64,000 bases of DNA from an uncultured Schlesneria sp. GTDB lineage: Bacteria; Planctomycetota; Planctomycetia; Planctomycetales; Planctomycetaceae. The translations under genes and the position numbers were made by a program. The stretch is from contig CAIULL010000030.1 in assembly GCA_903899985.1 (NCBI GenBank), positions 1-64,000 on the forward strand, given 5' to 3'. Below the pieces are notes generated by a model, which ran no database searches, was not told where the DNA came from, and was given only the letters and a program-made list of their open reading frames with translations. This document shows, piece after piece, positions 1-64,000 of this stretch (position 1 is its first letter; the number at the start of each line of letters is the position of its first letter).

Positions 1-206
1 CTTCCGCCGAGCCGTGAAGTAGGTACACGCATCGACTCAGCGGCTCGGCAGGAGCCTCGTCCTCCAATTGGGTTGCGGCCCGTGCCCGCGCCAGTCTCTT
101 CGTGACCTTCGTGGTAAATCTCTGCCAATCTCTTCCGCCGAACACCGGCGTTAGCCCGCAGCGTGATCGCCGTCTGTGTTGAATGATAAGTTAGCCCAAT
201 TCATTT

Positions 207-917
207 TCACACGGGCACGAATTGTTCGCCGTCGTGTTCGAATTGTGAACCGGCGGGCGCGAGCAAATGGGCGGCGATTTCGGGCGTCGCCTGGACAACA
301 AATGCGACCGGATAAACATGAGTATTGTCGGGGTCATCGACATATTCCTCAGATTCACGGCCGGAGAAAAATCGCCATCCGCTATCTTCTGCGTTGTCGG
401 GTTCTTCCCGATACATGTATGCGACGGGCTGTTTGTCTTTCATGATCATGTTTGTGGCGAAGCATAATTGCGAGAAAATACGGTGATCCGGCAGGGTGGC
501 AGGATCTCCGCTGGCACTCGAAAGAATTTCGTACGCCAGTTCAACGTCTGATTCATCATCGAAGTAGAACGACAGTTGCAACTGCCCGATCTTAGAAAAC
601 ACGAATGCATAAAGCGCCGGCACGCGTTCGTCGTCGGATTCTTCCGCCAGCCGATACGAGTAATAGATCCGCCCGTCCTCTTCGTACTCGCGCTCGTCGA
701 ACCTTTCTGGTGAAGCGGTTTCGGCAAATTGTTTCTTCAAATCAATGATCGACTTGCCGGTGTCGTTACCCCAAGCATTCAGCCAGATCGTGAAGCCCGG
801 CCGCCAGAGAACCATCGAGCCGTCCTCCATTCGCAATTTACATGCGACAGGGAGATGCAGCGACCAATCTTCTGTCAGTGCAATGCGGTCGATCACAAAC
901 GGGAAATCAGATGACAT
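207..917 (-). CDS. hypothetical protein
   Basis: Longest ORF in the region, 236 aa with balanced composition; ATG at 917; overlapping frames look low-complexity/basic. Confidence 0.7.
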   Translation of the reverse strand: MSSDFPFVIDRIALTEDWSLHLPVACKLRMEDGSMVLWRPGFTIWLNAWGNDTGKSIIDLKKQFAETASPERFDEREYEEDGRIYYSYRLAEESDDERVPALYAFVFSKIGQLQLSFYFDDESDVELAYEILSSASGDPATLPDHRIFSQLCFATNMIMKDKQPVAYMYREEPDNAEDSGWRFFSGRESEEYVDDPDNTHVYPVAFVVQATPEIAAHLLAPAGSQFEHDGEQFVPV

Positions 918-1115
918 TGGTAAAAGCCCTCACTGGGGTAACGACACGGTTAACCGGGTCGCGGCTAACCAACTCTTGAGGAACGTGACGTCGAAATTGT
1001 TGGCAAAGTTCCTTTATCGCTATGGAGCGGAAGCTCCTGGCGAACCGTTTGCAGCGGCTTAACATTTGAAACCGCACGGCGCACAGCCTCGGTTTAATCG
1101 ACTGTTAGGCTGTTC

Positions 1116-1745
1116 TCAATGACGCACATAACGCAAGTGTGTGGCAGCTGGACCGTCAAGAACCTTATCAATGCGAAACCGGGGCGCGGGCTCGCGCAGG
1201 TTCTCGAAGAGACGCCGCCCACCGCCGAATAACACGGGTGCCAAGGCGATTTCCAGCTCGTCGACGACATCCAGGTTCAGGTACTGCTGAATGACATCCG
1301 CTCCACCCGCAAGGCGAATATCACGACCGCCTGCGGATTCCCGAGCCAGCTCCAGGGCACGCTCCGGCCCGTCGTTGATAAAGTAAAAGGTCGTCCCACC
1401 CGGGCGCTCCCAAGGTTCGCGTTTTTCATTGGTAAGAACATAGACCGGTGTGTGAAACGGAGCCTCCTCTGGCCAGGCTTGCTCGCCTTGGTCGAACATT
1501 CGCTTGCCCATAATGTTGGCACCGATACGCGCTGTGGTGCTGCGAACCAGATCATTGACGGGGCCGGTCTCTCCCCCTGGTCCGAACTTGAGGTTTTCGC
1601 GGAAGTACTGCTGATTGATAATCCAACCCATCAGCGCACCCCACTTGGCACCCCAGTTCTTGTACGCGGGATTCTCCATGGTCATTCCATCCGGCGCCAT
1701 GTAGCCATCGAGGCTAAGCCCAATGTTGACGAATACTTTGCTCAT
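1116..1745 (-). CDS. dihydrofolate reductase family protein (RibD C-terminal-like)
   Basis: MSKVFVNIGLSLDGYMAPDG start, TARIGANIMGKRMFDQGE, GGADVIQQYLNLDVVDELEIALAPVLFGGGRRLFE motifs typical of RibD_C family. Confidence 0.9.
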   Translation of the reverse strand: MSKVFVNIGLSLDGYMAPDGMTMENPAYKNWGAKWGALMGWIINQQYFRENLKFGPGGETGPVNDLVRSTTARIGANIMGKRMFDQGEQAWPEEAPFHTPVYVLTNEKREPWERPGGTTFYFINDGPERALELARESAGGRDIRLAGGADVIQQYLNLDVVDELEIALAPVLFGGGRRLFENLREPAPRFRIDKVLDGPAATHLRYVRH

Positions 1746-1884
1746 GCTTCTCCCCTCAGAGGTTCGAATTTCAGTCTAAAGACTTCCGTAACCGGGCACG
1801 AGCACGTACGGCTTTCATTTCACAATCGCCAGATCGCATCCTCGGGTGAATGACGTTGTTCGTCGCGTTTTCAATCTTTTGAAA

Positions 1885-2274
1885 TCATGTCGATTTTGGT
1901 GTGAGTAAGTTTGCGTCACGAGACAAGCGCCATTTCCCATCCGGCAGACGTTTGAAGACAGACAGGGCATTCCCTGAGAGTTGTCTGGCATTGCCTCCGT
2001 TCTTCGGAGTCACGGTGATCTCAAGGCGAGCCGTCGCGTAGGCCAACGATCCATCCACGACGATTTCGGTGTACTCGCCGCCGCAATTCATCGCAACGTG
2101 CTCCTTCATCGCCATGAACGAGTCGAGGAATTCCTGTCGCCCAAACGGAGCTCGACCCGGCGTGAGGAAAACGACATCATCTGTCATGAGGTCTGCAATT
2201 TCCGCAACGTCTCCGTTCATGGTGGCTTAGAACCACTTGCGCTGAAGTTCGCGAATAGTCTCTTCGTCGCTCAT
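1885..2274 (-). pseudogene. SgcJ/EcaC-type (DUF4440/NTF2-like) protein interrupted by one in-frame TAA
   Basis: MSDEETIRELQRKWF*ATMNGDVAEIADLMTDDVVFLTPGRAPFGRQEF reads in a single frame across the TAA at 2227-2229; both halves match the expected family N-terminus. Confidence 0.7.
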
Positions 2275-2752
2275 CTGGGCATGCCTCGAATGTCGCACCG
2301 AACTGATCAATGTCCGCAACTGATCAGGAATGATCGCTAACGCGGGCCGTTTTTCTGCCATCGCGGATATGACGATAATAGCACGAGGGCGTTTTGCAAA
2401 CGGATTCTGCTGCGAACGTGGATGATGGCGGTTCATTGTGCGTCTCCGTTCAAAAGCTGAAAGACTTAACCCGTAACCGCTCATCTTGACGCAACACTCG
2501 CCGGATTAAACAACGATCACGTTGCCGGAAAGTAATCTACCGGCGAAAAATTGCGAAAGTTGACGGAATAACTGGCCAGCGGAAAACGCGAAGAATCCGT
2601 TGACTTGCTTCACGGAGTTCGCCTGCGACCTTGGGGTTGGCTCTTTGAGCAGACTTCCAAACGGGGCCAGGCTCCCTTTGTGGGCAAATTCTTGCGGGTT
2701 GTTAGACTGTGGATGTATTGGAAATGTCTCATTCAGAACGATTTCGTAGAAT

Positions 2753-3541
2753 ATGCAAAAATTTCGACTTGCCATCGCTACTCGTTGCTTTGTTCAACCA
2801 CTCGTGGCGTCGATCAAATCGGCGGCGGAACTTGGCGTACAGGGTCTCCAGTTTGACGTCCGAAACGAGCTCAAGGCCAGCGAGTTGACCGAAACCGGTC
2901 GGCGTGATCTGTTGCACCAGATCCGCGAACACGGACTGACCGTTGCCAGTGCGGTATTTCCTCTCAATTATCCGTTGTACGAGCCTGACAAAATTGATGT
3001 TCGCATCGCCGCAATCCGCGATGCGATGCGATTTGCCTATTCGATCAAGGCCAATACGTTGTGTTTTCGCGTCGGGCGGATTCCGGAAGATCCTGAATCG
3101 AAAGAGCGAAAATTACTGGTTGAGGGGCTTTGTGATCTGGCGAAGCATGCGAACCATATCGGAACAGCCCTGGCGATCACTCCTTCTAACGATTCTGCGG
3201 AGACGCTTCGAACGCTGTTAGACGAAATTAAAACGGGACCGATTGGAATCGATTTCGATCCGGCTCATTTTGCCATGACGCGGCGTCCGGTGGCTGAGTC
3301 CCTGCGTATGCTTCACAATCTGGTGTTGCATTTCCAGTTGCGCGACGGTGATGCAGGGATTGACGGAGGTCAGGAAGAAGCGATTGGCCAGGGAAATGTT
3401 GACTGGATTGAAGTCCTGGCAACTCTTGGTGAAATGGACTATCGAGGCTGGCTGACTTCGATCCGCACTCAAGGAAGCGATCCGGGTTATGATGTGAGTC
3501 GCGGCGTGAAATTCATCCAGAAAATTTTGCTTGGTGGTTGA
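2753..3541 (+). CDS. sugar phosphate isomerase/epimerase family (TIM barrel) protein
   Basis: 262 aa; pattern of AP-endonuclease-2/xylose isomerase-like barrels (GLTVASAVFPL, IGIDFDPAHFAMT, HFQLRDGDAG). Confidence 0.8.
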   Translation: MQKFRLAIATRCFVQPLVASIKSAAELGVQGLQFDVRNELKASELTETGRRDLLHQIREHGLTVASAVFPLNYPLYEPDKIDVRIAAIRDAMRFAYSIKANTLCFRVGRIPEDPESKERKLLVEGLCDLAKHANHIGTALAITPSNDSAETLRTLLDEIKTGPIGIDFDPAHFAMTRRPVAESLRMLHNLVLHFQLRDGDAGIDGGQEEAIGQGNVDWIEVLATLGEMDYRGWLTSIRTQGSDPGYDVSRGVKFIQKILLGG

Positions 3542-3592
3542 ATCGTTCGTCCTTTCATTAATGATTTATCGACTTCACGTTAGAAAAATATC

Positions 3593-4183
3593 ATGGCGAA
3601 ACTTTACATCATGACCGTTGTCGCTGCGAATCGGACAGGGATTCTGGCGGCACTGGCAAACGCCCTCGATGAACTTGGCGGAAATATGCTGGACGTCAGC
3701 CAGGTCGTCATTCAAAAGTTTTTTGCAATGATGATGGCGACGGAGTTTCCTGAAGACCAGGACCCTGAGGTGATCATCGACCACATCCGTGCGGTCTGCC
3801 GCGCTTTCGGTGCAGAAGTGACGCTCCGCGATCCCTCAATCGAAATGGGGTTTGACGGCGAAACCGAACCGACGCCAAAAGAGCGATATGTCTTAACGCT
3901 TTCGGGGCCTGATCGGCCAGGAATCCTTCGGTTCCTGGCTCACCGCCTGGCACAGGATGGAATTGACCTGATCGATCTTCAAGGGCGATTGCAAGGGTCG
4001 AGTCAGATGTTTTTAGCGGCGATGGAGCTTTCTGTTCCACCAGGGATCGACGCGCTGCAATTGTGCGAAGAACTCCGAAACGAATTTCGCAATGACGGTA
4101 TCACCGTGTCATTACAACATCGCCGGGTGATCGCCGGATTGGCACATCCTGAACCGGTTGGGTTTAACACGGTCAGTCATTAG
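3593..4183 (+). CDS. tandem ACT-domain protein (GcvR-like)
   Basis: Two ACT motifs: VVAANRTGILAALANALDELGGNMLDVSQ and LSGPDRPGILRFLAHRLAQDGIDLIDLQ; adjacent to DUF711 gene. Confidence 0.88.
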   Translation: MAKLYIMTVVAANRTGILAALANALDELGGNMLDVSQVVIQKFFAMMMATEFPEDQDPEVIIDHIRAVCRAFGAEVTLRDPSIEMGFDGETEPTPKERYVLTLSGPDRPGILRFLAHRLAQDGIDLIDLQGRLQGSSQMFLAAMELSVPPGIDALQLCEELRNEFRNDGITVSLQHRRVIAGLAHPEPVGFNTVSH

Positions 4184-4264
4184 AGGCCCCGTTTCATATT
4201 ATTCGGGCAGTACTCCTGTTTTCGCATTGAACTAAACAAAAGATAGACCAGCTGGGCGACAATT

Positions 4265-5623
4265 ATGGATCAACGGACGGGGTTTTTCTCAGCGCTTCAA
4301 CAGCTAAGGCAGTTGCCGCTGGATGTTCGCACGGTCACACTGGGAATAAATATCTCCGACTGTGCCGATCGCAACTTTCATAAATTGTGCGATGGAATCT
4401 ACCAGCGAATTATCGCCAAAGCGGGGCGAATGAACACCGTCTGTACCGAGGTTGCGTCACTGATGGGTGTTCCCGTGCTACAGCGACGATTGTGCGTTAC
4501 GCCGATCGATCGGGTTGCCCAGGGCTTCCATGCAGCCGATTTCGTGAACATTGCCAAGACACTGGATGGTGCAGCAGCGAACGTGCACGCAGAACGAATT
4601 GGCGGATACGCGGCTGATGTGCAGCACGGCATGACCCATAGTGCCCGGCAATTGATCGCGAGTCTGCCCGAGGCACTCAGCCAGACCGAACGACTTCGCG
4701 CGGCCGTTCACGTCGGTTCGACCGAAAACGGTGTGAACATGGAAGCGATCACACTCGTTGCCAACACGTTGAAACAAGCGGCAGAAGCATCGAGTCATCG
4801 GAGTGGCGATGCCGCAGCAAAGCTGGCCGTGCTCGCAAACGACTCCACGGGTCATCCCCATCTGACCGGAGCCTGTCTCGGCGACGGCTGGGGCGACCTC
4901 GTGGTCCACGTCGGGGTCGGCGCCGCCGCGATTATCCGGCATGCACTCGAACAACGACTGCTGGAACATCCGAATTCGCGTTTAGACGAGTTGGCCTCTG
5001 TGATTCAAACGGCCGTGTTTCAGGCAACCCGAACAGCAGAGTTGGTCGGGCGGGAAATCGCTGACCGACTGGGTGCCGATTTCGGCAGTATTGATGTGAC
5101 ACTCGCCCCGACCCATCGACCAGGGGATAGTGTTGTCGACCTGTTACCACTTCTGGGGATTGGGCGAGTTGGTGCCCCAGGCACCGCTACGGCGCTCACA
5201 ATGATTCTCAGTGCCATGCGGGCCGGTTCTGCGTTTGCGTCGTGTGCCGCCGGGGCTTATTCACGTATCATGCTTTCTGTACTGGAAGATGAGTCGCTGG
5301 CTGCCGCAACCCAGTCGGGAACGCTCACATTCGATCAGCTTTGTCTGGCAGCGAATGCGGGGACGAATGGGCTGGACCTGATTTGCCTGCCAGGTGACAC
5401 GGACGTTGCCACGCTTTCTGCGATCATTGCGGATCAGGTTTCGGTCGCTGTTCTGAATCGAAGGCCGGCCGCCGTGCGACTGATTCTGGTCCCGGGAAAG
5501 GAAGCAGGGGAAATGGTGTCGTACAGTGGGATGAAGAATAGTACGGTCATTCTTCCCATACGCGGGGGCGGGCTTTCCGGACGATTCATTGATCGAGGCG
5601 GACGCTTGCCACCGGTTCGGTAG
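4265..5623 (+). CDS. DUF711 / UPF0210 (PFL) family protein
   Basis: 452 aa; TVTLGINISDC start, ADFGSIDVTLAPTHRPGDSVVDLLPLLGIGRVGAPGTATALTMI; typical partner of ACT-domain protein. Confidence 0.88.
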   Translation: MDQRTGFFSALQQLRQLPLDVRTVTLGINISDCADRNFHKLCDGIYQRIIAKAGRMNTVCTEVASLMGVPVLQRRLCVTPIDRVAQGFHAADFVNIAKTLDGAAANVHAERIGGYAADVQHGMTHSARQLIASLPEALSQTERLRAAVHVGSTENGVNMEAITLVANTLKQAAEASSHRSGDAAAKLAVLANDSTGHPHLTGACLGDGWGDLVVHVGVGAAAIIRHALEQRLLEHPNSRLDELASVIQTAVFQATRTAELVGREIADRLGADFGSIDVTLAPTHRPGDSVVDLLPLLGIGRVGAPGTATALTMILSAMRAGSAFASCAAGAYSRIMLSVLEDESLAAATQSGTLTFDQLCLAANAGTNGLDLICLPGDTDVATLSAIIADQVSVAVLNRRPAAVRLILVPGKEAGEMVSYSGMKNSTVILPIRGGGLSGRFIDRGGRLPPVR

Positions 5624-5634
5624 GTTGCTCAATT

Positions 5635-5656
5635 CTGTTTGTTCTGTCACAAACAG
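5635..5656 (+). terminator. hairpin downstream of DUF711 gene
   Basis: ctgtttgt-tctgtc-acaaacag perfect 8 bp stem, 12 bp after stop; no clear U-tract. Confidence 0.4.
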
Positions 5657-5768
5657 ATCTCGATACCAGTTGGGATTTTCCGGGTGACGACTACAATAAA
5701 ACGACGATGGTTATGCCATGACGAGTCCCTGGCAGACTGATTATTCTTCCTTTTGAAAACGTGAGACA

Positions 5769-6128
5769 ATGTCCTTCATTGATTTACTGGAAACATTCCC
5801 GAACCCGTACCCGCAACGGGATTATTCGATCGAAACGATCTGTCCTGAATTCACGTCCCTCTGTCCAAAAACCGGTCAACCGGACTTTGGCGTACTGACG
5901 CTGACGTATGTTCCAGATCAACTTTGTTACGAACTCAAATCTCTGAAGATGTATCTGCAGCAGTACCGCAATCATGGTGCCTTTTACGAAGCGGTGACAA
6001 ACCAGATCCTGGACGACCTCGTGGCGGTGACGCTTCCTCGATCGATGACGCTGGTCGGATCATTCACACCGCGCGGAGGGATTCGCACCAATGTGACCGT
6101 GAATTACACTGCTCAACAGCTCAAATAA
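5769..6128 (+). CDS. queF: preQ0 reductase (NADPH-dependent 7-cyano-7-deazaguanine reductase, short type I)
   Basis: [48 protein letters not shown] are QueF signatures. Confidence 0.95.
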
Positions 6129-6241
6129 GCTGAGTAACCATGGCGGGGAAACGATCCCTGAAAAGTCGCACCAGTCTCGACGTTGTGTTCTTGTTTTGAC
6201 ACATCCCGTCTATTCCCCTTTTTTCAAGAGAAAGAAATCTG

Positions 6242-6811
6242 ATGAAACGCACCCGTGTCTGGCTTCGAGTTGTTTGTTTGACAGGCGTGATCGTCGGAGC
6301 GTTCGCGCTCGGTGGATTCGCCAATCAAAAAGCGGACAGTGATTCCAACTTCGCCAGCCAGACAATCGACGTCGGGATGGTTGTGAGCGATATCGAGAAA
6401 TCACTGAAGTTCTACAAGGATATCCTCGGCTTTACCGAAGTGACAGGATTCAAGGTTCCCGGTGAATTCGGTTTGGATACGGGGCTTTCAAACAAACTGG
6501 ATCTCGACGTACACGTCCTGGTTCTTGGACAGGGCGAGACCGCGACGAAGCTTAAGCTGATGCAGTTCAAGTCAACGTCTGGAGTCCGAGTGGATAACAC
6601 GTTCATCCACTCCTCTTACGGTTTCCGGTACCTGACAATTCCGGTTAAAAATCTGAACATCGCGGTCGACAAAGCGACGAAAGCCGGTGGAAAAGCGATT
6701 GCGAAATGCCCTGTTCCGCTGCCAGAAGGATTTCCTGCTGGTCTCGCATTGGCAAACTATCGCGACCCCGATGGAAACCTGATTGAACTGGTTGGTCCCT
6801 GGGCGAAGTAA
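6242..6811 (+). CDS. VOC/glyoxalase family protein with N-terminal signal/anchor
   Basis: VGMVVSDIEKSLKFYKDILGFTEV and LANYRDPDGNLIELVGPW; hydrophobic N-terminus. Confidence 0.85.
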   Translation: MKRTRVWLRVVCLTGVIVGAFALGGFANQKADSDSNFASQTIDVGMVVSDIEKSLKFYKDILGFTEVTGFKVPGEFGLDTGLSNKLDLDVHVLVLGQGETATKLKLMQFKSTSGVRVDNTFIHSSYGFRYLTIPVKNLNIAVDKATKAGGKAIAKCPVPLPEGFPAGLALANYRDPDGNLIELVGPWAK

Positions 6812-6879
6812 GAATTGCTTGCCTGATGAGCGGGACAGTGGCCGGTTTTGGGGGTGCCACGGTTTTGGACTTCATTGAA

Positions 6880-6912
6880 CGTGACACTTGGCTCAATGAT
6901 TCAAGTGTCACG
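6880..6912. repeat. perfect 11 bp inverted repeat (hairpin)
   Basis: cgtgacacttg / caagtgtcacg separated by 11 nt, downstream of the VOC gene. Confidence 0.6.
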
Positions 6913-6921
6913 ATTTCTGCC

Positions 6922-7090
6922 AAAGTAGCCATCATCGCTCCGCGTGATGAGCATGCGTCGGAAACGACTCAAGCGTTGCCTTAGCATCGTGACAAATATT
7001 TGGTTTGAATTCCTTTTTTGAGAACATGCGAATTGAAAATTGGCAGGTTCTCAAAAAATGCTCATCACGCGGAGCGATGATGGCTACTTT
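6922..7090. repeat. 169 bp palindrome-ended intergenic element with perfect 33 bp terminal inverted repeats
   Basis: aaagtagccatcatcgctccgcgtgatgagcat (6922-6954) is the exact reverse complement of 7058-7090; nested 12 bp IR ttttttgagaac/gttctcaaaaaa at 7014-7025/7047-7058. Confidence 0.85.
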
Positions 7091-7339
7091 TTTCTGAGGT
7101 GAAACCTCGCTGGAGTCTTCGACAAGGCCGTTTCTTCATGGTTCTATAAAGTCTCCGAAGAGTACGGCCTTACCGAAGACGGTAAAGCCGTGGCACCCTT
7201 TTCTCAGATTTCTCTTACAAAGGCTTTTCTTGATCAACAACGCAAACATCGCGTGTTCCGTTCAGTTCATCAAGCAGCCTCGCCCGCCCGTTGCAAAGTC
7301 TTCGCGGCACGCAAAAACAAAACTGTTTACGCCACGGGA

Positions 7340-8551
7340 TCAAAATGCTTCCTGCAGAATGTTGAGCAGGTCGGCCTCGCTTGGCTGTCGTCCATTTAAA
7401 AGCATCAGACGTTTGATTTCGAACGATTTTTTGGCGAACGTCGGAAGTTGATCGGGCGTCCCTCCCAATTCCCGAATCCGCTGAGGGATTCCGATTGCGG
7501 TTCGCAGTCGTTCGACCGCAGTAATTGCGAGTTCCGCTGCAGTGGATTCCGAGAGCCCCGTCGTGTCTTCCCCCAATAGTTTCGCGATCCGTGCGAATTC
7601 GGCGGTCCGGGAGGGGAGATTGAAACGCATGACATAGGGTAGCAGCAGTCCGTTTCCAGCTCCATGTGAACAGTGAAGTGCTCCACCAATCGGGTATTCC
7701 AGGGCATGCACAACGGCCACGGCATTATTTGAAAACGCCAGCCCAGCCAGCGTCGCGGCGAGCGCCATCCCTTCGCGTGCGGGCAGGTTGTCGGGTTCAC
7801 GGACTGCATTTACCAGGTGTTGCCCGATTAATTCGATTGCCCGTTCGGCAAGGCAATCACCAATCGGCTGTTTACCGTCGTACGGGAATGGTTCTTCCGG
7901 GGGAACGTCGAGTTCATCGAATCGAGCTGCCGTAAAGGCCTCGATGGCGTGCGTCAGGGCATCAATCCCACTATCTGCAGAGGCCCTGGGAGGACAAGTG
8001 AGAGTCAGCTTCGGGTCAACGACTGCCAGGTGGGGGCGCAAGTAATGACTGAGGCAACTGATTTTCGTCTGATTGACCGTGTCCGTCAGGACCGCTGCAT
8101 GCGAGACTTCGCTTCCAGTTCCGGCCGTCGTCGGAATACAGACCAGCGGCATGACCGGTCCGGGAACCTTTCCGTATCCGAAGTAATCCCGGTAGTGGCC
8201 GCCATGTGTCAGAATGTTGGCCACGATCTTGGCAAGGTCAAGATTGCTGCCGCCGCCGACTCCGATGATCGCATCAGGCTTGACTGCGCGAGCCAACTCG
8301 ATGGCTTTGTCTGCGATCGCGAATGAAGGCTCAGGTTCGCCTCCATCAAAAACCGAGACAGAAAGTCCTGCGGCTTTCAATGGCGATTCGACTTGAGCCA
8401 CAACTCCGACCCTGGTCAGGATCGAGTCGGTGACAATCAGAACATTCTTCGCTTTCCAGGGCTGAATAAACTGGTCCAGGCGGCGGACAACACCAGAGCC
8501 AAAAACGATTCGGCCGGCCGAATAAAAGTTCCAGTAATCTCGACGATGCAT
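7340..8551 (-). CDS. iron-containing alcohol dehydrogenase
   Basis: FGSGVVRRLDQ, GVGGGSNLDLAKI, IPTTAGTGSEVSHAAVLTD, SGIDALTHAIEAF, NNAVAVVHALEYPIGGALHCSHGAGN motifs. Confidence 0.95.
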   Translation of the reverse strand: MHRRDYWNFYSAGRIVFGSGVVRRLDQFIQPWKAKNVLIVTDSILTRVGVVAQVESPLKAAGLSVSVFDGGEPEPSFAIADKAIELARAVKPDAIIGVGGGSNLDLAKIVANILTHGGHYRDYFGYGKVPGPVMPLVCIPTTAGTGSEVSHAAVLTDTVNQTKISCLSHYLRPHLAVVDPKLTLTCPPRASADSGIDALTHAIEAFTAARFDELDVPPEEPFPYDGKQPIGDCLAERAIELIGQHLVNAVREPDNLPAREGMALAATLAGLAFSNNAVAVVHALEYPIGGALHCSHGAGNGLLLPYVMRFNLPSRTAEFARIAKLLGEDTTGLSESTAAELAITAVERLRTAIGIPQRIRELGGTPDQLPTFAKKSFEIKRLMLLNGRQPSEADLLNILQEAF

Positions 8552-8839
8552 AGTGCAGTCCCAAAGAGTTCAACATCAAAAGATACGATTGGGCCGGATG
8601 ATCACAGCGAAATGATAGTCCAAATGGAAGCAAGCAAACACAGCGGGGAGGTTGGTTTCCACTGATGAGATCAACACCCAGCGGTCAGAAAACAATCAGC
8701 TTCGCAGCGATGACGAGGTGTTTTTGCTCCGCCTCGCATTGGAACAACTGGTTGAAAAATTTCGATAATTGCCAGAAATCTCTTGTCCGACAACAATTTG
8801 TAACGATACTGTAGCTAGTCATCATTCCCGGAGAATTAT

Positions 8840-9292
8840 TTGAAACCAACGCAAGCGAGTCACGAACTGACCCGAATTCGTCATTCAAGACGAAATTCGG
8901 CTGCGTTGTTGCCACTGTTTGTATTTCTCGCCTTTTGGGGACTTGGGTCATCGAAGGCGAATGCCACATGCGGTGACTACCTTTTACACAATCATGTTCT
9001 GTCCCAACATCATTTCGTTGATGAGCGAGCCGTAGCCGACTCCGTCGGAAAGGATTCCACAGGTCCACAAATTCCACACCGTTTGCCGTGTCGCGGTCCG
9101 TCGTGCCAACGGGGGCCTGTCGAATTGCCGCTTTCAACACCAGTCGTTTCGATTGAGTTTCAAGACCATTGGGTTTGGTTCGCCAGGCTTTTGATCCACG
9201 CGCCGCAGCAAGCGTCTTACAGGGTTCACCCTGTTGAATCGGTTGTTTTGCCTCGGATTGCTTTTCGGCTGGATCGTCCGCCAAAAGCCTGA
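8840..9292 (+). CDS. small secreted Cys-containing hypothetical protein
   Basis: Signal-peptide-like N-terminus (AALLPLFVFLAFWGLGSSKANA|TCGDYLL) and a CxxxxCRGPSC-like motif; + strand frame preferred over antisense 8685..9284. Confidence 0.55.
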   Translation: MKPTQASHELTRIRHSRRNSAALLPLFVFLAFWGLGSSKANATCGDYLLHNHVLSQHHFVDERAVADSVGKDSTGPQIPHRLPCRGPSCQRGPVELPLSTPVVSIEFQDHWVWFARLLIHAPQQASYRVHPVESVVLPRIAFRLDRPPKA

Positions 9293-9568
9293 CGAATTAC
9301 ATGCGAGGACACGTGCGACTTGAACGCAAGTCTCTCGGCATCAAACATTCGCAAGCACGATGACTTTGCGAAATTCGTCTCCGAAATACCCGTCGTGGAA
9401 GTTCTCAAATTGGGAAACGGCAGTGATCTGCCATTCTCGCTGAATTGAGAATTCATGCGGGTCATTTCCCGTGAGCGACAGAAATGTCGAACTGTCGTTC
9501 GACGTTTCCGCATCGCATCCCTGGCAAATTCATCTGATTTTTCACGTGAACCGTAATGGGAGTTTGTT

Positions 9569-9796
9569 ATGCAATCCATCAAAACTAATCGCCGCAACTC
9601 GAATTTGATTGAGATTTGTTTCGTCGCCGTATTGACGGCTGTGATGATTTCTCTGCTGTTGCCTGCTGCGATCAATTCTGCGGAGAACTCGACGGACAGA
9701 CAGCAATTGGCACTAACGCCAAATCGAAGTCAGTTCGTATCGAAGAATAAGTCTGTTCCGCATAGAATCGATCGGAGCCGAACTGAAAGAATGTGA
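9569..9796 (+). CDS. short ORF with prepilin-like hydrophobic N-terminus
   Basis: 75 aa; NLIEICFVAVLTAVMISLLLPAAINSAE resembles FTLIELLVVIAIIAVLIALLLPAV of the adjacent DUF1559 protein. Confidence 0.45.
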   Translation: MQSIKTNRRNSNLIEICFVAVLTAVMISLLLPAAINSAENSTDRQQLALTPNRSQFVSKNKSVPHRIDRSRTERM

Positions 9797-9880
9797 TTTA
9801 AGTTTAATCAATTTGTTTTTCTGATTTTCAGTCGGATACGAATTTCGTTGATTTCCTTTTTTGATAAATGGAGTTTCGCC

Positions 9881-10918
9881 ATGAAACGGACACGTTCCCG
9901 GGGCTTTACCCTGATCGAACTGCTGGTGGTGATCGCAATCATTGCGGTCTTAATTGCCTTGTTGCTTCCTGCGGTACAACAAGCCCGCGAAGCGGCTCGA
10001 CGGACGCAGTGTAAAAGCAACATCAAACAGCTTGCGCTCGCCCTGCATAACTATCACGAGGCTTTTTCCGTCTTTCCGTTTGGAAAAGGTGCCAGCTATA
10101 CCGGGGCTGCGGCGTACGCACGCTGGTCGCAGCATGCCATGATCCTGCCATATATTGATCAGGCTCCGCTGTATAACTCAATCAACTTCAGTGCGCCGCC
10201 CGAAACACCGGGAATGGGGGGCGTGATCGCCTTTATGCCGGCTTATACCAGCCCAACAGGAATCAACTCTGCACAGTGTCGTACAGTGATCCCCTTATTC
10301 ATTTGTCCCTCAGACTCGGCCGTAAACGATGCCTGGACCGGTCAGAATAATTATGCCGCAAACCAGGGGGGCTGGCTTTGCGATCGCAGTGACCAACCGG
10401 GCGCGAGCACCGATAATTCGCCGAGTGAAGTTCAGACCGGCGTCTTTTACTATTTGAGTCAGTGCCGGATGCGAGACATCACGGACGGCTCAAGTTCAAC
10501 CTGTTTCTTCAGTGAGAAGATTCGAGGGCATGGCATTCCTGATCCGAAGGCCGACTTGTTCGTCATACCGCATCAAACGTCGCTTGATGCAACGTACCAG
10601 ACATGTCAGGCCATTAACGCCGCCACCGCGACCCCGTTGACGAGTAAGTGGGGCTACAGCTGGGTCATGGGTGAGAACTGTTGCTCGCTCTACAATCATG
10701 TTGCGGTACCGAATTCAAAAAGCTGTGCTGGGACAGGTTTTCCCGGAACGATGACGAACATGGCGATGCAAGTGTCGGCAGCGAGCCGACACGTTGGCGG
10801 CGTTCATACCATGACGGGGGACGGTGCGGTGCACTTCGTCAGCGACAACATCGATCTGACTGTCTGGCGGGCTTTGGGGACTCGAGCGGGCAGCGAAACA
10901 GTGAATTCGCCGTTCTAA
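9881..10918 (+). CDS. DUF1559 domain-containing pseudopilin (type IV prepilin-like N-terminus)
   Basis: MKRTRSRGFTLIELLVVIAIIAVLIALLLPAVQQAREAARRTQCKSNIKQLALALHNYHE; start trimmed to ATG 9881. Confidence 0.95.
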   Translation: MKRTRSRGFTLIELLVVIAIIAVLIALLLPAVQQAREAARRTQCKSNIKQLALALHNYHEAFSVFPFGKGASYTGAAAYARWSQHAMILPYIDQAPLYNSINFSAPPETPGMGGVIAFMPAYTSPTGINSAQCRTVIPLFICPSDSAVNDAWTGQNNYAANQGGWLCDRSDQPGASTDNSPSEVQTGVFYYLSQCRMRDITDGSSSTCFFSEKIRGHGIPDPKADLFVIPHQTSLDATYQTCQAINAATATPLTSKWGYSWVMGENCCSLYNHVAVPNSKSCAGTGFPGTMTNMAMQVSAASRHVGGVHTMTGDGAVHFVSDNIDLTVWRALGTRAGSETVNSPF

Positions 10919-10937
10919 AATGCTGATTCTGGAATCC

Positions 10938-11411
10938 TTAATGCCACCTGTTCGCAATCCGATTCTTCGTGGACATTGCTTTTGTGTCGTGTTGTTCGCC
11001 GCATGCGTGATCTCATGTGGATGCGGGCAATATGATCGAAGTTCACAATTTATCCCTTCGGTGACGGTTGCCGAATCTGCCGTCAAAGCGGGAATGGAGG
11101 CCTGGAAAAAGGGTGAGCCTGTGGGCCTGGTCCGGGGAGTGACAAAGCCCGCTGTGCATGTGGTTGATTCGCATCGTAGACCGGATCAGCAGATCGACCG
11201 TTACGAGATTCTTGGAGAAGTCCCCGGAAATGCGCCACGTTGTTTTGCTGTGAAGGCGAAATTGAGCGGTTCAGACACCATCGAGCGGCTACGGTACATC
11301 GTTGTCGGGATTGATCCTTTGTGGGTCTTTCGCCAGGAGGATTACGACCTGTTGTCGCACTGGGAGCATCCGATGGAAGAAAAGAAAAAGGATCCCCCGG
11401 CAGGCGAGTAA
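10938..11411 (+). CDS. putative lipoprotein (paralog of 17186..17623)
   Basis: Lipobox-like ACVISCGCG; YEILGEVPGNAPRCFAVKAKLS...RYIVVGIDPLWVFRQEDY matches the second copy; trimmed start MPPVRNP. Confidence 0.75.
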   Translation, partial: LMPPVRNPILRGHCFCVVLFAACVISCGCGQYDRSSQFIPSVTVAESAVKAGMEAWKKGEPVGLVRGVTKPAVHVVDSHRRPDQQIDRYEILGEVPGNAPRCFAVKAKLSGSDTIERLRYIVVGIDPLWVFRQEDYDLLSHWEHPMEEKKKDPPAGE

Positions 11412-11497
11412 CTGCAGCCGCATCGCGTGATGATCACTCCCCTTCCCTTATCAGGACTCACGGCAATGTTGTCGTATGTTCGACAAGGATTTGCTTC

Positions 11498-12733
11498 ATG
11501 TCGTCAGATCAACCAAGTTCAGCTTCGGCCCACGGCAAGGATCAGGTGTCGTTGGCTGGGCCTGCGCACAGTCTGCGATGGTGGCTTGAAGTGGCTCGGG
11601 TGCGACTGCGATTTTTCATGATCGTGGCGATTGCAGGCCTGGTCACCAGTCAATGGCCGTTATTACGAGGCGTCTGGAATCGATGGACTTGGAGCTCGCA
11701 CGGGCACGCCAGTGGTTCGGTATCGAGTTCACACGAATACTTCTGTCCGATGGATGCCGGAGTCATTTCGGTCTGGCCCGCAATTTGTCCAATCTGCAAT
11801 ATGGACCTTGTTCCTCGCAAGAAGATGGAAGCTCAGATGCTGCCCGAAGGGGTGATCGCTCGGATGCAGCTTTCCCCGTATCGAATTCAGCTGGCAGGCA
11901 TCAGAACGTCACTCGTCGAGCCTCGAACACTGAAAAGTGAGCGAACATTTACCGGTGTCTTACGACAGACGAAAGATGGCGCACTTGTTTTTCAGGCGAG
12001 AATTGCTGAGTCCGATGTTCCACTTTTTTCCGGAACGAATATGGCAGACGTTCATCTTGTCTCCCGCGTTGAGAAAACTTCTGCAAATGTGCTTCTTGAA
12101 GCTGTTGATGACCGTCATCAGATTCGATTTGTGCTTGACAGTTCGGATAGGTTTTCAGCTGGGGATATCGTACGAGCATCGGTTTCGCTTCCTGCAGTTG
12201 GGGAAGATCCGATCCTCGCCGTTCCTGAATCTGCGGTGATTGATCGCGGTCGAGAAAGACTGGTCTACGTGGAAACCATGCCCGGTCTGTTTGACGGCGT
12301 CGCAGTCGAGCTGGGACAACGTTGCGGTGGTTATTATCCCGTGAACAGCGGTTTGAAGGCTGGTCAACGCGTTGCGACGGCTGGCGCATTTCTGATCGAC
12401 GCCGAGACGCGACTGAACCCGGGCCTTGCGACAGGATACTTTGGAGCAAATCAAAGTGAGTCAAAGTCCAGCCCGTCATTGCCTTCTACGTCAGCAGAGG
12501 CTGCGTTACGAACCACAAACAAAGCGACGCCAAAACACCAGCTATCGCCAGAGGACCAGAAGCTTGCCGACGAACAGCGTATCTGCCCGGTCACCGAACT
12601 CGCGCTAGATTCGATGGGTGGTCCCGTCGCGGTCATGGTGTCTGGACGGAAAATCTTCGTCTGCTGTGCCGGTTGCACTCAACGATTGAAGTCTGAACCC
12701 GGGAAGTATCTCGCAAAACTTGAAACAAGGTGA
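11498..12733 (+). CDS. RND efflux periplasmic adaptor (CusB-like) with heavy-metal-binding and YHS-like domains
   Basis: EYFCPMDAGVISVWPAICPICNMDLVPRKK (HMBD), adaptor core (GVIARMQLSPYRIQLAGIRT), C-terminal CPVTELALDSMGGPVAVMVSGRKIFVCCAGC; start trimmed to ATG 11498. Confidence 0.88.
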   Translation: MSSDQPSSASAHGKDQVSLAGPAHSLRWWLEVARVRLRFFMIVAIAGLVTSQWPLLRGVWNRWTWSSHGHASGSVSSSHEYFCPMDAGVISVWPAICPICNMDLVPRKKMEAQMLPEGVIARMQLSPYRIQLAGIRTSLVEPRTLKSERTFTGVLRQTKDGALVFQARIAESDVPLFSGTNMADVHLVSRVEKTSANVLLEAVDDRHQIRFVLDSSDRFSAGDIVRASVSLPAVGEDPILAVPESAVIDRGRERLVYVETMPGLFDGVAVELGQRCGGYYPVNSGLKAGQRVATAGAFLIDAETRLNPGLATGYFGANQSESKSSPSLPSTSAEAALRTTNKATPKHQLSPEDQKLADEQRICPVTELALDSMGGPVAVMVSGRKIFVCCAGCTQRLKSEPGKYLAKLETR

Positions 12734-12862
12734 TTTCTATCTGGCTGGGAATATTCGATCTGCGAAATACCGAAACACTAATGAGTGATCGTAAGACGAA
12801 TTGAAACCAGGCAAGTTGGCATGCTGCTTGTCTTCAACACAAAGTAAAATTCACAGGTTGAC

Positions 12863-15800
12863 ATGATTTCCGGTCTGATTGAATTCTCGATTCGATACCG
12901 AACGGTGGTGGTTCTCACTGCGATCGTTTGTGCGTTGGCGGGAATTTACGCTGCCGTCCACTCGCCGATCGATGCGGTTCCGGACCTGTCTGAAAATCAG
13001 GTGATCATCTTCACAAACTGGCCGGGGCATGGTCCGCAGGAAATCGAAGACCACGTCACTTATCCCCTTTCGTTGCAAGTGCAAGGGCTTGATGGCGTCC
13101 GCGTCGTTCGTGGTTCGAGCGACATGGGCTATTCGATGCTTCATGTCATTTTCGAGGACCGCGTTTCCTTCGCGTTCGCTCGGCAAAAGGTCCAGGAACG
13201 ACTGAGTTCGAGTGAGGTTCGACTACCCGAAGGAGTGATCCCGCGACTGGCTGCTGATGGAATTCCGACGGGCCAGATCTACTGGTACACCGTCGAAGGT
13301 GTTGAGCATGATCTGACGGAACTTCGTCGATTACAAGACTGGACAATCGCCCCTCAGTTACGGTCCATTGCGGGAGTCGCTGAAGTTGCCAGTGTCGGTG
13401 GCTTTGTCTCTGAACTAAAAATCCAGGTGGATTCAGGGCTGCTGGCAGCGTACGGCATGACGGTGCTAAGCCTTTATGACGAGTTGTCCCGACCCACTTC
13501 GAATGTCGGTGGCCACGTTATTCACAAGGGAAATGCGGAATTTGTTGTTCAGTTTGATTCGAATCACGAATCTTCGAAGCAAATCATGGCCTGGGAACAA
13601 CGACTCATTCCAATTCCTTCTGGCGGCAGTCTGCCACTCGGCGAAGTTGCCAAAGTGACGTGGGGGCCAGCCACTCGGCGGGGGATGTTCGAAAAGGACG
13701 GGAGCGAAGTTGTTGCGGGGATTGTTCATCTGCGTTACGGGCACAATCCTCTGGAAGTGACACGACAGGTGCGGGCAAGACTGCGAGAAGTCGCCGCGGG
13801 CCTGCCAGAGAATGTGAGAATTGTCCCGTGTTATGATCGGACGCCGCTGATTCTTGGTGCGGTCAGGACCGTAACGCGAGCGCTGATCGAAGCGATCCTT
13901 GTTGCCGGCATCTGTGTTCTGGTTGTTCTACGTCACTTTCGTGCCTGGGTCGTGATAGCACTGACGCTTCCTCTTTCCGTACTCGGAACGTTTCTCTGCA
14001 TGTGGTTGTTGCGAACGACCGGTGTGATCGACGTCCAGACCAATATCATGTCGCTGGCTGGAATCGTAATCTCGATCGGAGTGCTGGTCGATTCGTCGAT
14101 AGTCATGACGGAAAACGTCATGCACCGACTTCGATTACGATTCGGGGACGATCCCGTTCAGGGAGATGTCACCGACACGATCGCAGCGGCCTGCCAGACT
14201 GTGGGGTGGCCCGTATTTTGTTCTGTGCTTGTCATGCTGATCTCGTTTGCGCCTGTGTTTGCTCTTGGCGGGATCGATGGCCGAATGTATCGCCCACTCG
14301 CCCTGACGAAATCGCTTGCTCTCATTTCCGTCGCCTTTCTGGCGGTCACGCTTGTGCCGGCTCTTTGCACGTTCCTCGTAAAAGGCCGAATAAGAGACGA
14401 GTCTGACAGTGCGATCGTGCGCAACGTCATCGGTGTTTATCGACCGATGCTCTCATGGCTGATGGATCGCCCCGGTCCCCTGATCTTTTTTATGAGTGTG
14501 ACCCTGGTCCTGGCTTCGATTCCGCCTGGTAACGACGTCATTTTTCGAACAGTCTTATTCGGTTCGCTATCGCTGATTCTATGGGAAGCCGTTTCGTCAG
14601 GCGCGAATTGGCGAGCGGTCAGAAATGCCATCGCGCTCATCGTGATAGCACTGGTCGGCCAAAGCACGATGAAACCGCTGGGGATCGAGATGCGACTTCC
14701 GCTCGACGAAGGAATGTTGATGGACATGCCGATCACGATTCCCCGCGCTTCGATCACGCAGTCTGCCGATGATTTGAAAGCACGCAATATGGTCCTTTGC
14801 CGGTTTCCTGAGGTGGCGATGGTGACCGGAAAAGCGGGTCGAGCAGACACTCCGTTTGATCCCGCACCGCTCGATATGATCGAAACGATGGTCGAATTCC
14901 GACCTAAGGAAATGTGGCCTAAACGCCGTCTCTTGCAAGCCGATGCCAGGCGAATGACAGAGCGGATGATCCTTGAACTGACCGAAGCGCAGCTCGTTAA
15001 AGCCATTTCTCGCGAGGAAAGCGAAGCCATCAGCAATACAGTTCAATTTCGCTTCGACTCGATTCAGCGTGAGGCGGCGTACCAGCTGACCAATGTTTTC
15101 TGTCAGCAACTGCAGCAGGATCTCTGTCGTGTTTTGATCGAGCAGATCGGTCGGCAATTGCAGTCAGACGGACGGATGACTCGTGCTTTGTCACCCGCAG
15201 ACGTTACCGTGATTCTGACGGAAATGCCTTTGGCGGACACACGAGAAATCGCCCTCTTACCGTCATTGGAATCCATTGCCAGACTCTGGCCACGGGTTCT
15301 GAAGTCGATGGAACATCATCAGTTGCTACGTCATGAAACCGAAACAAGTCCGTCGTTCGTCGGTTCCTCGCTCGAATCCCTGGTCGCGATTGGAACGATG
15401 TTCGGACTGACGCCATCAACGAGCGAAACGCAAGTACTGACCCTGATGCAGCGTGAATTTCGTCGAAGATGGCAACGGCATGTGTTCGAATTAGACAAAA
15501 CGCTTCACGAACGAACGGCGCCGACTTGGTTGAGGCTGGTCGCCAATGAATGCTTTTCCATGGGAAAGCTCATTGACGATGCGCTTGTCGAAAGGTACTC
15601 ACAGATCGTGAAGACGCAAAGTGCTGTCTTGCCGTCTCATGACGATGAAACGCATCAGGGATTGCCCTCGCTATCCGTGCTTCCGTTGATCGATCCGCAT
15701 CCTCGATTTGATTCGATCTGTCGTCGTCTGTCAGTCGAGTTTTCGCGGTCGCTGCTCCTTTGGCAGCATGACGCGGCCACTCTGACCGCGTTTGAAGGAG

Positions 15801-17122
15801 AAATGGACCGGGCATTACAAATGCCGGGATGGACCAACGTCTGGACACGACCCATTCAGAATCGGGTCGACATGCTGGCCACAGGGATTAATGCCGAAGT
15901 GGGAGTACGAGTTCTCGGACGAGACCTGAATGAAGTCGTTCGCGTCTCGGAAGAGATCGCGTTGGCCTTGAAGGACGTCTCGGGAGCGGGCGATGTGATT
16001 GCTGATCCCATACGAGGTAAGGGGCTGATTCAAATCAGACCCAATCTCACACAAGCCGCAGATCTTGGTGTCAGTCTTTCCGATCTGCAAGCCGTGCTTG
16101 ATACGGCACTGTCAGGTCGAATCGTCGATTACATCCTGGATGGTCGAGAACGAATCGCCGTCCGGCTGCAGACAAGTTCACCATCTGTTGAGCAAGACGA
16201 AGAATCGTTGAGATATCTTCCCATCCCCTGCCGCGCCAACGTCACTCTTTCGACGTCGGATCATGCAGCTTCCGATCAATCACTCTGGGCGAACAATCCA
16301 AATTCGCGTAGCCAGCAAGTCAGCAGATTGTCAGATTCAAATACGGTTCCATTGGGGGCTGTCGCCGACATTCTGGTCACCGAAGGGCCTGCGACGATTA
16401 AAAGTGAAAATGGTTGGCTGCGAAATTATGTGAGGATGAACGTTCGCGAACGCAGCCCATTCGAATTCGTCAACGAAGCACGTCGCGTCGTCGCCAGGCA
16501 AGTCCCCTTGCCATCCGGTGTGTTCGTCGAATGGACGGGCCAGTTCGAGCACGCTGAGCAGACCCGACGTTCACTATTGTTCCTGATACCGATCGTCCTG
16601 CTGATTATCTTTTTGATGTTGTACTTCACGTATCGGGATTGGACGGACGCAGCACTGATGTTGATTTCGGCACCTGGCGCGCTTGCCGGTGGACTGATCT
16701 GTCAGTGGATGATGGGCTACAGATTCTCCGTTGCAGTAGGGGTTGGATATATCGCCTGCTTTGGCATGGCCGCAGCAACCGGCATCGTCATGCTGGTGTA
16801 TCTCAGAGAGGCGGTCGACCTGGCTGGCGGACTTGGAAGGATGACGCTTCCCGAACTGAAACAGGCCGTCCTCAATGGTGCTGTCCATCGGCTGCGTCCC
16901 AAACTGTTAACCGAAGCGACGACGATTCTAGGACTCGCACCAATGCTGTGGAGTGATGGAATAGGAGCCGAAGTGATCCGTCCGATGGCCGCACCGGTCC
17001 TTGGAGGAATTCTGATTGCAGACGAAGTGATTGACCTGCTGTTGCCCGTGCTGTTTTACCATATCCGGCGCCGTCGCTGGGTCATTCTCCATTCAGATTC
17101 GGAGCAAAAGGCACCGAATTAA
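12863..17122 (+). CDS. CusA/CzcA-family heavy-metal RND efflux permease, extended 1419 aa form
   Basis: SPIDAVPDLSENQVIIFTNWPGHGPQEIEDHVTYPL, GVLVDSSIVMTENVMHRL, PGWTNVWTRPIQNRVDMLATGINAEVGVRVLG, RLRPKLLTEATTILGLAPMLWSDGIGAEV. Confidence 0.95.
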   Translation: MISGLIEFSIRYRTVVVLTAIVCALAGIYAAVHSPIDAVPDLSENQVIIFTNWPGHGPQEIEDHVTYPLSLQVQGLDGVRVVRGSSDMGYSMLHVIFEDRVSFAFARQKVQERLSSSEVRLPEGVIPRLAADGIPTGQIYWYTVEGVEHDLTELRRLQDWTIAPQLRSIAGVAEVASVGGFVSELKIQVDSGLLAAYGMTVLSLYDELSRPTSNVGGHVIHKGNAEFVVQFDSNHESSKQIMAWEQRLIPIPSGGSLPLGEVAKVTWGPATRRGMFEKDGSEVVAGIVHLRYGHNPLEVTRQVRARLREVAAGLPENVRIVPCYDRTPLILGAVRTVTRALIEAILVAGICVLVVLRHFRAWVVIALTLPLSVLGTFLCMWLLRTTGVIDVQTNIMSLAGIVISIGVLVDSSIVMTENVMHRLRLRFGDDPVQGDVTDTIAAACQTVGWPVFCSVLVMLISFAPVFALGGIDGRMYRPLALTKSLALISVAFLAVTLVPALCTFLVKGRIRDESDSAIVRNVIGVYRPMLSWLMDRPGPLIFFMSVTLVLASIPPGNDVIFRTVLFGSLSLILWEAVSSGANWRAVRNAIALIVIALVGQSTMKPLGIEMRLPLDEGMLMDMPITIPRASITQSADDLKARNMVLCRFPEVAMVTGKAGRADTPFDPAPLDMIETMVEFRPKEMWPKRRLLQADARRMTERMILELTEAQLVKAISREESEAISNTVQFRFDSIQREAAYQLTNVFCQQLQQDLCRVLIEQIGRQLQSDGRMTRALSPADVTVILTEMPLADTREIALLPSLESIARLWPRVLKSMEHHQLLRHETETSPSFVGSSLESLVAIGTMFGLTPSTSETQVLTLMQREFRRRWQRHVFELDKTLHERTAPTWLRLVANECFSMGKLIDDALVERYSQIVKTQSAVLPSHDDETHQGLPSLSVLPLIDPHPRFDSICRRLSVEFSRSLLLWQHDAATLTAFEGEMDRALQMPGWTNVWTRPIQNRVDMLATGINAEVGVRVLGRDLNEVVRVSEEIALALKDVSGAGDVIADPIRGKGLIQIRPNLTQAADLGVSLSDLQAVLDTALSGRIVDYILDGRERIAVRLQTSSPSVEQDEESLRYLPIPCRANVTLSTSDHAASDQSLWANNPNSRSQQVSRLSDSNTVPLGAVADILVTEGPATIKSENGWLRNYVRMNVRERSPFEFVNEARRVVARQVPLPSGVFVEWTGQFEHAEQTRRSLLFLIPIVLLIIFLMLYFTYRDWTDAALMLISAPGALAGGLICQWMMGYRFSVAVGVGYIACFGMAAATGIVMLVYLREAVDLAGGLGRMTLPELKQAVLNGAVHRLRPKLLTEATTILGLAPMLWSDGIGAEVIRPMAAPVLGGILIADEVIDLLLPVLFYHIRRRRWVILHSDSEQKAPN

Positions 17123-17185
17123 ATTATTTCAGATGAAATGCCCGAACGCCTTAATTGATAGACGCGAATTAGACTTCCGCGAGTT

Positions 17186-17623
17186 TTGAAACGAAAGATC
17201 GGACCCAAGATGTTTCTGAGTCACCACAAACTGCCAAGAACTGTCCTTAGTCTTGTTTTACTAGTCATTTCCGTCGGTTGCGGCGGTGCACCTGAGAAGA
17301 AATATATTCCCAAAGCGGATCTGGCACGACGAGCACTTGATGCCGCTTTGGAAAACTGGCGGTTGGGCGCTAAACATGGTCCTGTGAATGACTTCGCGGT
17401 TCCCGTCAATGTCTTCGACGCGCGGTGGCAAAACGGCAAAAAGTTGGAATCCTATGAGATTCTGAATGAAGTTCCCTCCGATGGTCCGAAAATCTTTCTG
17501 GTGAAGATGAAACTGGATGAAGACAAACAGGAAAACGAGATCAGGTATTTCGTCGTGGGAAAGGATCCGTTGCTGATTTTTCGTGAGCAGGACTACAACA
17601 AAGCGAGTGGAACCGGGGGTTAG
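17186..17623 (+). CDS. putative lipoprotein (paralog of 10938..11411)
   Basis: Lipobox-like VISVGCGG; YEILNEVPSDGPKIFLVKMKLD...RYFVVGKDPLLIFREQDYN. Confidence 0.78.
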   Translation: MKRKIGPKMFLSHHKLPRTVLSLVLLVISVGCGGAPEKKYIPKADLARRALDAALENWRLGAKHGPVNDFAVPVNVFDARWQNGKKLESYEILNEVPSDGPKIFLVKMKLDEDKQENEIRYFVVGKDPLLIFREQDYNKASGTGG

Positions 17624-17628
17624 GACCG

Positions 17629-17659
17629 AGCCCGACCGGCAGGCCTTGCCGGTCGGGCT
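17629..17659 (+). terminator. strong GC-rich hairpin at the end of the efflux cluster
   Basis: agcccgaccggca-ggcct-tgccggtcgggct, perfect 13 bp stem 6 bp after stop codon; no U-tract. Confidence 0.6.
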
Positions 17660-17985
17660 GATTCTGCCACCGCAACCCGCTTAACCGTCATAATCCACAT
17701 GATACGCAAATCCGGCACCCACGGATTCACCGGCAAAACAAACAACTTGGTCTGTGTTTGCCGATCTCATTGCGATTTATCCGCGATGTCCTGCATACCC
17801 GCTGGTCGATTCGATTCCGGGGCAATTCTGTTACGCGAAGCGACAAATTTTGTCATTGTGATCGCTATGCTCACGATCGTAGGATGAAATGGTCGGAAGT
17901 TCGGAATGGGTGTCTTGTGAGTGTGTCGTGTTTGACGCTCAACGGATTGAGTGGCGAAACGGTGCACAATACCGGAGTCTGCGAA

Positions 17986-20211
17986 ATGGCCCGAATGCGG
18001 AATGTGAGTCTTTTTCTTTGTGCGATCTCGGCCGCCATTCTGATGAATGGCGGTTCAGTCACTGCACAGCCCGCCGCGAAAAAGTCGGCCATCGAACGAT
18101 CTCCTCTACTGAAGGAACCGTCGACTCCTGAGGAAATGTTTGCAGCAGCATTACTGACGTTTGATCTGGCAAGACTAGATCTGGCAGCTCAATATCTGGA
18201 ACAGTTTGACGCGACCTCACCGGATGATTCACTGTTAATCAAGCTTCGTGATAAACATGGCACGGCTGAGTTCCTGAAGCTCGCCGCATCGCCCGAGTTG
18301 CAACCGCGGTCAAAAAGACTGCTGGAAAGCCTGAACAATGCAGCGCGAAAGCAAGCGGAGGATCCGGAATACGTCGACTCCCTGATCCAGCGTTTGACTG
18401 CAGGACCAACAGAACGAGAACTGGCAATTGCTGAATTAAAGAATGCCGGAGAACGCGTTGTTCCAGAGATGCTGAAACAAATGTCGAAGCCTGAAATGGC
18501 CGACCATCAGGATGCATTCGTCGTCGCGCTGTCGAGAATGGGCAAACAAGTTGTCCCCCCGTTGATCGGTGCACTCGATTCACCAGAACCGCGAAGCCGC
18601 GCCGCAGTCATGGACGTGCTGGGTTGGTTAGATGCCAGCGAAGCGATACCAAGTCTCTGGTCACCCGCATTTGATGAACAGCAGCCACCCGGAATTCGTG
18701 CCGCTGCACAACGGACCCTCGCAAAACTGGTCAACGGGTCATCCTTGCGCGGGACGCAGATCTCTTCCGTAACGGCATCCAATGAACTGAAGCGACTGTC
18801 AAAGCTTCTCTATCGCTCGCCGGAATTGTTGCCTGTCAACGATCAGGGTGCTGTCAATCTGTGGGCCTGGTCCGACAAGGACAAAACCGTCGTACAACGG
18901 TCGCTCACCCCCGAAGTTGCATCTCTGTTCTTGTCTACGCGATTCGCACGTCAGTCACTGGCACTCTCGCCGGAACAGCCAGAACCTCAACGACAATACC
19001 TCGCGTCACTATTGGGACTCGAAGTCTTGCGTCAAGGTTGGGACGCACCACGGGTGGCAACACCTGGCTCAGCCATGTACCTTGGCCTGACTGCTGGAGA
19101 AGAGACCATGGCTAAGGTCCTGGAAGAAGCCCTCGACGCGGGCCGAGCAACGACAGCAGTCGCCGCTTTGGAAGTCCTTTCCAGGATCGGAACACGAGAG
19201 CAGTTGATCTCATCCCCGGCGTTGAAGTCCCCTGTTGTCGCAGCCCTCAATTCATCTGATCCCCGTGTTCAATTCGCAGCCGCGACAACGATCTTGAAAT
19301 TAGATCCCACCAGGTCGTTTTCAGGCTCCAACCGTGTCGTCGGCATTCTGTCACGAGCCATTACGGATTCACAACAATCGCGAGCAATCGTGATCGATGC
19401 GGATAATCGGCGTGCCAGTTCCACAGCGGGTTATCTTGGAGATGGCGGTTTTCTTCCCTATGTCGCATCAACAGGTCGAGAAGGGTTCGAACAGGCCGCA
19501 TCGACAACCGGGGTCGAACTGATTGTCGTCCACGCCAATTGTCAGCGATGGGATTTGACGCAGACGTTGGCGAACCTTCGCGCCGATGCACGTACTGCTT
19601 CGATTCCGATTGTGGTCTACGGACAGGGCAAGATTCGCGGAGAACTGGCGCGCACAGTCGCCCGAAACGCTCCCGCGACTTTCGTTTCAGAGTCCGCAAC
19701 CTCGAGTGATTTTCTCGATCAATTACTTCCGTTCGTCAAAAGCGTGAAGACGCCGGCGCTTTCGGCACAGGAGCGAACCCTTCAAAAGAACGCTGCAGCC
19801 TATTGGTTGGCGACGATCGGGAACGGCAACCTTTCGAAGATCTTCGATATTTCGCAGGCAGAGAAGGAAATCGGAGCGGCCATCGAGGACCCGGAAATCG
19901 CGCAGAATGCGTTAATTGGGCTCGCTGGAATCGGGACCCCTACAGCTCAACGTCGTCTCGCCGACGTCGCACTGAACTCACAGATCGACGAGAATGTCAG
20001 AACGATCGCTGCAGATCAACTGTCGTATCATATTCAGCACTACGGCCTGATGCTGACGAATGACGAGGTGTTCGATCTCCATTCGGGGTGGAAGAACACC
20101 GATAACCCCGCCGTGAAATCATCGCTTGCCAGTGTCATCGGATCATTGCGTCCGAACGCGACGGTCATCAGCGAACGCCTTCGACAGTTTCCAACTCCAA
20201 CGTCGAAATGA
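17986..20211 (+). CDS. secreted HEAT-repeat-type protein with embedded receiver-like domain
   Basis: Signal-like N-terminus (MARMRNVSLFLCAISAAILMNGGSVTAQ), HEAT-like helices, and AIVIDADNRRASSTAGYLGDGGFLPYVASTGREGFEQAASTTGVELIVVHANCQ resembling a REC fold. Confidence 0.75.
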   Translation: MARMRNVSLFLCAISAAILMNGGSVTAQPAAKKSAIERSPLLKEPSTPEEMFAAALLTFDLARLDLAAQYLEQFDATSPDDSLLIKLRDKHGTAEFLKLAASPELQPRSKRLLESLNNAARKQAEDPEYVDSLIQRLTAGPTERELAIAELKNAGERVVPEMLKQMSKPEMADHQDAFVVALSRMGKQVVPPLIGALDSPEPRSRAAVMDVLGWLDASEAIPSLWSPAFDEQQPPGIRAAAQRTLAKLVNGSSLRGTQISSVTASNELKRLSKLLYRSPELLPVNDQGAVNLWAWSDKDKTVVQRSLTPEVASLFLSTRFARQSLALSPEQPEPQRQYLASLLGLEVLRQGWDAPRVATPGSAMYLGLTAGEETMAKVLEEALDAGRATTAVAALEVLSRIGTREQLISSPALKSPVVAALNSSDPRVQFAAATTILKLDPTRSFSGSNRVVGILSRAITDSQQSRAIVIDADNRRASSTAGYLGDGGFLPYVASTGREGFEQAASTTGVELIVVHANCQRWDLTQTLANLRADARTASIPIVVYGQGKIRGELARTVARNAPATFVSESATSSDFLDQLLPFVKSVKTPALSAQERTLQKNAAAYWLATIGNGNLSKIFDISQAEKEIGAAIEDPEIAQNALIGLAGIGTPTAQRRLADVALNSQIDENVRTIAADQLSYHIQHYGLMLTNDEVFDLHSGWKNTDNPAVKSSLASVIGSLRPNATVISERLRQFPTPTSK

Positions 20212-20339
20212 TCAGATTAAGAAAATCTTGAATTGACGTTGAGCATCTTCGCGACGGCATGAGAACACCTTTCGACCAGTCCAGGATCGCTTAGGTGATT
20301 CCGCGGCGCGTGAATTAGTCAGTCGTACCGGATTTGTGC

Positions 20340-20369
20340 CACTGCTTGACCGTACTCGGTCAAGCAGTG
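20340..20369 (+). terminator. hairpin between HEAT protein and FAD oxidoreductase genes
   Basis: cactgcttgaccg-tact-cggtcaagcagtg: perfect 13 bp stem, 4 nt loop. Confidence 0.5.
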
Positions 20370-20583
20370 TTCCTGGTTGGCAGATCTAACATTAAAATCC
20401 GCTGCGTCAAACAGGCTCGTCGTGTCTCGACAGGCAAACGTGTCATTCGTCGGTTCGCTTACGGTCAGGTTCGACGCCTGAGGCGACAATGGATTCCTTG
20501 TCGCGAGGGGTTTATCAGCGGGGGCGATGATCCCGATGTTGACTTTGTCGAAAATAGAAGCTTTCCTTCTTGCGTAATTATCT

Positions 20584-22344
20584 GTGGCGAGTATTACTGA
20601 GTCCAAGTGTCTGTCGAAGCGTCCAGATCAACAATCCGAGGGAGATATTGCCTTGAGCCGCCGGACCTTTCTGAAGACCGCCGCCCTGCTGCCATTCACA
20701 TTCACTTCTGTACTGCGAGCTGATGGATCGCGGGCGAAGGAGTTGCGTGCAGAGATCGTAATCGTCGGCGGGGGCGTCGGAGGATGTGCCGCCGCTCTTG
20801 CTGCAGCACGGTCAGGCCGTCAGGTCATCCTGACAGAGGAAACCGACTGGATCGGAGGGCAACTCACCTCACAAGCGGTTCCTCCCGACGAGCATCCCTG
20901 GATTGAATCCTTTGGTGCCACGCGTCTTTATCGACGATTTCGCAAGGACGTTCGCGATTTCTATCGTCAGCATTATCCACTCACGCCAGAGGCCCGTGCT
21001 GTTGAAGAACTGAATCCGGGTAACGGGGCCGTATCACGCCTTTGCCACGAGCCACGCGTCGCACTCGCCGTGCTCACCGACCTTCTGGCTCCTCACATCA
21101 GCAGTCGACGGATCATCCTGCTGACTCGGCACAAGCTAATCGGTGCTGATGTCGAAGGGGATCGTTTGCGTTCCGTGCGAATGCAAGACATGGAGACGGG
21201 CCGTCACATCCAACTGACGGCAAACTATTTCCTTGATGCGACGGAGTTGGGTGACCTGCTTCCGGTGACAAAAACGGAATACGTCGTCGGTGCTGAATCG
21301 CAGAAGGAGACCGACGAGCCGCATGCCCCTGCTGAGGCCAGACCAGCGGATCAGCAAGCTTTCACGTACTGTTTTGCGATCGATTATCTCGACGGCGAGG
21401 ACCATACGATTGAGAAACCGACGGAGTACGACTTCTGGCAGAAATACGTCCCGGACCTGAAACCAGCCTGGCCCGGCCCGCTTCTCAGCTGGCAGATGTC
21501 CGATCCCGTGACGCTGAAAGAACGAAAGGTGGCCTTCGATCCGACGGGCGCGACGACAGAGGGGCTGAACCTGTGGCGTTATCGACGCATTGCCGATCGC
21601 AAGAACTTTAAACAAGGGGTCTATCCCGGTGACATCTGTCTCGTCAATTGGCCACAAAACGATTACTGGTTAGGGAATCTTGTTGACGTCAGTCCTGAGG
21701 AGACTGAGAAACATTTAAACCGAGCAAAACAACTGAGCCTGTCGCTGCTTTACTGGATGCAAACCGAAGCCCCCCGCTCAGATGGCAAGCAAGGCTGGAA
21801 GGGGCTGAGGCTGCGTGACGACATCGTCGGTACCTCAGACGGCCTGGCAAAGTACGCCTACATCCGCGAATCGCGTCGTATTAAGGCGGAGTTTACGGTG
21901 CTGGAGCAACATGTCGGCACGGAGGCTCGCATGACGGTCACCGGTCAAAAGCAGGAAGATGTGAAGGCAGAACGTTTCCCCGATTCGGTCGGGGTCGGCA
22001 GCTATCGGATTGACCTGCATCCTTCCACCGAGGGGACCAATTACATTGACGTGTCGTCGTTACCATTTCAGATTCCGCTCGGCGCTCTGATTCCCCAGCG
22101 AGTGGAGAACCTTCTCGCCTGCTGCAAGAACATCGGGGTGACGCACATCACCAACGGATGTTACCGCTTGCATCCGGTCGAATGGGGCATCGGCGAAGCC
22201 GCAGGCGCCCTCGCCGCATTCTGCCTGCAGCGTAAAGAGCCCCCCCGCCAAGTGAGGAAGGACAACAAATTACTCGCCGAGTTCCAGGAAACACTCCGAA
22301 AGGAGGGCGTCGAACTGGACTGGCCAAAGATCACTCCGCGATAG
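20584..22344 (+). CDS. FAD-dependent oxidoreductase with Tat-type signal
   Basis: LSRRTFLKTAALLPF; IVIVGGGVGGCAAALAAARSGRQVILTEETDWIGGQLTSQAVPPDEH; ITNGCYRLHPVEWGIGEAAGALAAFC. Confidence 0.9.
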   Translation: MASITESKCLSKRPDQQSEGDIALSRRTFLKTAALLPFTFTSVLRADGSRAKELRAEIVIVGGGVGGCAAALAAARSGRQVILTEETDWIGGQLTSQAVPPDEHPWIESFGATRLYRRFRKDVRDFYRQHYPLTPEARAVEELNPGNGAVSRLCHEPRVALAVLTDLLAPHISSRRIILLTRHKLIGADVEGDRLRSVRMQDMETGRHIQLTANYFLDATELGDLLPVTKTEYVVGAESQKETDEPHAPAEARPADQQAFTYCFAIDYLDGEDHTIEKPTEYDFWQKYVPDLKPAWPGPLLSWQMSDPVTLKERKVAFDPTGATTEGLNLWRYRRIADRKNFKQGVYPGDICLVNWPQNDYWLGNLVDVSPEETEKHLNRAKQLSLSLLYWMQTEAPRSDGKQGWKGLRLRDDIVGTSDGLAKYAYIRESRRIKAEFTVLEQHVGTEARMTVTGQKQEDVKAERFPDSVGVGSYRIDLHPSTEGTNYIDVSSLPFQIPLGALIPQRVENLLACCKNIGVTHITNGCYRLHPVEWGIGEAAGALAAFCLQRKEPPRQVRKDNKLLAEFQETLRKEGVELDWPKITPR

Positions 22345-22355
22345 CCCGCAATATT

Positions 22356-22431
22356 CGTAAGCCCGACGCGCGAGCGAGGGGGGCCTGTCTTCAAAACAAT
22401 GAAGATTCCTCGCTCGCGCGTCGGGCTTACG
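22356..22431. repeat. perfect 24 bp inverted repeat
   Basis: cgtaagcccgacgcgcgagcgagg (22356-22379) / cctcgctcgcgcgtcgggcttacg (22408-22431), 11 bp after the stop codon at 22344. Confidence 0.85.
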
Positions 22432-22512
22432 TTTTGCGGTGCTTTTAGCGCCAATCCAAAATCCTAACGGGACGGCCCGATGTCAGTCCGGTGGCGTCGT
22501 TTCGATATCGGT

Positions 22513-22848
22513 ATTTTGCCCCGAATGGGACAGCAGAAACCAGCCCAGCGGAAAGCTCGTCATCGAGCGCCGCACTGGGTTACGGGCCACAATCGGAGGG
22601 GTTGCCTTGAAAGGGCAACGGAACCATGGAGTCGGCAATTGGACCTAAAACTCGAGACAAATTCGCCGCGTTTTAGATATTTGCGACCACAGAATCTTCC
22701 AGTGCCCTTACAGGGCACGCCGTATCGTCGTTGGCGTCTTACCCAGGGCGGCGCTCGAGGACGAGCTTGCCGCTGGGCTGATATCCGTCGGCCCATTCTG
22801 GGCGAAGAATGTTTCCATGTCGTCTGCGCGGGTCAATGTCGTGTGCGT
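22513..22848. repeat. long imperfect palindromic repeat, copy 1
   Basis: Left arm attttgccccgaatggg..cagcccagcggaaagctcgtcatcgagcgccgcactgggt matches the reverse complement of right arm acccagggcggcgctcgaggacgagcttgccgctgggctgatatccgtcggcccattctgggcgaagaat. Confidence 0.85.
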
Positions 22849-22915
22849 CTATCGCGTTATCTCGAAACGAGAATACGGCGTGAACCATCGTTGTCAGGCC
22901 GCATCGTCCCACAGC

Positions 22916-23251
22916 ATTTTGCCCCGAATGGGGCAGTGGAAACCAGCCCAGCGGCAAGCTCGTCCCCGAGCGCCGCCCTGGGTCACGAGCCACAATCGAA
23001 CGGGTTGCCCTGACGGGGCAACGGAACCATTGATTCGACAATCGGACCTAATAAGTCGGAACAAATTCGCCGCGTTTTATGATATCGGCTTTCATTGAAA
23101 ATTCCCGCGCCCTTACAGGGCACGCCGTATCTTCGTTGCCGTCTTACCTAGGGCGGCGCTCGAGGACGCGATTGCCTCTGGGCTGATATCCGTCGGCCCA
23201 TTCTGGGCGAAGAATGTTTCCATGTCTTCTACGCGGGGCAATGTCGTCTGC
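22916..23251. repeat. long imperfect palindromic repeat, copy 2 (tandem, period ~403-405 bp)
   Basis: Same order of blocks as copy 1: attttgccccgaatgggg, gggttgccctgacggggcaacggaacca, aaattcgccgcgtttta, cccttacagggcacgccgtatc, gggctgatatccgtcggcccattctgggcgaagaatgtttccatgtc. Confidence 0.85.
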
Positions 23252-23343
23252 ATACATCATGTTGACCGCAGACTAACGATTCGGCGGAGTCGGAGATTGA
23301 AATACCGGACGTTATTTCCAAGCCCGCCTCGTTAACAGGGAGG

Positions 23344-25650
23344 TCACGGCCTTTTGAGGACAGCGTGTACTGCACGGACGAGGTTGTCGAGAGAATACGG
23401 CTTTTGCAAGAATTCAACTCGGTCCTCTTCGACACCATGCCGAAGAACCGCGTCCGAGCTATAACCTGACATATACAAGACCTTCAGGTGCGGCTGCTGA
23501 CGGGTGAGAACTTCTGCCAGTTCCGGCCCGCTCATGTCGGGCATCACCACGTCGGTCACGAGCAGTGACGGCGGCACTTGACACTTTTCATAAAGTGCAA
23601 GCGCGTCGCTTCCGGATTCCGCCTCGACGACCTGAAACCCTTTCCTCCTCAGAGCACTGACGGCCAACTTCCTGACTGCAGGCTCGTCTTCGACCAACAT
23701 CACCAACTCGGTCGCTCGGTCCGGCAAGTCGGGGCCGACTTCGGACGGGCCCTCGTCGGACAGCTGTTGCTGTTTGGGGAAATAAACGTCGAACGTGGTC
23801 CCTCTTCCGACCTCACTCTTTACGCTGACAAACCCCCGGGCCTGTCCGACAATGCCGTGAACGGTTGCAAGCCCCAACCCTGTCCCTTTCCCGGTCGGTT
23901 TGGTTGTAAAGAACGGTTCGAAAATACGGTCAAGTATTTCAGGCGGCATCCCCTCCCCTGTGTCTGCCACCGAAAGTCGGACGTACGAACCCGGCGGGCA
24001 CAAAGCGGGACGCTTTGGGTGTGCCTCGCCCACATCCTCGGCGGAAGTGCTGATGGTGAGCCGCCCCCCTCGGGGCATCGCGTCCCGGGCGTTGACGATC
24101 AGATTCATCAGCACCTGTTCCATCTGTCTGCGGTCGGCTTCAATCGTGACGACCTCTCCCGTGAAGTCGGTGATGAGTCGCACATCTTCGCCGATCAGCC
24201 GGCCGAGCATCTTGCAGCTATCGCGGACAACAGCTGTGAGGTCAAACAATTCGGGCTTGACGAACTGCTGGCGGCTGAATGCCAGCAGTTGTCGCGTCAA
24301 GGACGCGCCACGATCGGCGGCGGCAAACACATCTTCGAGCAGTCCTCGATTCGGGGAGTCCGGTTCCAGATTGGACAGGACCAACTCGGTCGATCCACCG
24401 ATCACCGTCAAGAGATTATTGAAGTCGTGCGCCACCCCCCCTGCCAACAATCCGACGGCCTCCATCTTCAGCGACTGTCGCAGCCGCTCTTCAGCGACGC
24501 GCCGGGCAGTGACATCCCGTTTCGTCGAGATCACTTGATTGACAGATCCAGAGGTGCCCCGAACGGGTGTTAATAACGTCTCCAACCATAGCTGGTGGCC
24601 ATCGCGGTGCCGGCACCGGCATTCGAAGGTGACCACCTCATCCTTCAGGCAACGCGCCCAGGCGGCCCGAACGACAGGCAAATCTTCGGGTAGCACGATG
24701 TACCAAAGTCCAAGCATCTGTGATTCGACCGGGGTGTAGCCCGACAGGTGCTCGCAAGAAGGGCTGATATAGCGAATGGTCCCATCCGCATCTGCCAGCA
24801 CAACGACATCCCGCATCTGATCCGCCAGCAGGCGGTACACGGCTTCGCGTTCAACGAGAGCAATCTCAGCTCTCTTCCGTTCCGTGATGTCTTGATCGGT
24901 TCCTTCCATTCGGATCAGATTGCCGGCGGCATCCCGTTTGGCTTGAGCCTGGCTGTGGATCCACAACAGCCGCCCGTCCGGAGTCACAATGCGAAGATCG
25001 TCGGCGAACCCGTCTGCTCCAGCCAGCACGGCCTCGACCCGTCGGAGCGCGATTGGACGGTCATCCGAATGGACAAGCTTCAGAAACGTCTCAAAGCTTG
25101 CTGCGACAGACTCGCGATCAACTCCAAACAACACGAAGAGTGCGTCTGACCACCACACATGGCCTGTCACGGGCTCCCAGGCCCAACTCCCCAGCTTCGC
25201 GACGCGCTGGGCTTCTTTTAACTGTCGCTCGCTCAACTCAAGTGCAGCATTCGCGCGGAGTTCGGAAAGCTGGATCGCACGCTTGGCAAGTGCCTGTTCA
25301 ACAGCCGGGACCAAACGTCCTAACCGGTCCTTGAGAAGGTAGTCGGACGCCCCGAGTTTCATGATATTGGCGGCCGCCTCTTCGCCGATCGAGCCCGATA
25401 CGAGGATGAACGGGGTATTCGGCCATCGCTCCTGGAGCATGGCGATCGCAGTGAGACTGTTGAACTGGGGTAGATTCCAGTCACATAGGACAATGTCAGG
25501 TTCTGTTTCCAGTGCGACGACGAACTGTTGTTCGGTCTCGATGCGAGTCGAATCAAAAACAAGTCCGCCGCGCTGTAATTCACGTTCCAGGAGTTTGGCG
25601 TCACTCGGGTTGTCTTCGACAATCAGCAAGCGAAGGGGTGCGTCAGACAT
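23344..25650 (-). CDS. hybrid sensor histidine kinase: REC-PAS-PAS-HisKA-HATPase-REC
   Basis: [32 protein letters not shown] (REC), two PAS blocks, [16 protein letters not shown] (H-box), [13 protein letters not shown] (G-box), [15 protein letters not shown] (REC); start trimmed to ATG 25650. Confidence 0.93.
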
Positions 25651-25657
25651 GAAACGT

Positions 25658-26104
25658 TCACTCGTTTGTGTAGGGGACTTTGTTGACCAGAAGCCAATAG
25701 AGCCCGAGCTGTCGGACCGCCTCAATGAACTGTTCGAAATCGACCGGCTTCTGGACGTAACTGTTGACGCCGAGTTGATAGCTTTCGACCATGTCTTTCT
25801 CATAATTCGAGGAGGTCATCACCACGACCGGAATCATCCGGGTCTGTGGGTCCGACTTGATCCTCTTCAGTACCTCGTGCCCGTCAATAATCGGCAGCTT
25901 GAGGTCGAGTAAGATCACCTTTGGCTGGACGCGGTCGGTTTTCTCTGCGTAGCGGCCTGTGCCGAACAGATATTCCAGTGCCTCCTCCCCGTCCCGCAGG
26001 ACTTGTACCTTGTTGGCCAGATTGTTCTTTTCGAACGCTCTTATTGCCAATTTCACATCACTCGGGTTGTCCTCCACCAGCAGGATCTCAATGATTTCCG
26101 TCAT
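25658..26104 (-). CDS. response regulator, stand-alone receiver (Rcp1-like)
   Basis: EILLVEDNPSDVKLAIRAFEKNN..VILLDLKLPIIDGHEVLKRIK..VVVMTSS..YVQKPVDFEQF; start trimmed to ATG 26104. Confidence 0.93.
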   Translation of the reverse strand: MTEIIEILLVEDNPSDVKLAIRAFEKNNLANKVQVLRDGEEALEYLFGTGRYAEKTDRVQPKVILLDLKLPIIDGHEVLKRIKSDPQTRMIPVVVMTSSNYEKDMVESYQLGVNSYVQKPVDFEQFIEAVRQLGLYWLLVNKVPYTNE

Positions 26105-28841
26105 GATTCGATTGTTCTTCGGTTGGGAGAGAAAAATAAAACGTTGCACCCAATTTGGGTTTTGCTTCAGCCCAAACTCGCCCTCCGTGCCGGAGGATCA
26201 CTCGTTGGACAATTGCCAGTCCAACCCCCGTCCCTTCGAATTCATTCTGATGATGTAACCGGTTAAAGACCTTAAACAGCTTGTGGACGTATTGCATATC
26301 GAAACCGACACCATTGTCCTTGACGAAGTATACCGTTTCCTGATCAACAGTTCTGGAACCAATCTCGATTACGGGTGGGGTGCTTGATCGCGAATACTTG
26401 AGAGCGTTGTCGATCAGGTTTTGCCAGACCTGCTTCACGAGTGCAGCGTCGGCAAACGCAGGAGCAAGTTCGGCCACACGAAACTCCGCAGATTGGTTGT
26501 GGCTCAAGGCCGACAGACACTCTTGAACAATCGCATTCATCGAAACTTCCGACTTTTTCAGTTCCTGGCGGCCCAGCCGCGAGAACGCGAGCAGGTGGTC
26601 GATTAGACGCCCCATTCGTTCGGCATTATCACAGATTTCGTGAAGCGAATCCTGGGCGTCGGCCGGCAACTGGCTGCGATAATCCTCGATCAATATTTGT
26701 GAAAAACCGTTAATGGCCCTGAGAGGAGCCCGCAAGTCGTGAGAGACGGAGTAACTGAACGACTCCAGTTCCAGGTTGACCTCTTGAAGTTGAGCCGTCC
26801 GCAGGACCACTCGGTCCTCCAACTCGGCGTTGAGCGTTCGGATCTTGTTTTCAGCCTGTTTGCGGAGGGTAATGTCCTCCGAAAGGATCATGATTCCGCC
26901 GATGACTCCAGAAGCATCCAGCCACGGTCGCACCGCCCGACGGAGCCACAACTGGTTCCCGTTGGCTTGCACCCACAGATCTTCTTCATTCGAATGGGGT
27001 TCACCAGCGAGGGCCTTCCGGTGGATCTCTTTCCATTTTGCCGGCAAATCCGGGTGAACGTCGTAGTGATTGCGCCCGACGAGGTTTTGCTCTCGACCGT
27101 AATCGTTCATCCATCTTTGGCTGACCGCGAGATAGTTCATCTCCCGATCTAGCATAGCAATCGCCGCAGGGGCATGTTCGACGAATGAAAGCAACTGGGC
27201 TTCGCGGGCTTTCAAGGCCGCTTCTGCGACTTTGCGATCGGTGATTTCCACAAGGACGCTGATAGCCCCGCGAGGTCGCCCTTGCTCGTTTCGCAGGGTC
27301 GTCGCGTAGGCCAACATCTCGCGGTCAGTGCCATCGTCGAAGGCCAGGGTGAACTCGAAGTTTTCCACTGGAATGCCGTGGGCCGCCTGTTGAGCAGGCA
27401 GTTCGTCAGCTCGTAGTTCGCGACCATCTTTCATCGCCTTGAAATGTCGTGGTTTGATTCCTTCTGGCGCGCTGAGTGATATCTCGGTACCTCGCGGGAT
27501 TCGGACCAGCGCGTTGGCCGCGCGATTGCCCGTCATATGCTGGCATTCCGGGTCGTGGGAGATGAATATGGCGGCCGGCACGGCATCCAGCGTTGCAGCC
27601 AGCTCCTCGGCCCGTTCTCTTGCGAGCTGATCACTTGCGATCAGTGCCGCCTCCACCTGTTTTCGCTCGGTAATGTCGTAATTGACCCCCAGAAAACGGG
27701 CTAAGGTCGGGAGTACTTCGGCTTTCTCAGGCGTGCCGTAAAAAAAGGTGCCTGCCCCGGCGATCCAGCGGAGTTGGCCGTCGGCCCGAATGATCCGGAA
27801 TTCCGCCTCGAATTTGCCCGTCCGAGTCGCGATATCCCATTTTGATTGGACGTCGCTCAAATCATCCGGGTGGACGAATCGAAAGAACGCATCAGGACCC
27901 GGTTCAATCTCGCCCGGGCGCAGCCCGAGGAGCCTGAACTCAACATCGTTCCAGACACTCTTACCAGTCTTCAGATCGACCTCGAATGTCCCCATTGAGC
28001 CTGCTTCAAGCGTCAAACGGAGCCTTTCTTCGCTGGCCTCGACAACCATCGCTGCGAGTTTACGTTCGGTGACATCTGCTGAGATCAAAACGCCGCGGAG
28101 GGGTCCGTTTCCGTCGAAAAAGACCCTCTTACGGACGTTCAACCAACGCACCGACCCATCCGTACGGACGACACGGTGCTCGAACGCAAACAACCCATCT
28201 CCTTTCGAGTCGAGGCACTGGGCGATCCGCCGCTCCAATTCAGGACGGTCGTCCGGGTGGAAGCGGTCGTGCACGACCGTGCGGGGGACCGGTTTCCCCG
28301 CCGGAAGATCAAAAAACGCCGCAGCCAACGATGACAGTTCTGTTGTTCCGGTATGATAGTCGATCTGCATGAGTCCGAGGCCGGCCACGTCGACCGCTAG
28401 TTTCAGGAGCTCTTCGCTTTCTGCTAAATCCGCAGTGCGCTCGGCGATCTCTCTCTCAAGTTCGCTGGCGCTGCGGAGGCCAAAAAACTGCGGTGTGATT
28501 CGAATGATGGCGAACACACTCGCCCAGGAAATGATCGCCGTAAAAAATTTCAGAAGACCTGACAACCGGTAGGCGGGCCACCAAAAGATGGTCGCATCCA
28601 TCAGATGCGTGAGACCACACATGATGACGAATGCAACGAAAAACGGGACGAGGCCCTTGAAGGGGAATTTCTTGTACCTTGTGGCATAGTAAGCCAGCAG
28701 GAACGGAATCACGAAGTACGCGGCACCGATGGCCAGGTCTGACACAATGTGCAGCCAACCGAGTCCGGGTGACCACTCCCCGCATTTCCATCTGGGCGGA
28801 AAACCGGATGAATCAAAGAGATCACCCCAAAATGCCCACAT
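26088..28841 (-). CDS. multi-PAS sensor histidine kinase with ethylene-receptor (ETR1)-like transmembrane sensor domain
   Basis: HIVSDLAIGAAYFVIPFLLAYY..VPFFVAFVIMCGLTHLMDATIFW; about four PAS blocks; FSYSVSHDLRAPLRAINGFSQIL and FEGTGVGLAIVQRVI; overlaps the RR gene start by 17 bp. Confidence 0.9.
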   Translation of the reverse strand: MWAFWGDLFDSSGFPPRWKCGEWSPGLGWLHIVSDLAIGAAYFVIPFLLAYYATRYKKFPFKGLVPFFVAFVIMCGLTHLMDATIFWWPAYRLSGLLKFFTAIISWASVFAIIRITPQFFGLRSASELEREIAERTADLAESEELLKLAVDVAGLGLMQIDYHTGTTELSSLAAAFFDLPAGKPVPRTVVHDRFHPDDRPELERRIAQCLDSKGDGLFAFEHRVVRTDGSVRWLNVRKRVFFDGNGPLRGVLISADVTERKLAAMVVEASEERLRLTLEAGSMGTFEVDLKTGKSVWNDVEFRLLGLRPGEIEPGPDAFFRFVHPDDLSDVQSKWDIATRTGKFEAEFRIIRADGQLRWIAGAGTFFYGTPEKAEVLPTLARFLGVNYDITERKQVEAALIASDQLARERAEELAATLDAVPAAIFISHDPECQHMTGNRAANALVRIPRGTEISLSAPEGIKPRHFKAMKDGRELRADELPAQQAAHGIPVENFEFTLAFDDGTDREMLAYATTLRNEQGRPRGAISVLVEITDRKVAEAALKAREAQLLSFVEHAPAAIAMLDREMNYLAVSQRWMNDYGREQNLVGRNHYDVHPDLPAKWKEIHRKALAGEPHSNEEDLWVQANGNQLWLRRAVRPWLDASGVIGGIMILSEDITLRKQAENKIRTLNAELEDRVVLRTAQLQEVNLELESFSYSVSHDLRAPLRAINGFSQILIEDYRSQLPADAQDSLHEICDNAERMGRLIDHLLAFSRLGRQELKKSEVSMNAIVQECLSALSHNQSAEFRVAELAPAFADAALVKQVWQNLIDNALKYSRSSTPPVIEIGSRTVDQETVYFVKDNGVGFDMQYVHKLFKVFNRLHHQNEFEGTGVGLAIVQRVILRHGGRVWAEAKPKLGATFYFSLPTEEQSNHDGNH

Positions 28842-29617
28842 ACTATTGTGTCCTAAATACGAGACGAAAGTTTAGGCACCACAGTGCAAATGAAATATTG
28901 AATCTTTGTGTTTGATCAATTTCCCCATTCTACTGGATTTGGGGACGTATCGCCTCACGCCATCGTAAAATGTATTTGACATGTACATCTTGAACTCCTG
29001 TTCGACTTTGCAGCGTTCGATTGGCTGATGTTAGCCGATCGGGAATGCGAGGGATTGTAGACAGAGGAACGAGCATGTTCGTGAAAGGAAGGACTTTAAA
29101 ATCACGTAAAGCCGCTCTGATTCGCTCGACGGACCGTAAGAATCGGGCAGTGTCTGCCTTAAAGGTGTGATCGAACAGAGAGTGAACCTGACGAGACTCG
29201 AATTATTCACTTTGGAGTCAATCGAATCTCGTTTGATCGTCCTCAGCGTGCACTCGCTCGCGATCCCCCCCGCCCTTTTTTTGCGGCGGCTTTGGCGTAA
29301 CTGATTTTGAGTCGAATTCTCAGCGTGGCCTCGCCGTGTTGGCGTGCGTCAAAAACCTCGATTTCCTATAGAGTCCTCCAAACGTTAAAAAAAAGTTGCG
29401 AAAATGGGTTTAAAGGCGACAGGTTCTGTTTTATAAATTTGTCGCACTCTTGTGTGTACCAAATGCTCGCGACGCCAGAAATGGAGAGAGAATCGTTACG
29501 AGATCGTTGAGGGTCAACGAAGCGATAAAGGGATTCTTTCCTCGAGTCCGTAGATCATCCATGGTCGTTGAATCAATTTCGCCTCCGGATCGGCCAGTCT
29601 TCGCGATGAGGGTGTGC

Positions 29618-29685
29618 AAAGTTGGCCAAGTTCGCACATGCGAAAATCCCATCAAAAATAGGAACTTGGCCAACTTGGCCAATAT
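29618..29685. repeat. direct repeat copy 1 with internal dyad
   Basis: aaagttggccaagttcgcacatgcgaaaatcccatcaaaaataggaacttggccaacttggccaa. Confidence 0.65.
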
Positions 29686-29802
29686 TTTTGCAATTGTTTG
29701 GCGGGCGTCAAAATCTCGACCTTGCCCTACGCAGGCGAACACCAGAAACCAAAGAGCGCCCGGTGGCAGGCTCGCTCTGTTGAATTCAGTACACGAGCGA
29801 AC

Positions 29803-29870
29803 GAAGTTGGCCAACTTTGCACACGCGAAAATCCCATCAAAACCAGGAAGTTGCCCAACTTGACCAAGTT
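29803..29870. repeat. direct repeat copy 2 with internal dyad
   Basis: gaagttggccaactttgcacacgcgaaaatcccatcaaaaccaggaagttgcccaacttgaccaagtt. Confidence 0.65.
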
Positions 29871-30112
29871 AATTTAATTTGTCTTGCCAGCTTCGAAGGC
29901 TCGACCGCAACCTACAGGATTTGGACTCCGGAGGCTGGTGCACCCCGTCTCGCCTGAACTTACTTCGAAGGCTCGACCTCAACGTGCTGGACTTTAACCA
30001 AACAAAAGAGTTCGGCCACTCTGGATGATGTCAAACTGTCGATCGCATATGATCTGACGATTATTGGCGATGGCGCAAGCGGTGGAGACGGTTGCGATGA
30101 CTTCGGTGACGT

Positions 30113-33100
30113 ATGCCTGAAATTCCGAATCCCAAATTGAGGACGCCGCCTCTACAGCAGCGTTCTGCGACGGGCGTATCACTCGAACAGGAGTATACAG
30201 GCTATGCAGAACTAAACTGCCTGACGAATTACTCGTTCCTTCAGGCCGCTTCGCATCCTGACGAGCTCGTGCAGCGCGCGGCGGAACTTCGATACAACGC
30301 ACTGGCAATCACTGATCGCAACAGCCTGGCCGGCGTCGTTCGTGCGCACGCAGCGGCCAAGCCACTTGGGCTGAAACTGCTGATCGGAACGGAATTAATT
30401 CTGGACGATGCCTCGCGCGTGGTCCTGTTGGCGATGAATCGAAAGGGTTACGGGCGACTTGCCCGCTTGCTGACCCTCGGAAAACGCCGTGCACCGAAGG
30501 GAGAGTGCCAGCTCAATTTTTTCGATGTGACTCAGCATGCGGAAGGTTTGCTGGCTTCGGTCATTCTGAAGGAAGACCAGACAGAAAACACGCTTGCCAG
30601 TTTGCATCGTTGGCGTGAGGTGTTTGGAGACCGATGTTCTGTTCTGGCGTCGCTGCAATACGGACCGCATGACGATGTATTGCTCGAACAATACCGGCGA
30701 ATCAGCAATGACGTTCGCCTGCCGCTTGTTGCGAGTAATCGAGTGCTCTACCACGATTCTTGCCGGAGGTATCTGCATGATGTACTGACGGCAATTCAGC
30801 TCGGCTGCACGGTTGCCGATCTCGGCACCAGTCGACCAGAGAATGGCCAGCAATACCTCAAATCGGGTGATGAGCTACGACGACTGTTCAGAACCTGTCC
30901 TTCTGCCGTTGAGCGGACCGTCGAAATCGCAGGTCGCTGTCATTTCTCACTGGATGAACTTCGTTACGAATATCCGGAAGAGCTCTCGCCATCGGGCGAG
31001 TCTCCGTTGGCCTGGTTGATTCAACTGACGTGGACAGGGGCGCGCGAGCGGTTTCCGGATGGACTTCCTGACAGAATTCGATTGCTGATTGAGCACGAAT
31101 TGCAGTTGATCGAACAATTGCATTACGAAGCCTATTTTCTGACGGTCTGGGACCTGGTTCGGTTTGCTCGCAGTCGGGGAATCCTGTGTCAGGGGCGCGG
31201 CTCGGCCGCGAATTCGGTCGTTTGCTTCTGCCTCGGTGTCACGAGCGTTGATCCAGATCGGATTGACGTCTTGTTCGAGCGATTCATTTCGCAGGAACGG
31301 GGTGAAGCCCCGGATATCGACGTCGATTTCGAGCATGAAAGACGAGAAGAAGTGCTGCAATATCTGTATGAAAAGTACGGACGTGAGCGCGCCGGAATGA
31401 CTGCCGAAGTGATTTCCTATCGCCCTCGTTCGGCCGTACGAGATGTCGGCAAGGCGTTGGGGCTTTCGCTGGACCGAGTTGATTCACTGGCCAAAGCGGT
31501 TGAGTATTCTCCACAAAAGCAGGAGGTATTAGCTGAAAGGTTTCACGAAAACGGCTTCGATACGAGTTCGCCACTTGGACGTCACTTTGTGAATCTTGTC
31601 GATGAGTTACTGGGGTTTCCTCGTCATCTCTCTCAGCATGTCGGCGGCATGGTCATCACAAACGGCCCGCTTTGTGAACTTGTTCCGATCGAGAATGCCG
31701 TGATGGCCAATCGCACGGTGATCGAATGGGATAAGAACGATCTCGATGCACTTGGGATCCTCAAAGTCGATTGTCTCGCCTTGGGGATGTTGACTGCGAT
31801 TCGAAAAACGTTCGAAATGATCAAGCGTCATCATGGGAAAGATTTATCGCTGGCAACAGTTCCTGCTGAAGACCAGGCCGTTTATCAGATGCTCTGTCGT
31901 GCCGAATCAATTGGCGTGTTCCAGGTGGAATCGCGGGCACAGATGAGTATGCTGCCACGTCTGTTGCCACGATCCTTCTATGACCTTGTCGTCGAAGTGG
32001 CCATCGTACGCCCCGGGCCAATCCAGGGGAATATGGTCCATCCCTACTTGAGGCGTCGAAGCGGTGAAGAGACGATTTCGTTTCCCAGCGAAGCGGTTCG
32101 AGGCGTGTTGGAAAAGACGATGGGGGTTCCCATCTTTCAGGAACAGGCGATGCGACTGGCAGTCGTCGCTGCCGGGTTTACCCCTGGCGAAGCAGATCAG
32201 CTTCGCCGTGCGATGGGGGCCTGGCGACGTCGGGGGGTAATGGAGCCGTTTCGCAAAAAGTTACTCGATGGAATGGATGAGCGAGGTTACGACCGGGATT
32301 TTGCCGAGCGGGTTTACGAGCAGATTCAAGGGTTTGGCGAGTATGGCTTCCCCGAATCACATGCTGCCAGCTTTGCGTTGTTGGTCTATTGTTCTGCGTG
32401 GCTCAAATACTATTACCCCGCCGAATTCACTGCAGCACTGCTCAATAGCCAGCCGCTTGGCTTTTATGCGCCGGCGCAGCTTGTCTCGGAAGCCATGCGT
32501 CAGCAGGTTGTTGTCCGCCCAATCGACATCAATGCCAGCGACTGGGATTGCACGCTTGAGCGAATGAATCTTGAGACGACCACTGATTCTGAAAAGAAAT
32601 CCAACCTGACGACTGAAAACCCGCATCAAAGACCGCTGGCGCTTCGATTAGGAATGAGAATGATTAAGGGCCTGCGACATGCTTCGGCCAGTTCGATCAT
32701 GATGGCTCGCAAGTCCAAGCCTTTCGCCTCGCAAGCCGACTTCGTAGCGCACTCGGATTTGAGTCATCGCGAGATGACGCTGTTGGCTCAGGCAGACGCC
32801 TTCAATTCTCTGGAAGCGTCCCGTCGAACAGCAGTATGGGATGCGATGCCTGCGAGGGAAGATGCGCCACTTTTCGAGCGAGTTAACGACGTCGAACCCG
32901 ATCCAACACTTCCGCGGATGACGCCGGTACAAGAGGTCGTCGCGGACTATCAGGCGGCGGGACTATCGCTTCGCGCTCACCCGATCAGTTTCGTTCGGCC
33001 GCAACTCGATCAACGTGGAGTTGTCCGTGCCAGCGACCTGCTGGTTCTTGAGGCCGAACGGAAGTACCTCGTTGCGGGACTCGTTCTTCTCAGACAGCGA

Positions 33101-33340
33101 CCATCGACCGCAAAGGGGATCACATTTATGACGCTCGAGGACGAAACAGGAACCACCAACCTTGTCGTCCACGTGAATGTCTGGGAACGTTTTCGATTGA
33201 TCGCTCGACGCGCATCGGCCTTGATTGCGCACGGTATCCTGCAGCGCGAGAACGGAGTGACTCATCTAGTCATCGATAAGATGGAAGACATGACTGAGAT
33301 TTTTGGAGAGTTCCACAATTCCTCCCGCGATTTTCGATAA
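30113..33340 (+). CDS. dnaE2: error-prone DNA polymerase, DnaE2/ImuC-type C-family alpha subunit
   Basis: YAELNCLTNYSFLQAASHPDELVQRAAELRYNALAITDRNSLAGVVRAH (PHP), ILCQGRGSAANSVVCFCLGVTSVDP, PDIDVDFEHERREEVLQYLY, VVEVAIVRPGPIQGNMVHPYLRRR. Confidence 0.95.
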   Translation: MPEIPNPKLRTPPLQQRSATGVSLEQEYTGYAELNCLTNYSFLQAASHPDELVQRAAELRYNALAITDRNSLAGVVRAHAAAKPLGLKLLIGTELILDDASRVVLLAMNRKGYGRLARLLTLGKRRAPKGECQLNFFDVTQHAEGLLASVILKEDQTENTLASLHRWREVFGDRCSVLASLQYGPHDDVLLEQYRRISNDVRLPLVASNRVLYHDSCRRYLHDVLTAIQLGCTVADLGTSRPENGQQYLKSGDELRRLFRTCPSAVERTVEIAGRCHFSLDELRYEYPEELSPSGESPLAWLIQLTWTGARERFPDGLPDRIRLLIEHELQLIEQLHYEAYFLTVWDLVRFARSRGILCQGRGSAANSVVCFCLGVTSVDPDRIDVLFERFISQERGEAPDIDVDFEHERREEVLQYLYEKYGRERAGMTAEVISYRPRSAVRDVGKALGLSLDRVDSLAKAVEYSPQKQEVLAERFHENGFDTSSPLGRHFVNLVDELLGFPRHLSQHVGGMVITNGPLCELVPIENAVMANRTVIEWDKNDLDALGILKVDCLALGMLTAIRKTFEMIKRHHGKDLSLATVPAEDQAVYQMLCRAESIGVFQVESRAQMSMLPRLLPRSFYDLVVEVAIVRPGPIQGNMVHPYLRRRSGEETISFPSEAVRGVLEKTMGVPIFQEQAMRLAVVAAGFTPGEADQLRRAMGAWRRRGVMEPFRKKLLDGMDERGYDRDFAERVYEQIQGFGEYGFPESHAASFALLVYCSAWLKYYYPAEFTAALLNSQPLGFYAPAQLVSEAMRQQVVVRPIDINASDWDCTLERMNLETTTDSEKKSNLTTENPHQRPLALRLGMRMIKGLRHASASSIMMARKSKPFASQADFVAHSDLSHREMTLLAQADAFNSLEASRRTAVWDAMPAREDAPLFERVNDVEPDPTLPRMTPVQEVVADYQAAGLSLRAHPISFVRPQLDQRGVVRASDLLVLEAERKYLVAGLVLLRQRPSTAKGITFMTLEDETGTTNLVVHVNVWERFRLIARRASALIAHGILQRENGVTHLVIDKMEDMTEIFGEFHNSSRDFR

Positions 33341-33441
33341 CACATCAGCGTGAATGAACGGATCATTTGCCATTGAGGGGTTAAAGAAATACTCTTTAAA
33401 GATCCACTTCGAATTCACCACGTTTCAATTTGGGGCCAAAC

Positions 33442-34176
33442 ATGTTCCGGTCTTTACGATCATATTTCCTGTTGTTCAGCGCCGCTTCAATGGCATTGAA
33501 TCCACTCGATGCGGAAGAAAAGGCGCCTCCCGCACGACTTTTAAATTTGCCGCTGGTGTTTCAGGATAACTTTGAAACCGGCGATCCTTCGGCTCGCTGG
33601 GAAGCGAGTGAACCCAAGGCCTGGAAACTGACCGAAATCGGTGGAAACAAGGTATGGAGCCAATTTCAGCACATTGAAACCAAGACGCCGGTTCGCTCAC
33701 CGTTTAATCGGTCGGTTGCGAAGGGCGTGATTGTCGGAAGCTGTGTGCTCGATGTTCAGCTCCAGTCGACCGCTCGTGATTATCCACACCGATCACTTTG
33801 TCTATTCTTCGGATATCAAGACCCGGCGCACATGTATTATGTCCATCTGGGCCAGAAGACGGACGATCACGCGAATCAGATTTTTATTGTGAACAACGAG
33901 CCAAGAAAGAAGATTTCGACTAAGACGACAGAAGGAACTCCATGGGACAATGAATGGCACCATGTTCGAGTCGTACGCGATGTCGACAACGGAAAGATTG
34001 AAGTCTACTTTGACAACATGGCTGAACCGGTGATGACTGCTGTCGACCACACGTTTAAGTGGGGGCAAATCGGCATTGGCTCGTTCGATGACACCGGCAA
34101 TTTTGACAACGTGCTTGTCTATGGAAATAAAGTCGATAAGCCTGTCGAGCCAAATCCACCAAAGACGAATAATTAA
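33442..34176 (+). CDS. secreted LamG/DUF1080-like (concanavalin-fold) hypothetical protein
   Basis: Signal-like N-terminus; VFQDNFETGDPSARWEAS..WHHVRVVRDVDNGKIEVYFDN..GQIGIGSFDDTGNFDNVLVYG; start trimmed to ATG 33442. Confidence 0.8.
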   Translation: MFRSLRSYFLLFSAASMALNPLDAEEKAPPARLLNLPLVFQDNFETGDPSARWEASEPKAWKLTEIGGNKVWSQFQHIETKTPVRSPFNRSVAKGVIVGSCVLDVQLQSTARDYPHRSLCLFFGYQDPAHMYYVHLGQKTDDHANQIFIVNNEPRKKISTKTTEGTPWDNEWHHVRVVRDVDNGKIEVYFDNMAEPVMTAVDHTFKWGQIGIGSFDDTGNFDNVLVYGNKVDKPVEPNPPKTNN

Positions 34177-34196
34177 CCCAATGAGGAGGATGCGAG

Positions 34197-34553
34197 ATGA
34201 CTTCTGGACCTGCTGGTAATATTACGTTCCTTGTGTCCCAACTGATTAACCAGGGGCCGATCCTCTTCGTATACCTCGTGGCAGGCTACTTTTCGATAAT
34301 TTATATGAGTCGGGCCCGACTCCCTTCGACGCTCACACTGATCGGGGTCATGATCCTCTTGGCGACAATATTTGGACAATCAGCGGTACACGCTTATTTA
34401 GCCAGCAACCGCACCAGCGTGTCGTTCCCTGAATTGACTCAAATTACGATTGTTGCCGGTAGTTGCCTGAGAGCGGTGGGACTTGGTTTTCTTGTTGCTG
34501 CGATCTTCGTCGGTCGTAACGAGACTTCCGGCGAACGTTACCTTCGCGAGTAA
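34197..34553 (+). CDS. small integral membrane protein (about 3 TM)
   Basis: Good SD (gaggagg) 8-9 nt upstream of ATG; three hydrophobic segments; follows 33442..34176 closely. Confidence 0.7.
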   Translation: MTSGPAGNITFLVSQLINQGPILFVYLVAGYFSIIYMSRARLPSTLTLIGVMILLATIFGQSAVHAYLASNRTSVSFPELTQITIVAGSCLRAVGLGFLVAAIFVGRNETSGERYLRE

Positions 34554-35482
34554 ATACCACACTCACGTTCAAGATCAACTTTGATTGCCGCCACCTGGCC
34601 AGGAGGCAATGGGTGAACCTCAGGATGAAGAGCATGAGCCAGGATTTCCAGGCTGTCCACAAGACGCGGCCCTGGTCGGCTGAAATAGGAGTTTCCATCC
34701 ATCAGATAGACTCGATCTGAACGAACGCACCTGAGGCTGGCAAAACCTGGATAGGCGGCCAGAATTGGCAGGTCCTTACGCGTCCTCTCGATGTCAAATC
34801 CGCAACATGCGACGACGAGTATATCGGGGTCAGCAGAAATAATCTCTTGCCAAGGAATTGTCCGAGAAGGCTGAGATTCTTGTCCGATGACTTCGATTCC
34901 CCCGGCAAACCGAACCAGTTCCGGGGTCCAATGTCCTGAGGAAAACGGCGGATCGATCCATTCCAGTACGACGACACGAGGTGGATTTGTAATGCGGCGG
35001 GTCCGATCTTTAACCACATTAACACGTTGTTGTAGTCGGGCGACGGATGCATCCGCCTGACCCAGGGCGTTTGCAGCAGTTCCAACGAACGACATGCAGG
35101 AAAGGACTTCTCCGAGAGTATGCGGCTCCAGATTGATGACCTTTGGGCGGCCAGGTAAACGGCAGGCCGCGTCTGTTACTTCGGACTCTGCGACAGCGCA
35201 TACATCGCACAGGGCCTGAGTGATGATTAATTCAGGTTGCAGTTGCGCAAGGATATTCTGGTTGAGCGAGTAAAGTGCCCGCTGCGACTTCAATCGCTCG
35301 CGAACTAATGCGTCGATCTCATGGCTGGAGGCATCTACAGGAATCAACGTCGTTGTGACTTTTGGCAGCTCACGCACGAAGGGAGGATAGTCGCATTCAT
35401 GAGTGACACCGACCAGTTGATCACCTGCGCCTATCGCGCAAACGATTTCGGTCGCACTGGGAAGCAGCGAAACAATCCGCAT
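34538..35482 (-). CDS. cobalamin-binding / ABC transporter substrate-binding (BtuF-like) protein
   Basis: MRIVSLLPSATEIVCAIGAGDQLVGVTHECDYP; VVLEWIDPPFSSGHWTPELVRFAGG. Confidence 0.9.
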   Translation of the reverse strand: MRIVSLLPSATEIVCAIGAGDQLVGVTHECDYPPFVRELPKVTTTLIPVDASSHEIDALVRERLKSQRALYSLNQNILAQLQPELIITQALCDVCAVAESEVTDAACRLPGRPKVINLEPHTLGEVLSCMSFVGTAANALGQADASVARLQQRVNVVKDRTRRITNPPRVVVLEWIDPPFSSGHWTPELVRFAGGIEVIGQESQPSRTIPWQEIISADPDILVVACCGFDIERTRKDLPILAAYPGFASLRCVRSDRVYLMDGNSYFSRPGPRLVDSLEILAHALHPEVHPLPPGQVAAIKVDLERECGIYSRR

Positions 35483-35525
35483 TAATTAACGCCTGCGTGA
35501 GAGGGAATAAAACGAATCGACAATC

Positions 35526-37997
35526 CTACTTCGCGGGTCCGACTTCCGATGTGTTCAAACGCTGATTTTGAAGCATTGTATAAAGCTTAATGTTCCTTCC
35601 GAGGTTGACTGCATCTTCAGGAAGATAGCCTTCGCAATTGCCAGAATTCTGGCGTTCCAGCGCACAACTGATGTCGTAACGGCTGTAAATCACGACATAG
35701 CGACCGTCGAATTCAATCCCTTCCAGGATTGGTTCGGCGGTACGTACGGTGAAGTTCCCGCCCGAGCTGTTTTCGCCCCCTTCTGCCGTTCGACGTTTCA
35801 GCAGTTTGATTTCCTGACCGATTTTGTCCGAGAAGATTTCGTGTGACACTGGGATTCGTTCGAATTTCTTATCTGGGTAGAGCTGCGTCATCCACTCGCG
35901 AAAGGCCTTGTCAAATGGCTTTGCACCACAGCATGAATCGGCGACGAGAACACCGCCACGGTCGAGATACACCTTCAATTGCTGCCGTTCTTCGACAGGG
36001 AATGAAAACTTATTACGTCCGTGCATGTACAGCACCGGGTAACGGAAGATATTTTTATCGGAAAGTTCCAAGTCACGCATCTTCGTCGAGGCAGACAGGC
36101 CAACGGTTTCGTTCAGCGAAACCAACAGGTTTCTCAAGGCACGAGGAGCCGCATTCCAGGCTCCATTATGTTTGATCTGGGCGATCTGCAACAATCCCCT
36201 TTCGATCTTATCGAGTTCGCTGTCATTGGCTGTCACTTGACGAACCTGGGTCTTGTCGGGTGGTTCGCGTCCTGTCGCATACGCTATTACGTTCACACCG
36301 ATTTGTGTGGCCCGCACGATTTTGGCCTTCAGCTGGACGTTTCGTTTCGGGGGATCGACCTTCGCCCAATAATCCCACAGGCAGGCGAGGTCTTCCGGGG
36401 AATACATGATCGAAGTCCTGCAACCGAAATCCGCTCCGTATAATTTGACTCCCTCTGGTTGAAGCGGGTGCTCGATTCGATAAACCGGATGGTCAGGTGT
36501 CAGAAGAGTTAAATTACCTTCGCTCGGCGGTAACAACTGAGTCACCAGTTCACGGAAGCTGGCTTCGAAGTCGCCACCCTGACAGGTGGGACAAGCAAAA
36601 ATAAATCCTCCTTCTTCCAGATATTCCCTGAGCAATTTGGTTTCAGCGGGACTGAACGACAATCGCCCTGGTCCGGTAATGAACAGCACTGGTGCTTGAA
36701 GTAACGAATTGACTCCGCCTGATTTCACCGCACGCGCCAGATCGAGATCTTGCGTCGTCAACAGCTTAGGCCATTTGGGCATACTGCTGATCAGTTCCGT
36801 TAGATTACGGACATCTCGCGGATGGCGATTCCAGTTGTTGTCGAGCAGGATGTTCGGGTTATTCGGATGTCGGGTTCCGTACTTAAGCTTATTGATGACG
36901 ACAGGCGCCAGTCCTTTGGACAGAAACAACAGCCCGAGACTGGTTCCACAAACCGGTTGAGATTCGTGTGAACCAGAACCCGGAATGTGGCCATCCACCT
37001 GGTTTTGAATCGCCAGAAGCATGGATGTCCCCTCGCGATACCAGTCATGTTCTCCGAAGAATCGCTGACCGGTCAGCCGTCCGGCGCGTTCAATTCCATA
37101 AATGTAATACAGTAGCCATTGATGCCCGCCTGCTCCCGGATTCTGATGGACCGAGAAACTGCGGGACAACCAATTGATTCCATTCTGAATGGCAAGATCC
37201 GGGACTGCGTCATCGCAGCAGGGGGGCGTACCATCCGCAGCGACGCCAGCATCCGACTTGAGCATTTGCTGAGTGATTGACAGTGATGCGACACCTGCAA
37301 CGGTCATGCTTCCTCGGCTGGGGGGGCGATTTGCAAGATCGCTCGCGCCGCCAACAACATAGCCCCAGCCTCCGTCGTTATTTTGATTTCGTTCCCAGTA
37401 ATCACGTGCTCGTTCCCACGTCTGCCGATTAACGCTGGCACCCGCTTCCACGGCTTCGCGTAATCCCAGAATCGCGAATTGAGTATTACTTTGATCTCCA
37501 CCCATCTGGCGACCGTTGCGAAGGGAGTAAGACCACGCACCCGAATTTTCTGCAGTGATCTGGCCCTCTTCGAGCCGTTGCGCGAGTTCCGCGATCTTGA
37601 CTCCGTCTGCTTTTTCCTTTGCAGCGGATAACGCCATGATCAGTAGCGACACCTGATAGGTCTCGTACTTGCCTCCAAAGTCATCGACTGACCTCGATCT
37701 CAAGTACTGCAGTCCACGGCGAACGGGCGCGTCTTGAGGCGACATCCCTGAATTAAGCAGTGATAGTACGCATAAACTTGTGATCCCCGTTCGAACATCC
37801 GCCTCGGCAACCCATGAACCATCCTGAGCTTGTTCTTTGACGAGGAATTTTTTTGCCCGTTCAATCGCCTGTTTGACATCGAGTTCAGACAAGTCTGCCC
37901 CGTGGACTGATCCGGTCGAGAACGACACAAATGAGACGAACATCCCGATCGTCAACAACAAATTATGTGGCACGGTCGATAATGAAAGTCGATTCAT
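35526..37997 (-). CDS. prenyltransferase/squalene-oxidase repeat protein with two DUF4159-like domains
   Basis: N-terminal alpha/alpha toroid motifs (QDGSWVAEADVRTGITSLCVLSLLNSG, NNDGGWGYV) and two C-terminal DUF4159-like blocks (LREYLEEGGFIFACPTCQGGDFEASFRELV; LKVYLDRGGVLVADSCCGAKPFDKAFREWM). Confidence 0.88.
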   Translation of the reverse strand: MNRLSLSTVPHNLLLTIGMFVSFVSFSTGSVHGADLSELDVKQAIERAKKFLVKEQAQDGSWVAEADVRTGITSLCVLSLLNSGMSPQDAPVRRGLQYLRSRSVDDFGGKYETYQVSLLIMALSAAKEKADGVKIAELAQRLEEGQITAENSGAWSYSLRNGRQMGGDQSNTQFAILGLREAVEAGASVNRQTWERARDYWERNQNNDGGWGYVVGGASDLANRPPSRGSMTVAGVASLSITQQMLKSDAGVAADGTPPCCDDAVPDLAIQNGINWLSRSFSVHQNPGAGGHQWLLYYIYGIERAGRLTGQRFFGEHDWYREGTSMLLAIQNQVDGHIPGSGSHESQPVCGTSLGLLFLSKGLAPVVINKLKYGTRHPNNPNILLDNNWNRHPRDVRNLTELISSMPKWPKLLTTQDLDLARAVKSGGVNSLLQAPVLFITGPGRLSFSPAETKLLREYLEEGGFIFACPTCQGGDFEASFRELVTQLLPPSEGNLTLLTPDHPVYRIEHPLQPEGVKLYGADFGCRTSIMYSPEDLACLWDYWAKVDPPKRNVQLKAKIVRATQIGVNVIAYATGREPPDKTQVRQVTANDSELDKIERGLLQIAQIKHNGAWNAAPRALRNLLVSLNETVGLSASTKMRDLELSDKNIFRYPVLYMHGRNKFSFPVEERQQLKVYLDRGGVLVADSCCGAKPFDKAFREWMTQLYPDKKFERIPVSHEIFSDKIGQEIKLLKRRTAEGGENSSGGNFTVRTAEPILEGIEFDGRYVVIYSRYDISCALERQNSGNCEGYLPEDAVNLGRNIKLYTMLQNQRLNTSEVGPAK

Positions 37998-38449
37998 GGA
38001 AACATCCTTAACTTTCGGCCATCAGTCTGCTTGTTACCGGGGTCCACATCAAGAATGAAATCCGTCTTGTCTTGTCATTGGAATCCTGGAAATAAAGACA
38101 GGACTCTATTGTCGAAACAGATGGCTTCAATCTTTCCTTGACCAAATTCGACGCCAATGCGGTGACTGGAAATCTCTTCTCTCCTGCCCTCTTATCAGAT
38201 CGTCGGAAACAAGGTCAAGACGAAGCGACTTAAATATAAGAAAATACGCAGCTGAGGGTTGTGGAGTTTTCTTCACCTTTTCCTCCCCTACAAGCATTGT
38301 TAAGTTTTTTCCAGTATTGTCAGAGGATGCTGATCTGTTTCTCGAGAAGAAACAACACGCAAAGAAAGATTGGCCACCGTCTGACATTGCCTTGCCACGA
38401 ATGCACCGCCTGATGCCGAATCAAAGGCAATCGGGAGGCTTGCAATCCT

Positions 38450-41400
38450 TCAAACAACCTCGGCCTGTCGCCTGACGAGATCATTGACAGCGTCAATATG
38501 TTGAGCCAGGTCGCGCTGAAGCCGCTGCGGTGTCGGACCATATCCAAGTCGGCGAGCTAAAAACATAAAGTCCTGACTCGATGTCGCAGATACCGTCAAG
38601 TCGCGAGCGTCGCCTCGAACCATTCTTAACCCATCAATCAGACGTCGGAAAAACCCGTATGCGTCCCGAAGTGCACGATAGTCCGATTCCGTTAATACAC
38701 CGACACGTCGCATTTCGCGCATGGCGTCTCGTGTATTGGTCACTCTTAAACTCACGTGCCGCGAGCCATGAGTGATCTGCATCGCCTGCACGAAATATTC
38801 GATATCCACCAAGCCCCCGGGGCTGAGTTTGGCGTTGAATTCGCCTGCGGCGACCAGTTGCCGAACCTGCCGCTCACGCATCGCCCGCATCGAAGCGAAG
38901 TCGAAAGGAGGCCCTTCATAAAGGAAGCGGTCCCGGAGACTAATCAATTTCTCGCCCAACGCCGGATCACCAGTGATTGGCCTTAGCTTGATCAGCGACT
39001 GACGTTCGTAAGGCCACGCGGCGCCATTGGGGTCAAAGTAACGACGGAAGGCATCAAACGATACTGCCAGCGGCCCTGACCGACCGTACGGTCGCAAACG
39101 CAGATCGATCCGAAAGATTCCTTCCTCGCGGGCTCGAATCGATTGAACGCAAGACTCGACAAGTCGCTGATAAAACGTCGCATTGGCAATCGGTTTCCGA
39201 CCATCTGTCATTCCTTCTTCGTCATATACGAACATCAGTTCGATATCAGATGCAAAACCCAGTTCACGGCCGCCACACTTACCAAGCGCACAAACCACGA
39301 GCGACGCTCTTTCGCCGTCTGGTCGTTTGGGAACACCGAATCGATCGTGAAGTTCCCGCTCACTGAGTTGCAAGCTCGTTGAAACAACAACCTCTGCCAC
39401 ATCGGTCAATTCTTCAGCAAAACGGTCAAAGTCACCGCATCGGCCCAGTATATGTCTCAAGTCAATGCGAAACATCTCGCGATCTTTAAAGGAATTCAGT
39501 AGCTGGCGTCGCTGTGCGGGGTCATTTACTGTCGACAATTCGACTGCCAGATCACGCCATAATAGCGTCTTCGATTTGGCCTGCTCGATGCCTTCAATAT
39601 CACTGAGGACAGGAAACAAGTTTGCATATTGGATTCGCAAAAAGTCTTCCCAAAGGAAATCGCTGACACCGAGTACCCTTGCGAGCGCCGCCAGGACTTC
39701 AGGGCGTTCGAGTGACGAGAGCTGCTCGGTCCAGTCCGGCTGCTGGAATAACTCGCTTAGAAACAATCGAAAGTGCAAGAGGGCCGCTTCGGCATTTGGC
39801 GACCCAGGTAACAGATGGGTAAAGTGTTTAATCAACACGATCGCGGCTTGAAGTTCGTGCAGCTTACGATCGTCAAGAATCTTTCCTTGTCGTTGAGCAT
39901 CGGTAACGTACAACATGTCAGCAGCAACGTTTCCGTCAGAGCAGATCACGACTCGTTCGATAGCAATTCCACTAAGAGCCAACGCATTCGTTAATTCGTA
40001 CAGGAAACCGATTGTGTCCTCGCCGCGAATATGTAGAACGGTAAAGAGTTCATGCGCCTGATTGTCAAAACTGACTTCCAGTGGCGTCGGCTTAGATGCC
40101 AGATCTGGGGAACCTTCCAGTGCGTCGGCCACACGAGAAGCCAGCTTCCCCTGGGCTTCATGGCTGCGGCCCGACTGCGCCAACTGGATCAGCTCCGTGA
40201 GATCCGCTTCGTAACAATCCCACACTTCAGACATCACCGCTTCCACCGACGAGCGTACGGTGAAGACGTCGATAAACTCCCGAGGCTTTTCTTTTGATCG
40301 TTCGGCCGGCGAAGCGTGTTCCCCAGTGGAAACGAAGCCTTTTATGATGTCGAATCCATAAACAAATAACAGTCCGCAAATCAACGACAACGCACCCGGC
40401 TGATCAATACCGAGCACGCGAACTCGCCATTCACCCGCCCCGTCCGATTGAGCACGGACAATCACCGGCTGATCCTCACTAAGTGTCTTCAGTAGCTGCA
40501 AATGTTCCCGACGTTCGTTGGCCGTGAAGGCTGATTCATAGTCAAAATCGATCCCGGATTTCAGTGCGACTGACGATGCGGTCGGGTCGAGCGGAATCTT
40601 GCCTGATTCGACCTCTTCTGTACTGCCATCCGTCTCAGGATCGATGGTTTCGACTGGTGCCGTCACATATTTGTCGAAAACGGAACGAATCGCCTGACAA
40701 TGTTGACGGTAGTGACCCAGCAGGTGTTCGCCATCTCGGAAGTCGAGCCGACGAGCAAGCGCCGTCATCTCAAGAGCATCGGATGGGAGCGAATGCTCTT
40801 GCCGATTATGTAACAATTGCAAAGAGTGCTCGATTGTCCTCAGAAAGACATATCCGTCAGTCAGACAGCGATATTCGTCAGCATGAATCAGATCGAAATC
40901 GGCAAGCCTGACCAGAGCGTCCAATGTGTTGGCAGAGCGAATCTGGGGGGTTCGTTGACCATGGATCAGCTGCAGCGACTGAACGATGAATTCGATGTCC
41001 CGAATCGAACCACTTCCTGATTTCACTTCTCCAAACGCGCGTCCCCGCCGTTCAAGATGTGCTTCTATCTGACTTTTTGCTGATCGGACACTCGTCCGAA
41101 CTTCATCGGCGAGATATCCAAAAATTAATGGGGCCGCTTCACGAAGCAACTGCCTGCCCACGGAAAAATCGCCTGCCACGACGCGACCTTTGAGCAACGC
41201 CTGTTTTTCCCACAATTCGGCTTGGGTCCGCAGATAGTCAAGGTACGAGGAAACCTGGACTACGAGTTCACCAGCACGCCCCCATGGTCTCAATCGCATG
41301 TCCACGCGATAAAGAAAGCCTTCCCCTGTCGCGTCCTGCAGTGCTTTAATCAGCCTTTGAGCCAGCGTCACGATCGTTTGTTGGGATTGAGTCGCAGTTG

Positions 41401-42190
41401 TGGTGCCCTTTGTTGAGGTCACCCCTTTGGATCCGCCTGTCCGAGCCGGAAAGGTCGAATCATATTCGGTGCTCTGCATGAGAAAAATCAGATCGATGTC
41501 TGAGCTGTAGTTGAGCTCTTCGCCTCCCAGCTTTCCTAATGCTAGAACTGCAAACCCGGTTGTATCCACCTGAAGATCGTCCGCGACCAGCCGCAGACAG
41601 GCTTCAATCAGCCCGTCCGCCAGCAGGCTGAGCTGGACCGTCGCAGCTCGAAAATCAACCAGACCAAAAGCATCACACGTTCCGATGCGCAGCAGCTCTG
41701 AACGCTGGAACCGCCGAAGTGCATCCATTTTCTCACTGAATGAGGCTTCGTTCTGAGCTGCCGCCAAGGCTGCCTCAATAAAATCCTGTTGAGATTTCAG
41801 GTCTGCCAGCAATCGATGCTGAATCAGTCGCCGCAATGCCATCGGGTCGCGTAACAACGTCTCAGTCAGATAGCGGCTGCCAGCAAACAACTTGACGAGC
41901 ATTTCCAGCCCGCGAGGATTGTCGATCAGAAACTGATAGAGAACTTCGCGGTCACCAGATCGAAGCACGTACCGCTCAAAATCGACAAGCAGTTCGTCCG
42001 CTTCGGCCATGTCGGTCACGGCACGAAGGAAGCGTGAAAGGCATTCAGCTGAGTGCGATGTTCCCGACAACGATTTCAAGCGAGCCAAAGCACCTTCGGC
42101 ATCGCGAAACCCGACAGCGACTAATCGCTCCAACGTCGCGTCTCGCATCGAATCATCTAATTCTGTCAGCAATTGCAAATATTTCCTCAT
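38450..42190 (-). CDS. glnE: glutamine synthetase adenylyltransferase/adenylyl-removase with GlnD-like ACT insert
   Basis: ALGKLGGEELNYSSDIDLIF..VDMRLRPWGRAGELV and ALGKCGGRELGFASDIELMFVYDEEG..IDLRLRPYGRSGPLA; central ACT-like tandem. Confidence 0.93.
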   Translation of the reverse strand: MRKYLQLLTELDDSMRDATLERLVAVGFRDAEGALARLKSLSGTSHSAECLSRFLRAVTDMAEADELLVDFERYVLRSGDREVLYQFLIDNPRGLEMLVKLFAGSRYLTETLLRDPMALRRLIQHRLLADLKSQQDFIEAALAAAQNEASFSEKMDALRRFQRSELLRIGTCDAFGLVDFRAATVQLSLLADGLIEACLRLVADDLQVDTTGFAVLALGKLGGEELNYSSDIDLIFLMQSTEYDSTFPARTGGSKGVTSTKGTTTATQSQQTIVTLAQRLIKALQDATGEGFLYRVDMRLRPWGRAGELVVQVSSYLDYLRTQAELWEKQALLKGRVVAGDFSVGRQLLREAAPLIFGYLADEVRTSVRSAKSQIEAHLERRGRAFGEVKSGSGSIRDIEFIVQSLQLIHGQRTPQIRSANTLDALVRLADFDLIHADEYRCLTDGYVFLRTIEHSLQLLHNRQEHSLPSDALEMTALARRLDFRDGEHLLGHYRQHCQAIRSVFDKYVTAPVETIDPETDGSTEEVESGKIPLDPTASSVALKSGIDFDYESAFTANERREHLQLLKTLSEDQPVIVRAQSDGAGEWRVRVLGIDQPGALSLICGLLFVYGFDIIKGFVSTGEHASPAERSKEKPREFIDVFTVRSSVEAVMSEVWDCYEADLTELIQLAQSGRSHEAQGKLASRVADALEGSPDLASKPTPLEVSFDNQAHELFTVLHIRGEDTIGFLYELTNALALSGIAIERVVICSDGNVAADMLYVTDAQRQGKILDDRKLHELQAAIVLIKHFTHLLPGSPNAEAALLHFRLFLSELFQQPDWTEQLSSLERPEVLAALARVLGVSDFLWEDFLRIQYANLFPVLSDIEGIEQAKSKTLLWRDLAVELSTVNDPAQRRQLLNSFKDREMFRIDLRHILGRCGDFDRFAEELTDVAEVVVSTSLQLSERELHDRFGVPKRPDGERASLVVCALGKCGGRELGFASDIELMFVYDEEGMTDGRKPIANATFYQRLVESCVQSIRAREEGIFRIDLRLRPYGRSGPLAVSFDAFRRYFDPNGAAWPYERQSLIKLRPITGDPALGEKLISLRDRFLYEGPPFDFASMRAMRERQVRQLVAAGEFNAKLSPGGLVDIEYFVQAMQITHGSRHVSLRVTNTRDAMREMRRVGVLTESDYRALRDAYGFFRRLIDGLRMVRGDARDLTVSATSSQDFMFLARRLGYGPTPQRLQRDLAQHIDAVNDLVRRQAEVV

Positions 42191-42249
42191 GCCGAATAAC
42201 GTACCAAAATCGAGATCAGCGTGCGAAGTGGCCTTTCCGAAGTCTGCTG

Positions 42250-43629
42250 CTACGCCAGCTTCCAGCCCTTACGATATTCGCGTCGAATAAATTTGTCGGC
42301 TTCGGGTGTATTGGGGCATCGCAGCTTCTCGGCATCCCATTCAATTTTCTTTCCAACGCGATAGGCGACATTCCCGAGATGATTGGCCTCCGTAAGCAAG
42401 CCGGAATACTCAAAGTCGCATGAAGTTTTCAGGTCCGACTTACAGGCACGAATCCATTCGGCCTGTTGCCCCGGCGATTCCGGGATAAATGGCTCAGGCC
42501 GTTTAAAGTCTTTGAAATCAGCCTCAGGCAACAAGAGGTGGCGGCCATAGTCCGACAGCAGCATCCCCTTATCCCCAACAAATAGATGCCCGCTGTCCCA
42601 TTGAGGAATTCCCATGTCCGTCCAGATCTTCGGCTTGTTCACTCCTTGATACCACGTCAGAGTCACCGGAGGCATTCCCTCTCGCGGCCCATATTGATAT
42701 GTCGCCTGCATTGAAGCAGGTGCCAGATCCGGGTGCGGCGGTGGACCGCTCGCCTCGATCGTCAGTGGCGACTGGAGCTTCAAGGCCCAGAACGGCAAAT
42801 CGTTGAAGTGACTGCCGAGGTCCGACATGGTGCCGCTGCCCCATTCCCACCACCGATACCATTTCGGGCCGGGAAAATAGACGTTGTTGAATGCTCGCTC
42901 TGGTGCAGGACCAAGCCAGAGATCCCAGTCGAGACCAGCCGGGATCGGGTCGGCCGTTTTCGGGCGCTCCTGCACAGCAACAATGTCTCCAAATTTCTTG
43001 GCGTCATCAGCCGATTGAAGTCCCCAGGCTCGCGAAGTCCAGACGTGAGCCTCCCGAACAGGACCGATCGCCCCCGTCTGAATCAATTCAACGACTCGCC
43101 GATAGTTACTGCCAGAATGGATCTGGATCCCCATCTGGGTGGCCACTTTGACTTTCGCGGTCGCTTCGCGAATTATTCGAGCCTCCCAAACGCTATGCGT
43201 CAGTGGCTTTTCGCAATAGACATGCTTGCCCAGCTGCAGAGCAGCAAGGGTTGCGAAGGCATGAGTATGCTCGCAGGTACTGACGATCACCGCGTCAAAT
43301 TCGTTCGCATGATCGAAGACCTTGCGAAAGTCGACAACGGTGCGGGCCTTCGGATGAGCCGCCGATGCACGACCGAGATTGTTCTGATTGACATCGCACA
43401 ACGAGACGATGTTTTCGGTCCCGGCAACCGCAGCCAGATTCGCTGCTCCACGACCTCCCGACCCGATTACCGCGATGTTCAGTTTTTCGCTGACCCCGCG
43501 CGCTCGCAGGATCGCCGGAGCCGCAAATGGACTCGCCGCGACGACTGCCGAAGCCTGAAGAAATCGTCGACGATCGATTTTTGATTGAGACGACGTCGCA
43601 ACCGCTGTGTTTGTGCCTTGACGAATCAT
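42250..43629 (-). CDS. Gfo/Idh/MocA family oxidoreductase with Tat signal
   Basis: [58 protein letters not shown]; start trimmed to ATG 43629. Confidence 0.93.
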
Positions 43630-43687
43630 CGGGCAATTCCTTGACGAAGTAAAAGATTCATTGAACTCCTGACCCAATAGAATCGCG

Positions 43688-43754
43688 TTGAATAACGAAA
43701 ACGAAGAAACGCGAAATCGTAATCGACTCGCGTTCCTTCGTTTTCGTTATTCAA
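43688..43754. terminator. long hairpin downstream of the E2 gene
   Basis: ttgaataacgaaaacgaag (43688-43706) / cttcgttttcgttattcaa (43736-43754) perfect 19 bp, extended inward by aacgcga/tcgcgtt. Confidence 0.75.
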
Positions 43755-43772
43755 TACCCGCACGGGCGTCGA

Positions 43773-45065
43773 TTACGCCTCGATCACCAATCGAAATGCG
43801 TCGCTGAGTAATGTGACCAGCTTGACGACGAAGCGGGCGGCGTCGGCTCCGTTGATCACTCGGTGGTCGTAGGAGAGTGACAACGGCAGCATCAGACGCT
43901 CGACGACTTCGCCGTCTCGAATTTGAAGCTGCTTCTGGCTGCGTGACATACCAAGGATCGCAACTTCGGGATAGTTGACGATTGGGGTGAACGACGTTCC
44001 GCCAATTCCGCCAAGATTCGTGATGGTGAAAGTGCCCCCTTGCATCTCGCTCACCTGCAGTTTGCGATCGCGGGCCTTGGCAGCGAGTTCCGTCATTTCT
44101 GCGGCGAGTTGCATGACTGACTTCTGATCGACGTTTCGAATGACAGGAACGACCAGGCCCGTTGGCGTGTCGACGGCAATTCCAATGTGGTAATACCGTT
44201 TCAGGACCAGCTCAGCCTTTGCCGTATCGTAACTGGAATTGAAGTGCGGGAACTCTTTGAGGCAGGCGACAACGGCTTTCAAGGCGAGCGCCGTCATTGT
44301 CACCTTGGCAACACCCTTGGGGGCCGTTTCGACAAAATGCTTGCGGGCGGCTTCGGTTTCGGTGATGTCAGCCAGATCATGCTGAGTCACGTGCGGGATG
44401 ATCTGCCAGGCAAGACTCAGATTGTTGGCGACAGTCTTTTGCAGCTTGGAATAAGCCTGACGATCCGTTGGACCGAATGGAGAAAAGTCTGGCAGTGGAG
44501 GTTCGACAAGGCCGCGACCGCCTCCCGCCCCTCCTGCTGAGACGGCGCGAGCGACGTCTTCCAGCGTGATCCGGCCACCGGAACCGGTCCCGGGAATATT
44601 GGCAAGATTAAGACCCAGTTCACGAGCAAGGCGTCGGGTTGCCGGACCTGCTGGTAACGGCATCTCGCGTCCTGTCGGCATTGCTATCGCGGCTGCGGGA
44701 ACAGCCTTGGCGATCGAGGCTTTGTCGCCACCGTTTCGGCTGGCGGGTGACGCGGCCGCAGCGGGAACGGCTTCTTTCCCCGCTGGCTTGGCGGATGCGG
44801 CCGAACCGGCTGCTGGGGCGGAACTCGATTCGAGTGACAGGACTGCCTGACCGGGGGTGATGGTTTCCCCTTTTTTGACCAGAACTTTGACCACAGTCCC
44901 CTCGTAGGGAGACTGAAGTTCCATGACCGCCTTGTCAGTTTCAAGCTCCAGAACGATCTGACCAACGGTGATCGTATCGCCCACGGCAACGTGAATGGCG
45001 GCCACATCGGCACTCTTGATTCCATCGCCCAGAAGCTGTTGTTCAACTTTGAATTCGATTGTCAT
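43773..45065 (-). CDS. pyruvate dehydrogenase complex E2, dihydrolipoamide acetyltransferase (single lipoyl domain)
   Basis: VGQIVLELETDKAVMELQSPYEGTV lipoyl motif, PATRRLARELGLNLANIPGTGSGGRITLEDV (E3BD), LPLSLSYDHRVINGADAARF catalytic motif. Confidence 0.95.
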   Translation of the reverse strand: MTIEFKVEQQLLGDGIKSADVAAIHVAVGDTITVGQIVLELETDKAVMELQSPYEGTVVKVLVKKGETITPGQAVLSLESSSAPAAGSAASAKPAGKEAVPAAAASPASRNGGDKASIAKAVPAAAIAMPTGREMPLPAGPATRRLARELGLNLANIPGTGSGGRITLEDVARAVSAGGAGGGRGLVEPPLPDFSPFGPTDRQAYSKLQKTVANNLSLAWQIIPHVTQHDLADITETEAARKHFVETAPKGVAKVTMTALALKAVVACLKEFPHFNSSYDTAKAELVLKRYYHIGIAVDTPTGLVVPVIRNVDQKSVMQLAAEMTELAAKARDRKLQVSEMQGGTFTITNLGGIGGTSFTPIVNYPEVAILGMSRSQKQLQIRDGEVVERLMLPLSLSYDHRVINGADAARFVVKLVTLLSDAFRLVIEA

Positions 45066-45212
45066 CGGAAGTCTCTTACGTCTCGGTGATCTCGTTGATT
45101 GGGCTTGACCCAGGTATTTTCGTTTGAGCCTTCATGGCTCTTTATTTCGCTTTTTCAGAGGTTCGACGGATGACATTTTGCTCGAAACTGGTCCGTTGAA
45201 TCTCTGCTTCTT

Positions 45213-45263
45213 GGGCTGTTGACAACTGACGCTGTCAACAGCCCTCGTCGGCTGGAAGCCGAC
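45213..45263. repeat. two adjacent hairpins in the E1-E2 intergenic space
   Basis: gggctgttgaca..tgtcaacagccc (12 bp stem, 45213-45224/45233-45244) followed by gtcggct-gga-agccgac (45247-45263). Confidence 0.7.
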
Positions 45264-45270
45264 GCTATTG

Positions 45271-48024
45271 TCAGGCTGTCGCCGGGTCGACCTTGTTCGG
45301 GTCGATTCCGAGATCCTTCAGCGCCTGTGGTAGCTTCTTGGCGTCGAACTGACCATCTTTGCTGAGAGCCACCAGCGTGCTGTAGGCAACACATTCGGCA
45401 TCGATTTCGAAATGCCGCCTGAGTGCTTCGCGTGTTTCGCTGCGTCCAAATCCATCGGTACCGCAGACCACATATTGACCGGGCATGTACGGGCGAATCT
45501 GTTCGGCAACCAGTTGCACGTTGTCGCTGGACGAAATGAACGGCCCCTTGAGGCCGCTTAGCGTCTGTTCGAGATAGCTGACTTTCGGCTTCTGATCAGG
45601 ATGCAGTCGGTTCCAGCGTGCGATCGATTGAGCTTCTCGCTTCAATTCGTTGTAACTGGTAACACTCCACACATCGGATTCGACGCCGTATTTTTCGGAA
45701 AGAATCTTCTGGGCACGAATCACGTCGTTCAAGATCGGACCACTGCCGAGAAGCTGAGGCCGAGTGGCTCGTTTCTTGGCCGGGACCGTTGGATCGAGCG
45801 GGTAAAGGCCTTTGACAATCCCGGTTTCGACACCCTTCGGCATTTCAGCGGGCATGACAAATGATTCGTTGTAAACCGACAGGTAATAGAAGATGTCTTC
45901 ACCTTCGGCATACATGCGCCGCAGTCCATCTTGCACGATTACGGCGAGTTCATAGCCATAAGCAGGATCGTAAGCGAGCAGATTGGGAACGGTTCCCGCC
46001 ATTAACTGACTATGACCATCTTCGTGCTGCAAACCTTCGCCGTTGAGCGTCGTACGTCCCGACGTTCCACCACACAGGAAGCCTTTGCAGCGGGAATCGC
46101 CAGCCAGCCAGATCAGATCGCCGACCCGCTGGAAGCCGAACATCGAGTAGTACGTGTAAAACGGGATCATGTTCAGACCGATATTCGCGTGAGCGGTACC
46201 GGCTGCGACGAACGAGGCCATCGCCCCTGCTTCGTCGATCCCTTCCATCAGAACCTGACCCGTCGTCGATTCTTTGTAGGACATCGCCGAACCCGCATCG
46301 ACCGGCGTGTAAAGCTGGCCTTTGCTGCTGTAGATTCCGTACGTCTGGAACAATCCTTCCATACCGAATGTACGAGCTTCATCAGGGATGATCGGAACAA
46401 CTCGTTTTCCGATATTTTTGTCTCGCATCAGCACACGCAGGATGGTTCCCAGCACGCCCGTGGTCGAGCGATCTTTCCCGGCGTCACTCATCGTTTCGAC
46501 AAATGTCGCGACATCCGGGATCGTCAACCGTTCCTTGGTCGGAACTCGAGCGGGAAGATAACCGCCTAAAGCCTTGCGGTGATCGTGCAAGTACTTCATT
46601 TCGGGGCTGTCGGCAGGTGGACGATAGAAACTGGCGCTTCTCGCTTGTTCGTCGCTCAGTGGCAATTCGAACCGATCTCGCATGGCGATCAGCGACGATT
46701 CTTCCAGCTTTTTGGTGTTGTGAGCGGTGTTTCGACCTTCGGCTTCTGTCCCCAGTCCAAATCCTTTGATGGTGTGGGCCAGCACAACCGTCGGTGCCCC
46801 CTTGAACTCGGTTGCGGCCTTTAAGGCGTTGTAAACCTTCATCGCGTCGTGACCGCCGCGTCGGAGGTTGCGAATCTGATCGTCGCTCAGGTGTTCGACC
46901 AGCTTCAGCAATTGAGGATGGCGGCCGAAGAAATCCTTGCGGATGTATTCGCCCGTTTCGACACTGTACTTCTGGAACTGGCCGTCGACAACTTCGGCGA
47001 GTGTCTTTTCCAGCAAGCCAGTTTCGTCGGCTTCAAACAGGGCGTCCCATTCGCTGCCCCAGACAACTTTAATGACGTTCCAGCCAGCTCCTCGGAAAAG
47101 CCCTTCCAGTTCTTGAATGATCTTGCCGTTGCTGCGAACCGGGCCGTCAAGTCGTTGCAGGTTACAGTTCACAACCCAGGTGACATTGTCGAGCTTCTCA
47201 CGGGCCGCCATCGAGATCGCGCCGAGCGTTTCCGGTTCATCGACTTCACCGTCGCCGATAAACGACCAGACGCGTGATTTCGAGGTATCCATCAGGTTTC
47301 GGTGCTGAACATATCGCAGAAATCGAGCCTGATACAGCGAGCAGATCGGGCCGAGCCCCATCGAAACCGTGGGGAACTGCCAGAAGTCGGGCATCAACCA
47401 CGGATGCGGATAAGATGAAAGCCCCTGCCCTCGTGGCAGCTCGCGTCGGAATCGGACCAGATTCTCTTCGGTCAGTCGGCCTTCGACGAACGCGCGGGAA
47501 TACATCCCGGGTGACGAGTGCCCCTGGAAATAAACCATGTCACCAGTGTGGTCCGCTGTCCGGGCATGGAAGAAGTGATTGAAACCGATTTCCACAAGAA
47601 CTGCTGACGAAGCGAACGTGGAAATGTGTCCGCCCACATTCGTTGTTTGAGCACCTCGGACCACCATTGCCATGGCGTTCCACCGAATAATGCTTCTCAA
47701 GCGTCGTTCAAGAGCTCGATCACCCGGAAACGGCACCTGGGCTTCCACAGGGATCGTATTGACATAAGGAGTTGTCACTGCTGGGACAACGGGGACCGAC
47801 TGAGCCTGAGCCCTCGAATAAAGCCGCGTTAACAGCTGACCAAGTGCGTCGGGTCCATAACGATTTAGCAGGTCGTCAACCGACTCCAGCCATTCATCCA
47901 TCTCCTGTGGATCAATGGCTGGTACGGTAACGTCGGTAATTTCATCTGATGCAGGGGCAACATTTCCCACGGTTGAGGACTCCGTTCGTCGAATTGCAGG
48001 TGTTGCTTGTAGTGTGCTTGCCAT
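45271..48024 (-). CDS. aceE: pyruvate dehydrogenase E1 component, homodimeric type
   Basis: RALERRLRSIIRWNAMAMVVRGAQ, GHISTFASSAVLVEIGFNHFFHA, SFIGDGEVDEPETLGAISMAAREKLDN; start trimmed to ATG 48024. Confidence 0.95.
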   Translation of the reverse strand: MASTLQATPAIRRTESSTVGNVAPASDEITDVTVPAIDPQEMDEWLESVDDLLNRYGPDALGQLLTRLYSRAQAQSVPVVPAVTTPYVNTIPVEAQVPFPGDRALERRLRSIIRWNAMAMVVRGAQTTNVGGHISTFASSAVLVEIGFNHFFHARTADHTGDMVYFQGHSSPGMYSRAFVEGRLTEENLVRFRRELPRGQGLSSYPHPWLMPDFWQFPTVSMGLGPICSLYQARFLRYVQHRNLMDTSKSRVWSFIGDGEVDEPETLGAISMAAREKLDNVTWVVNCNLQRLDGPVRSNGKIIQELEGLFRGAGWNVIKVVWGSEWDALFEADETGLLEKTLAEVVDGQFQKYSVETGEYIRKDFFGRHPQLLKLVEHLSDDQIRNLRRGGHDAMKVYNALKAATEFKGAPTVVLAHTIKGFGLGTEAEGRNTAHNTKKLEESSLIAMRDRFELPLSDEQARSASFYRPPADSPEMKYLHDHRKALGGYLPARVPTKERLTIPDVATFVETMSDAGKDRSTTGVLGTILRVLMRDKNIGKRVVPIIPDEARTFGMEGLFQTYGIYSSKGQLYTPVDAGSAMSYKESTTGQVLMEGIDEAGAMASFVAAGTAHANIGLNMIPFYTYYSMFGFQRVGDLIWLAGDSRCKGFLCGGTSGRTTLNGEGLQHEDGHSQLMAGTVPNLLAYDPAYGYELAVIVQDGLRRMYAEGEDIFYYLSVYNESFVMPAEMPKGVETGIVKGLYPLDPTVPAKKRATRPQLLGSGPILNDVIRAQKILSEKYGVESDVWSVTSYNELKREAQSIARWNRLHPDQKPKVSYLEQTLSGLKGPFISSSDNVQLVAEQIRPYMPGQYVVCGTDGFGRSETREALRRHFEIDAECVAYSTLVALSKDGQFDAKKLPQALKDLGIDPNKVDPATA

Positions 48025-48640
48025 ATTGTTTGCCAATCTCGTCTTAAAATCAGGCACGCCGAGCACGTGTGGACGAACCGCCTCCGGCGGTTCACGGACC
48101 ATCATCGTCCAGCCCGATAACCGATTTCCAGTGTATCGCTGAATCCCATACGACACCGCATGGTAGCAGTTCATTTCGCGTCTGCACAGATTGCGCCAGT
48201 CAGGTTTTGACCATGAAATCTTTTGCTCACCATTCAAGCAGAAAAATCACCCTTAAACCATCAAACTTCGCCTATTTGTTCGCCGATCATGCAAAAGTCA
48301 CTGTGTGGCAGACATTGTTGAATATATTATCGCAAACACTTACATAATAATGTTTTGCGTCGCTGCTTGACTCCTGGGATGGCAGTGTTTAAAGGTGGGT
48401 GGAACAACGAGAGATGGGATTCGACTACTCAACCGATCAGGCTTGATGAGAAACGGTGAAGAATTCAATTGTTTTGCTGGAGAGACCGGATCATCGAACG
48501 ACCGCGTTCTGGTGCATCCTAAGTGATTCCGCAGATTTGTCGTCAGCGATTTGGCTTTGACCGCAGTGCTTTGACGTTTGTTAGTTACAGACGCCTATTG
48601 CGGATAGTACTTCGACTGGGAGTTTCACTGTTTAAGGAAG

Positions 48641-49261
48641 ATGATGCTAACGCTGGGAAAACCGTCGAATGAAGTCCTTTGTCATTTCCTGGCGGAACAG
48701 TCGGAGCGACAATTCAGCTACCTCGATGTTGGTGCGACTGCGACTTCTCCACCAGTCGGTTTTGTGACCGATCAGACTCGCATCAGGTTGGGTGAAGGGG
48801 AATCGACTTTTCGCAAAGCGACAGCCGCCTTGAAAGGCTGGAAGCATTTTCAACTCGGTTGGGTCGACCTGTGGCCTCTGGAAACTCCAATCAAGCCCGA
48901 TGAAACCGTGCTCGTGATGGGACGCGCATTGGGTCTATGGTGGTTAAACTCATGTCGCATCATTTATGTGTTAGATGAATCAGGGCCGATTTGCCGATTC
49001 GGTTTTGCCTATGGCACCTTGCCGAAACATATCGAAAAGGGCGAAGAGCGGTTTCTGATTGAATGGGACCAGCATGACAACGGGGTCTGGTATGATATTC
49101 TGGCCTTTTCTCAACCAAATTATCTCGTAACCCGTGTCGGTTATCCCCTCGTCCGACAAATGCAAAAGCAATTCGGACGCGACTCAGCAGCGGCTGTTTT
49201 CCGAGCGGTCAACGAGTTTGATGCGATCCCAGAAATCGGTCAAAGCACGAATTGGGGATAA
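48641..49261 (+). CDS. hypothetical protein, DUF1990-like
   Basis: 206 aa; YLDVGATATSPPVGFVTDQTRIRLGEGESTFRKATAALKGWKHFQLGWVDLWP..YGTLPKHIEKGEERFLIEWD..VGYPLVRQMQKQF resembles DUF1990. Confidence 0.8.
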   Translation: MMLTLGKPSNEVLCHFLAEQSERQFSYLDVGATATSPPVGFVTDQTRIRLGEGESTFRKATAALKGWKHFQLGWVDLWPLETPIKPDETVLVMGRALGLWWLNSCRIIYVLDESGPICRFGFAYGTLPKHIEKGEERFLIEWDQHDNGVWYDILAFSQPNYLVTRVGYPLVRQMQKQFGRDSAAAVFRAVNEFDAIPEIGQSTNWG

Positions 49262-49445
49262 ACGAAATCAACAGTTTCATTTACGGCGACGGTTTCATGG
49301 TTTAACCCGAAGTCATCTGCGCAGGCGGATCGCGGTCAGCCAATCTCTTCGAAAAAAAGATAGATATTTTACGTTACGAATGCACGAGAATGGTCTGACT
49401 TATCGGCTTCTATCTTTCCTGAAAGTGCCGAAATAAGGCTTGGAA

Positions 49446-50426
49446 TTAAGGGGTGGCCCGCAGACGTCGCCAGGAACAAGCACAACAAGCGATCGCGCCA
49501 ATAGCGATCAGGCTTAAGCTGCTTGGCTCAGGTACGTTAGAAGCGAGATCCCAACCAATCACGTCCATTTGCTGTAGATCAACGGCAGTAATACCGTTAA
49601 GCACACCACCATTGGAATACTGGTTGAACGCATCGTTTCCCTGACCGCTCGCCCAGTCTGCTGTATCAAGCCCGTTCGATGCCGCATTGTTGTAGGTAAT
49701 CAGATTGGTCACTCCTCCGTTAATGGAGAAATAGACCCCTCCACCATTATTGCTGGCACCACGAACACCCGCCGCGGTATAGCGAAACAGATCAAGCGGA
49801 TCGAAATTGGGGCCTCCGTTACCCAGGTTGCTGCCCGTGATACCCTGGCGGCCCATGACTTCAGAGATTTCGTGCTCGACAACACCGATGAAGTCGTACT
49901 GGCCGGAAACCGCTCGGTTTGCCGGGTCGAATGCCCAACTGTAACCGGCCCCAAACTTAATCGTTCCGTCTTGTGTCGAATCGCTGGGAAGCATACCCAT
50001 GGCCTTGGCTTCTGCTCTCGTTACCACATAGTCGGCACCACCGTTTGCAGCCGTTGGGTCATTTGCCGGTAAGCTCGCGATCGCTAAAGCATCATTGGCA
50101 CCTTTCGCGTCCGCCACCAACGCCGTGTGGATTTGGGAATAGGTGTAATAGCCTCTTAACGTGCTGCTGCTTTGACCAAATACGCTCGTGTCAGCGACGC
50201 CGCTGACGGTGATGTTAATTTTGACGGGATCATTAAACAGAGTTTGAAACTGCTGTGCGGCATAGTTTACAGCAGCTTCTGCTTGAGCCGTATTTGCACC
50301 AAAACTCGATGTAAAACTCGAGTCAAATGTCAGGCTGATCGTCAGTCCGCCAGCCTTTGCTTCAGGAGTGGCAAGCAGGCCCGCAAAACAGACCGCCGCA
50401 GCAATTAGACAGATTCGTCGAGTCAT
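49446..50426 (-). CDS. secreted NF038122-like metalloprotease with PEP-CTERM sorting signal
   Basis: Signal peptide; YDFIGVVEHEISEVMGR; C-terminal VPEPSSLSLIAIGAIACCACSWRRLRA. Confidence 0.85.
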   Translation of the reverse strand: MTRRICLIAAAVCFAGLLATPEAKAGGLTISLTFDSSFTSSFGANTAQAEAAVNYAAQQFQTLFNDPVKINITVSGVADTSVFGQSSSTLRGYYTYSQIHTALVADAKGANDALAIASLPANDPTAANGGADYVVTRAEAKAMGMLPSDSTQDGTIKFGAGYSWAFDPANRAVSGQYDFIGVVEHEISEVMGRQGITGSNLGNGGPNFDPLDLFRYTAAGVRGASNNGGGVYFSINGGVTNLITYNNAASNGLDTADWASGQGNDAFNQYSNGGVLNGITAVDLQQMDVIGWDLASNVPEPSSLSLIAIGAIACCACSWRRLRATP

Positions 50427-50866
50427 TGCTTTTGATTCCTTTCAGCAGATATCTGAAGAAGACAGTTACCAGGATTCCGATTGTGAACGATCAGAAAATG
50501 GAAACGAAGAACCCATTTTGCAACTAAGCTCTGATCGCCAGTCGCTTTTTTCGGCTGAATATTTGAATCTGGAATTCCAGCATGCGCTGAATTTTAAACA
50601 CCGTTTTATCGATGATCGCTAAACGCGATCATGGCTGGATGAGGCAATTCATACTCCGGTTTCACGCTTCGCGTCAGGCTCACGGTAGAACGCAAACAAC
50701 CACTCGATACAGCCAAGGCAAAGCAGCAAATCTGCAAAAAAGCCTGCTTGGGACTCAAGTTTCGCGAATGTAGTCATTGTGCGAAATCTTGCCAACAGAT
50801 CTTTTTCGAACACGGTCTTAACGCAGTCAGAAGTGTTCAGACGATCCAGCAATCATTTCGATTTGC

Positions 50867-52000
50867 CTATTTAAACGTCGTGCGTTTGCCCGCGAACTTT
50901 GCGAGCTTCTCAGCATCGATATCAATGCCGAGTCCTGGTTTGGTCGGAATTTCCAGGTAACCCTCCGAGTCAACCTGAAAAGGAGTGACCGGAAGTTCTT
51001 CGATATAGGCGCAAGGTGTCAGGTACTCGACGTATCTTGCAACAGGAATCGCAGCAGACAGCTGCAAGTCAGCCGCTAATCCAACAGCGGTATTCCAGCC
51101 ATGTGGAACCAGCGTGACATTATGATCGAACGCAGTCCAAGCCAGGCGCCGAGATTCAGACAATCCGCCATTCTTCGTACAGTCGGGTTGAATAATGTCG
51201 ACGGCACGACGTTCCAGCCAGGGCATAAATGACTGCCTGCGCGTGAGGACTTCGCCCCCGGCAATCGGAACGGGCGAGACTCGTGTAAGTTCGATGTACC
51301 CTTCAATATCGTCTGGAGGAAGAGGTTCTTCGAACCATGTAATATCGTAATAGTCGAGCATGAAGGCGGTTTCGCGAGCCCAATTGGTTCCATGCGGCCA
51401 GAACTGTTCGCTGCCCCCGGCGTCGACCATCAATTCAACATGCTCACCCACCGTCTCGCGAGCCGTACGAACGAGCAATTCGTCGAACTTGCGATCGCGT
51501 CGACCGAACGGCCTCCAGCCCATCTTGATCGCTTTGAATCCGCGATCAACAACACTGCGCAGGGATTCGGCGAGCGCTGCTGGTTCGTCGAACAGAATCG
51601 AACCATACGGCTTGATCCGCTGTCGGTAGTTTCCACCGAGAAGACGAGAAACCGGCTGGCAACAGGCTTTCCCCATGATGTCCCACAGGGCGATGTCGAT
51701 TCCACTGATGGCATGTTCAACAGATCCGCCTCGCCCTTGCCAGAAACTCGACTGTCGCAGCTTCTCGGAAACGCGTTCCGGTTCGACGGCAGATTCTCCC
51801 TTGAGCAACGGCCACAGCAGTGCCACCGCACCTTCAACGAGTGTCCCGGATGTAAAACAACTTCCCCATCCGTGCAGACCCTGATCGGTGCGAATCTGGA
51901 CAAGCGTGTGCAGGTTTTCCTGTGGCTCATGACCCTGTGGCCAACCACCGTCGACAGTGGCACCCGTCAATGGAATGACTTCGATTTCGGTAATCTTCAT
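50867..52000 (-). CDS. mandelate racemase/muconate lactonizing enzyme (enolase superfamily) protein
   Basis: AISGIDIALWDIMGKACCQPVSRLLGG, FKAIKMGW, LMVDAGGSEQFW, WFEEPLPPDD, IQPDCTKNGGLSE. Confidence 0.93.
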   Translation of the reverse strand: MKITEIEVIPLTGATVDGGWPQGHEPQENLHTLVQIRTDQGLHGWGSCFTSGTLVEGAVALLWPLLKGESAVEPERVSEKLRQSSFWQGRGGSVEHAISGIDIALWDIMGKACCQPVSRLLGGNYRQRIKPYGSILFDEPAALAESLRSVVDRGFKAIKMGWRPFGRRDRKFDELLVRTARETVGEHVELMVDAGGSEQFWPHGTNWARETAFMLDYYDITWFEEPLPPDDIEGYIELTRVSPVPIAGGEVLTRRQSFMPWLERRAVDIIQPDCTKNGGLSESRRLAWTAFDHNVTLVPHGWNTAVGLAADLQLSAAIPVARYVEYLTPCAYIEELPVTPFQVDSEGYLEIPTKPGLGIDIDAEKLAKFAGKRTTFK

Positions 52001-53103
52001 GTGAGTTCGATCATCTTTCCATGGTCGCGTGCGGAGGTCAGGCAGGCATCAATCACCTTCTGGGTCTTCAAGGCAATGTCACTCCAAACCGTGTCTGTCT
52101 TGCCAGAAAGAACGAGGTGCGAAAAATTCCGGAACAGATTGGTTTCCTGAGAATTGGCCCACCCATTACTGTACTCCGGAACGGCCACACGACGAGTATG
52201 GTCCTCCATGTTGAAGTCGCAGCTCTTCTGATTCATACAGCCGTTGGTCACCGTAAACGCCGTTTCATTGCCGTAGTAAGGAACGACGAAGTCCGGCACA
52301 GTGATGTAACCCCTGGTCCCGCTGATGCTGGACCACTGTTGAGTTTCAGTAAGGAACGAACAGTAAAAGCTCGCCGAAACCCCATCGGCAAAAAACAATT
52401 CGGCCGAAAACTCAGTCGGCACCGCCGACTGACTGTCGGCACGACGAGCCTCTGTCAACATCCGACCGCTGACGCGCAGTGGCATTTGATAGTTCATGAC
52501 CCACAGTGCAAAGCGGATGTTGTACCAGCCAAGATCGCCCAGGCACCCAAGTGGTTCCAGTTCGCCGCTGGATCGAATGTTACTTTTCGCAAATTCTTCC
52601 GTACCATTGAAACTGAACTGACTTGTGATTCGCCGTAATTGACCAACGCTTTGTCCATCGTTCAGTGCTTCACGCAGTTTATTCAGCCTGAGGCTGTGCA
52701 TGAACATGACCCCGTCCATGAACTGGACGTTGTGCTTCTTACACGCCGCGATCATTTCGGCCACTTCTTTTGCATCACTGCCAACCGGCTTTTCAGCAAG
52801 AACGTGCTTGCCTGCTTCAGCCGCGCGGATCACCCATTCTTTACGCAAACCGGTCGGAATCGGCAAATAAACGGCATCGACATCCGGCCGTTGAAGCAAC
52901 TCTTCGTAGCTTCCCAAGGCGATCGGTTTTGGATCGAATAAAGTATGAGCGTTGCACTCGTCGATAAATTGTTGGGCTTTTTCAACGCTACGGCTGGCCA
53001 CTGCCGTGATCACGCCGTTCTCGGAATTCTTAATCGCCAGCCAATTCTTTCGGGCGATGTGTGCGGCAGAAAGAATACCCCATCGACAGACGCGATTGCT
53101 CAT
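51997..53103 (-). CDS. Gfo/Idh/MocA family oxidoreductase
   Basis: RWGILSAAHIARKNWLAI; VDAVYLPIPTGLRKEWVIRAAEAGKHVLAEKPVG; 4 bp overlap with the following enolase-superfamily gene. Confidence 0.93.
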   Translation of the reverse strand: MSNRVCRWGILSAAHIARKNWLAIKNSENGVITAVASRSVEKAQQFIDECNAHTLFDPKPIALGSYEELLQRPDVDAVYLPIPTGLRKEWVIRAAEAGKHVLAEKPVGSDAKEVAEMIAACKKHNVQFMDGVMFMHSLRLNKLREALNDGQSVGQLRRITSQFSFNGTEEFAKSNIRSSGELEPLGCLGDLGWYNIRFALWVMNYQMPLRVSGRMLTEARRADSQSAVPTEFSAELFFADGVSASFYCSFLTETQQWSSISGTRGYITVPDFVVPYYGNETAFTVTNGCMNQKSCDFNMEDHTRRVAVPEYSNGWANSQETNLFRNFSHLVLSGKTDTVWSDIALKTQKVIDACLTSARDHGKMIELT

Positions 53104-53292
53104 GATGAATGCTCCATTGTTTCAGCGAGGCGTAAACGAAGGAGAGTAGGATAGCAATCGGAAGCGGCGTTGTGGATGATTCGCGACCTTTCGTCATGAC
53201 TCTGGCTGCAAAGTGCCGCAAAATAGGGATTTGGGGAGTTTACCAGGTAAAAAACAATTCTCCTTGCCGCCGTCAAAAGGATACGAAACGCG

Positions 53293-54255
53293 ATGTACGA
53301 TCTGATCGGTGATATTCACGGCCATGCCGACGAACTCGTTCAGCTTTTGGGTGTTCTCGGGTACTCCAAATCCAAAGGTGTCTATCGTCATCCGGATCGC
53401 AAGGTGATCTTTCTCGGCGATTTTATTGATCGCGGCTCAAAAATCAGGCAGGTCCTGGAAACAGTCCGACCCATGGTCGAGGCGGGGACAGCCTTAACCG
53501 TGATGGGAAATCACGAATGGAACGCCCTCGCCTTTCACACGGAAGATTCCGATAAACCAGGCGAATTCCTGCGTCGTCATTCCCGGAAGAACATCAAACA
53601 GCTCAGTCAGACACATCACCAACTGAAGCCTGGCGAGCTTGCTTCGTATCTTAAGTGGTTTCGCACATTGCCAATGTGGTTGGATCTGGATGGCTTGCGG
53701 GTTGTCCATGCGTGCTGGAATGACGAAGCGATCTCAACGCTTGAACGATCAATTCGCGGACGAGGGGGAGTTACCACGAAATTTCTGCAGACCGCCTGCA
53801 AAGCGGGAAATCAGGAATACCACCACGCGGAAGAGATTCTCCGAGGCAAAAAGGCTGCCTTGCCAAACGGGATTGCCTTCGAAGATAAGGAAGGTGAGTT
53901 ACGAACGAAGATGCGCACTCGTTGGTACCTGGCACCCGAGGGACATACCTACGAATCGTACTCCTTCGAGTCAACGAAGGTCGACTGTCCTCACGATCTT
54001 CATCCAAACGTCCACGCCGCAGCCGCTCCGTATCCCGCCGCAGCCAAACCAGTCTTCATCGGTCACTATTGGCTGAACGCCACTCAGCCAGTAATCCTGG
54101 CCGACAACGTCGCCTGCCTCGACTTCAGCGTCGCCAACGGCGGATTCTTATGTGCATATCGCTGGGATGGTGAACAGAAACTGAGCGACGCAAACTTCGT
54201 CTGGATTGTCAGCAGTTTCAGCCAGGGCGACCGACGAAAGAGAATGGTCGCGTAG
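53293..54255 (+). CDS. metallophosphoesterase (PrpE/ApaH-like)
   Basis: YDLIGDIHGHADELVQLL, VIFLGDFIDRGSKI, LTVMGNHEWNALAFH. Confidence 0.93.
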   Translation: MYDLIGDIHGHADELVQLLGVLGYSKSKGVYRHPDRKVIFLGDFIDRGSKIRQVLETVRPMVEAGTALTVMGNHEWNALAFHTEDSDKPGEFLRRHSRKNIKQLSQTHHQLKPGELASYLKWFRTLPMWLDLDGLRVVHACWNDEAISTLERSIRGRGGVTTKFLQTACKAGNQEYHHAEEILRGKKAALPNGIAFEDKEGELRTKMRTRWYLAPEGHTYESYSFESTKVDCPHDLHPNVHAAAAPYPAAAKPVFIGHYWLNATQPVILADNVACLDFSVANGGFLCAYRWDGEQKLSDANFVWIVSSFSQGDRRKRMVA

Positions 54256-54297
54256 ACAACCAGCAGAATATGATTCAGCTCTCCTTTCGAACAAAAC

Positions 54298-55086
54298 CTA
54301 GATCTGCGAATAGTCGGCCGGTGTGAGTAGCTTGTTCGTGATCTTGGACACGATTCGCTTGTCTTCGTATTCAGGGATCGATTTGAGTTTGATCCATTCG
54401 GGATCGGATCGGAATTTGTTCCAGGCTTCGGCTCGGGCGGCTTCGTCGTCGAAGGCGAGTAGATAGGTCAAGTTCGGGATGCGGGTTCCGAGGATCGCTT
54501 CGCCGAACAGGACGGGTGCCAGACCTGTGCGTCGGAAGATGGCGATCTCGCCCTTGTTGAACATCTCGATCTTTTTCTTGCACGCCGCTTCGTTGTGGCT
54601 TTCGTAGATTCGAAGGTTGTACAAACTTGCCTTCTTCGCTGGAGTTTCCAGTTTCGGCATCGTTTCAAATGCCGAGAGCAATGAGCTCTCGATCCGGTCA
54701 TAGACAGGATCGAGAGCTGGGATTGCCAGATAGTCGGCAGCCGATTTCTGGTACTCCGGATCATCGCCCAGGCTCGCATTAATGGCGGCCATTTGCCCGA
54801 GGCTTTGATACGGAATCAGCAGGTGCGCGACAGGACTGGCTGGGGCGGGCGTTTCGTAAAAGGCGCCGACCTGCTTGATGCCAAGTCGATTCAGAGCTGG
54901 GATGAGCGACCCCGAGAGATATCGATCCAGGATCGCCTGTTTGTCGGGCTTCAAGGCGTAGGTGCGCAGTTCGAAGAATTCACGTCCCCCTTTTTCAGAT
55001 GCCACATCGGCACCGCTCACCAGCGCTGGCATTGTGGCAAGCCCTCCTGCAGTTAAAGATGACTGTAGAAACGTTCGACGCTGCAT
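54298..55086 (-). CDS. NIPSNAP family protein with Tat-like/secretory signal
   Basis: MQRRTFLQSSLTAGGLATMPAL; FFELRTYALKPDKQAILDRYL; LYNLRIYESHNEAACKKKIEMFNKGEIAIFRRTGLAPVLFGEAILG. Confidence 0.9.
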   Translation of the reverse strand: MQRRTFLQSSLTAGGLATMPALVSGADVASEKGGREFFELRTYALKPDKQAILDRYLSGSLIPALNRLGIKQVGAFYETPAPASPVAHLLIPYQSLGQMAAINASLGDDPEYQKSAADYLAIPALDPVYDRIESSLLSAFETMPKLETPAKKASLYNLRIYESHNEAACKKKIEMFNKGEIAIFRRTGLAPVLFGEAILGTRIPNLTYLLAFDDEAARAEAWNKFRSDPEWIKLKSIPEYEDKRIVSKITNKLLTPADYSQI

Positions 55087-55182
55087 CGTGGTTTTCCTTG
55101 GGTCGTGATTGGCTAAAGCCGGATCGTTTTGCACACTGTTGTAGAGTGGGCAGAACGATTTGAAAACCGACCCGAGCAACCA

Positions 55183-56568
55183 TCAATCTTCCGCCTTCCC
55201 GTCGTCGCTCATTTTGACGATCTTGGGGTCGAAGCGGGCCACGGTTTCCACGAGATCCTCTTGTTCTCGCATTACGTCAAGAATGTTCTTGTAGACATAA
55301 GGGACCTCGTCGGCGCCAGCAGACAGGACGCGAACTCCTTTGACCTCCAGGTCCCTTTGGACGGCTCGCCAACTGTATTTGTCGCGTGCTGCTGTGCGAC
55401 TCATCCGACGCCCCGCTCCGTGTGACGCCGAATTCAAACTCGCGGCGTTTCCCTTTCCACGCACGATGAATGCCGGGTCGGCCATTGAACCGGGAATCAC
55501 GCCGAGAACACCAACTCCTGCTGGGGTTGCTCCCTTGCGATGAACAATCAGTTCACGTCCGTCATGGACTTCCTTCCAGGCAAAGTTGTGATGGTTTTCG
55601 ATCCCCGCAAGAATCCGTCCGCCGACAATCTGCGAAACCAACCGATGAATCACGTCATGATTCGCAGCTGCATACTCACCCATCAGACTCATCGCGGCCC
55701 AGTACTCCTGCCCCGCCTCGCAGTCCATGTCGAGCCAGGCGAGCCGACCCAGATCCTCATAGCGTTTTGGCAAGCGTGATCTGGCAATGTTGCTATAGGT
55801 GTCGCAGACGGCCTGTCCGGTCCCACGGCTTCCGCTGTGGCTCATCAATGCAACGTACTCGCCCTGATCTAACCCGAGTTCCTCGTCCCGTTGCGGGAGC
55901 GTCAACACTCCGAATTCGACGAAATGGTTCCCCGAGCCAGATGTACCGAGCTGTTTCCAAGCCTTATCGCGGTATTCTCGCGTGATCCGAGTCACCGTCC
56001 AGTCTGCGTCCATGACATCGTGTTGCTGAGGTCGTTCGTGTGCCGATCCGACACCGAATCGTGTCCCCTTTTCAATCGCACTCTTAAAACGATGGAAATT
56101 GTCGGTCAGTTGTGACGGGGGGACATCCAGCACAGACAGTTTCATTCGACACGCAATATCGACACCCACAGCAAACGGGACCACCGCATTTTCCAACGCC
56201 AGTACGCCACCAATCGGCAAACCGTAACCGACGTGAGCGTCGGGCATTAACGCGGCTGAAACGGCCATAGGAAGTGCACATGCCTGACGCATCTGAGCCC
56301 GGCAGGCGTCGTCGATTTCTTTACCCCAGACCTGATAATCAATTGGCGCAGGTCGCGCGAAATTCGCTGCTTCCATGACTTCGCAGGCTAATCGACCAAA
56401 ATGGGGATGAGCTGCGTAATCCGAAGGGGAAGCGAGAACTTTCCCAATCAACTGTTTCACTTCTCTGCCTCGCAGTTCCTCCGCCTCCACTGCGAGTTGA
56501 ATCCCTTCGATTGCCGCGCCGATGCATTCATCGGGGACGCCCAGCTTCCGTAATTGTGTTGTATTCAT
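55183..56568 (-). CDS. RtcB family RNA ligase-like protein
   Basis: MPDAHVGYGLPIGGVLALENAVVPFAVGVDIACRMKLS, SHSGSRGTGQAVCDTYS, ENHHNFAWKE, SLNSASHGAGRRMSRT. Confidence 0.95.
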   Translation of the reverse strand: MNTTQLRKLGVPDECIGAAIEGIQLAVEAEELRGREVKQLIGKVLASPSDYAAHPHFGRLACEVMEAANFARPAPIDYQVWGKEIDDACRAQMRQACALPMAVSAALMPDAHVGYGLPIGGVLALENAVVPFAVGVDIACRMKLSVLDVPPSQLTDNFHRFKSAIEKGTRFGVGSAHERPQQHDVMDADWTVTRITREYRDKAWKQLGTSGSGNHFVEFGVLTLPQRDEELGLDQGEYVALMSHSGSRGTGQAVCDTYSNIARSRLPKRYEDLGRLAWLDMDCEAGQEYWAAMSLMGEYAAANHDVIHRLVSQIVGGRILAGIENHHNFAWKEVHDGRELIVHRKGATPAGVGVLGVIPGSMADPAFIVRGKGNAASLNSASHGAGRRMSRTAARDKYSWRAVQRDLEVKGVRVLSAGADEVPYVYKNILDVMREQEDLVETVARFDPKIVKMSDDGKAED

Positions 56569-56678
56569 TCGTCTGGTCCCAATTTTTTACGTGAAGACAC
56601 GGCTCGACGGTGATAGGTTACCGGAAATTCACATCATCCCAACACTGAGAAATCTTCAAAAAACAATCGGATTTTACG

Positions 56679-59294
56679 ATGCATCAACGGTTGCCTCTCA
56701 ATATCTGGACGGCTAGTTTATTTCAAAGTCGTAAGTTTTTTGAAATCCGCAACACACTGGATGTGCTTTTTATGTGGATGAGACGCCTCATAACTCTTTC
56801 TCGTGGATCGTTCAAAGGCCGAACATCGACGCGTGTGGCAGGGCAAATGAAGTGGCCGTCGGTGGCCAATGTCGTCTTGCCGTTGATCGGACTCTTGTTG
56901 ATGTCCGAAAGTATCGTCGCAGCCGAGCCAAGCCATCATACGGGAAGTGAAGCGAGTCTGGTGCTTCCGGATCTGAACAACGTCAAGTTTCTTTTTGGCA
57001 GTGTTGGCGGACGTGACTTGCTGTGGCTGGGACTAGTGGTCTCGGTCGCCGGGATCATCTTCGGCCTGGTCGTTTCCTCCCAATTGAAGAGGCTTCCGGT
57101 TCACTCATCCATGCTTGACGTGTCTGAATTGATCTATGCGACCTGCAAAACATACCTGCTGACTCAGGGGAAATTTCTTTTCACGCTCTGGCTGTTTATC
57201 GGGGCTGTCATCATCCTGTATTTCAAGTACGTCGAGACATTGGAATGGTCAAAGGTCGCGACGATTCTTGTCTTCAGCGTGATCGGAATTCTCGGAAGCT
57301 ACTTTGTTGCCTGGTTTGGTATCCGCGTGAATACCTTCGCAAATTCCCGCACGGCATTCGCCAGCTTGACCGGCAACGCCTTCCCCTGTTATGCGATCCC
57401 GCTCAAGGCGGGAATCAGTATTGGAATGCTGCTGATCAGCGTAGAACTTCTATTGATGCTGATCATTCTCATGTTTGTTCCCGGCGCTTACGCAGGTCCA
57501 TGCTTTATCGGATTTGCTATTGGAGAATCGCTGGGGGCCGCCGCTCTTCGAGTTGCCGGGGGGATTTTTACGAAGATCGCCGACATTGGTGCCGATCTGA
57601 TGAAGATTGTCTTTAAAATTAAAGAGGACGACGCGAGAAACCCCGGCGTGATCGCCGATTGCACCGGTGATAATGCCGGCGACTCGGTCGGTCCCTCGGC
57701 CGATGGATTTGAAACATATGGTGTGACAGGAGTCGCGCTGATCACGTTTATTCTGCTTGCGGTCAAAGACCCGACCATTCAGATTCAGTTGCTGGTCTGG
57801 ATCTTTATGATGCGAGTCATGATGGTTGTCGCATCCGGGGCGTCATATTTCATCAACGAGTCAATGGCATTGAAGAAATATGGCAAGCTCGAAAGTTTCA
57901 ACTTTGAAGATCCGCTGACGTCGCTGGTCTGGCTTACGTCAATCATTTCGGTGTTTCTGACGTTTATCGTTTCGGCCGCACTTATTCCGACGGTGGGTGA
58001 TTCGTCACTTTGGTGGAAGTTATCGATCATCATCACGTGTGGAACGCTTGCTGGAGCGATTATCCCTGAAATCGTCAAGCTGTTTACCTCAACAGAATCG
58101 GCACATGTCCGGGAAGTGGTGACCTCATCGGGACAGGGAGGAGCATCACTGAACATCCTGTCGGGATTGGTTGCCGGGAATTTCAGCGCCTACTGGTTAG
58201 GAATGATCATTCTGCTGTTGATGACGGTCGCCTATCTGATCAGTACCTTGATCAGCGAGCAAATGATGCTTGCACCGGCCGTGTTTGCATTCGGTCTGGT
58301 TGCATTCGGTTTTTTGGGAATGGGCCCCGTAACAATTGCTGTAGACAGTTACGGCCCGGTCACCGACAACGCCCAGTCTGTCTATGAATTATCGACGATC
58401 GAATCCCTTCCAGGCATTCAGCAGGACCTGCAAACGAATTTTCACTTTACGCCGGATTTTGAGCGAGCCAAAGACAATCTGGAAAAGAACGACGGTGCCG
58501 GGAATACATTCAAAGCGACAGCCAAACCGGTCTTGATTGGTACCGCAGTTGTCGGTGCGACAACAATGATCTTTTCAATCGTCCTGGATCTGACGAACGG
58601 CCTTCAATCGGATCTGGTCGTCAAGCTTTCGATACTTTATCCACCGTTTCTGCTCGGTTTGATCGCAGGTGGGGCCGTGATTTACTGGTTTACGGGTGCA
58701 TCGATCCAGGCGGTGACCACCGGTGCCTATCGGGCAGTCGAATTCATCAAGCAAAAAATCAATCTCGACGAAAGTGTCAAGAAGGCGTCTGTTGAGGACA
58801 GTAAAAAAGTGGTTGAGATCTGCACCAGATACGCTCAGGAAGGGATGTTTAATATCTTCATGACCGTGTTTTTCACCACTCTTAGTTTTGCATTTATGGA
58901 ACCGTACTTCTTTATCGGTTACCTTGTCTCGATCGCGATTTTCGGGCTGTATCAGGCCATTTTCATGGCCAACGCAGGGGGGGCCTGGGACAATGCCAAA
59001 AAACTGGTTGAGACGGAATTGAAAGCGAAAGGAACGGAGCTCCACGCGGCTTGTGTCGTCGGCGATACTGTGGGAGATCCATTCAAAGATACGTCATCAG
59101 TGGCACTGAATCCGATTATCAAGTTCACAACACTTTTCGGTTTACTCGCCGTACCTCTGGGTGTTTCAATGCACGAGAACCTGGGATCTTTGTTGACTGT
59201 CGTCATTGCTCTGTGTCTGCTGGCAATCTCGATGGCATTTGTCGTGCGATCGTTTTACGGAATGCGAATTGTCGTCAGTGACGAAGTGAAATAA
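56679..59294 (+). CDS. hppA: membrane-bound proton/sodium-translocating pyrophosphatase, divergent
   Basis: ~16-TM protein; EDDARNPGVIADCTGDNAGDSVGPSADGFETYGVTG, GAGNTFKATAKP, HAACVVGDTVGDPFKDTSSVALNPIIK. True start may be an internal ATG (56772 or 56850). Confidence 0.9.
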   Translation: MHQRLPLNIWTASLFQSRKFFEIRNTLDVLFMWMRRLITLSRGSFKGRTSTRVAGQMKWPSVANVVLPLIGLLLMSESIVAAEPSHHTGSEASLVLPDLNNVKFLFGSVGGRDLLWLGLVVSVAGIIFGLVVSSQLKRLPVHSSMLDVSELIYATCKTYLLTQGKFLFTLWLFIGAVIILYFKYVETLEWSKVATILVFSVIGILGSYFVAWFGIRVNTFANSRTAFASLTGNAFPCYAIPLKAGISIGMLLISVELLLMLIILMFVPGAYAGPCFIGFAIGESLGAAALRVAGGIFTKIADIGADLMKIVFKIKEDDARNPGVIADCTGDNAGDSVGPSADGFETYGVTGVALITFILLAVKDPTIQIQLLVWIFMMRVMMVVASGASYFINESMALKKYGKLESFNFEDPLTSLVWLTSIISVFLTFIVSAALIPTVGDSSLWWKLSIIITCGTLAGAIIPEIVKLFTSTESAHVREVVTSSGQGGASLNILSGLVAGNFSAYWLGMIILLLMTVAYLISTLISEQMMLAPAVFAFGLVAFGFLGMGPVTIAVDSYGPVTDNAQSVYELSTIESLPGIQQDLQTNFHFTPDFERAKDNLEKNDGAGNTFKATAKPVLIGTAVVGATTMIFSIVLDLTNGLQSDLVVKLSILYPPFLLGLIAGGAVIYWFTGASIQAVTTGAYRAVEFIKQKINLDESVKKASVEDSKKVVEICTRYAQEGMFNIFMTVFFTTLSFAFMEPYFFIGYLVSIAIFGLYQAIFMANAGGAWDNAKKLVETELKAKGTELHAACVVGDTVGDPFKDTSSVALNPIIKFTTLFGLLAVPLGVSMHENLGSLLTVVIALCLLAISMAFVVRSFYGMRIVVSDEVK

Positions 59295-60049
59295 TGTTAA
59301 ATAGCCCTGATGCTGCTGACTTGCCATCTCCCCAGGTTCGTGGTCCTTTGTGGGTGACACTGCAAACGATCTTTCAGACCATATTCTGCGTTTGGCTCGG
59401 TTATCGTGCCAAAGGCTACGAAAGGCTGGAAAAAGAACAAGGCGCGATGGTCCTCGCCAATCATCAAAGTTTTCTCGATCCGCTTCTGGTCGGACTGCCG
59501 TTTCGACGTCCAATCAGTTTTCTCGCACGAGAAAATCTTTTTGATGTCCCCGTCGTTGGTTGGATACTGAAGAATACCCATGTCATGCCAATTAATCAGG
59601 AAGCAGCCAGTACGGCCAGTTTGCGTCAGACGATCAGCAAACTGCAACATGGATTTCTGGTGGGAATTTTCCCGGAAGGAACACGGACGCTAACCGGTGA
59701 ACTCGGTGAAGTGAAGCCTGGGTTTGCGGCGATCATCAGACGTGCGAAACGTCCGATCTATCCCGTGGGGATCGCTGGGGCCTATCAAGCGCTTCCCTAT
59801 GGTGGCTGGTTCTTGAAACCAACTCGTGTTCGGGTTGTCTTCGGCGAACCGATCACCGTTGAAGAACTGGGGCATTATTCGAATCGTGACCAGGATGGCG
59901 CCCTGTGCGCACTTGTTCAAACGAGAATCGCCGCATGTTGCGATGCCGCGGAACTATGGCGAAAGACCGGGACGGCACCAGGCGATTGTCCTCCTTCAGA
60001 ACCAAACCCCACCCCCTCCACGGGGGTGGTTAACGGGCCTTTGCCCTAG
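59294..60049 (+). CDS. plsC: 1-acyl-sn-glycerol-3-phosphate acyltransferase family protein
   Basis: VLANHQSFLDPLLVGL (HX4D-type NHQSFLD), GIFPEGTRT; start overlaps the hppA stop (TAATG). Confidence 0.93.
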   Translation: MLNSPDAADLPSPQVRGPLWVTLQTIFQTIFCVWLGYRAKGYERLEKEQGAMVLANHQSFLDPLLVGLPFRRPISFLARENLFDVPVVGWILKNTHVMPINQEAASTASLRQTISKLQHGFLVGIFPEGTRTLTGELGEVKPGFAAIIRRAKRPIYPVGIAGAYQALPYGGWFLKPTRVRVVFGEPITVEELGHYSNRDQDGALCALVQTRIAACCDAAELWRKTGTAPGDCPPSEPNPTPSTGVVNGPLP

Positions 60050-60293
60050 TGCCTGGAATCAGTGTCACGAACTGCAGATGATCCATCGATTAACCGCGCC
60101 TCGAAGAGAAGCGAGTCAGCCGGGGCCACAGCCAGACCAAGGCGTCATTGGCTATTTGAGTTTTGCCGTAATCTTCTACGCCATCTTCTCGGGTCGGCTG
60201 CAGCGAACGAAGTCCAACGACGCTCGAAAAGATCGGCTGAACGCCGATCCGCCTGCGCCGATGGCTTCGGGTTAAACTACGAATCTGTCGCCG

Positions 60294-60653
60294 TCACTCG
60301 TTTTGCTTTACCGCCTCCGCACGCAAATTGACTAACTTCAGTTCTTCACCAGCCGTGATCTTCACTTCGCCTCCACCACACTTCGGGCAGATAAAGCGGA
60401 AATCCGTCACGCGAAAGCTCGACTGACAAGCCTGGCAGATTGCTGATAGCGGAATCACTTCAATCTTCAATTCAACCCGCGTCGGCCAGTATTCGACAGC
60501 CATCTCATCGAATGCTGATTTGACAAGAAGTGGCTCAACCCCCGAGAACTCGCCGATCTCAATCCGGATCTCGTGAAGTTGGCCGAGTCGACGATTTCGC
60601 CCTTCTTCGAGAACCTGTTCGATCAATCCTTTCACCAGCGATCGTTCATGCAT
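60294..60653 (-). CDS. hypA: hydrogenase maturation nickel metallochaperone HypA
   Basis: MHERSLVKGLIEQV, IEIGEFSGVEPLLVKSAFD, zinc site CQACQSSF..CPKCGGG; start trimmed to ATG 60653. Confidence 0.93.
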   Translation of the reverse strand: MHERSLVKGLIEQVLEEGRNRRLGQLHEIRIEIGEFSGVEPLLVKSAFDEMAVEYWPTRVELKIEVIPLSAICQACQSSFRVTDFRFICPKCGGGEVKITAGEELKLVNLRAEAVKQNE

Positions 60654-61152
60654 GGCGGCATTTTTCCCAGATGAGGTCGGCCACACGAACTGCTGCCAGA
60701 TATATGGCCGTCGAGGGTTCCGTGCCGGGAACCCAGGCTGTTCCTTCCATCGTCCAGATCTCAACCAAATCAGGAAAGCCGTTCAGGGAGTATCCAAGTT
60801 CCATCACTTCGAACAGCGTGAGATCATGCGATCCTGGACGAGAACGCTCGATCGCATGATCGCCGACCGGGCGCTGTCGCCATCCCTCATGTTCTGCTGT
60901 CCGTTGTTGGACCAAGGTTGCCGGCCGCCAGATTCCGCAATGAATCGCGCCTGGGTTCTCGTTTCCGCTGCAGGCATCACAGACCACAAGTTCTTGCCCT
61001 GATTCAATCACGTCGAGCAGTTCTGCCGGATGCTGCAGACACGCAAGGCTTGCCTCGGGAAACTGTTTTTGCCGCAGACGGCTGACTACGAGCCAACCTG
61101 CCTGATCGTCACCATGATGGCTGCCCAAACCAATGACGAGCGGCAAGCTCAT
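60646..61152 (-). CDS. hydrogenase maturation protease (HycI/HyaD family)
   Basis: LVIGLGSHHGDDQAGWLVVSRLR; VVCDACSG; located directly after the large subunit gene; start trimmed to 61152. Confidence 0.88.
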   Translation of the reverse strand: MSLPLVIGLGSHHGDDQAGWLVVSRLRQKQFPEASLACLQHPAELLDVIESGQELVVCDACSGNENPGAIHCGIWRPATLVQQRTAEHEGWRQRPVGDHAIERSRPGSHDLTLFEVMELGYSLNGFPDLVEIWTMEGTAWVPGTEPSTAIYLAAVRVADLIWEKCRHA

Positions 61153-62462
61153 GAGGATTCCTCCCATCGCACTTTCAGAAAATGCGTCGAGCAACTGATG
61201 CAGGGGTCATAAGTCCGCACCAGACGCTCGCAGTCGATCGCCAATTCGTCGCGAGAGGCGCCCGCCTGCAATCGAGACGTCAGATGTTGCAACAAGTCAC
61301 GCTCGATCTGTCGTTGATTCTGTGATGTGGGAGGGATGATCCGTCCCGAAACGATTTTTCCTGCCTGATCAATGCGGTATTCGTGAAAGAGAATCCCTCG
61401 AGGTGCTTCTGTCGCGGCACAACCACTCCCTTCCCGATGCTCGTATTCAACATGGGCAATCCCGGTCGAATCGTAATCCCGCAGAATGGCAAGAGCCTCT
61501 TCATAGGCATGCACAAGTTCCAGACAACGGGCAATGATGTTTTTGAACGGATTGCGACAGTCTGCCGCGAGTCCGACTTCATCCGCCAGTCTTCTCGAGG
61601 TGGGAGACAACCGGTCTCGATTGTGATTAATCCGCGCCAATGGCCCGAGAAAATACGAAGTTCGTTCTGCGCGTCGTACGGCATGCAAAGCGGTTGAATG
61701 TGCGACGTGCTCCTCGACAAAGTTCTGGTCGTACTCCGTCACCGGGATTTTAAGCCCGGTGCTCGAAACGATCTCCCCTTCGTTCATGGGATATTCATCA
61801 GGATGGGTCAACGACACATACTCATAAGGTTGATCGAACTCAGGAAATGAAAACGTGGCGGCCCAGCGAGTCGCTTCAGTTGCCGCCTGCACACCCCATT
61901 CGAAATGAGGAATCAACAAGGCCATTTCCTCGGCATTTGGCAGTCGATGAAAGCCACCGACCCGGACATTGATCGGGTGGATTGCGCGGCCACCAACAAC
62001 CTCCAGCATGCGATTGCCGAACTTTTTCAGTTGCAGGCCACGTTTGATTTCATCAGGAAAGCGCTGAGCCAGCGCGATGCCGCTTGCCGCACCGAAGAAA
62101 TCTGGAGCGTGAAGCAGATGAATATGAAGCGCATGACTTTCAATCCATTCGCCGCAGTATAAAAGTCGCCGCAATCGGCGAATCTTCGGTGTGATTTGAA
62201 TGCCAAGTGCCGCCTCCAGCGCGTGAACAGAACTCATCTGGTACGCCACCGGGCAGATCCCGCAAATTCGCGCCGTAATATCGGGAGTTTCTTCTAATGG
62301 ACGTCCGCGGAGCAGTGCTTCGAACAATCGAGGAGGTTCGTAAATATTGAGTTTCACGCTCTCGATCGCTCCGTCACGCAAACGGATTGTCACCCCCCCT
62401 TCCCCTTCGACTCGGGTCAGGATCGGAACCTCAATCAAATCGTTCGAAGTCACGATCGTCAT
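61149..62462 (-). CDS. NiFe hydrogenase large (alpha) subunit, group 3-like
   Basis: TRVEGEGGVTIRL, RICGICPVAYQMSSVHALE (L1), DPCISCSTHFLKVRWEESS (L2 plus C-terminal extension). Confidence 0.95.
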   Translation of the reverse strand: MTIVTSNDLIEVPILTRVEGEGGVTIRLRDGAIESVKLNIYEPPRLFEALLRGRPLEETPDITARICGICPVAYQMSSVHALEAALGIQITPKIRRLRRLLYCGEWIESHALHIHLLHAPDFFGAASGIALAQRFPDEIKRGLQLKKFGNRMLEVVGGRAIHPINVRVGGFHRLPNAEEMALLIPHFEWGVQAATEATRWAATFSFPEFDQPYEYVSLTHPDEYPMNEGEIVSSTGLKIPVTEYDQNFVEEHVAHSTALHAVRRAERTSYFLGPLARINHNRDRLSPTSRRLADEVGLAADCRNPFKNIIARCLELVHAYEEALAILRDYDSTGIAHVEYEHREGSGCAATEAPRGILFHEYRIDQAGKIVSGRIIPPTSQNQRQIERDLLQHLTSRLQAGASRDELAIDCERLVRTYDPCISCSTHFLKVRWEESS

Positions 62463-63253
62463 CCTTCGCTGTTCGGTCCGAGAATCACCAGTTGTTCAGA
62501 CGCACGTTGGAATTCGGGCGCTGCGGCGTTGAAGCTTCGAAGCAGCGGTACCAGCTTTTCAGTCGAATGTCCGTGTGAGCGAAACTGGGATACGAGGGAT
62601 GCGGTGTTTGCTGGCTGACTCGGACCAAAGCAACCGTAACAACCACGGTCGTAGGCAGGACAAATCGCACCGCACCCCGATTGCGTGACGGGCCCCAGAC
62701 ACGGAATTCCTCGTGCGACGACATGGCAGACTGTTCCCCGGTGTTTGCAGTCGAGACAGACGCTGTGACTTGGCACACGAGGATTGCGGCCTTCAGCCAG
62801 CGCCACCAGAATATCGACCAGTTGATGATGATTGATTGGGCAACCGTGAAGTGCGAAATCGACAAGCACGTGATCGGCAATAGCCGTTGAAGTGGCGAGC
62901 GTACGAATGAATTCGGGACTCGGATAGACCGACTGCACCCATTCGTCAATCTGGCCCCAGTTTCGTAACGATTGAATCCCACCGGATGTGGCGCAGGCAC
63001 CGATCGTCATCAGGAATTTCGAATCCGCTCGTACTCGTTTGATGCGTTCAGCATCTTCATGAGTTGTGATTGAACCTTCGACGAGTGCTACGTCATAGGG
63101 GCCTGGCTGAAGATCGCTGCTCGCTTCCGCAAAGTGGGCGATCTCGACCCGATCGCAGATCGCCAGCAATTCGTCTTCGGCATCAAGTAGCGAAAGCTGA
63201 CATCCATCGCAGGATGCAAACTTGAAAACGGCCAACCGCGGTTTGCGAGGCAT
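62459..63253 (-). CDS. NiFe hydrogenase small (delta) subunit, F420-nonreducing/sulfhydrogenase type
   Basis: LAVFKFASCDGCQLSLLD, LVEGSITTHEDAERI, GACATSGGIQSLRN, GCPINHHQLVDIL, CLGPVTQSGCGAICPAYDRGCYGCFGP; start trimmed to ATG 63253. Confidence 0.93.
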   Translation of the reverse strand: MPRKPRLAVFKFASCDGCQLSLLDAEDELLAICDRVEIAHFAEASSDLQPGPYDVALVEGSITTHEDAERIKRVRADSKFLMTIGACATSGGIQSLRNWGQIDEWVQSVYPSPEFIRTLATSTAIADHVLVDFALHGCPINHHQLVDILVALAEGRNPRVPSHSVCLDCKHRGTVCHVVARGIPCLGPVTQSGCGAICPAYDRGCYGCFGPSQPANTASLVSQFRSHGHSTEKLVPLLRSFNAAAPEFQRASEQLVILGPNSEG

Positions 63254-64000
63254 TAAAGCTGCTCCACGAACAGGTAGGGACGAATTCGATCGTAACGCAC
63301 GACTGGACCATCCTTGCAAATGAATTCTGGCCCAAGCTGGCAATGTCCACAAAGCCCTGCGGCACATTGCATGTTCCGCTCCATCGAAACCCAGATCCGC
63401 TCCGCATCGATACCCAGCCGAAGACCACTCATTGCAGCATACTTCATCATGACTTCCGGACCGCATGTCACCAGGTGAGACTGCTCAGGTCGAGATAGTT
63501 GAAGTCGATCAATTAACTGGGTGACGACACCGACATGGCCGTTCCATCCGGCGGTCGCTCGATCAACGGTCAAAATGACTTCAATATCGCGTTTCCGCCA
63601 GGCTGCATATTCAGACGGATAGAGCAGTCCATCCGAAGTACGTGCCCCCAGGATCAGCCAGATTTTTCCAAACTGCTCACGATGATTCATTAAGTAATAG
63701 ACCAGCGGGCGAAGGGGTGCCATTCCCAGTCCGCCTGCAACAATGATGACGTCCTTTCGAACTAGCTCAGAAACCGGCCATCCCGCACCAAACGGGCCAC
63801 GCAGACCAAGTGTGTCGCCTCGCTGTAGTCGCGCGAGTGTTTTCGTCACGTTGCCCGCAACTCGTACGGTGTGAATCCAGCCATCGTTTCGATCCGGATC
63901 ACCACTCATCGAAATCGCGGATTCACCGACACCGGGTAAGTACAACATGTTGAACTGGCCCGGAACAAATTCGTACATCGAGGAGCTATTGCCGTCGGTC
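63253..64000 (-). CDS. FAD/NAD(P)-binding hydrogenase gamma subunit (sulfhydrogenase gamma), 5' end outside window
   Basis: FVPGQFNMLYLPGVGESAISMSGDP, LGLRGPFGAGWPV, IIVAGGLGMAPLRPLVYYLM, MQCAAGLCGHCQLG..CKDGPV; N-terminus appears to extend past 64000. Confidence 0.9.
   Translation of the reverse strand, partial: TDGNSSSMYEFVPGQFNMLYLPGVGESAISMSGDPDRNDGWIHTVRVAGNVTKTLARLQRGDTLGLRGPFGAGWPVSELVRKDVIIVAGGLGMAPLRPLVYYLMNHREQFGKIWLILGARTSDGLLYPSEYAAWRKRDIEVILTVDRATAGWNGHVGVVTQLIDRLQLSRPEQSHLVTCGPEVMMKYAAMSGLRLGIDAERIWVSMERNMQCAAGLCGHCQLGPEFICKDGPVVRYDRIRPYLFVEQL

Follow-up and report, generated by a model that had tools for sequence, protein, structure and literature searches.

Two large palindromes lie in tandem between two convergent genes in the genome of a Schlesneria-like planctomycete, and raise the question of what kind of sequence they represent, given that an earlier note on this DNA considered a structured RNA, a mobile palindromic element, and a protein-binding array. 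The window, that is, the whole stretch of DNA that was analysed, is 64 kb in length, and the identity of the host is based on the oxidoreductase locus beside the array, for which the closest named relative is an uncultured Schlesneria sp., with 92% protein identity. The gap that holds the array is non-coding, as had been stated, with both neighbouring genes ending outside it (Table 1) and the small open reading frames that cross the palindromes (177, 100, and 93 aa) encountering frame-breaking indels in the relatives, which argues against a coding function. An origin from a phage or plasmid was also discarded, as the phage and plasmid collections gave no match.

The palindromic cores of the two units extend over positions 22513-22808 and 22916-23213, at an offset of 403-405 nt. 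Direct repetition is found between 22513-22648 and 22916-23051 (87% identity, spacing 403) and between 22671-22858 and 23076-23263 (85% identity, spacing 405), while the inverted arms are 80% identical both in copy 1 (22515-22589 and 22732-22806) and in copy 2 (22918-22983 and 23146-23211), in agreement with their description as reverse complements. The tandem arrangement and the period of ~403-405 bp reported in the earlier note thus hold, but the size of ~335 bp attributed to the palindrome does not, given that the palindromic core covers ~296 nt, a further ~50 nt to the right of it are common to the copies by direct repetition only, and the cross-species alignment extends the repeating unit to the full ~403 nt. 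The differences between the copies are mostly substitutions, as had been supposed, except for small indels, which shift the spacing from 403 to 405, and the ~105-nt tail, which is only 61% alike. When folded as single-stranded DNA, the units reach -89 and -82.7 kcal/mol (z = -10.5 and -7.8 against dinucleotide shuffles, with equally stable shuffles in 0 of 200), and no longer inverted repeats were found in the whole window.

Table 1. Positions of the array, its neighbours, and other repeats in the window, and of the corresponding array in G004 (contig G004:C2).
Feature	Position	Strand	Details
FAD-dependent oxidoreductase gene	ends 22344	+	left neighbour of the array
Hairpin repeat	22356-22431		separate from the array; perfect 24-bp inverted repeat (CGTAAGCCCGACGCGCGAGCGAGG), 28-nt loop
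Sequence directly left of the array	22452-22500		CCTAACGGGACGG...ATGTCAGTCC
Copy 1 left arm	22513-22622	+	R1 model 89.6 bits, alignment, hairpins read from sequence; A 22517-22532; foot CCAG and B 22544-22579; C 22601-22619
Copy 1 spacer	22623-22697	.	75 nt; place of the transposase gene in the autonomous relative
Copy 1 right inverted arm	22698-22808	-	R1 model 104.2 bits; C' 22702-22718; B' 22742-22777, foot TCAG; A' 22791-22803
Unit 1 tail, between palindromes	22809-22915	.	part of the ~403-nt unit; 61% identical to the copy 2 tail
Copy 2 left arm	22916-23025	+	R1 model 105 bits; A 22920-22935; B 22947-22982; C 23004-23022
Copy 2 spacer	23026-23102	.	77 nt
Copy 2 right inverted arm	23103-23213	-	R1 model 88.2 bits; C' 23107-23123; B' 23147-23182; A' 23196-23208
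Unit 2 tail	23214-23313	.	G001 synteny stops at ~23313 (G001:C111 aligns to 22452-23313 only)
PAS/histidine kinase gene	ends 23344	-	right neighbour, convergent
Inverted repeat	6922-7090		perfect, 33 bp, 103 nt between arms; unrelated to the arm family
Inverted repeat	29612-29824		23 bp (GTGTGCAAAGTTGGCCAAGTTCG), 167 nt separating the arms
Hairpin	43688-43754		27 bp, near-perfect, 13-nt loop
G004 palindrome	11543-11840
G004 A-B-C arm	11946-12054
G004 Y1 transposase gene (PF01797)	12273-12722	-
G004 C'-B'-A' arm	12839-12948
G004 second palindrome	runs to contig end

Each arm is ~110 nt long, is near-palindromic in its own right, and is composed of three local hairpins in a row, A (TGCCCCGAATGGGGCA), B (CCCAGCGGCAAGCTCGTCCCCGAGCGCCGCCCTGGG), and C (GTTGCCCTGACGGGGCAAC). 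The unit reads A-B-C, a spacer of 75-77 nt, and C'-B'-A'. Hairpin B is preceded by ATATCAG or AAACCAG, and its foot is TCAG or CCAG in the family of the window, and often TAG or GTAG in other planctomycetes. Because each hairpin is self-complementary, any two arms match in either orientation, and it is this inverted matching that gave the unit its appearance of a single giant palindrome. A pair of inverted arms describes the element better than one giant hairpin, which was rejected as the conserved structure, given that the covariation sits in the local hairpins and that the A and A' arms differ by paired changes within their own stems.

This covariation was evaluated in the named local stems of an alignment of 45 arms, from which a covariance model (R1) was also built, with shuffled sequences and a slid pairing partner as controls. 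Paired cells made up 92.6% of the local stems, versus 86.7% after shuffling and no more than 52% after sliding, and there were 78 two-sided changes, versus 25.6 (sd 3.5) in the shuffles and no more than 12 with the slid partner. The arm sequences are related, so the shuffle count should not be read as a probability, but the slide control preserves this relatedness and is far lower. Pair 6-19 of hairpin A, for example, occurs as four types (GC, UA, CG, and AU), pair 35-64 of hairpin B as AU, GC, and UA, and pair 91-107 of hairpin C as UA and GC. Constraint acts on the hairpins, and the covariance check proposed in the earlier note recovered the compensatory changes.

The arms are also widely dispersed. 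When one unit was used as the query, 55 matches were recovered in its own genome (G000), and a search of 40 genomes returned matches in this genome and in four congeners, one of which contributed a single marginal match, with none in any of the other genera among these 40. Based on the best 150 candidates per genome, so that the counts are lower bounds, the R1 model finds at least 47 arms in the own genome, 46 in G001, 52 in G004, and 32 in G005, with fewer and weaker matches in the more distant congeners; the window holds exactly four. The copy count, which the earlier note had also called for, thus revealed that other copies exist, and the combined absence of such copies and of compensatory changes, which it had held to be fatal to its proposal, applies on neither count.

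These arms occur either alone or as convergent inverted pairs. Neighbouring arms no more than 150 nt apart form 26 distinct convergent pairs, with A outside and C inside, separated by spacers of 49-112 nt, while six neighbouring arms are divergent (-/+), with gaps of 26-119 nt. The spacers of units at unrelated places are alike beyond shuffles in 63 of 325 comparisons, so that the spread has involved whole units and not just individual arms. Units also form tandem series in G001:C211, G005:C183, and G005:C245. The extragenic location was checked at the window locus.

The arms are further associated, within the genus, with genes encoding Y1/HuH transposases. In the own genome, one such gene (G000:C139, L031) has A-B-C on its upstream side and C'-B'-A' on its downstream side, in arms of a divergent subfamily that reach only ~51 bits with R1. 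The orthologous locus of Schlesneria sp. G004 (G004:C2, the contig of the named record L056) holds a longer array, in which a Y1 gene and its arms lie between two gene-less palindromes (Table 1). The protein encoded there groups with those of G001:C167, G005:C306, and G007:C21 (support 99/97); the genes of the first two adjoin arms of the window family, and that of G007:C21 has its own inverted arms. The transposase scores 81.6 bits with the Pfam Y1_Tnp model and 59.4 bits with the NCBIfam IS200/IS605 transposase model (cut-off 55), while the NCBIfam RAYT model (REP_Tyr_transpos) yields 19.2 and 27 bits, below its cut-off of 80, and the nearest solved chains (2xm3, 2xma, and 2fyx) are labelled transposase. 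The motif Y...Q..HH (YxxxQxxHH) is found in all the full-length proteins of the genus but one (L159), and DH.H and WQ are also present. By these motifs and their length (~150 aa), the predicted proteins of the genus fit TnpA-Y1 subclass 1.2.

In the own assembly (296 contigs), no transposase of the G004-type clade was found, the best candidate being the 57% identical C139 protein, and the G004-type enzyme may have been lost, left unassembled, or replaced by that of C139. The Y1 genes at the contig ends of C188 and C136 were considered as sources of the cognate transposase and rejected, as they belong to a different Y1 group. The Y1 genes of this genome have diverged from one another, and a transposase in multiple near-identical copies was not seen among them. 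Two others, at G000:C27 (L032) and G000:C151 (L033), are flanked by arms in direct orientation, with more copies nearby, an arrangement different from the inverted one.

The association extends beyond the genus. At 57 Y1 loci, from the genus and other Planctomycetota, inverted arms were sought within 350 nt on each side, with upstream and downstream flanks drawn from different loci as the control. Inverted multi-hairpin arms were present at 39 of the 57 loci, versus 5 of 289 mismatched controls, and were not found in these flanks at the remaining 18. In the 32 arms listed, [TCA]AGC stands directly before a hairpin in 27, where 2.3 would be expected from shuffles, the mean number of hairpins per arm is 2.3 (versus 1.1), and, across the phylum, GTAGCC is found in nine and TAGCC in 19. 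As these motifs precede hairpins, the middle hairpin resembles a REP with its GTAG head, accompanied by an extra hairpin on each side. In G085, one inverted arm pair is separated by only 101 nt, with no room for a gene between its members. On balance, these observations favour the interpretation that subclass 1.2 Y1/HuH proteins drive a class of REP-like system of their own, not recognised before, across the Planctomycetota, in which they are typically bracketed by inverted arms of A, foot and B, and C, and the arms spread as miniature elements. If so, a REP-like lifestyle would be found in the IS200-type (class 1) branch, apart from the class 2 RAYTs.

Given this, the two units of the window very probably belong to a family of mobile elements, as non-autonomous, REPIN/BIME-like forms that a transposase would mobilise in trans by way of single-stranded DNA. 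The suggestion of a giant REP/BIME-like mobile element in the earlier note is therefore supported, by the many copies, the compensatory changes, and the arms around a transposase gene. In this reading, the parent element consists of A-B-C, the gene of a ~150-aa Y1/HuH transposase, and C'-B'-A', and the miniature form carries a short spacer in place of the gene. The IS200/IS605 and REP groups of Y1/HuH enzymes bind to hairpins folded from single-stranded DNA, cut adjacent to them via a tyrosine, and join the ends elsewhere. The TnpA-REP of E. coli cleaves in vitro at CT, either 5' or 3' of the REP, in a manner dependent on GTAG (PMC8266576). By analogy, a transposase made from another locus would bind the folded arm when the DNA is single-stranded, as in the lagging-strand template, for example, docking on hairpin B with its foot and cutting beside the arm through its catalytic tyrosine, after which the arm or pair would be excised or copied and then placed elsewhere. 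Recombination between arms could build tandem arrays like that of the window. An origin of the spacer by internal deletion of the parent was also considered but not accepted, as the window spacers show only marginal similarity (p ~0.03) to the inner end of the element with the transposase gene.

The host may, alternatively, maintain the arms as sites of binding or folding, whether for gyrase, a nucleoid protein, or as a terminator or mRNA stabiliser between the convergent genes, with their mobility long dead. The location between convergent gene ends would suit such a function, the tandem is common to G000, G001, and G004, and therefore old, and REP/BIME sequences are known to acquire roles of this type (PMC8266576). 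This explanation is nevertheless unlikely, given that the copy locations vary between congeners, whole units recur at unrelated places with their spacers, and the arms flank transposase genes far beyond chance. A role in the host could coexist with a mobile-element origin, and the protein-binding array proposed previously may be a secondary role of the arms.

The strong folding and covarying hairpins would also be expected of a tandemly duplicated structured non-coding or cis-regulatory RNA, but no Rfam family exceeded its gathering score, the weak match to mir-6302 falls far below that score and refers to a different hairpin (22356-22431), and many unrelated places hold copies, in either orientation and as inverted pairs. 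The structured RNA option is thus unsupported, and highly improbable. The similarity of copies 1 and 2, even in part of the tail outside the palindrome, indicates that the local array arose by tandem duplication; as a complete explanation, however, the plain duplication of a palindrome specific to this locus, with no wider family, is refuted by the dozens of related arms found elsewhere, and its probability is negligible.

The units share with the REP/BIME/REPIN sequences and their RAYTs a hairpin with a short 5' foot, inverted pairs, tandem arrays, an intergenic location, tens of dispersed copies, and arms that flank a Y1 transposase gene in inverted orientation (at G004:C2, G000:C139, and the 39 loci of the flank test). 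They differ in that a plain REP is a single hairpin of 20-50 nt, whereas the arm is 2-5 times longer and has three, in the foot (GTAG or CGTC in REPs, TCAG or CCAG in the window family), and in the transposase, whose Y motif ends in NP in the RAYTs (class 2 TnpA-REP), in contrast with the Y...Q..HH of class 1 found here. The proteins of TnpA-Y1 subclass 1.2 agree in DH[IV]H, WQ, Y...Q..HH, a length of ~150 aa, low copy number, and a class-1-like character (PMC6006769). In the table of Quentin et al. 2018, this subclass is assigned "no" for REP, and its taxa are mainly Cyanobacteria and Bacteroidetes (PMC6006769), whereas the present loci are from Planctomycetota, with inverted multi-hairpin arms and dispersed arm copies.

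The TIRtrons, or TIRYTs (Di Nocera et al. 2013), also have a Y1 gene between terminal inverted repeats, some of them self-complementary and forming repeat families, according to the accessible text of PMC3733652, in which no three-hairpin arm was found described; 20 of the 26 described TIRYTs belong to subclass 2.1, with helix-turn-helix tails (PMC6006769). The IS200/IS605 elements (IS608, ISDra2) share the protein family and fold class, and the recognition of single-stranded hairpins would be expected here too. They have no terminal inverted repeats (PMC2817692). Those of subclass 1.1 occur in multiple near-identical copies, whereas the ends here are inverted copies and the Y1 genes of the own genome are diverged. 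In the literature searched, which lay outside most subscription journals, no description was found of subclass 1.2 enzymes accompanied by arms of three hairpins.

The repeat family is thus tied to a transposase subgroup previously reported without REPs. The origin of REPs from insertion sequences is an open question, and an IS200-type transposase group with inverted three-hairpin ends, which also occur as dispersed miniature elements, is a candidate intermediate between the two. The system provides pairs of enzyme and substrate suited to single-strand cleavage assays, and the family accounts for many of the palindromes of planctomycete genomes, which form a large class, and may account for some of their contig breaks.

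The history of the locus can be traced in part through the congeners. Copy 1 shares 87% identity with the corresponding copy in G001, versus 79% with copy 2 in the window, which indicates that the duplication is older than the split between G000 and G001, while copy 2, at 78% identity to its counterpart, represents a less clear case. Between the two genomes, the left arm of copy 1 is 83% identical and the tail 79%, while the spacer and right arm form a patch of ~180 nt (22623-22808) that is 98-99% identical to G001:C111, with 88% identity in the neighbouring gene. Gene conversion or a recent exchange may have produced this patch. Elsewhere, G000 and G004 have the arm at C254, which G005 and G001 lack, and the pair at C118 is absent in G005. 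In these cases, the copies are missing from the orthologous intergenic regions, the flanks of which are too diverged for the exact ends to be defined. The comparison of the congeners revealed neither a transposition event nor a target site or clean empty site, and the intergenic DNA of the species without a copy is diverged.

Other repeats were noticed as well. The sequence directly to the left of the array (22452-22500), which has equivalents in G001 and G004, looks like a decayed additional A-foot-B arm. The hairpin repeat that precedes it has 22 matches in the own genome, although it is self-complementary, so that the distinct places are fewer, and G001 and G004 lack it at the orthologous site. 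In the orthologues of the G000:C254 locus (L245 and L246), the arm-less gap holds a different hairpin repeat, of the CCACTGCTTGACCGTCTTCGGTCAAGCAGTG type, which is also found near other Y1 genes, and it seems that several repeat families occupy the same gaps.
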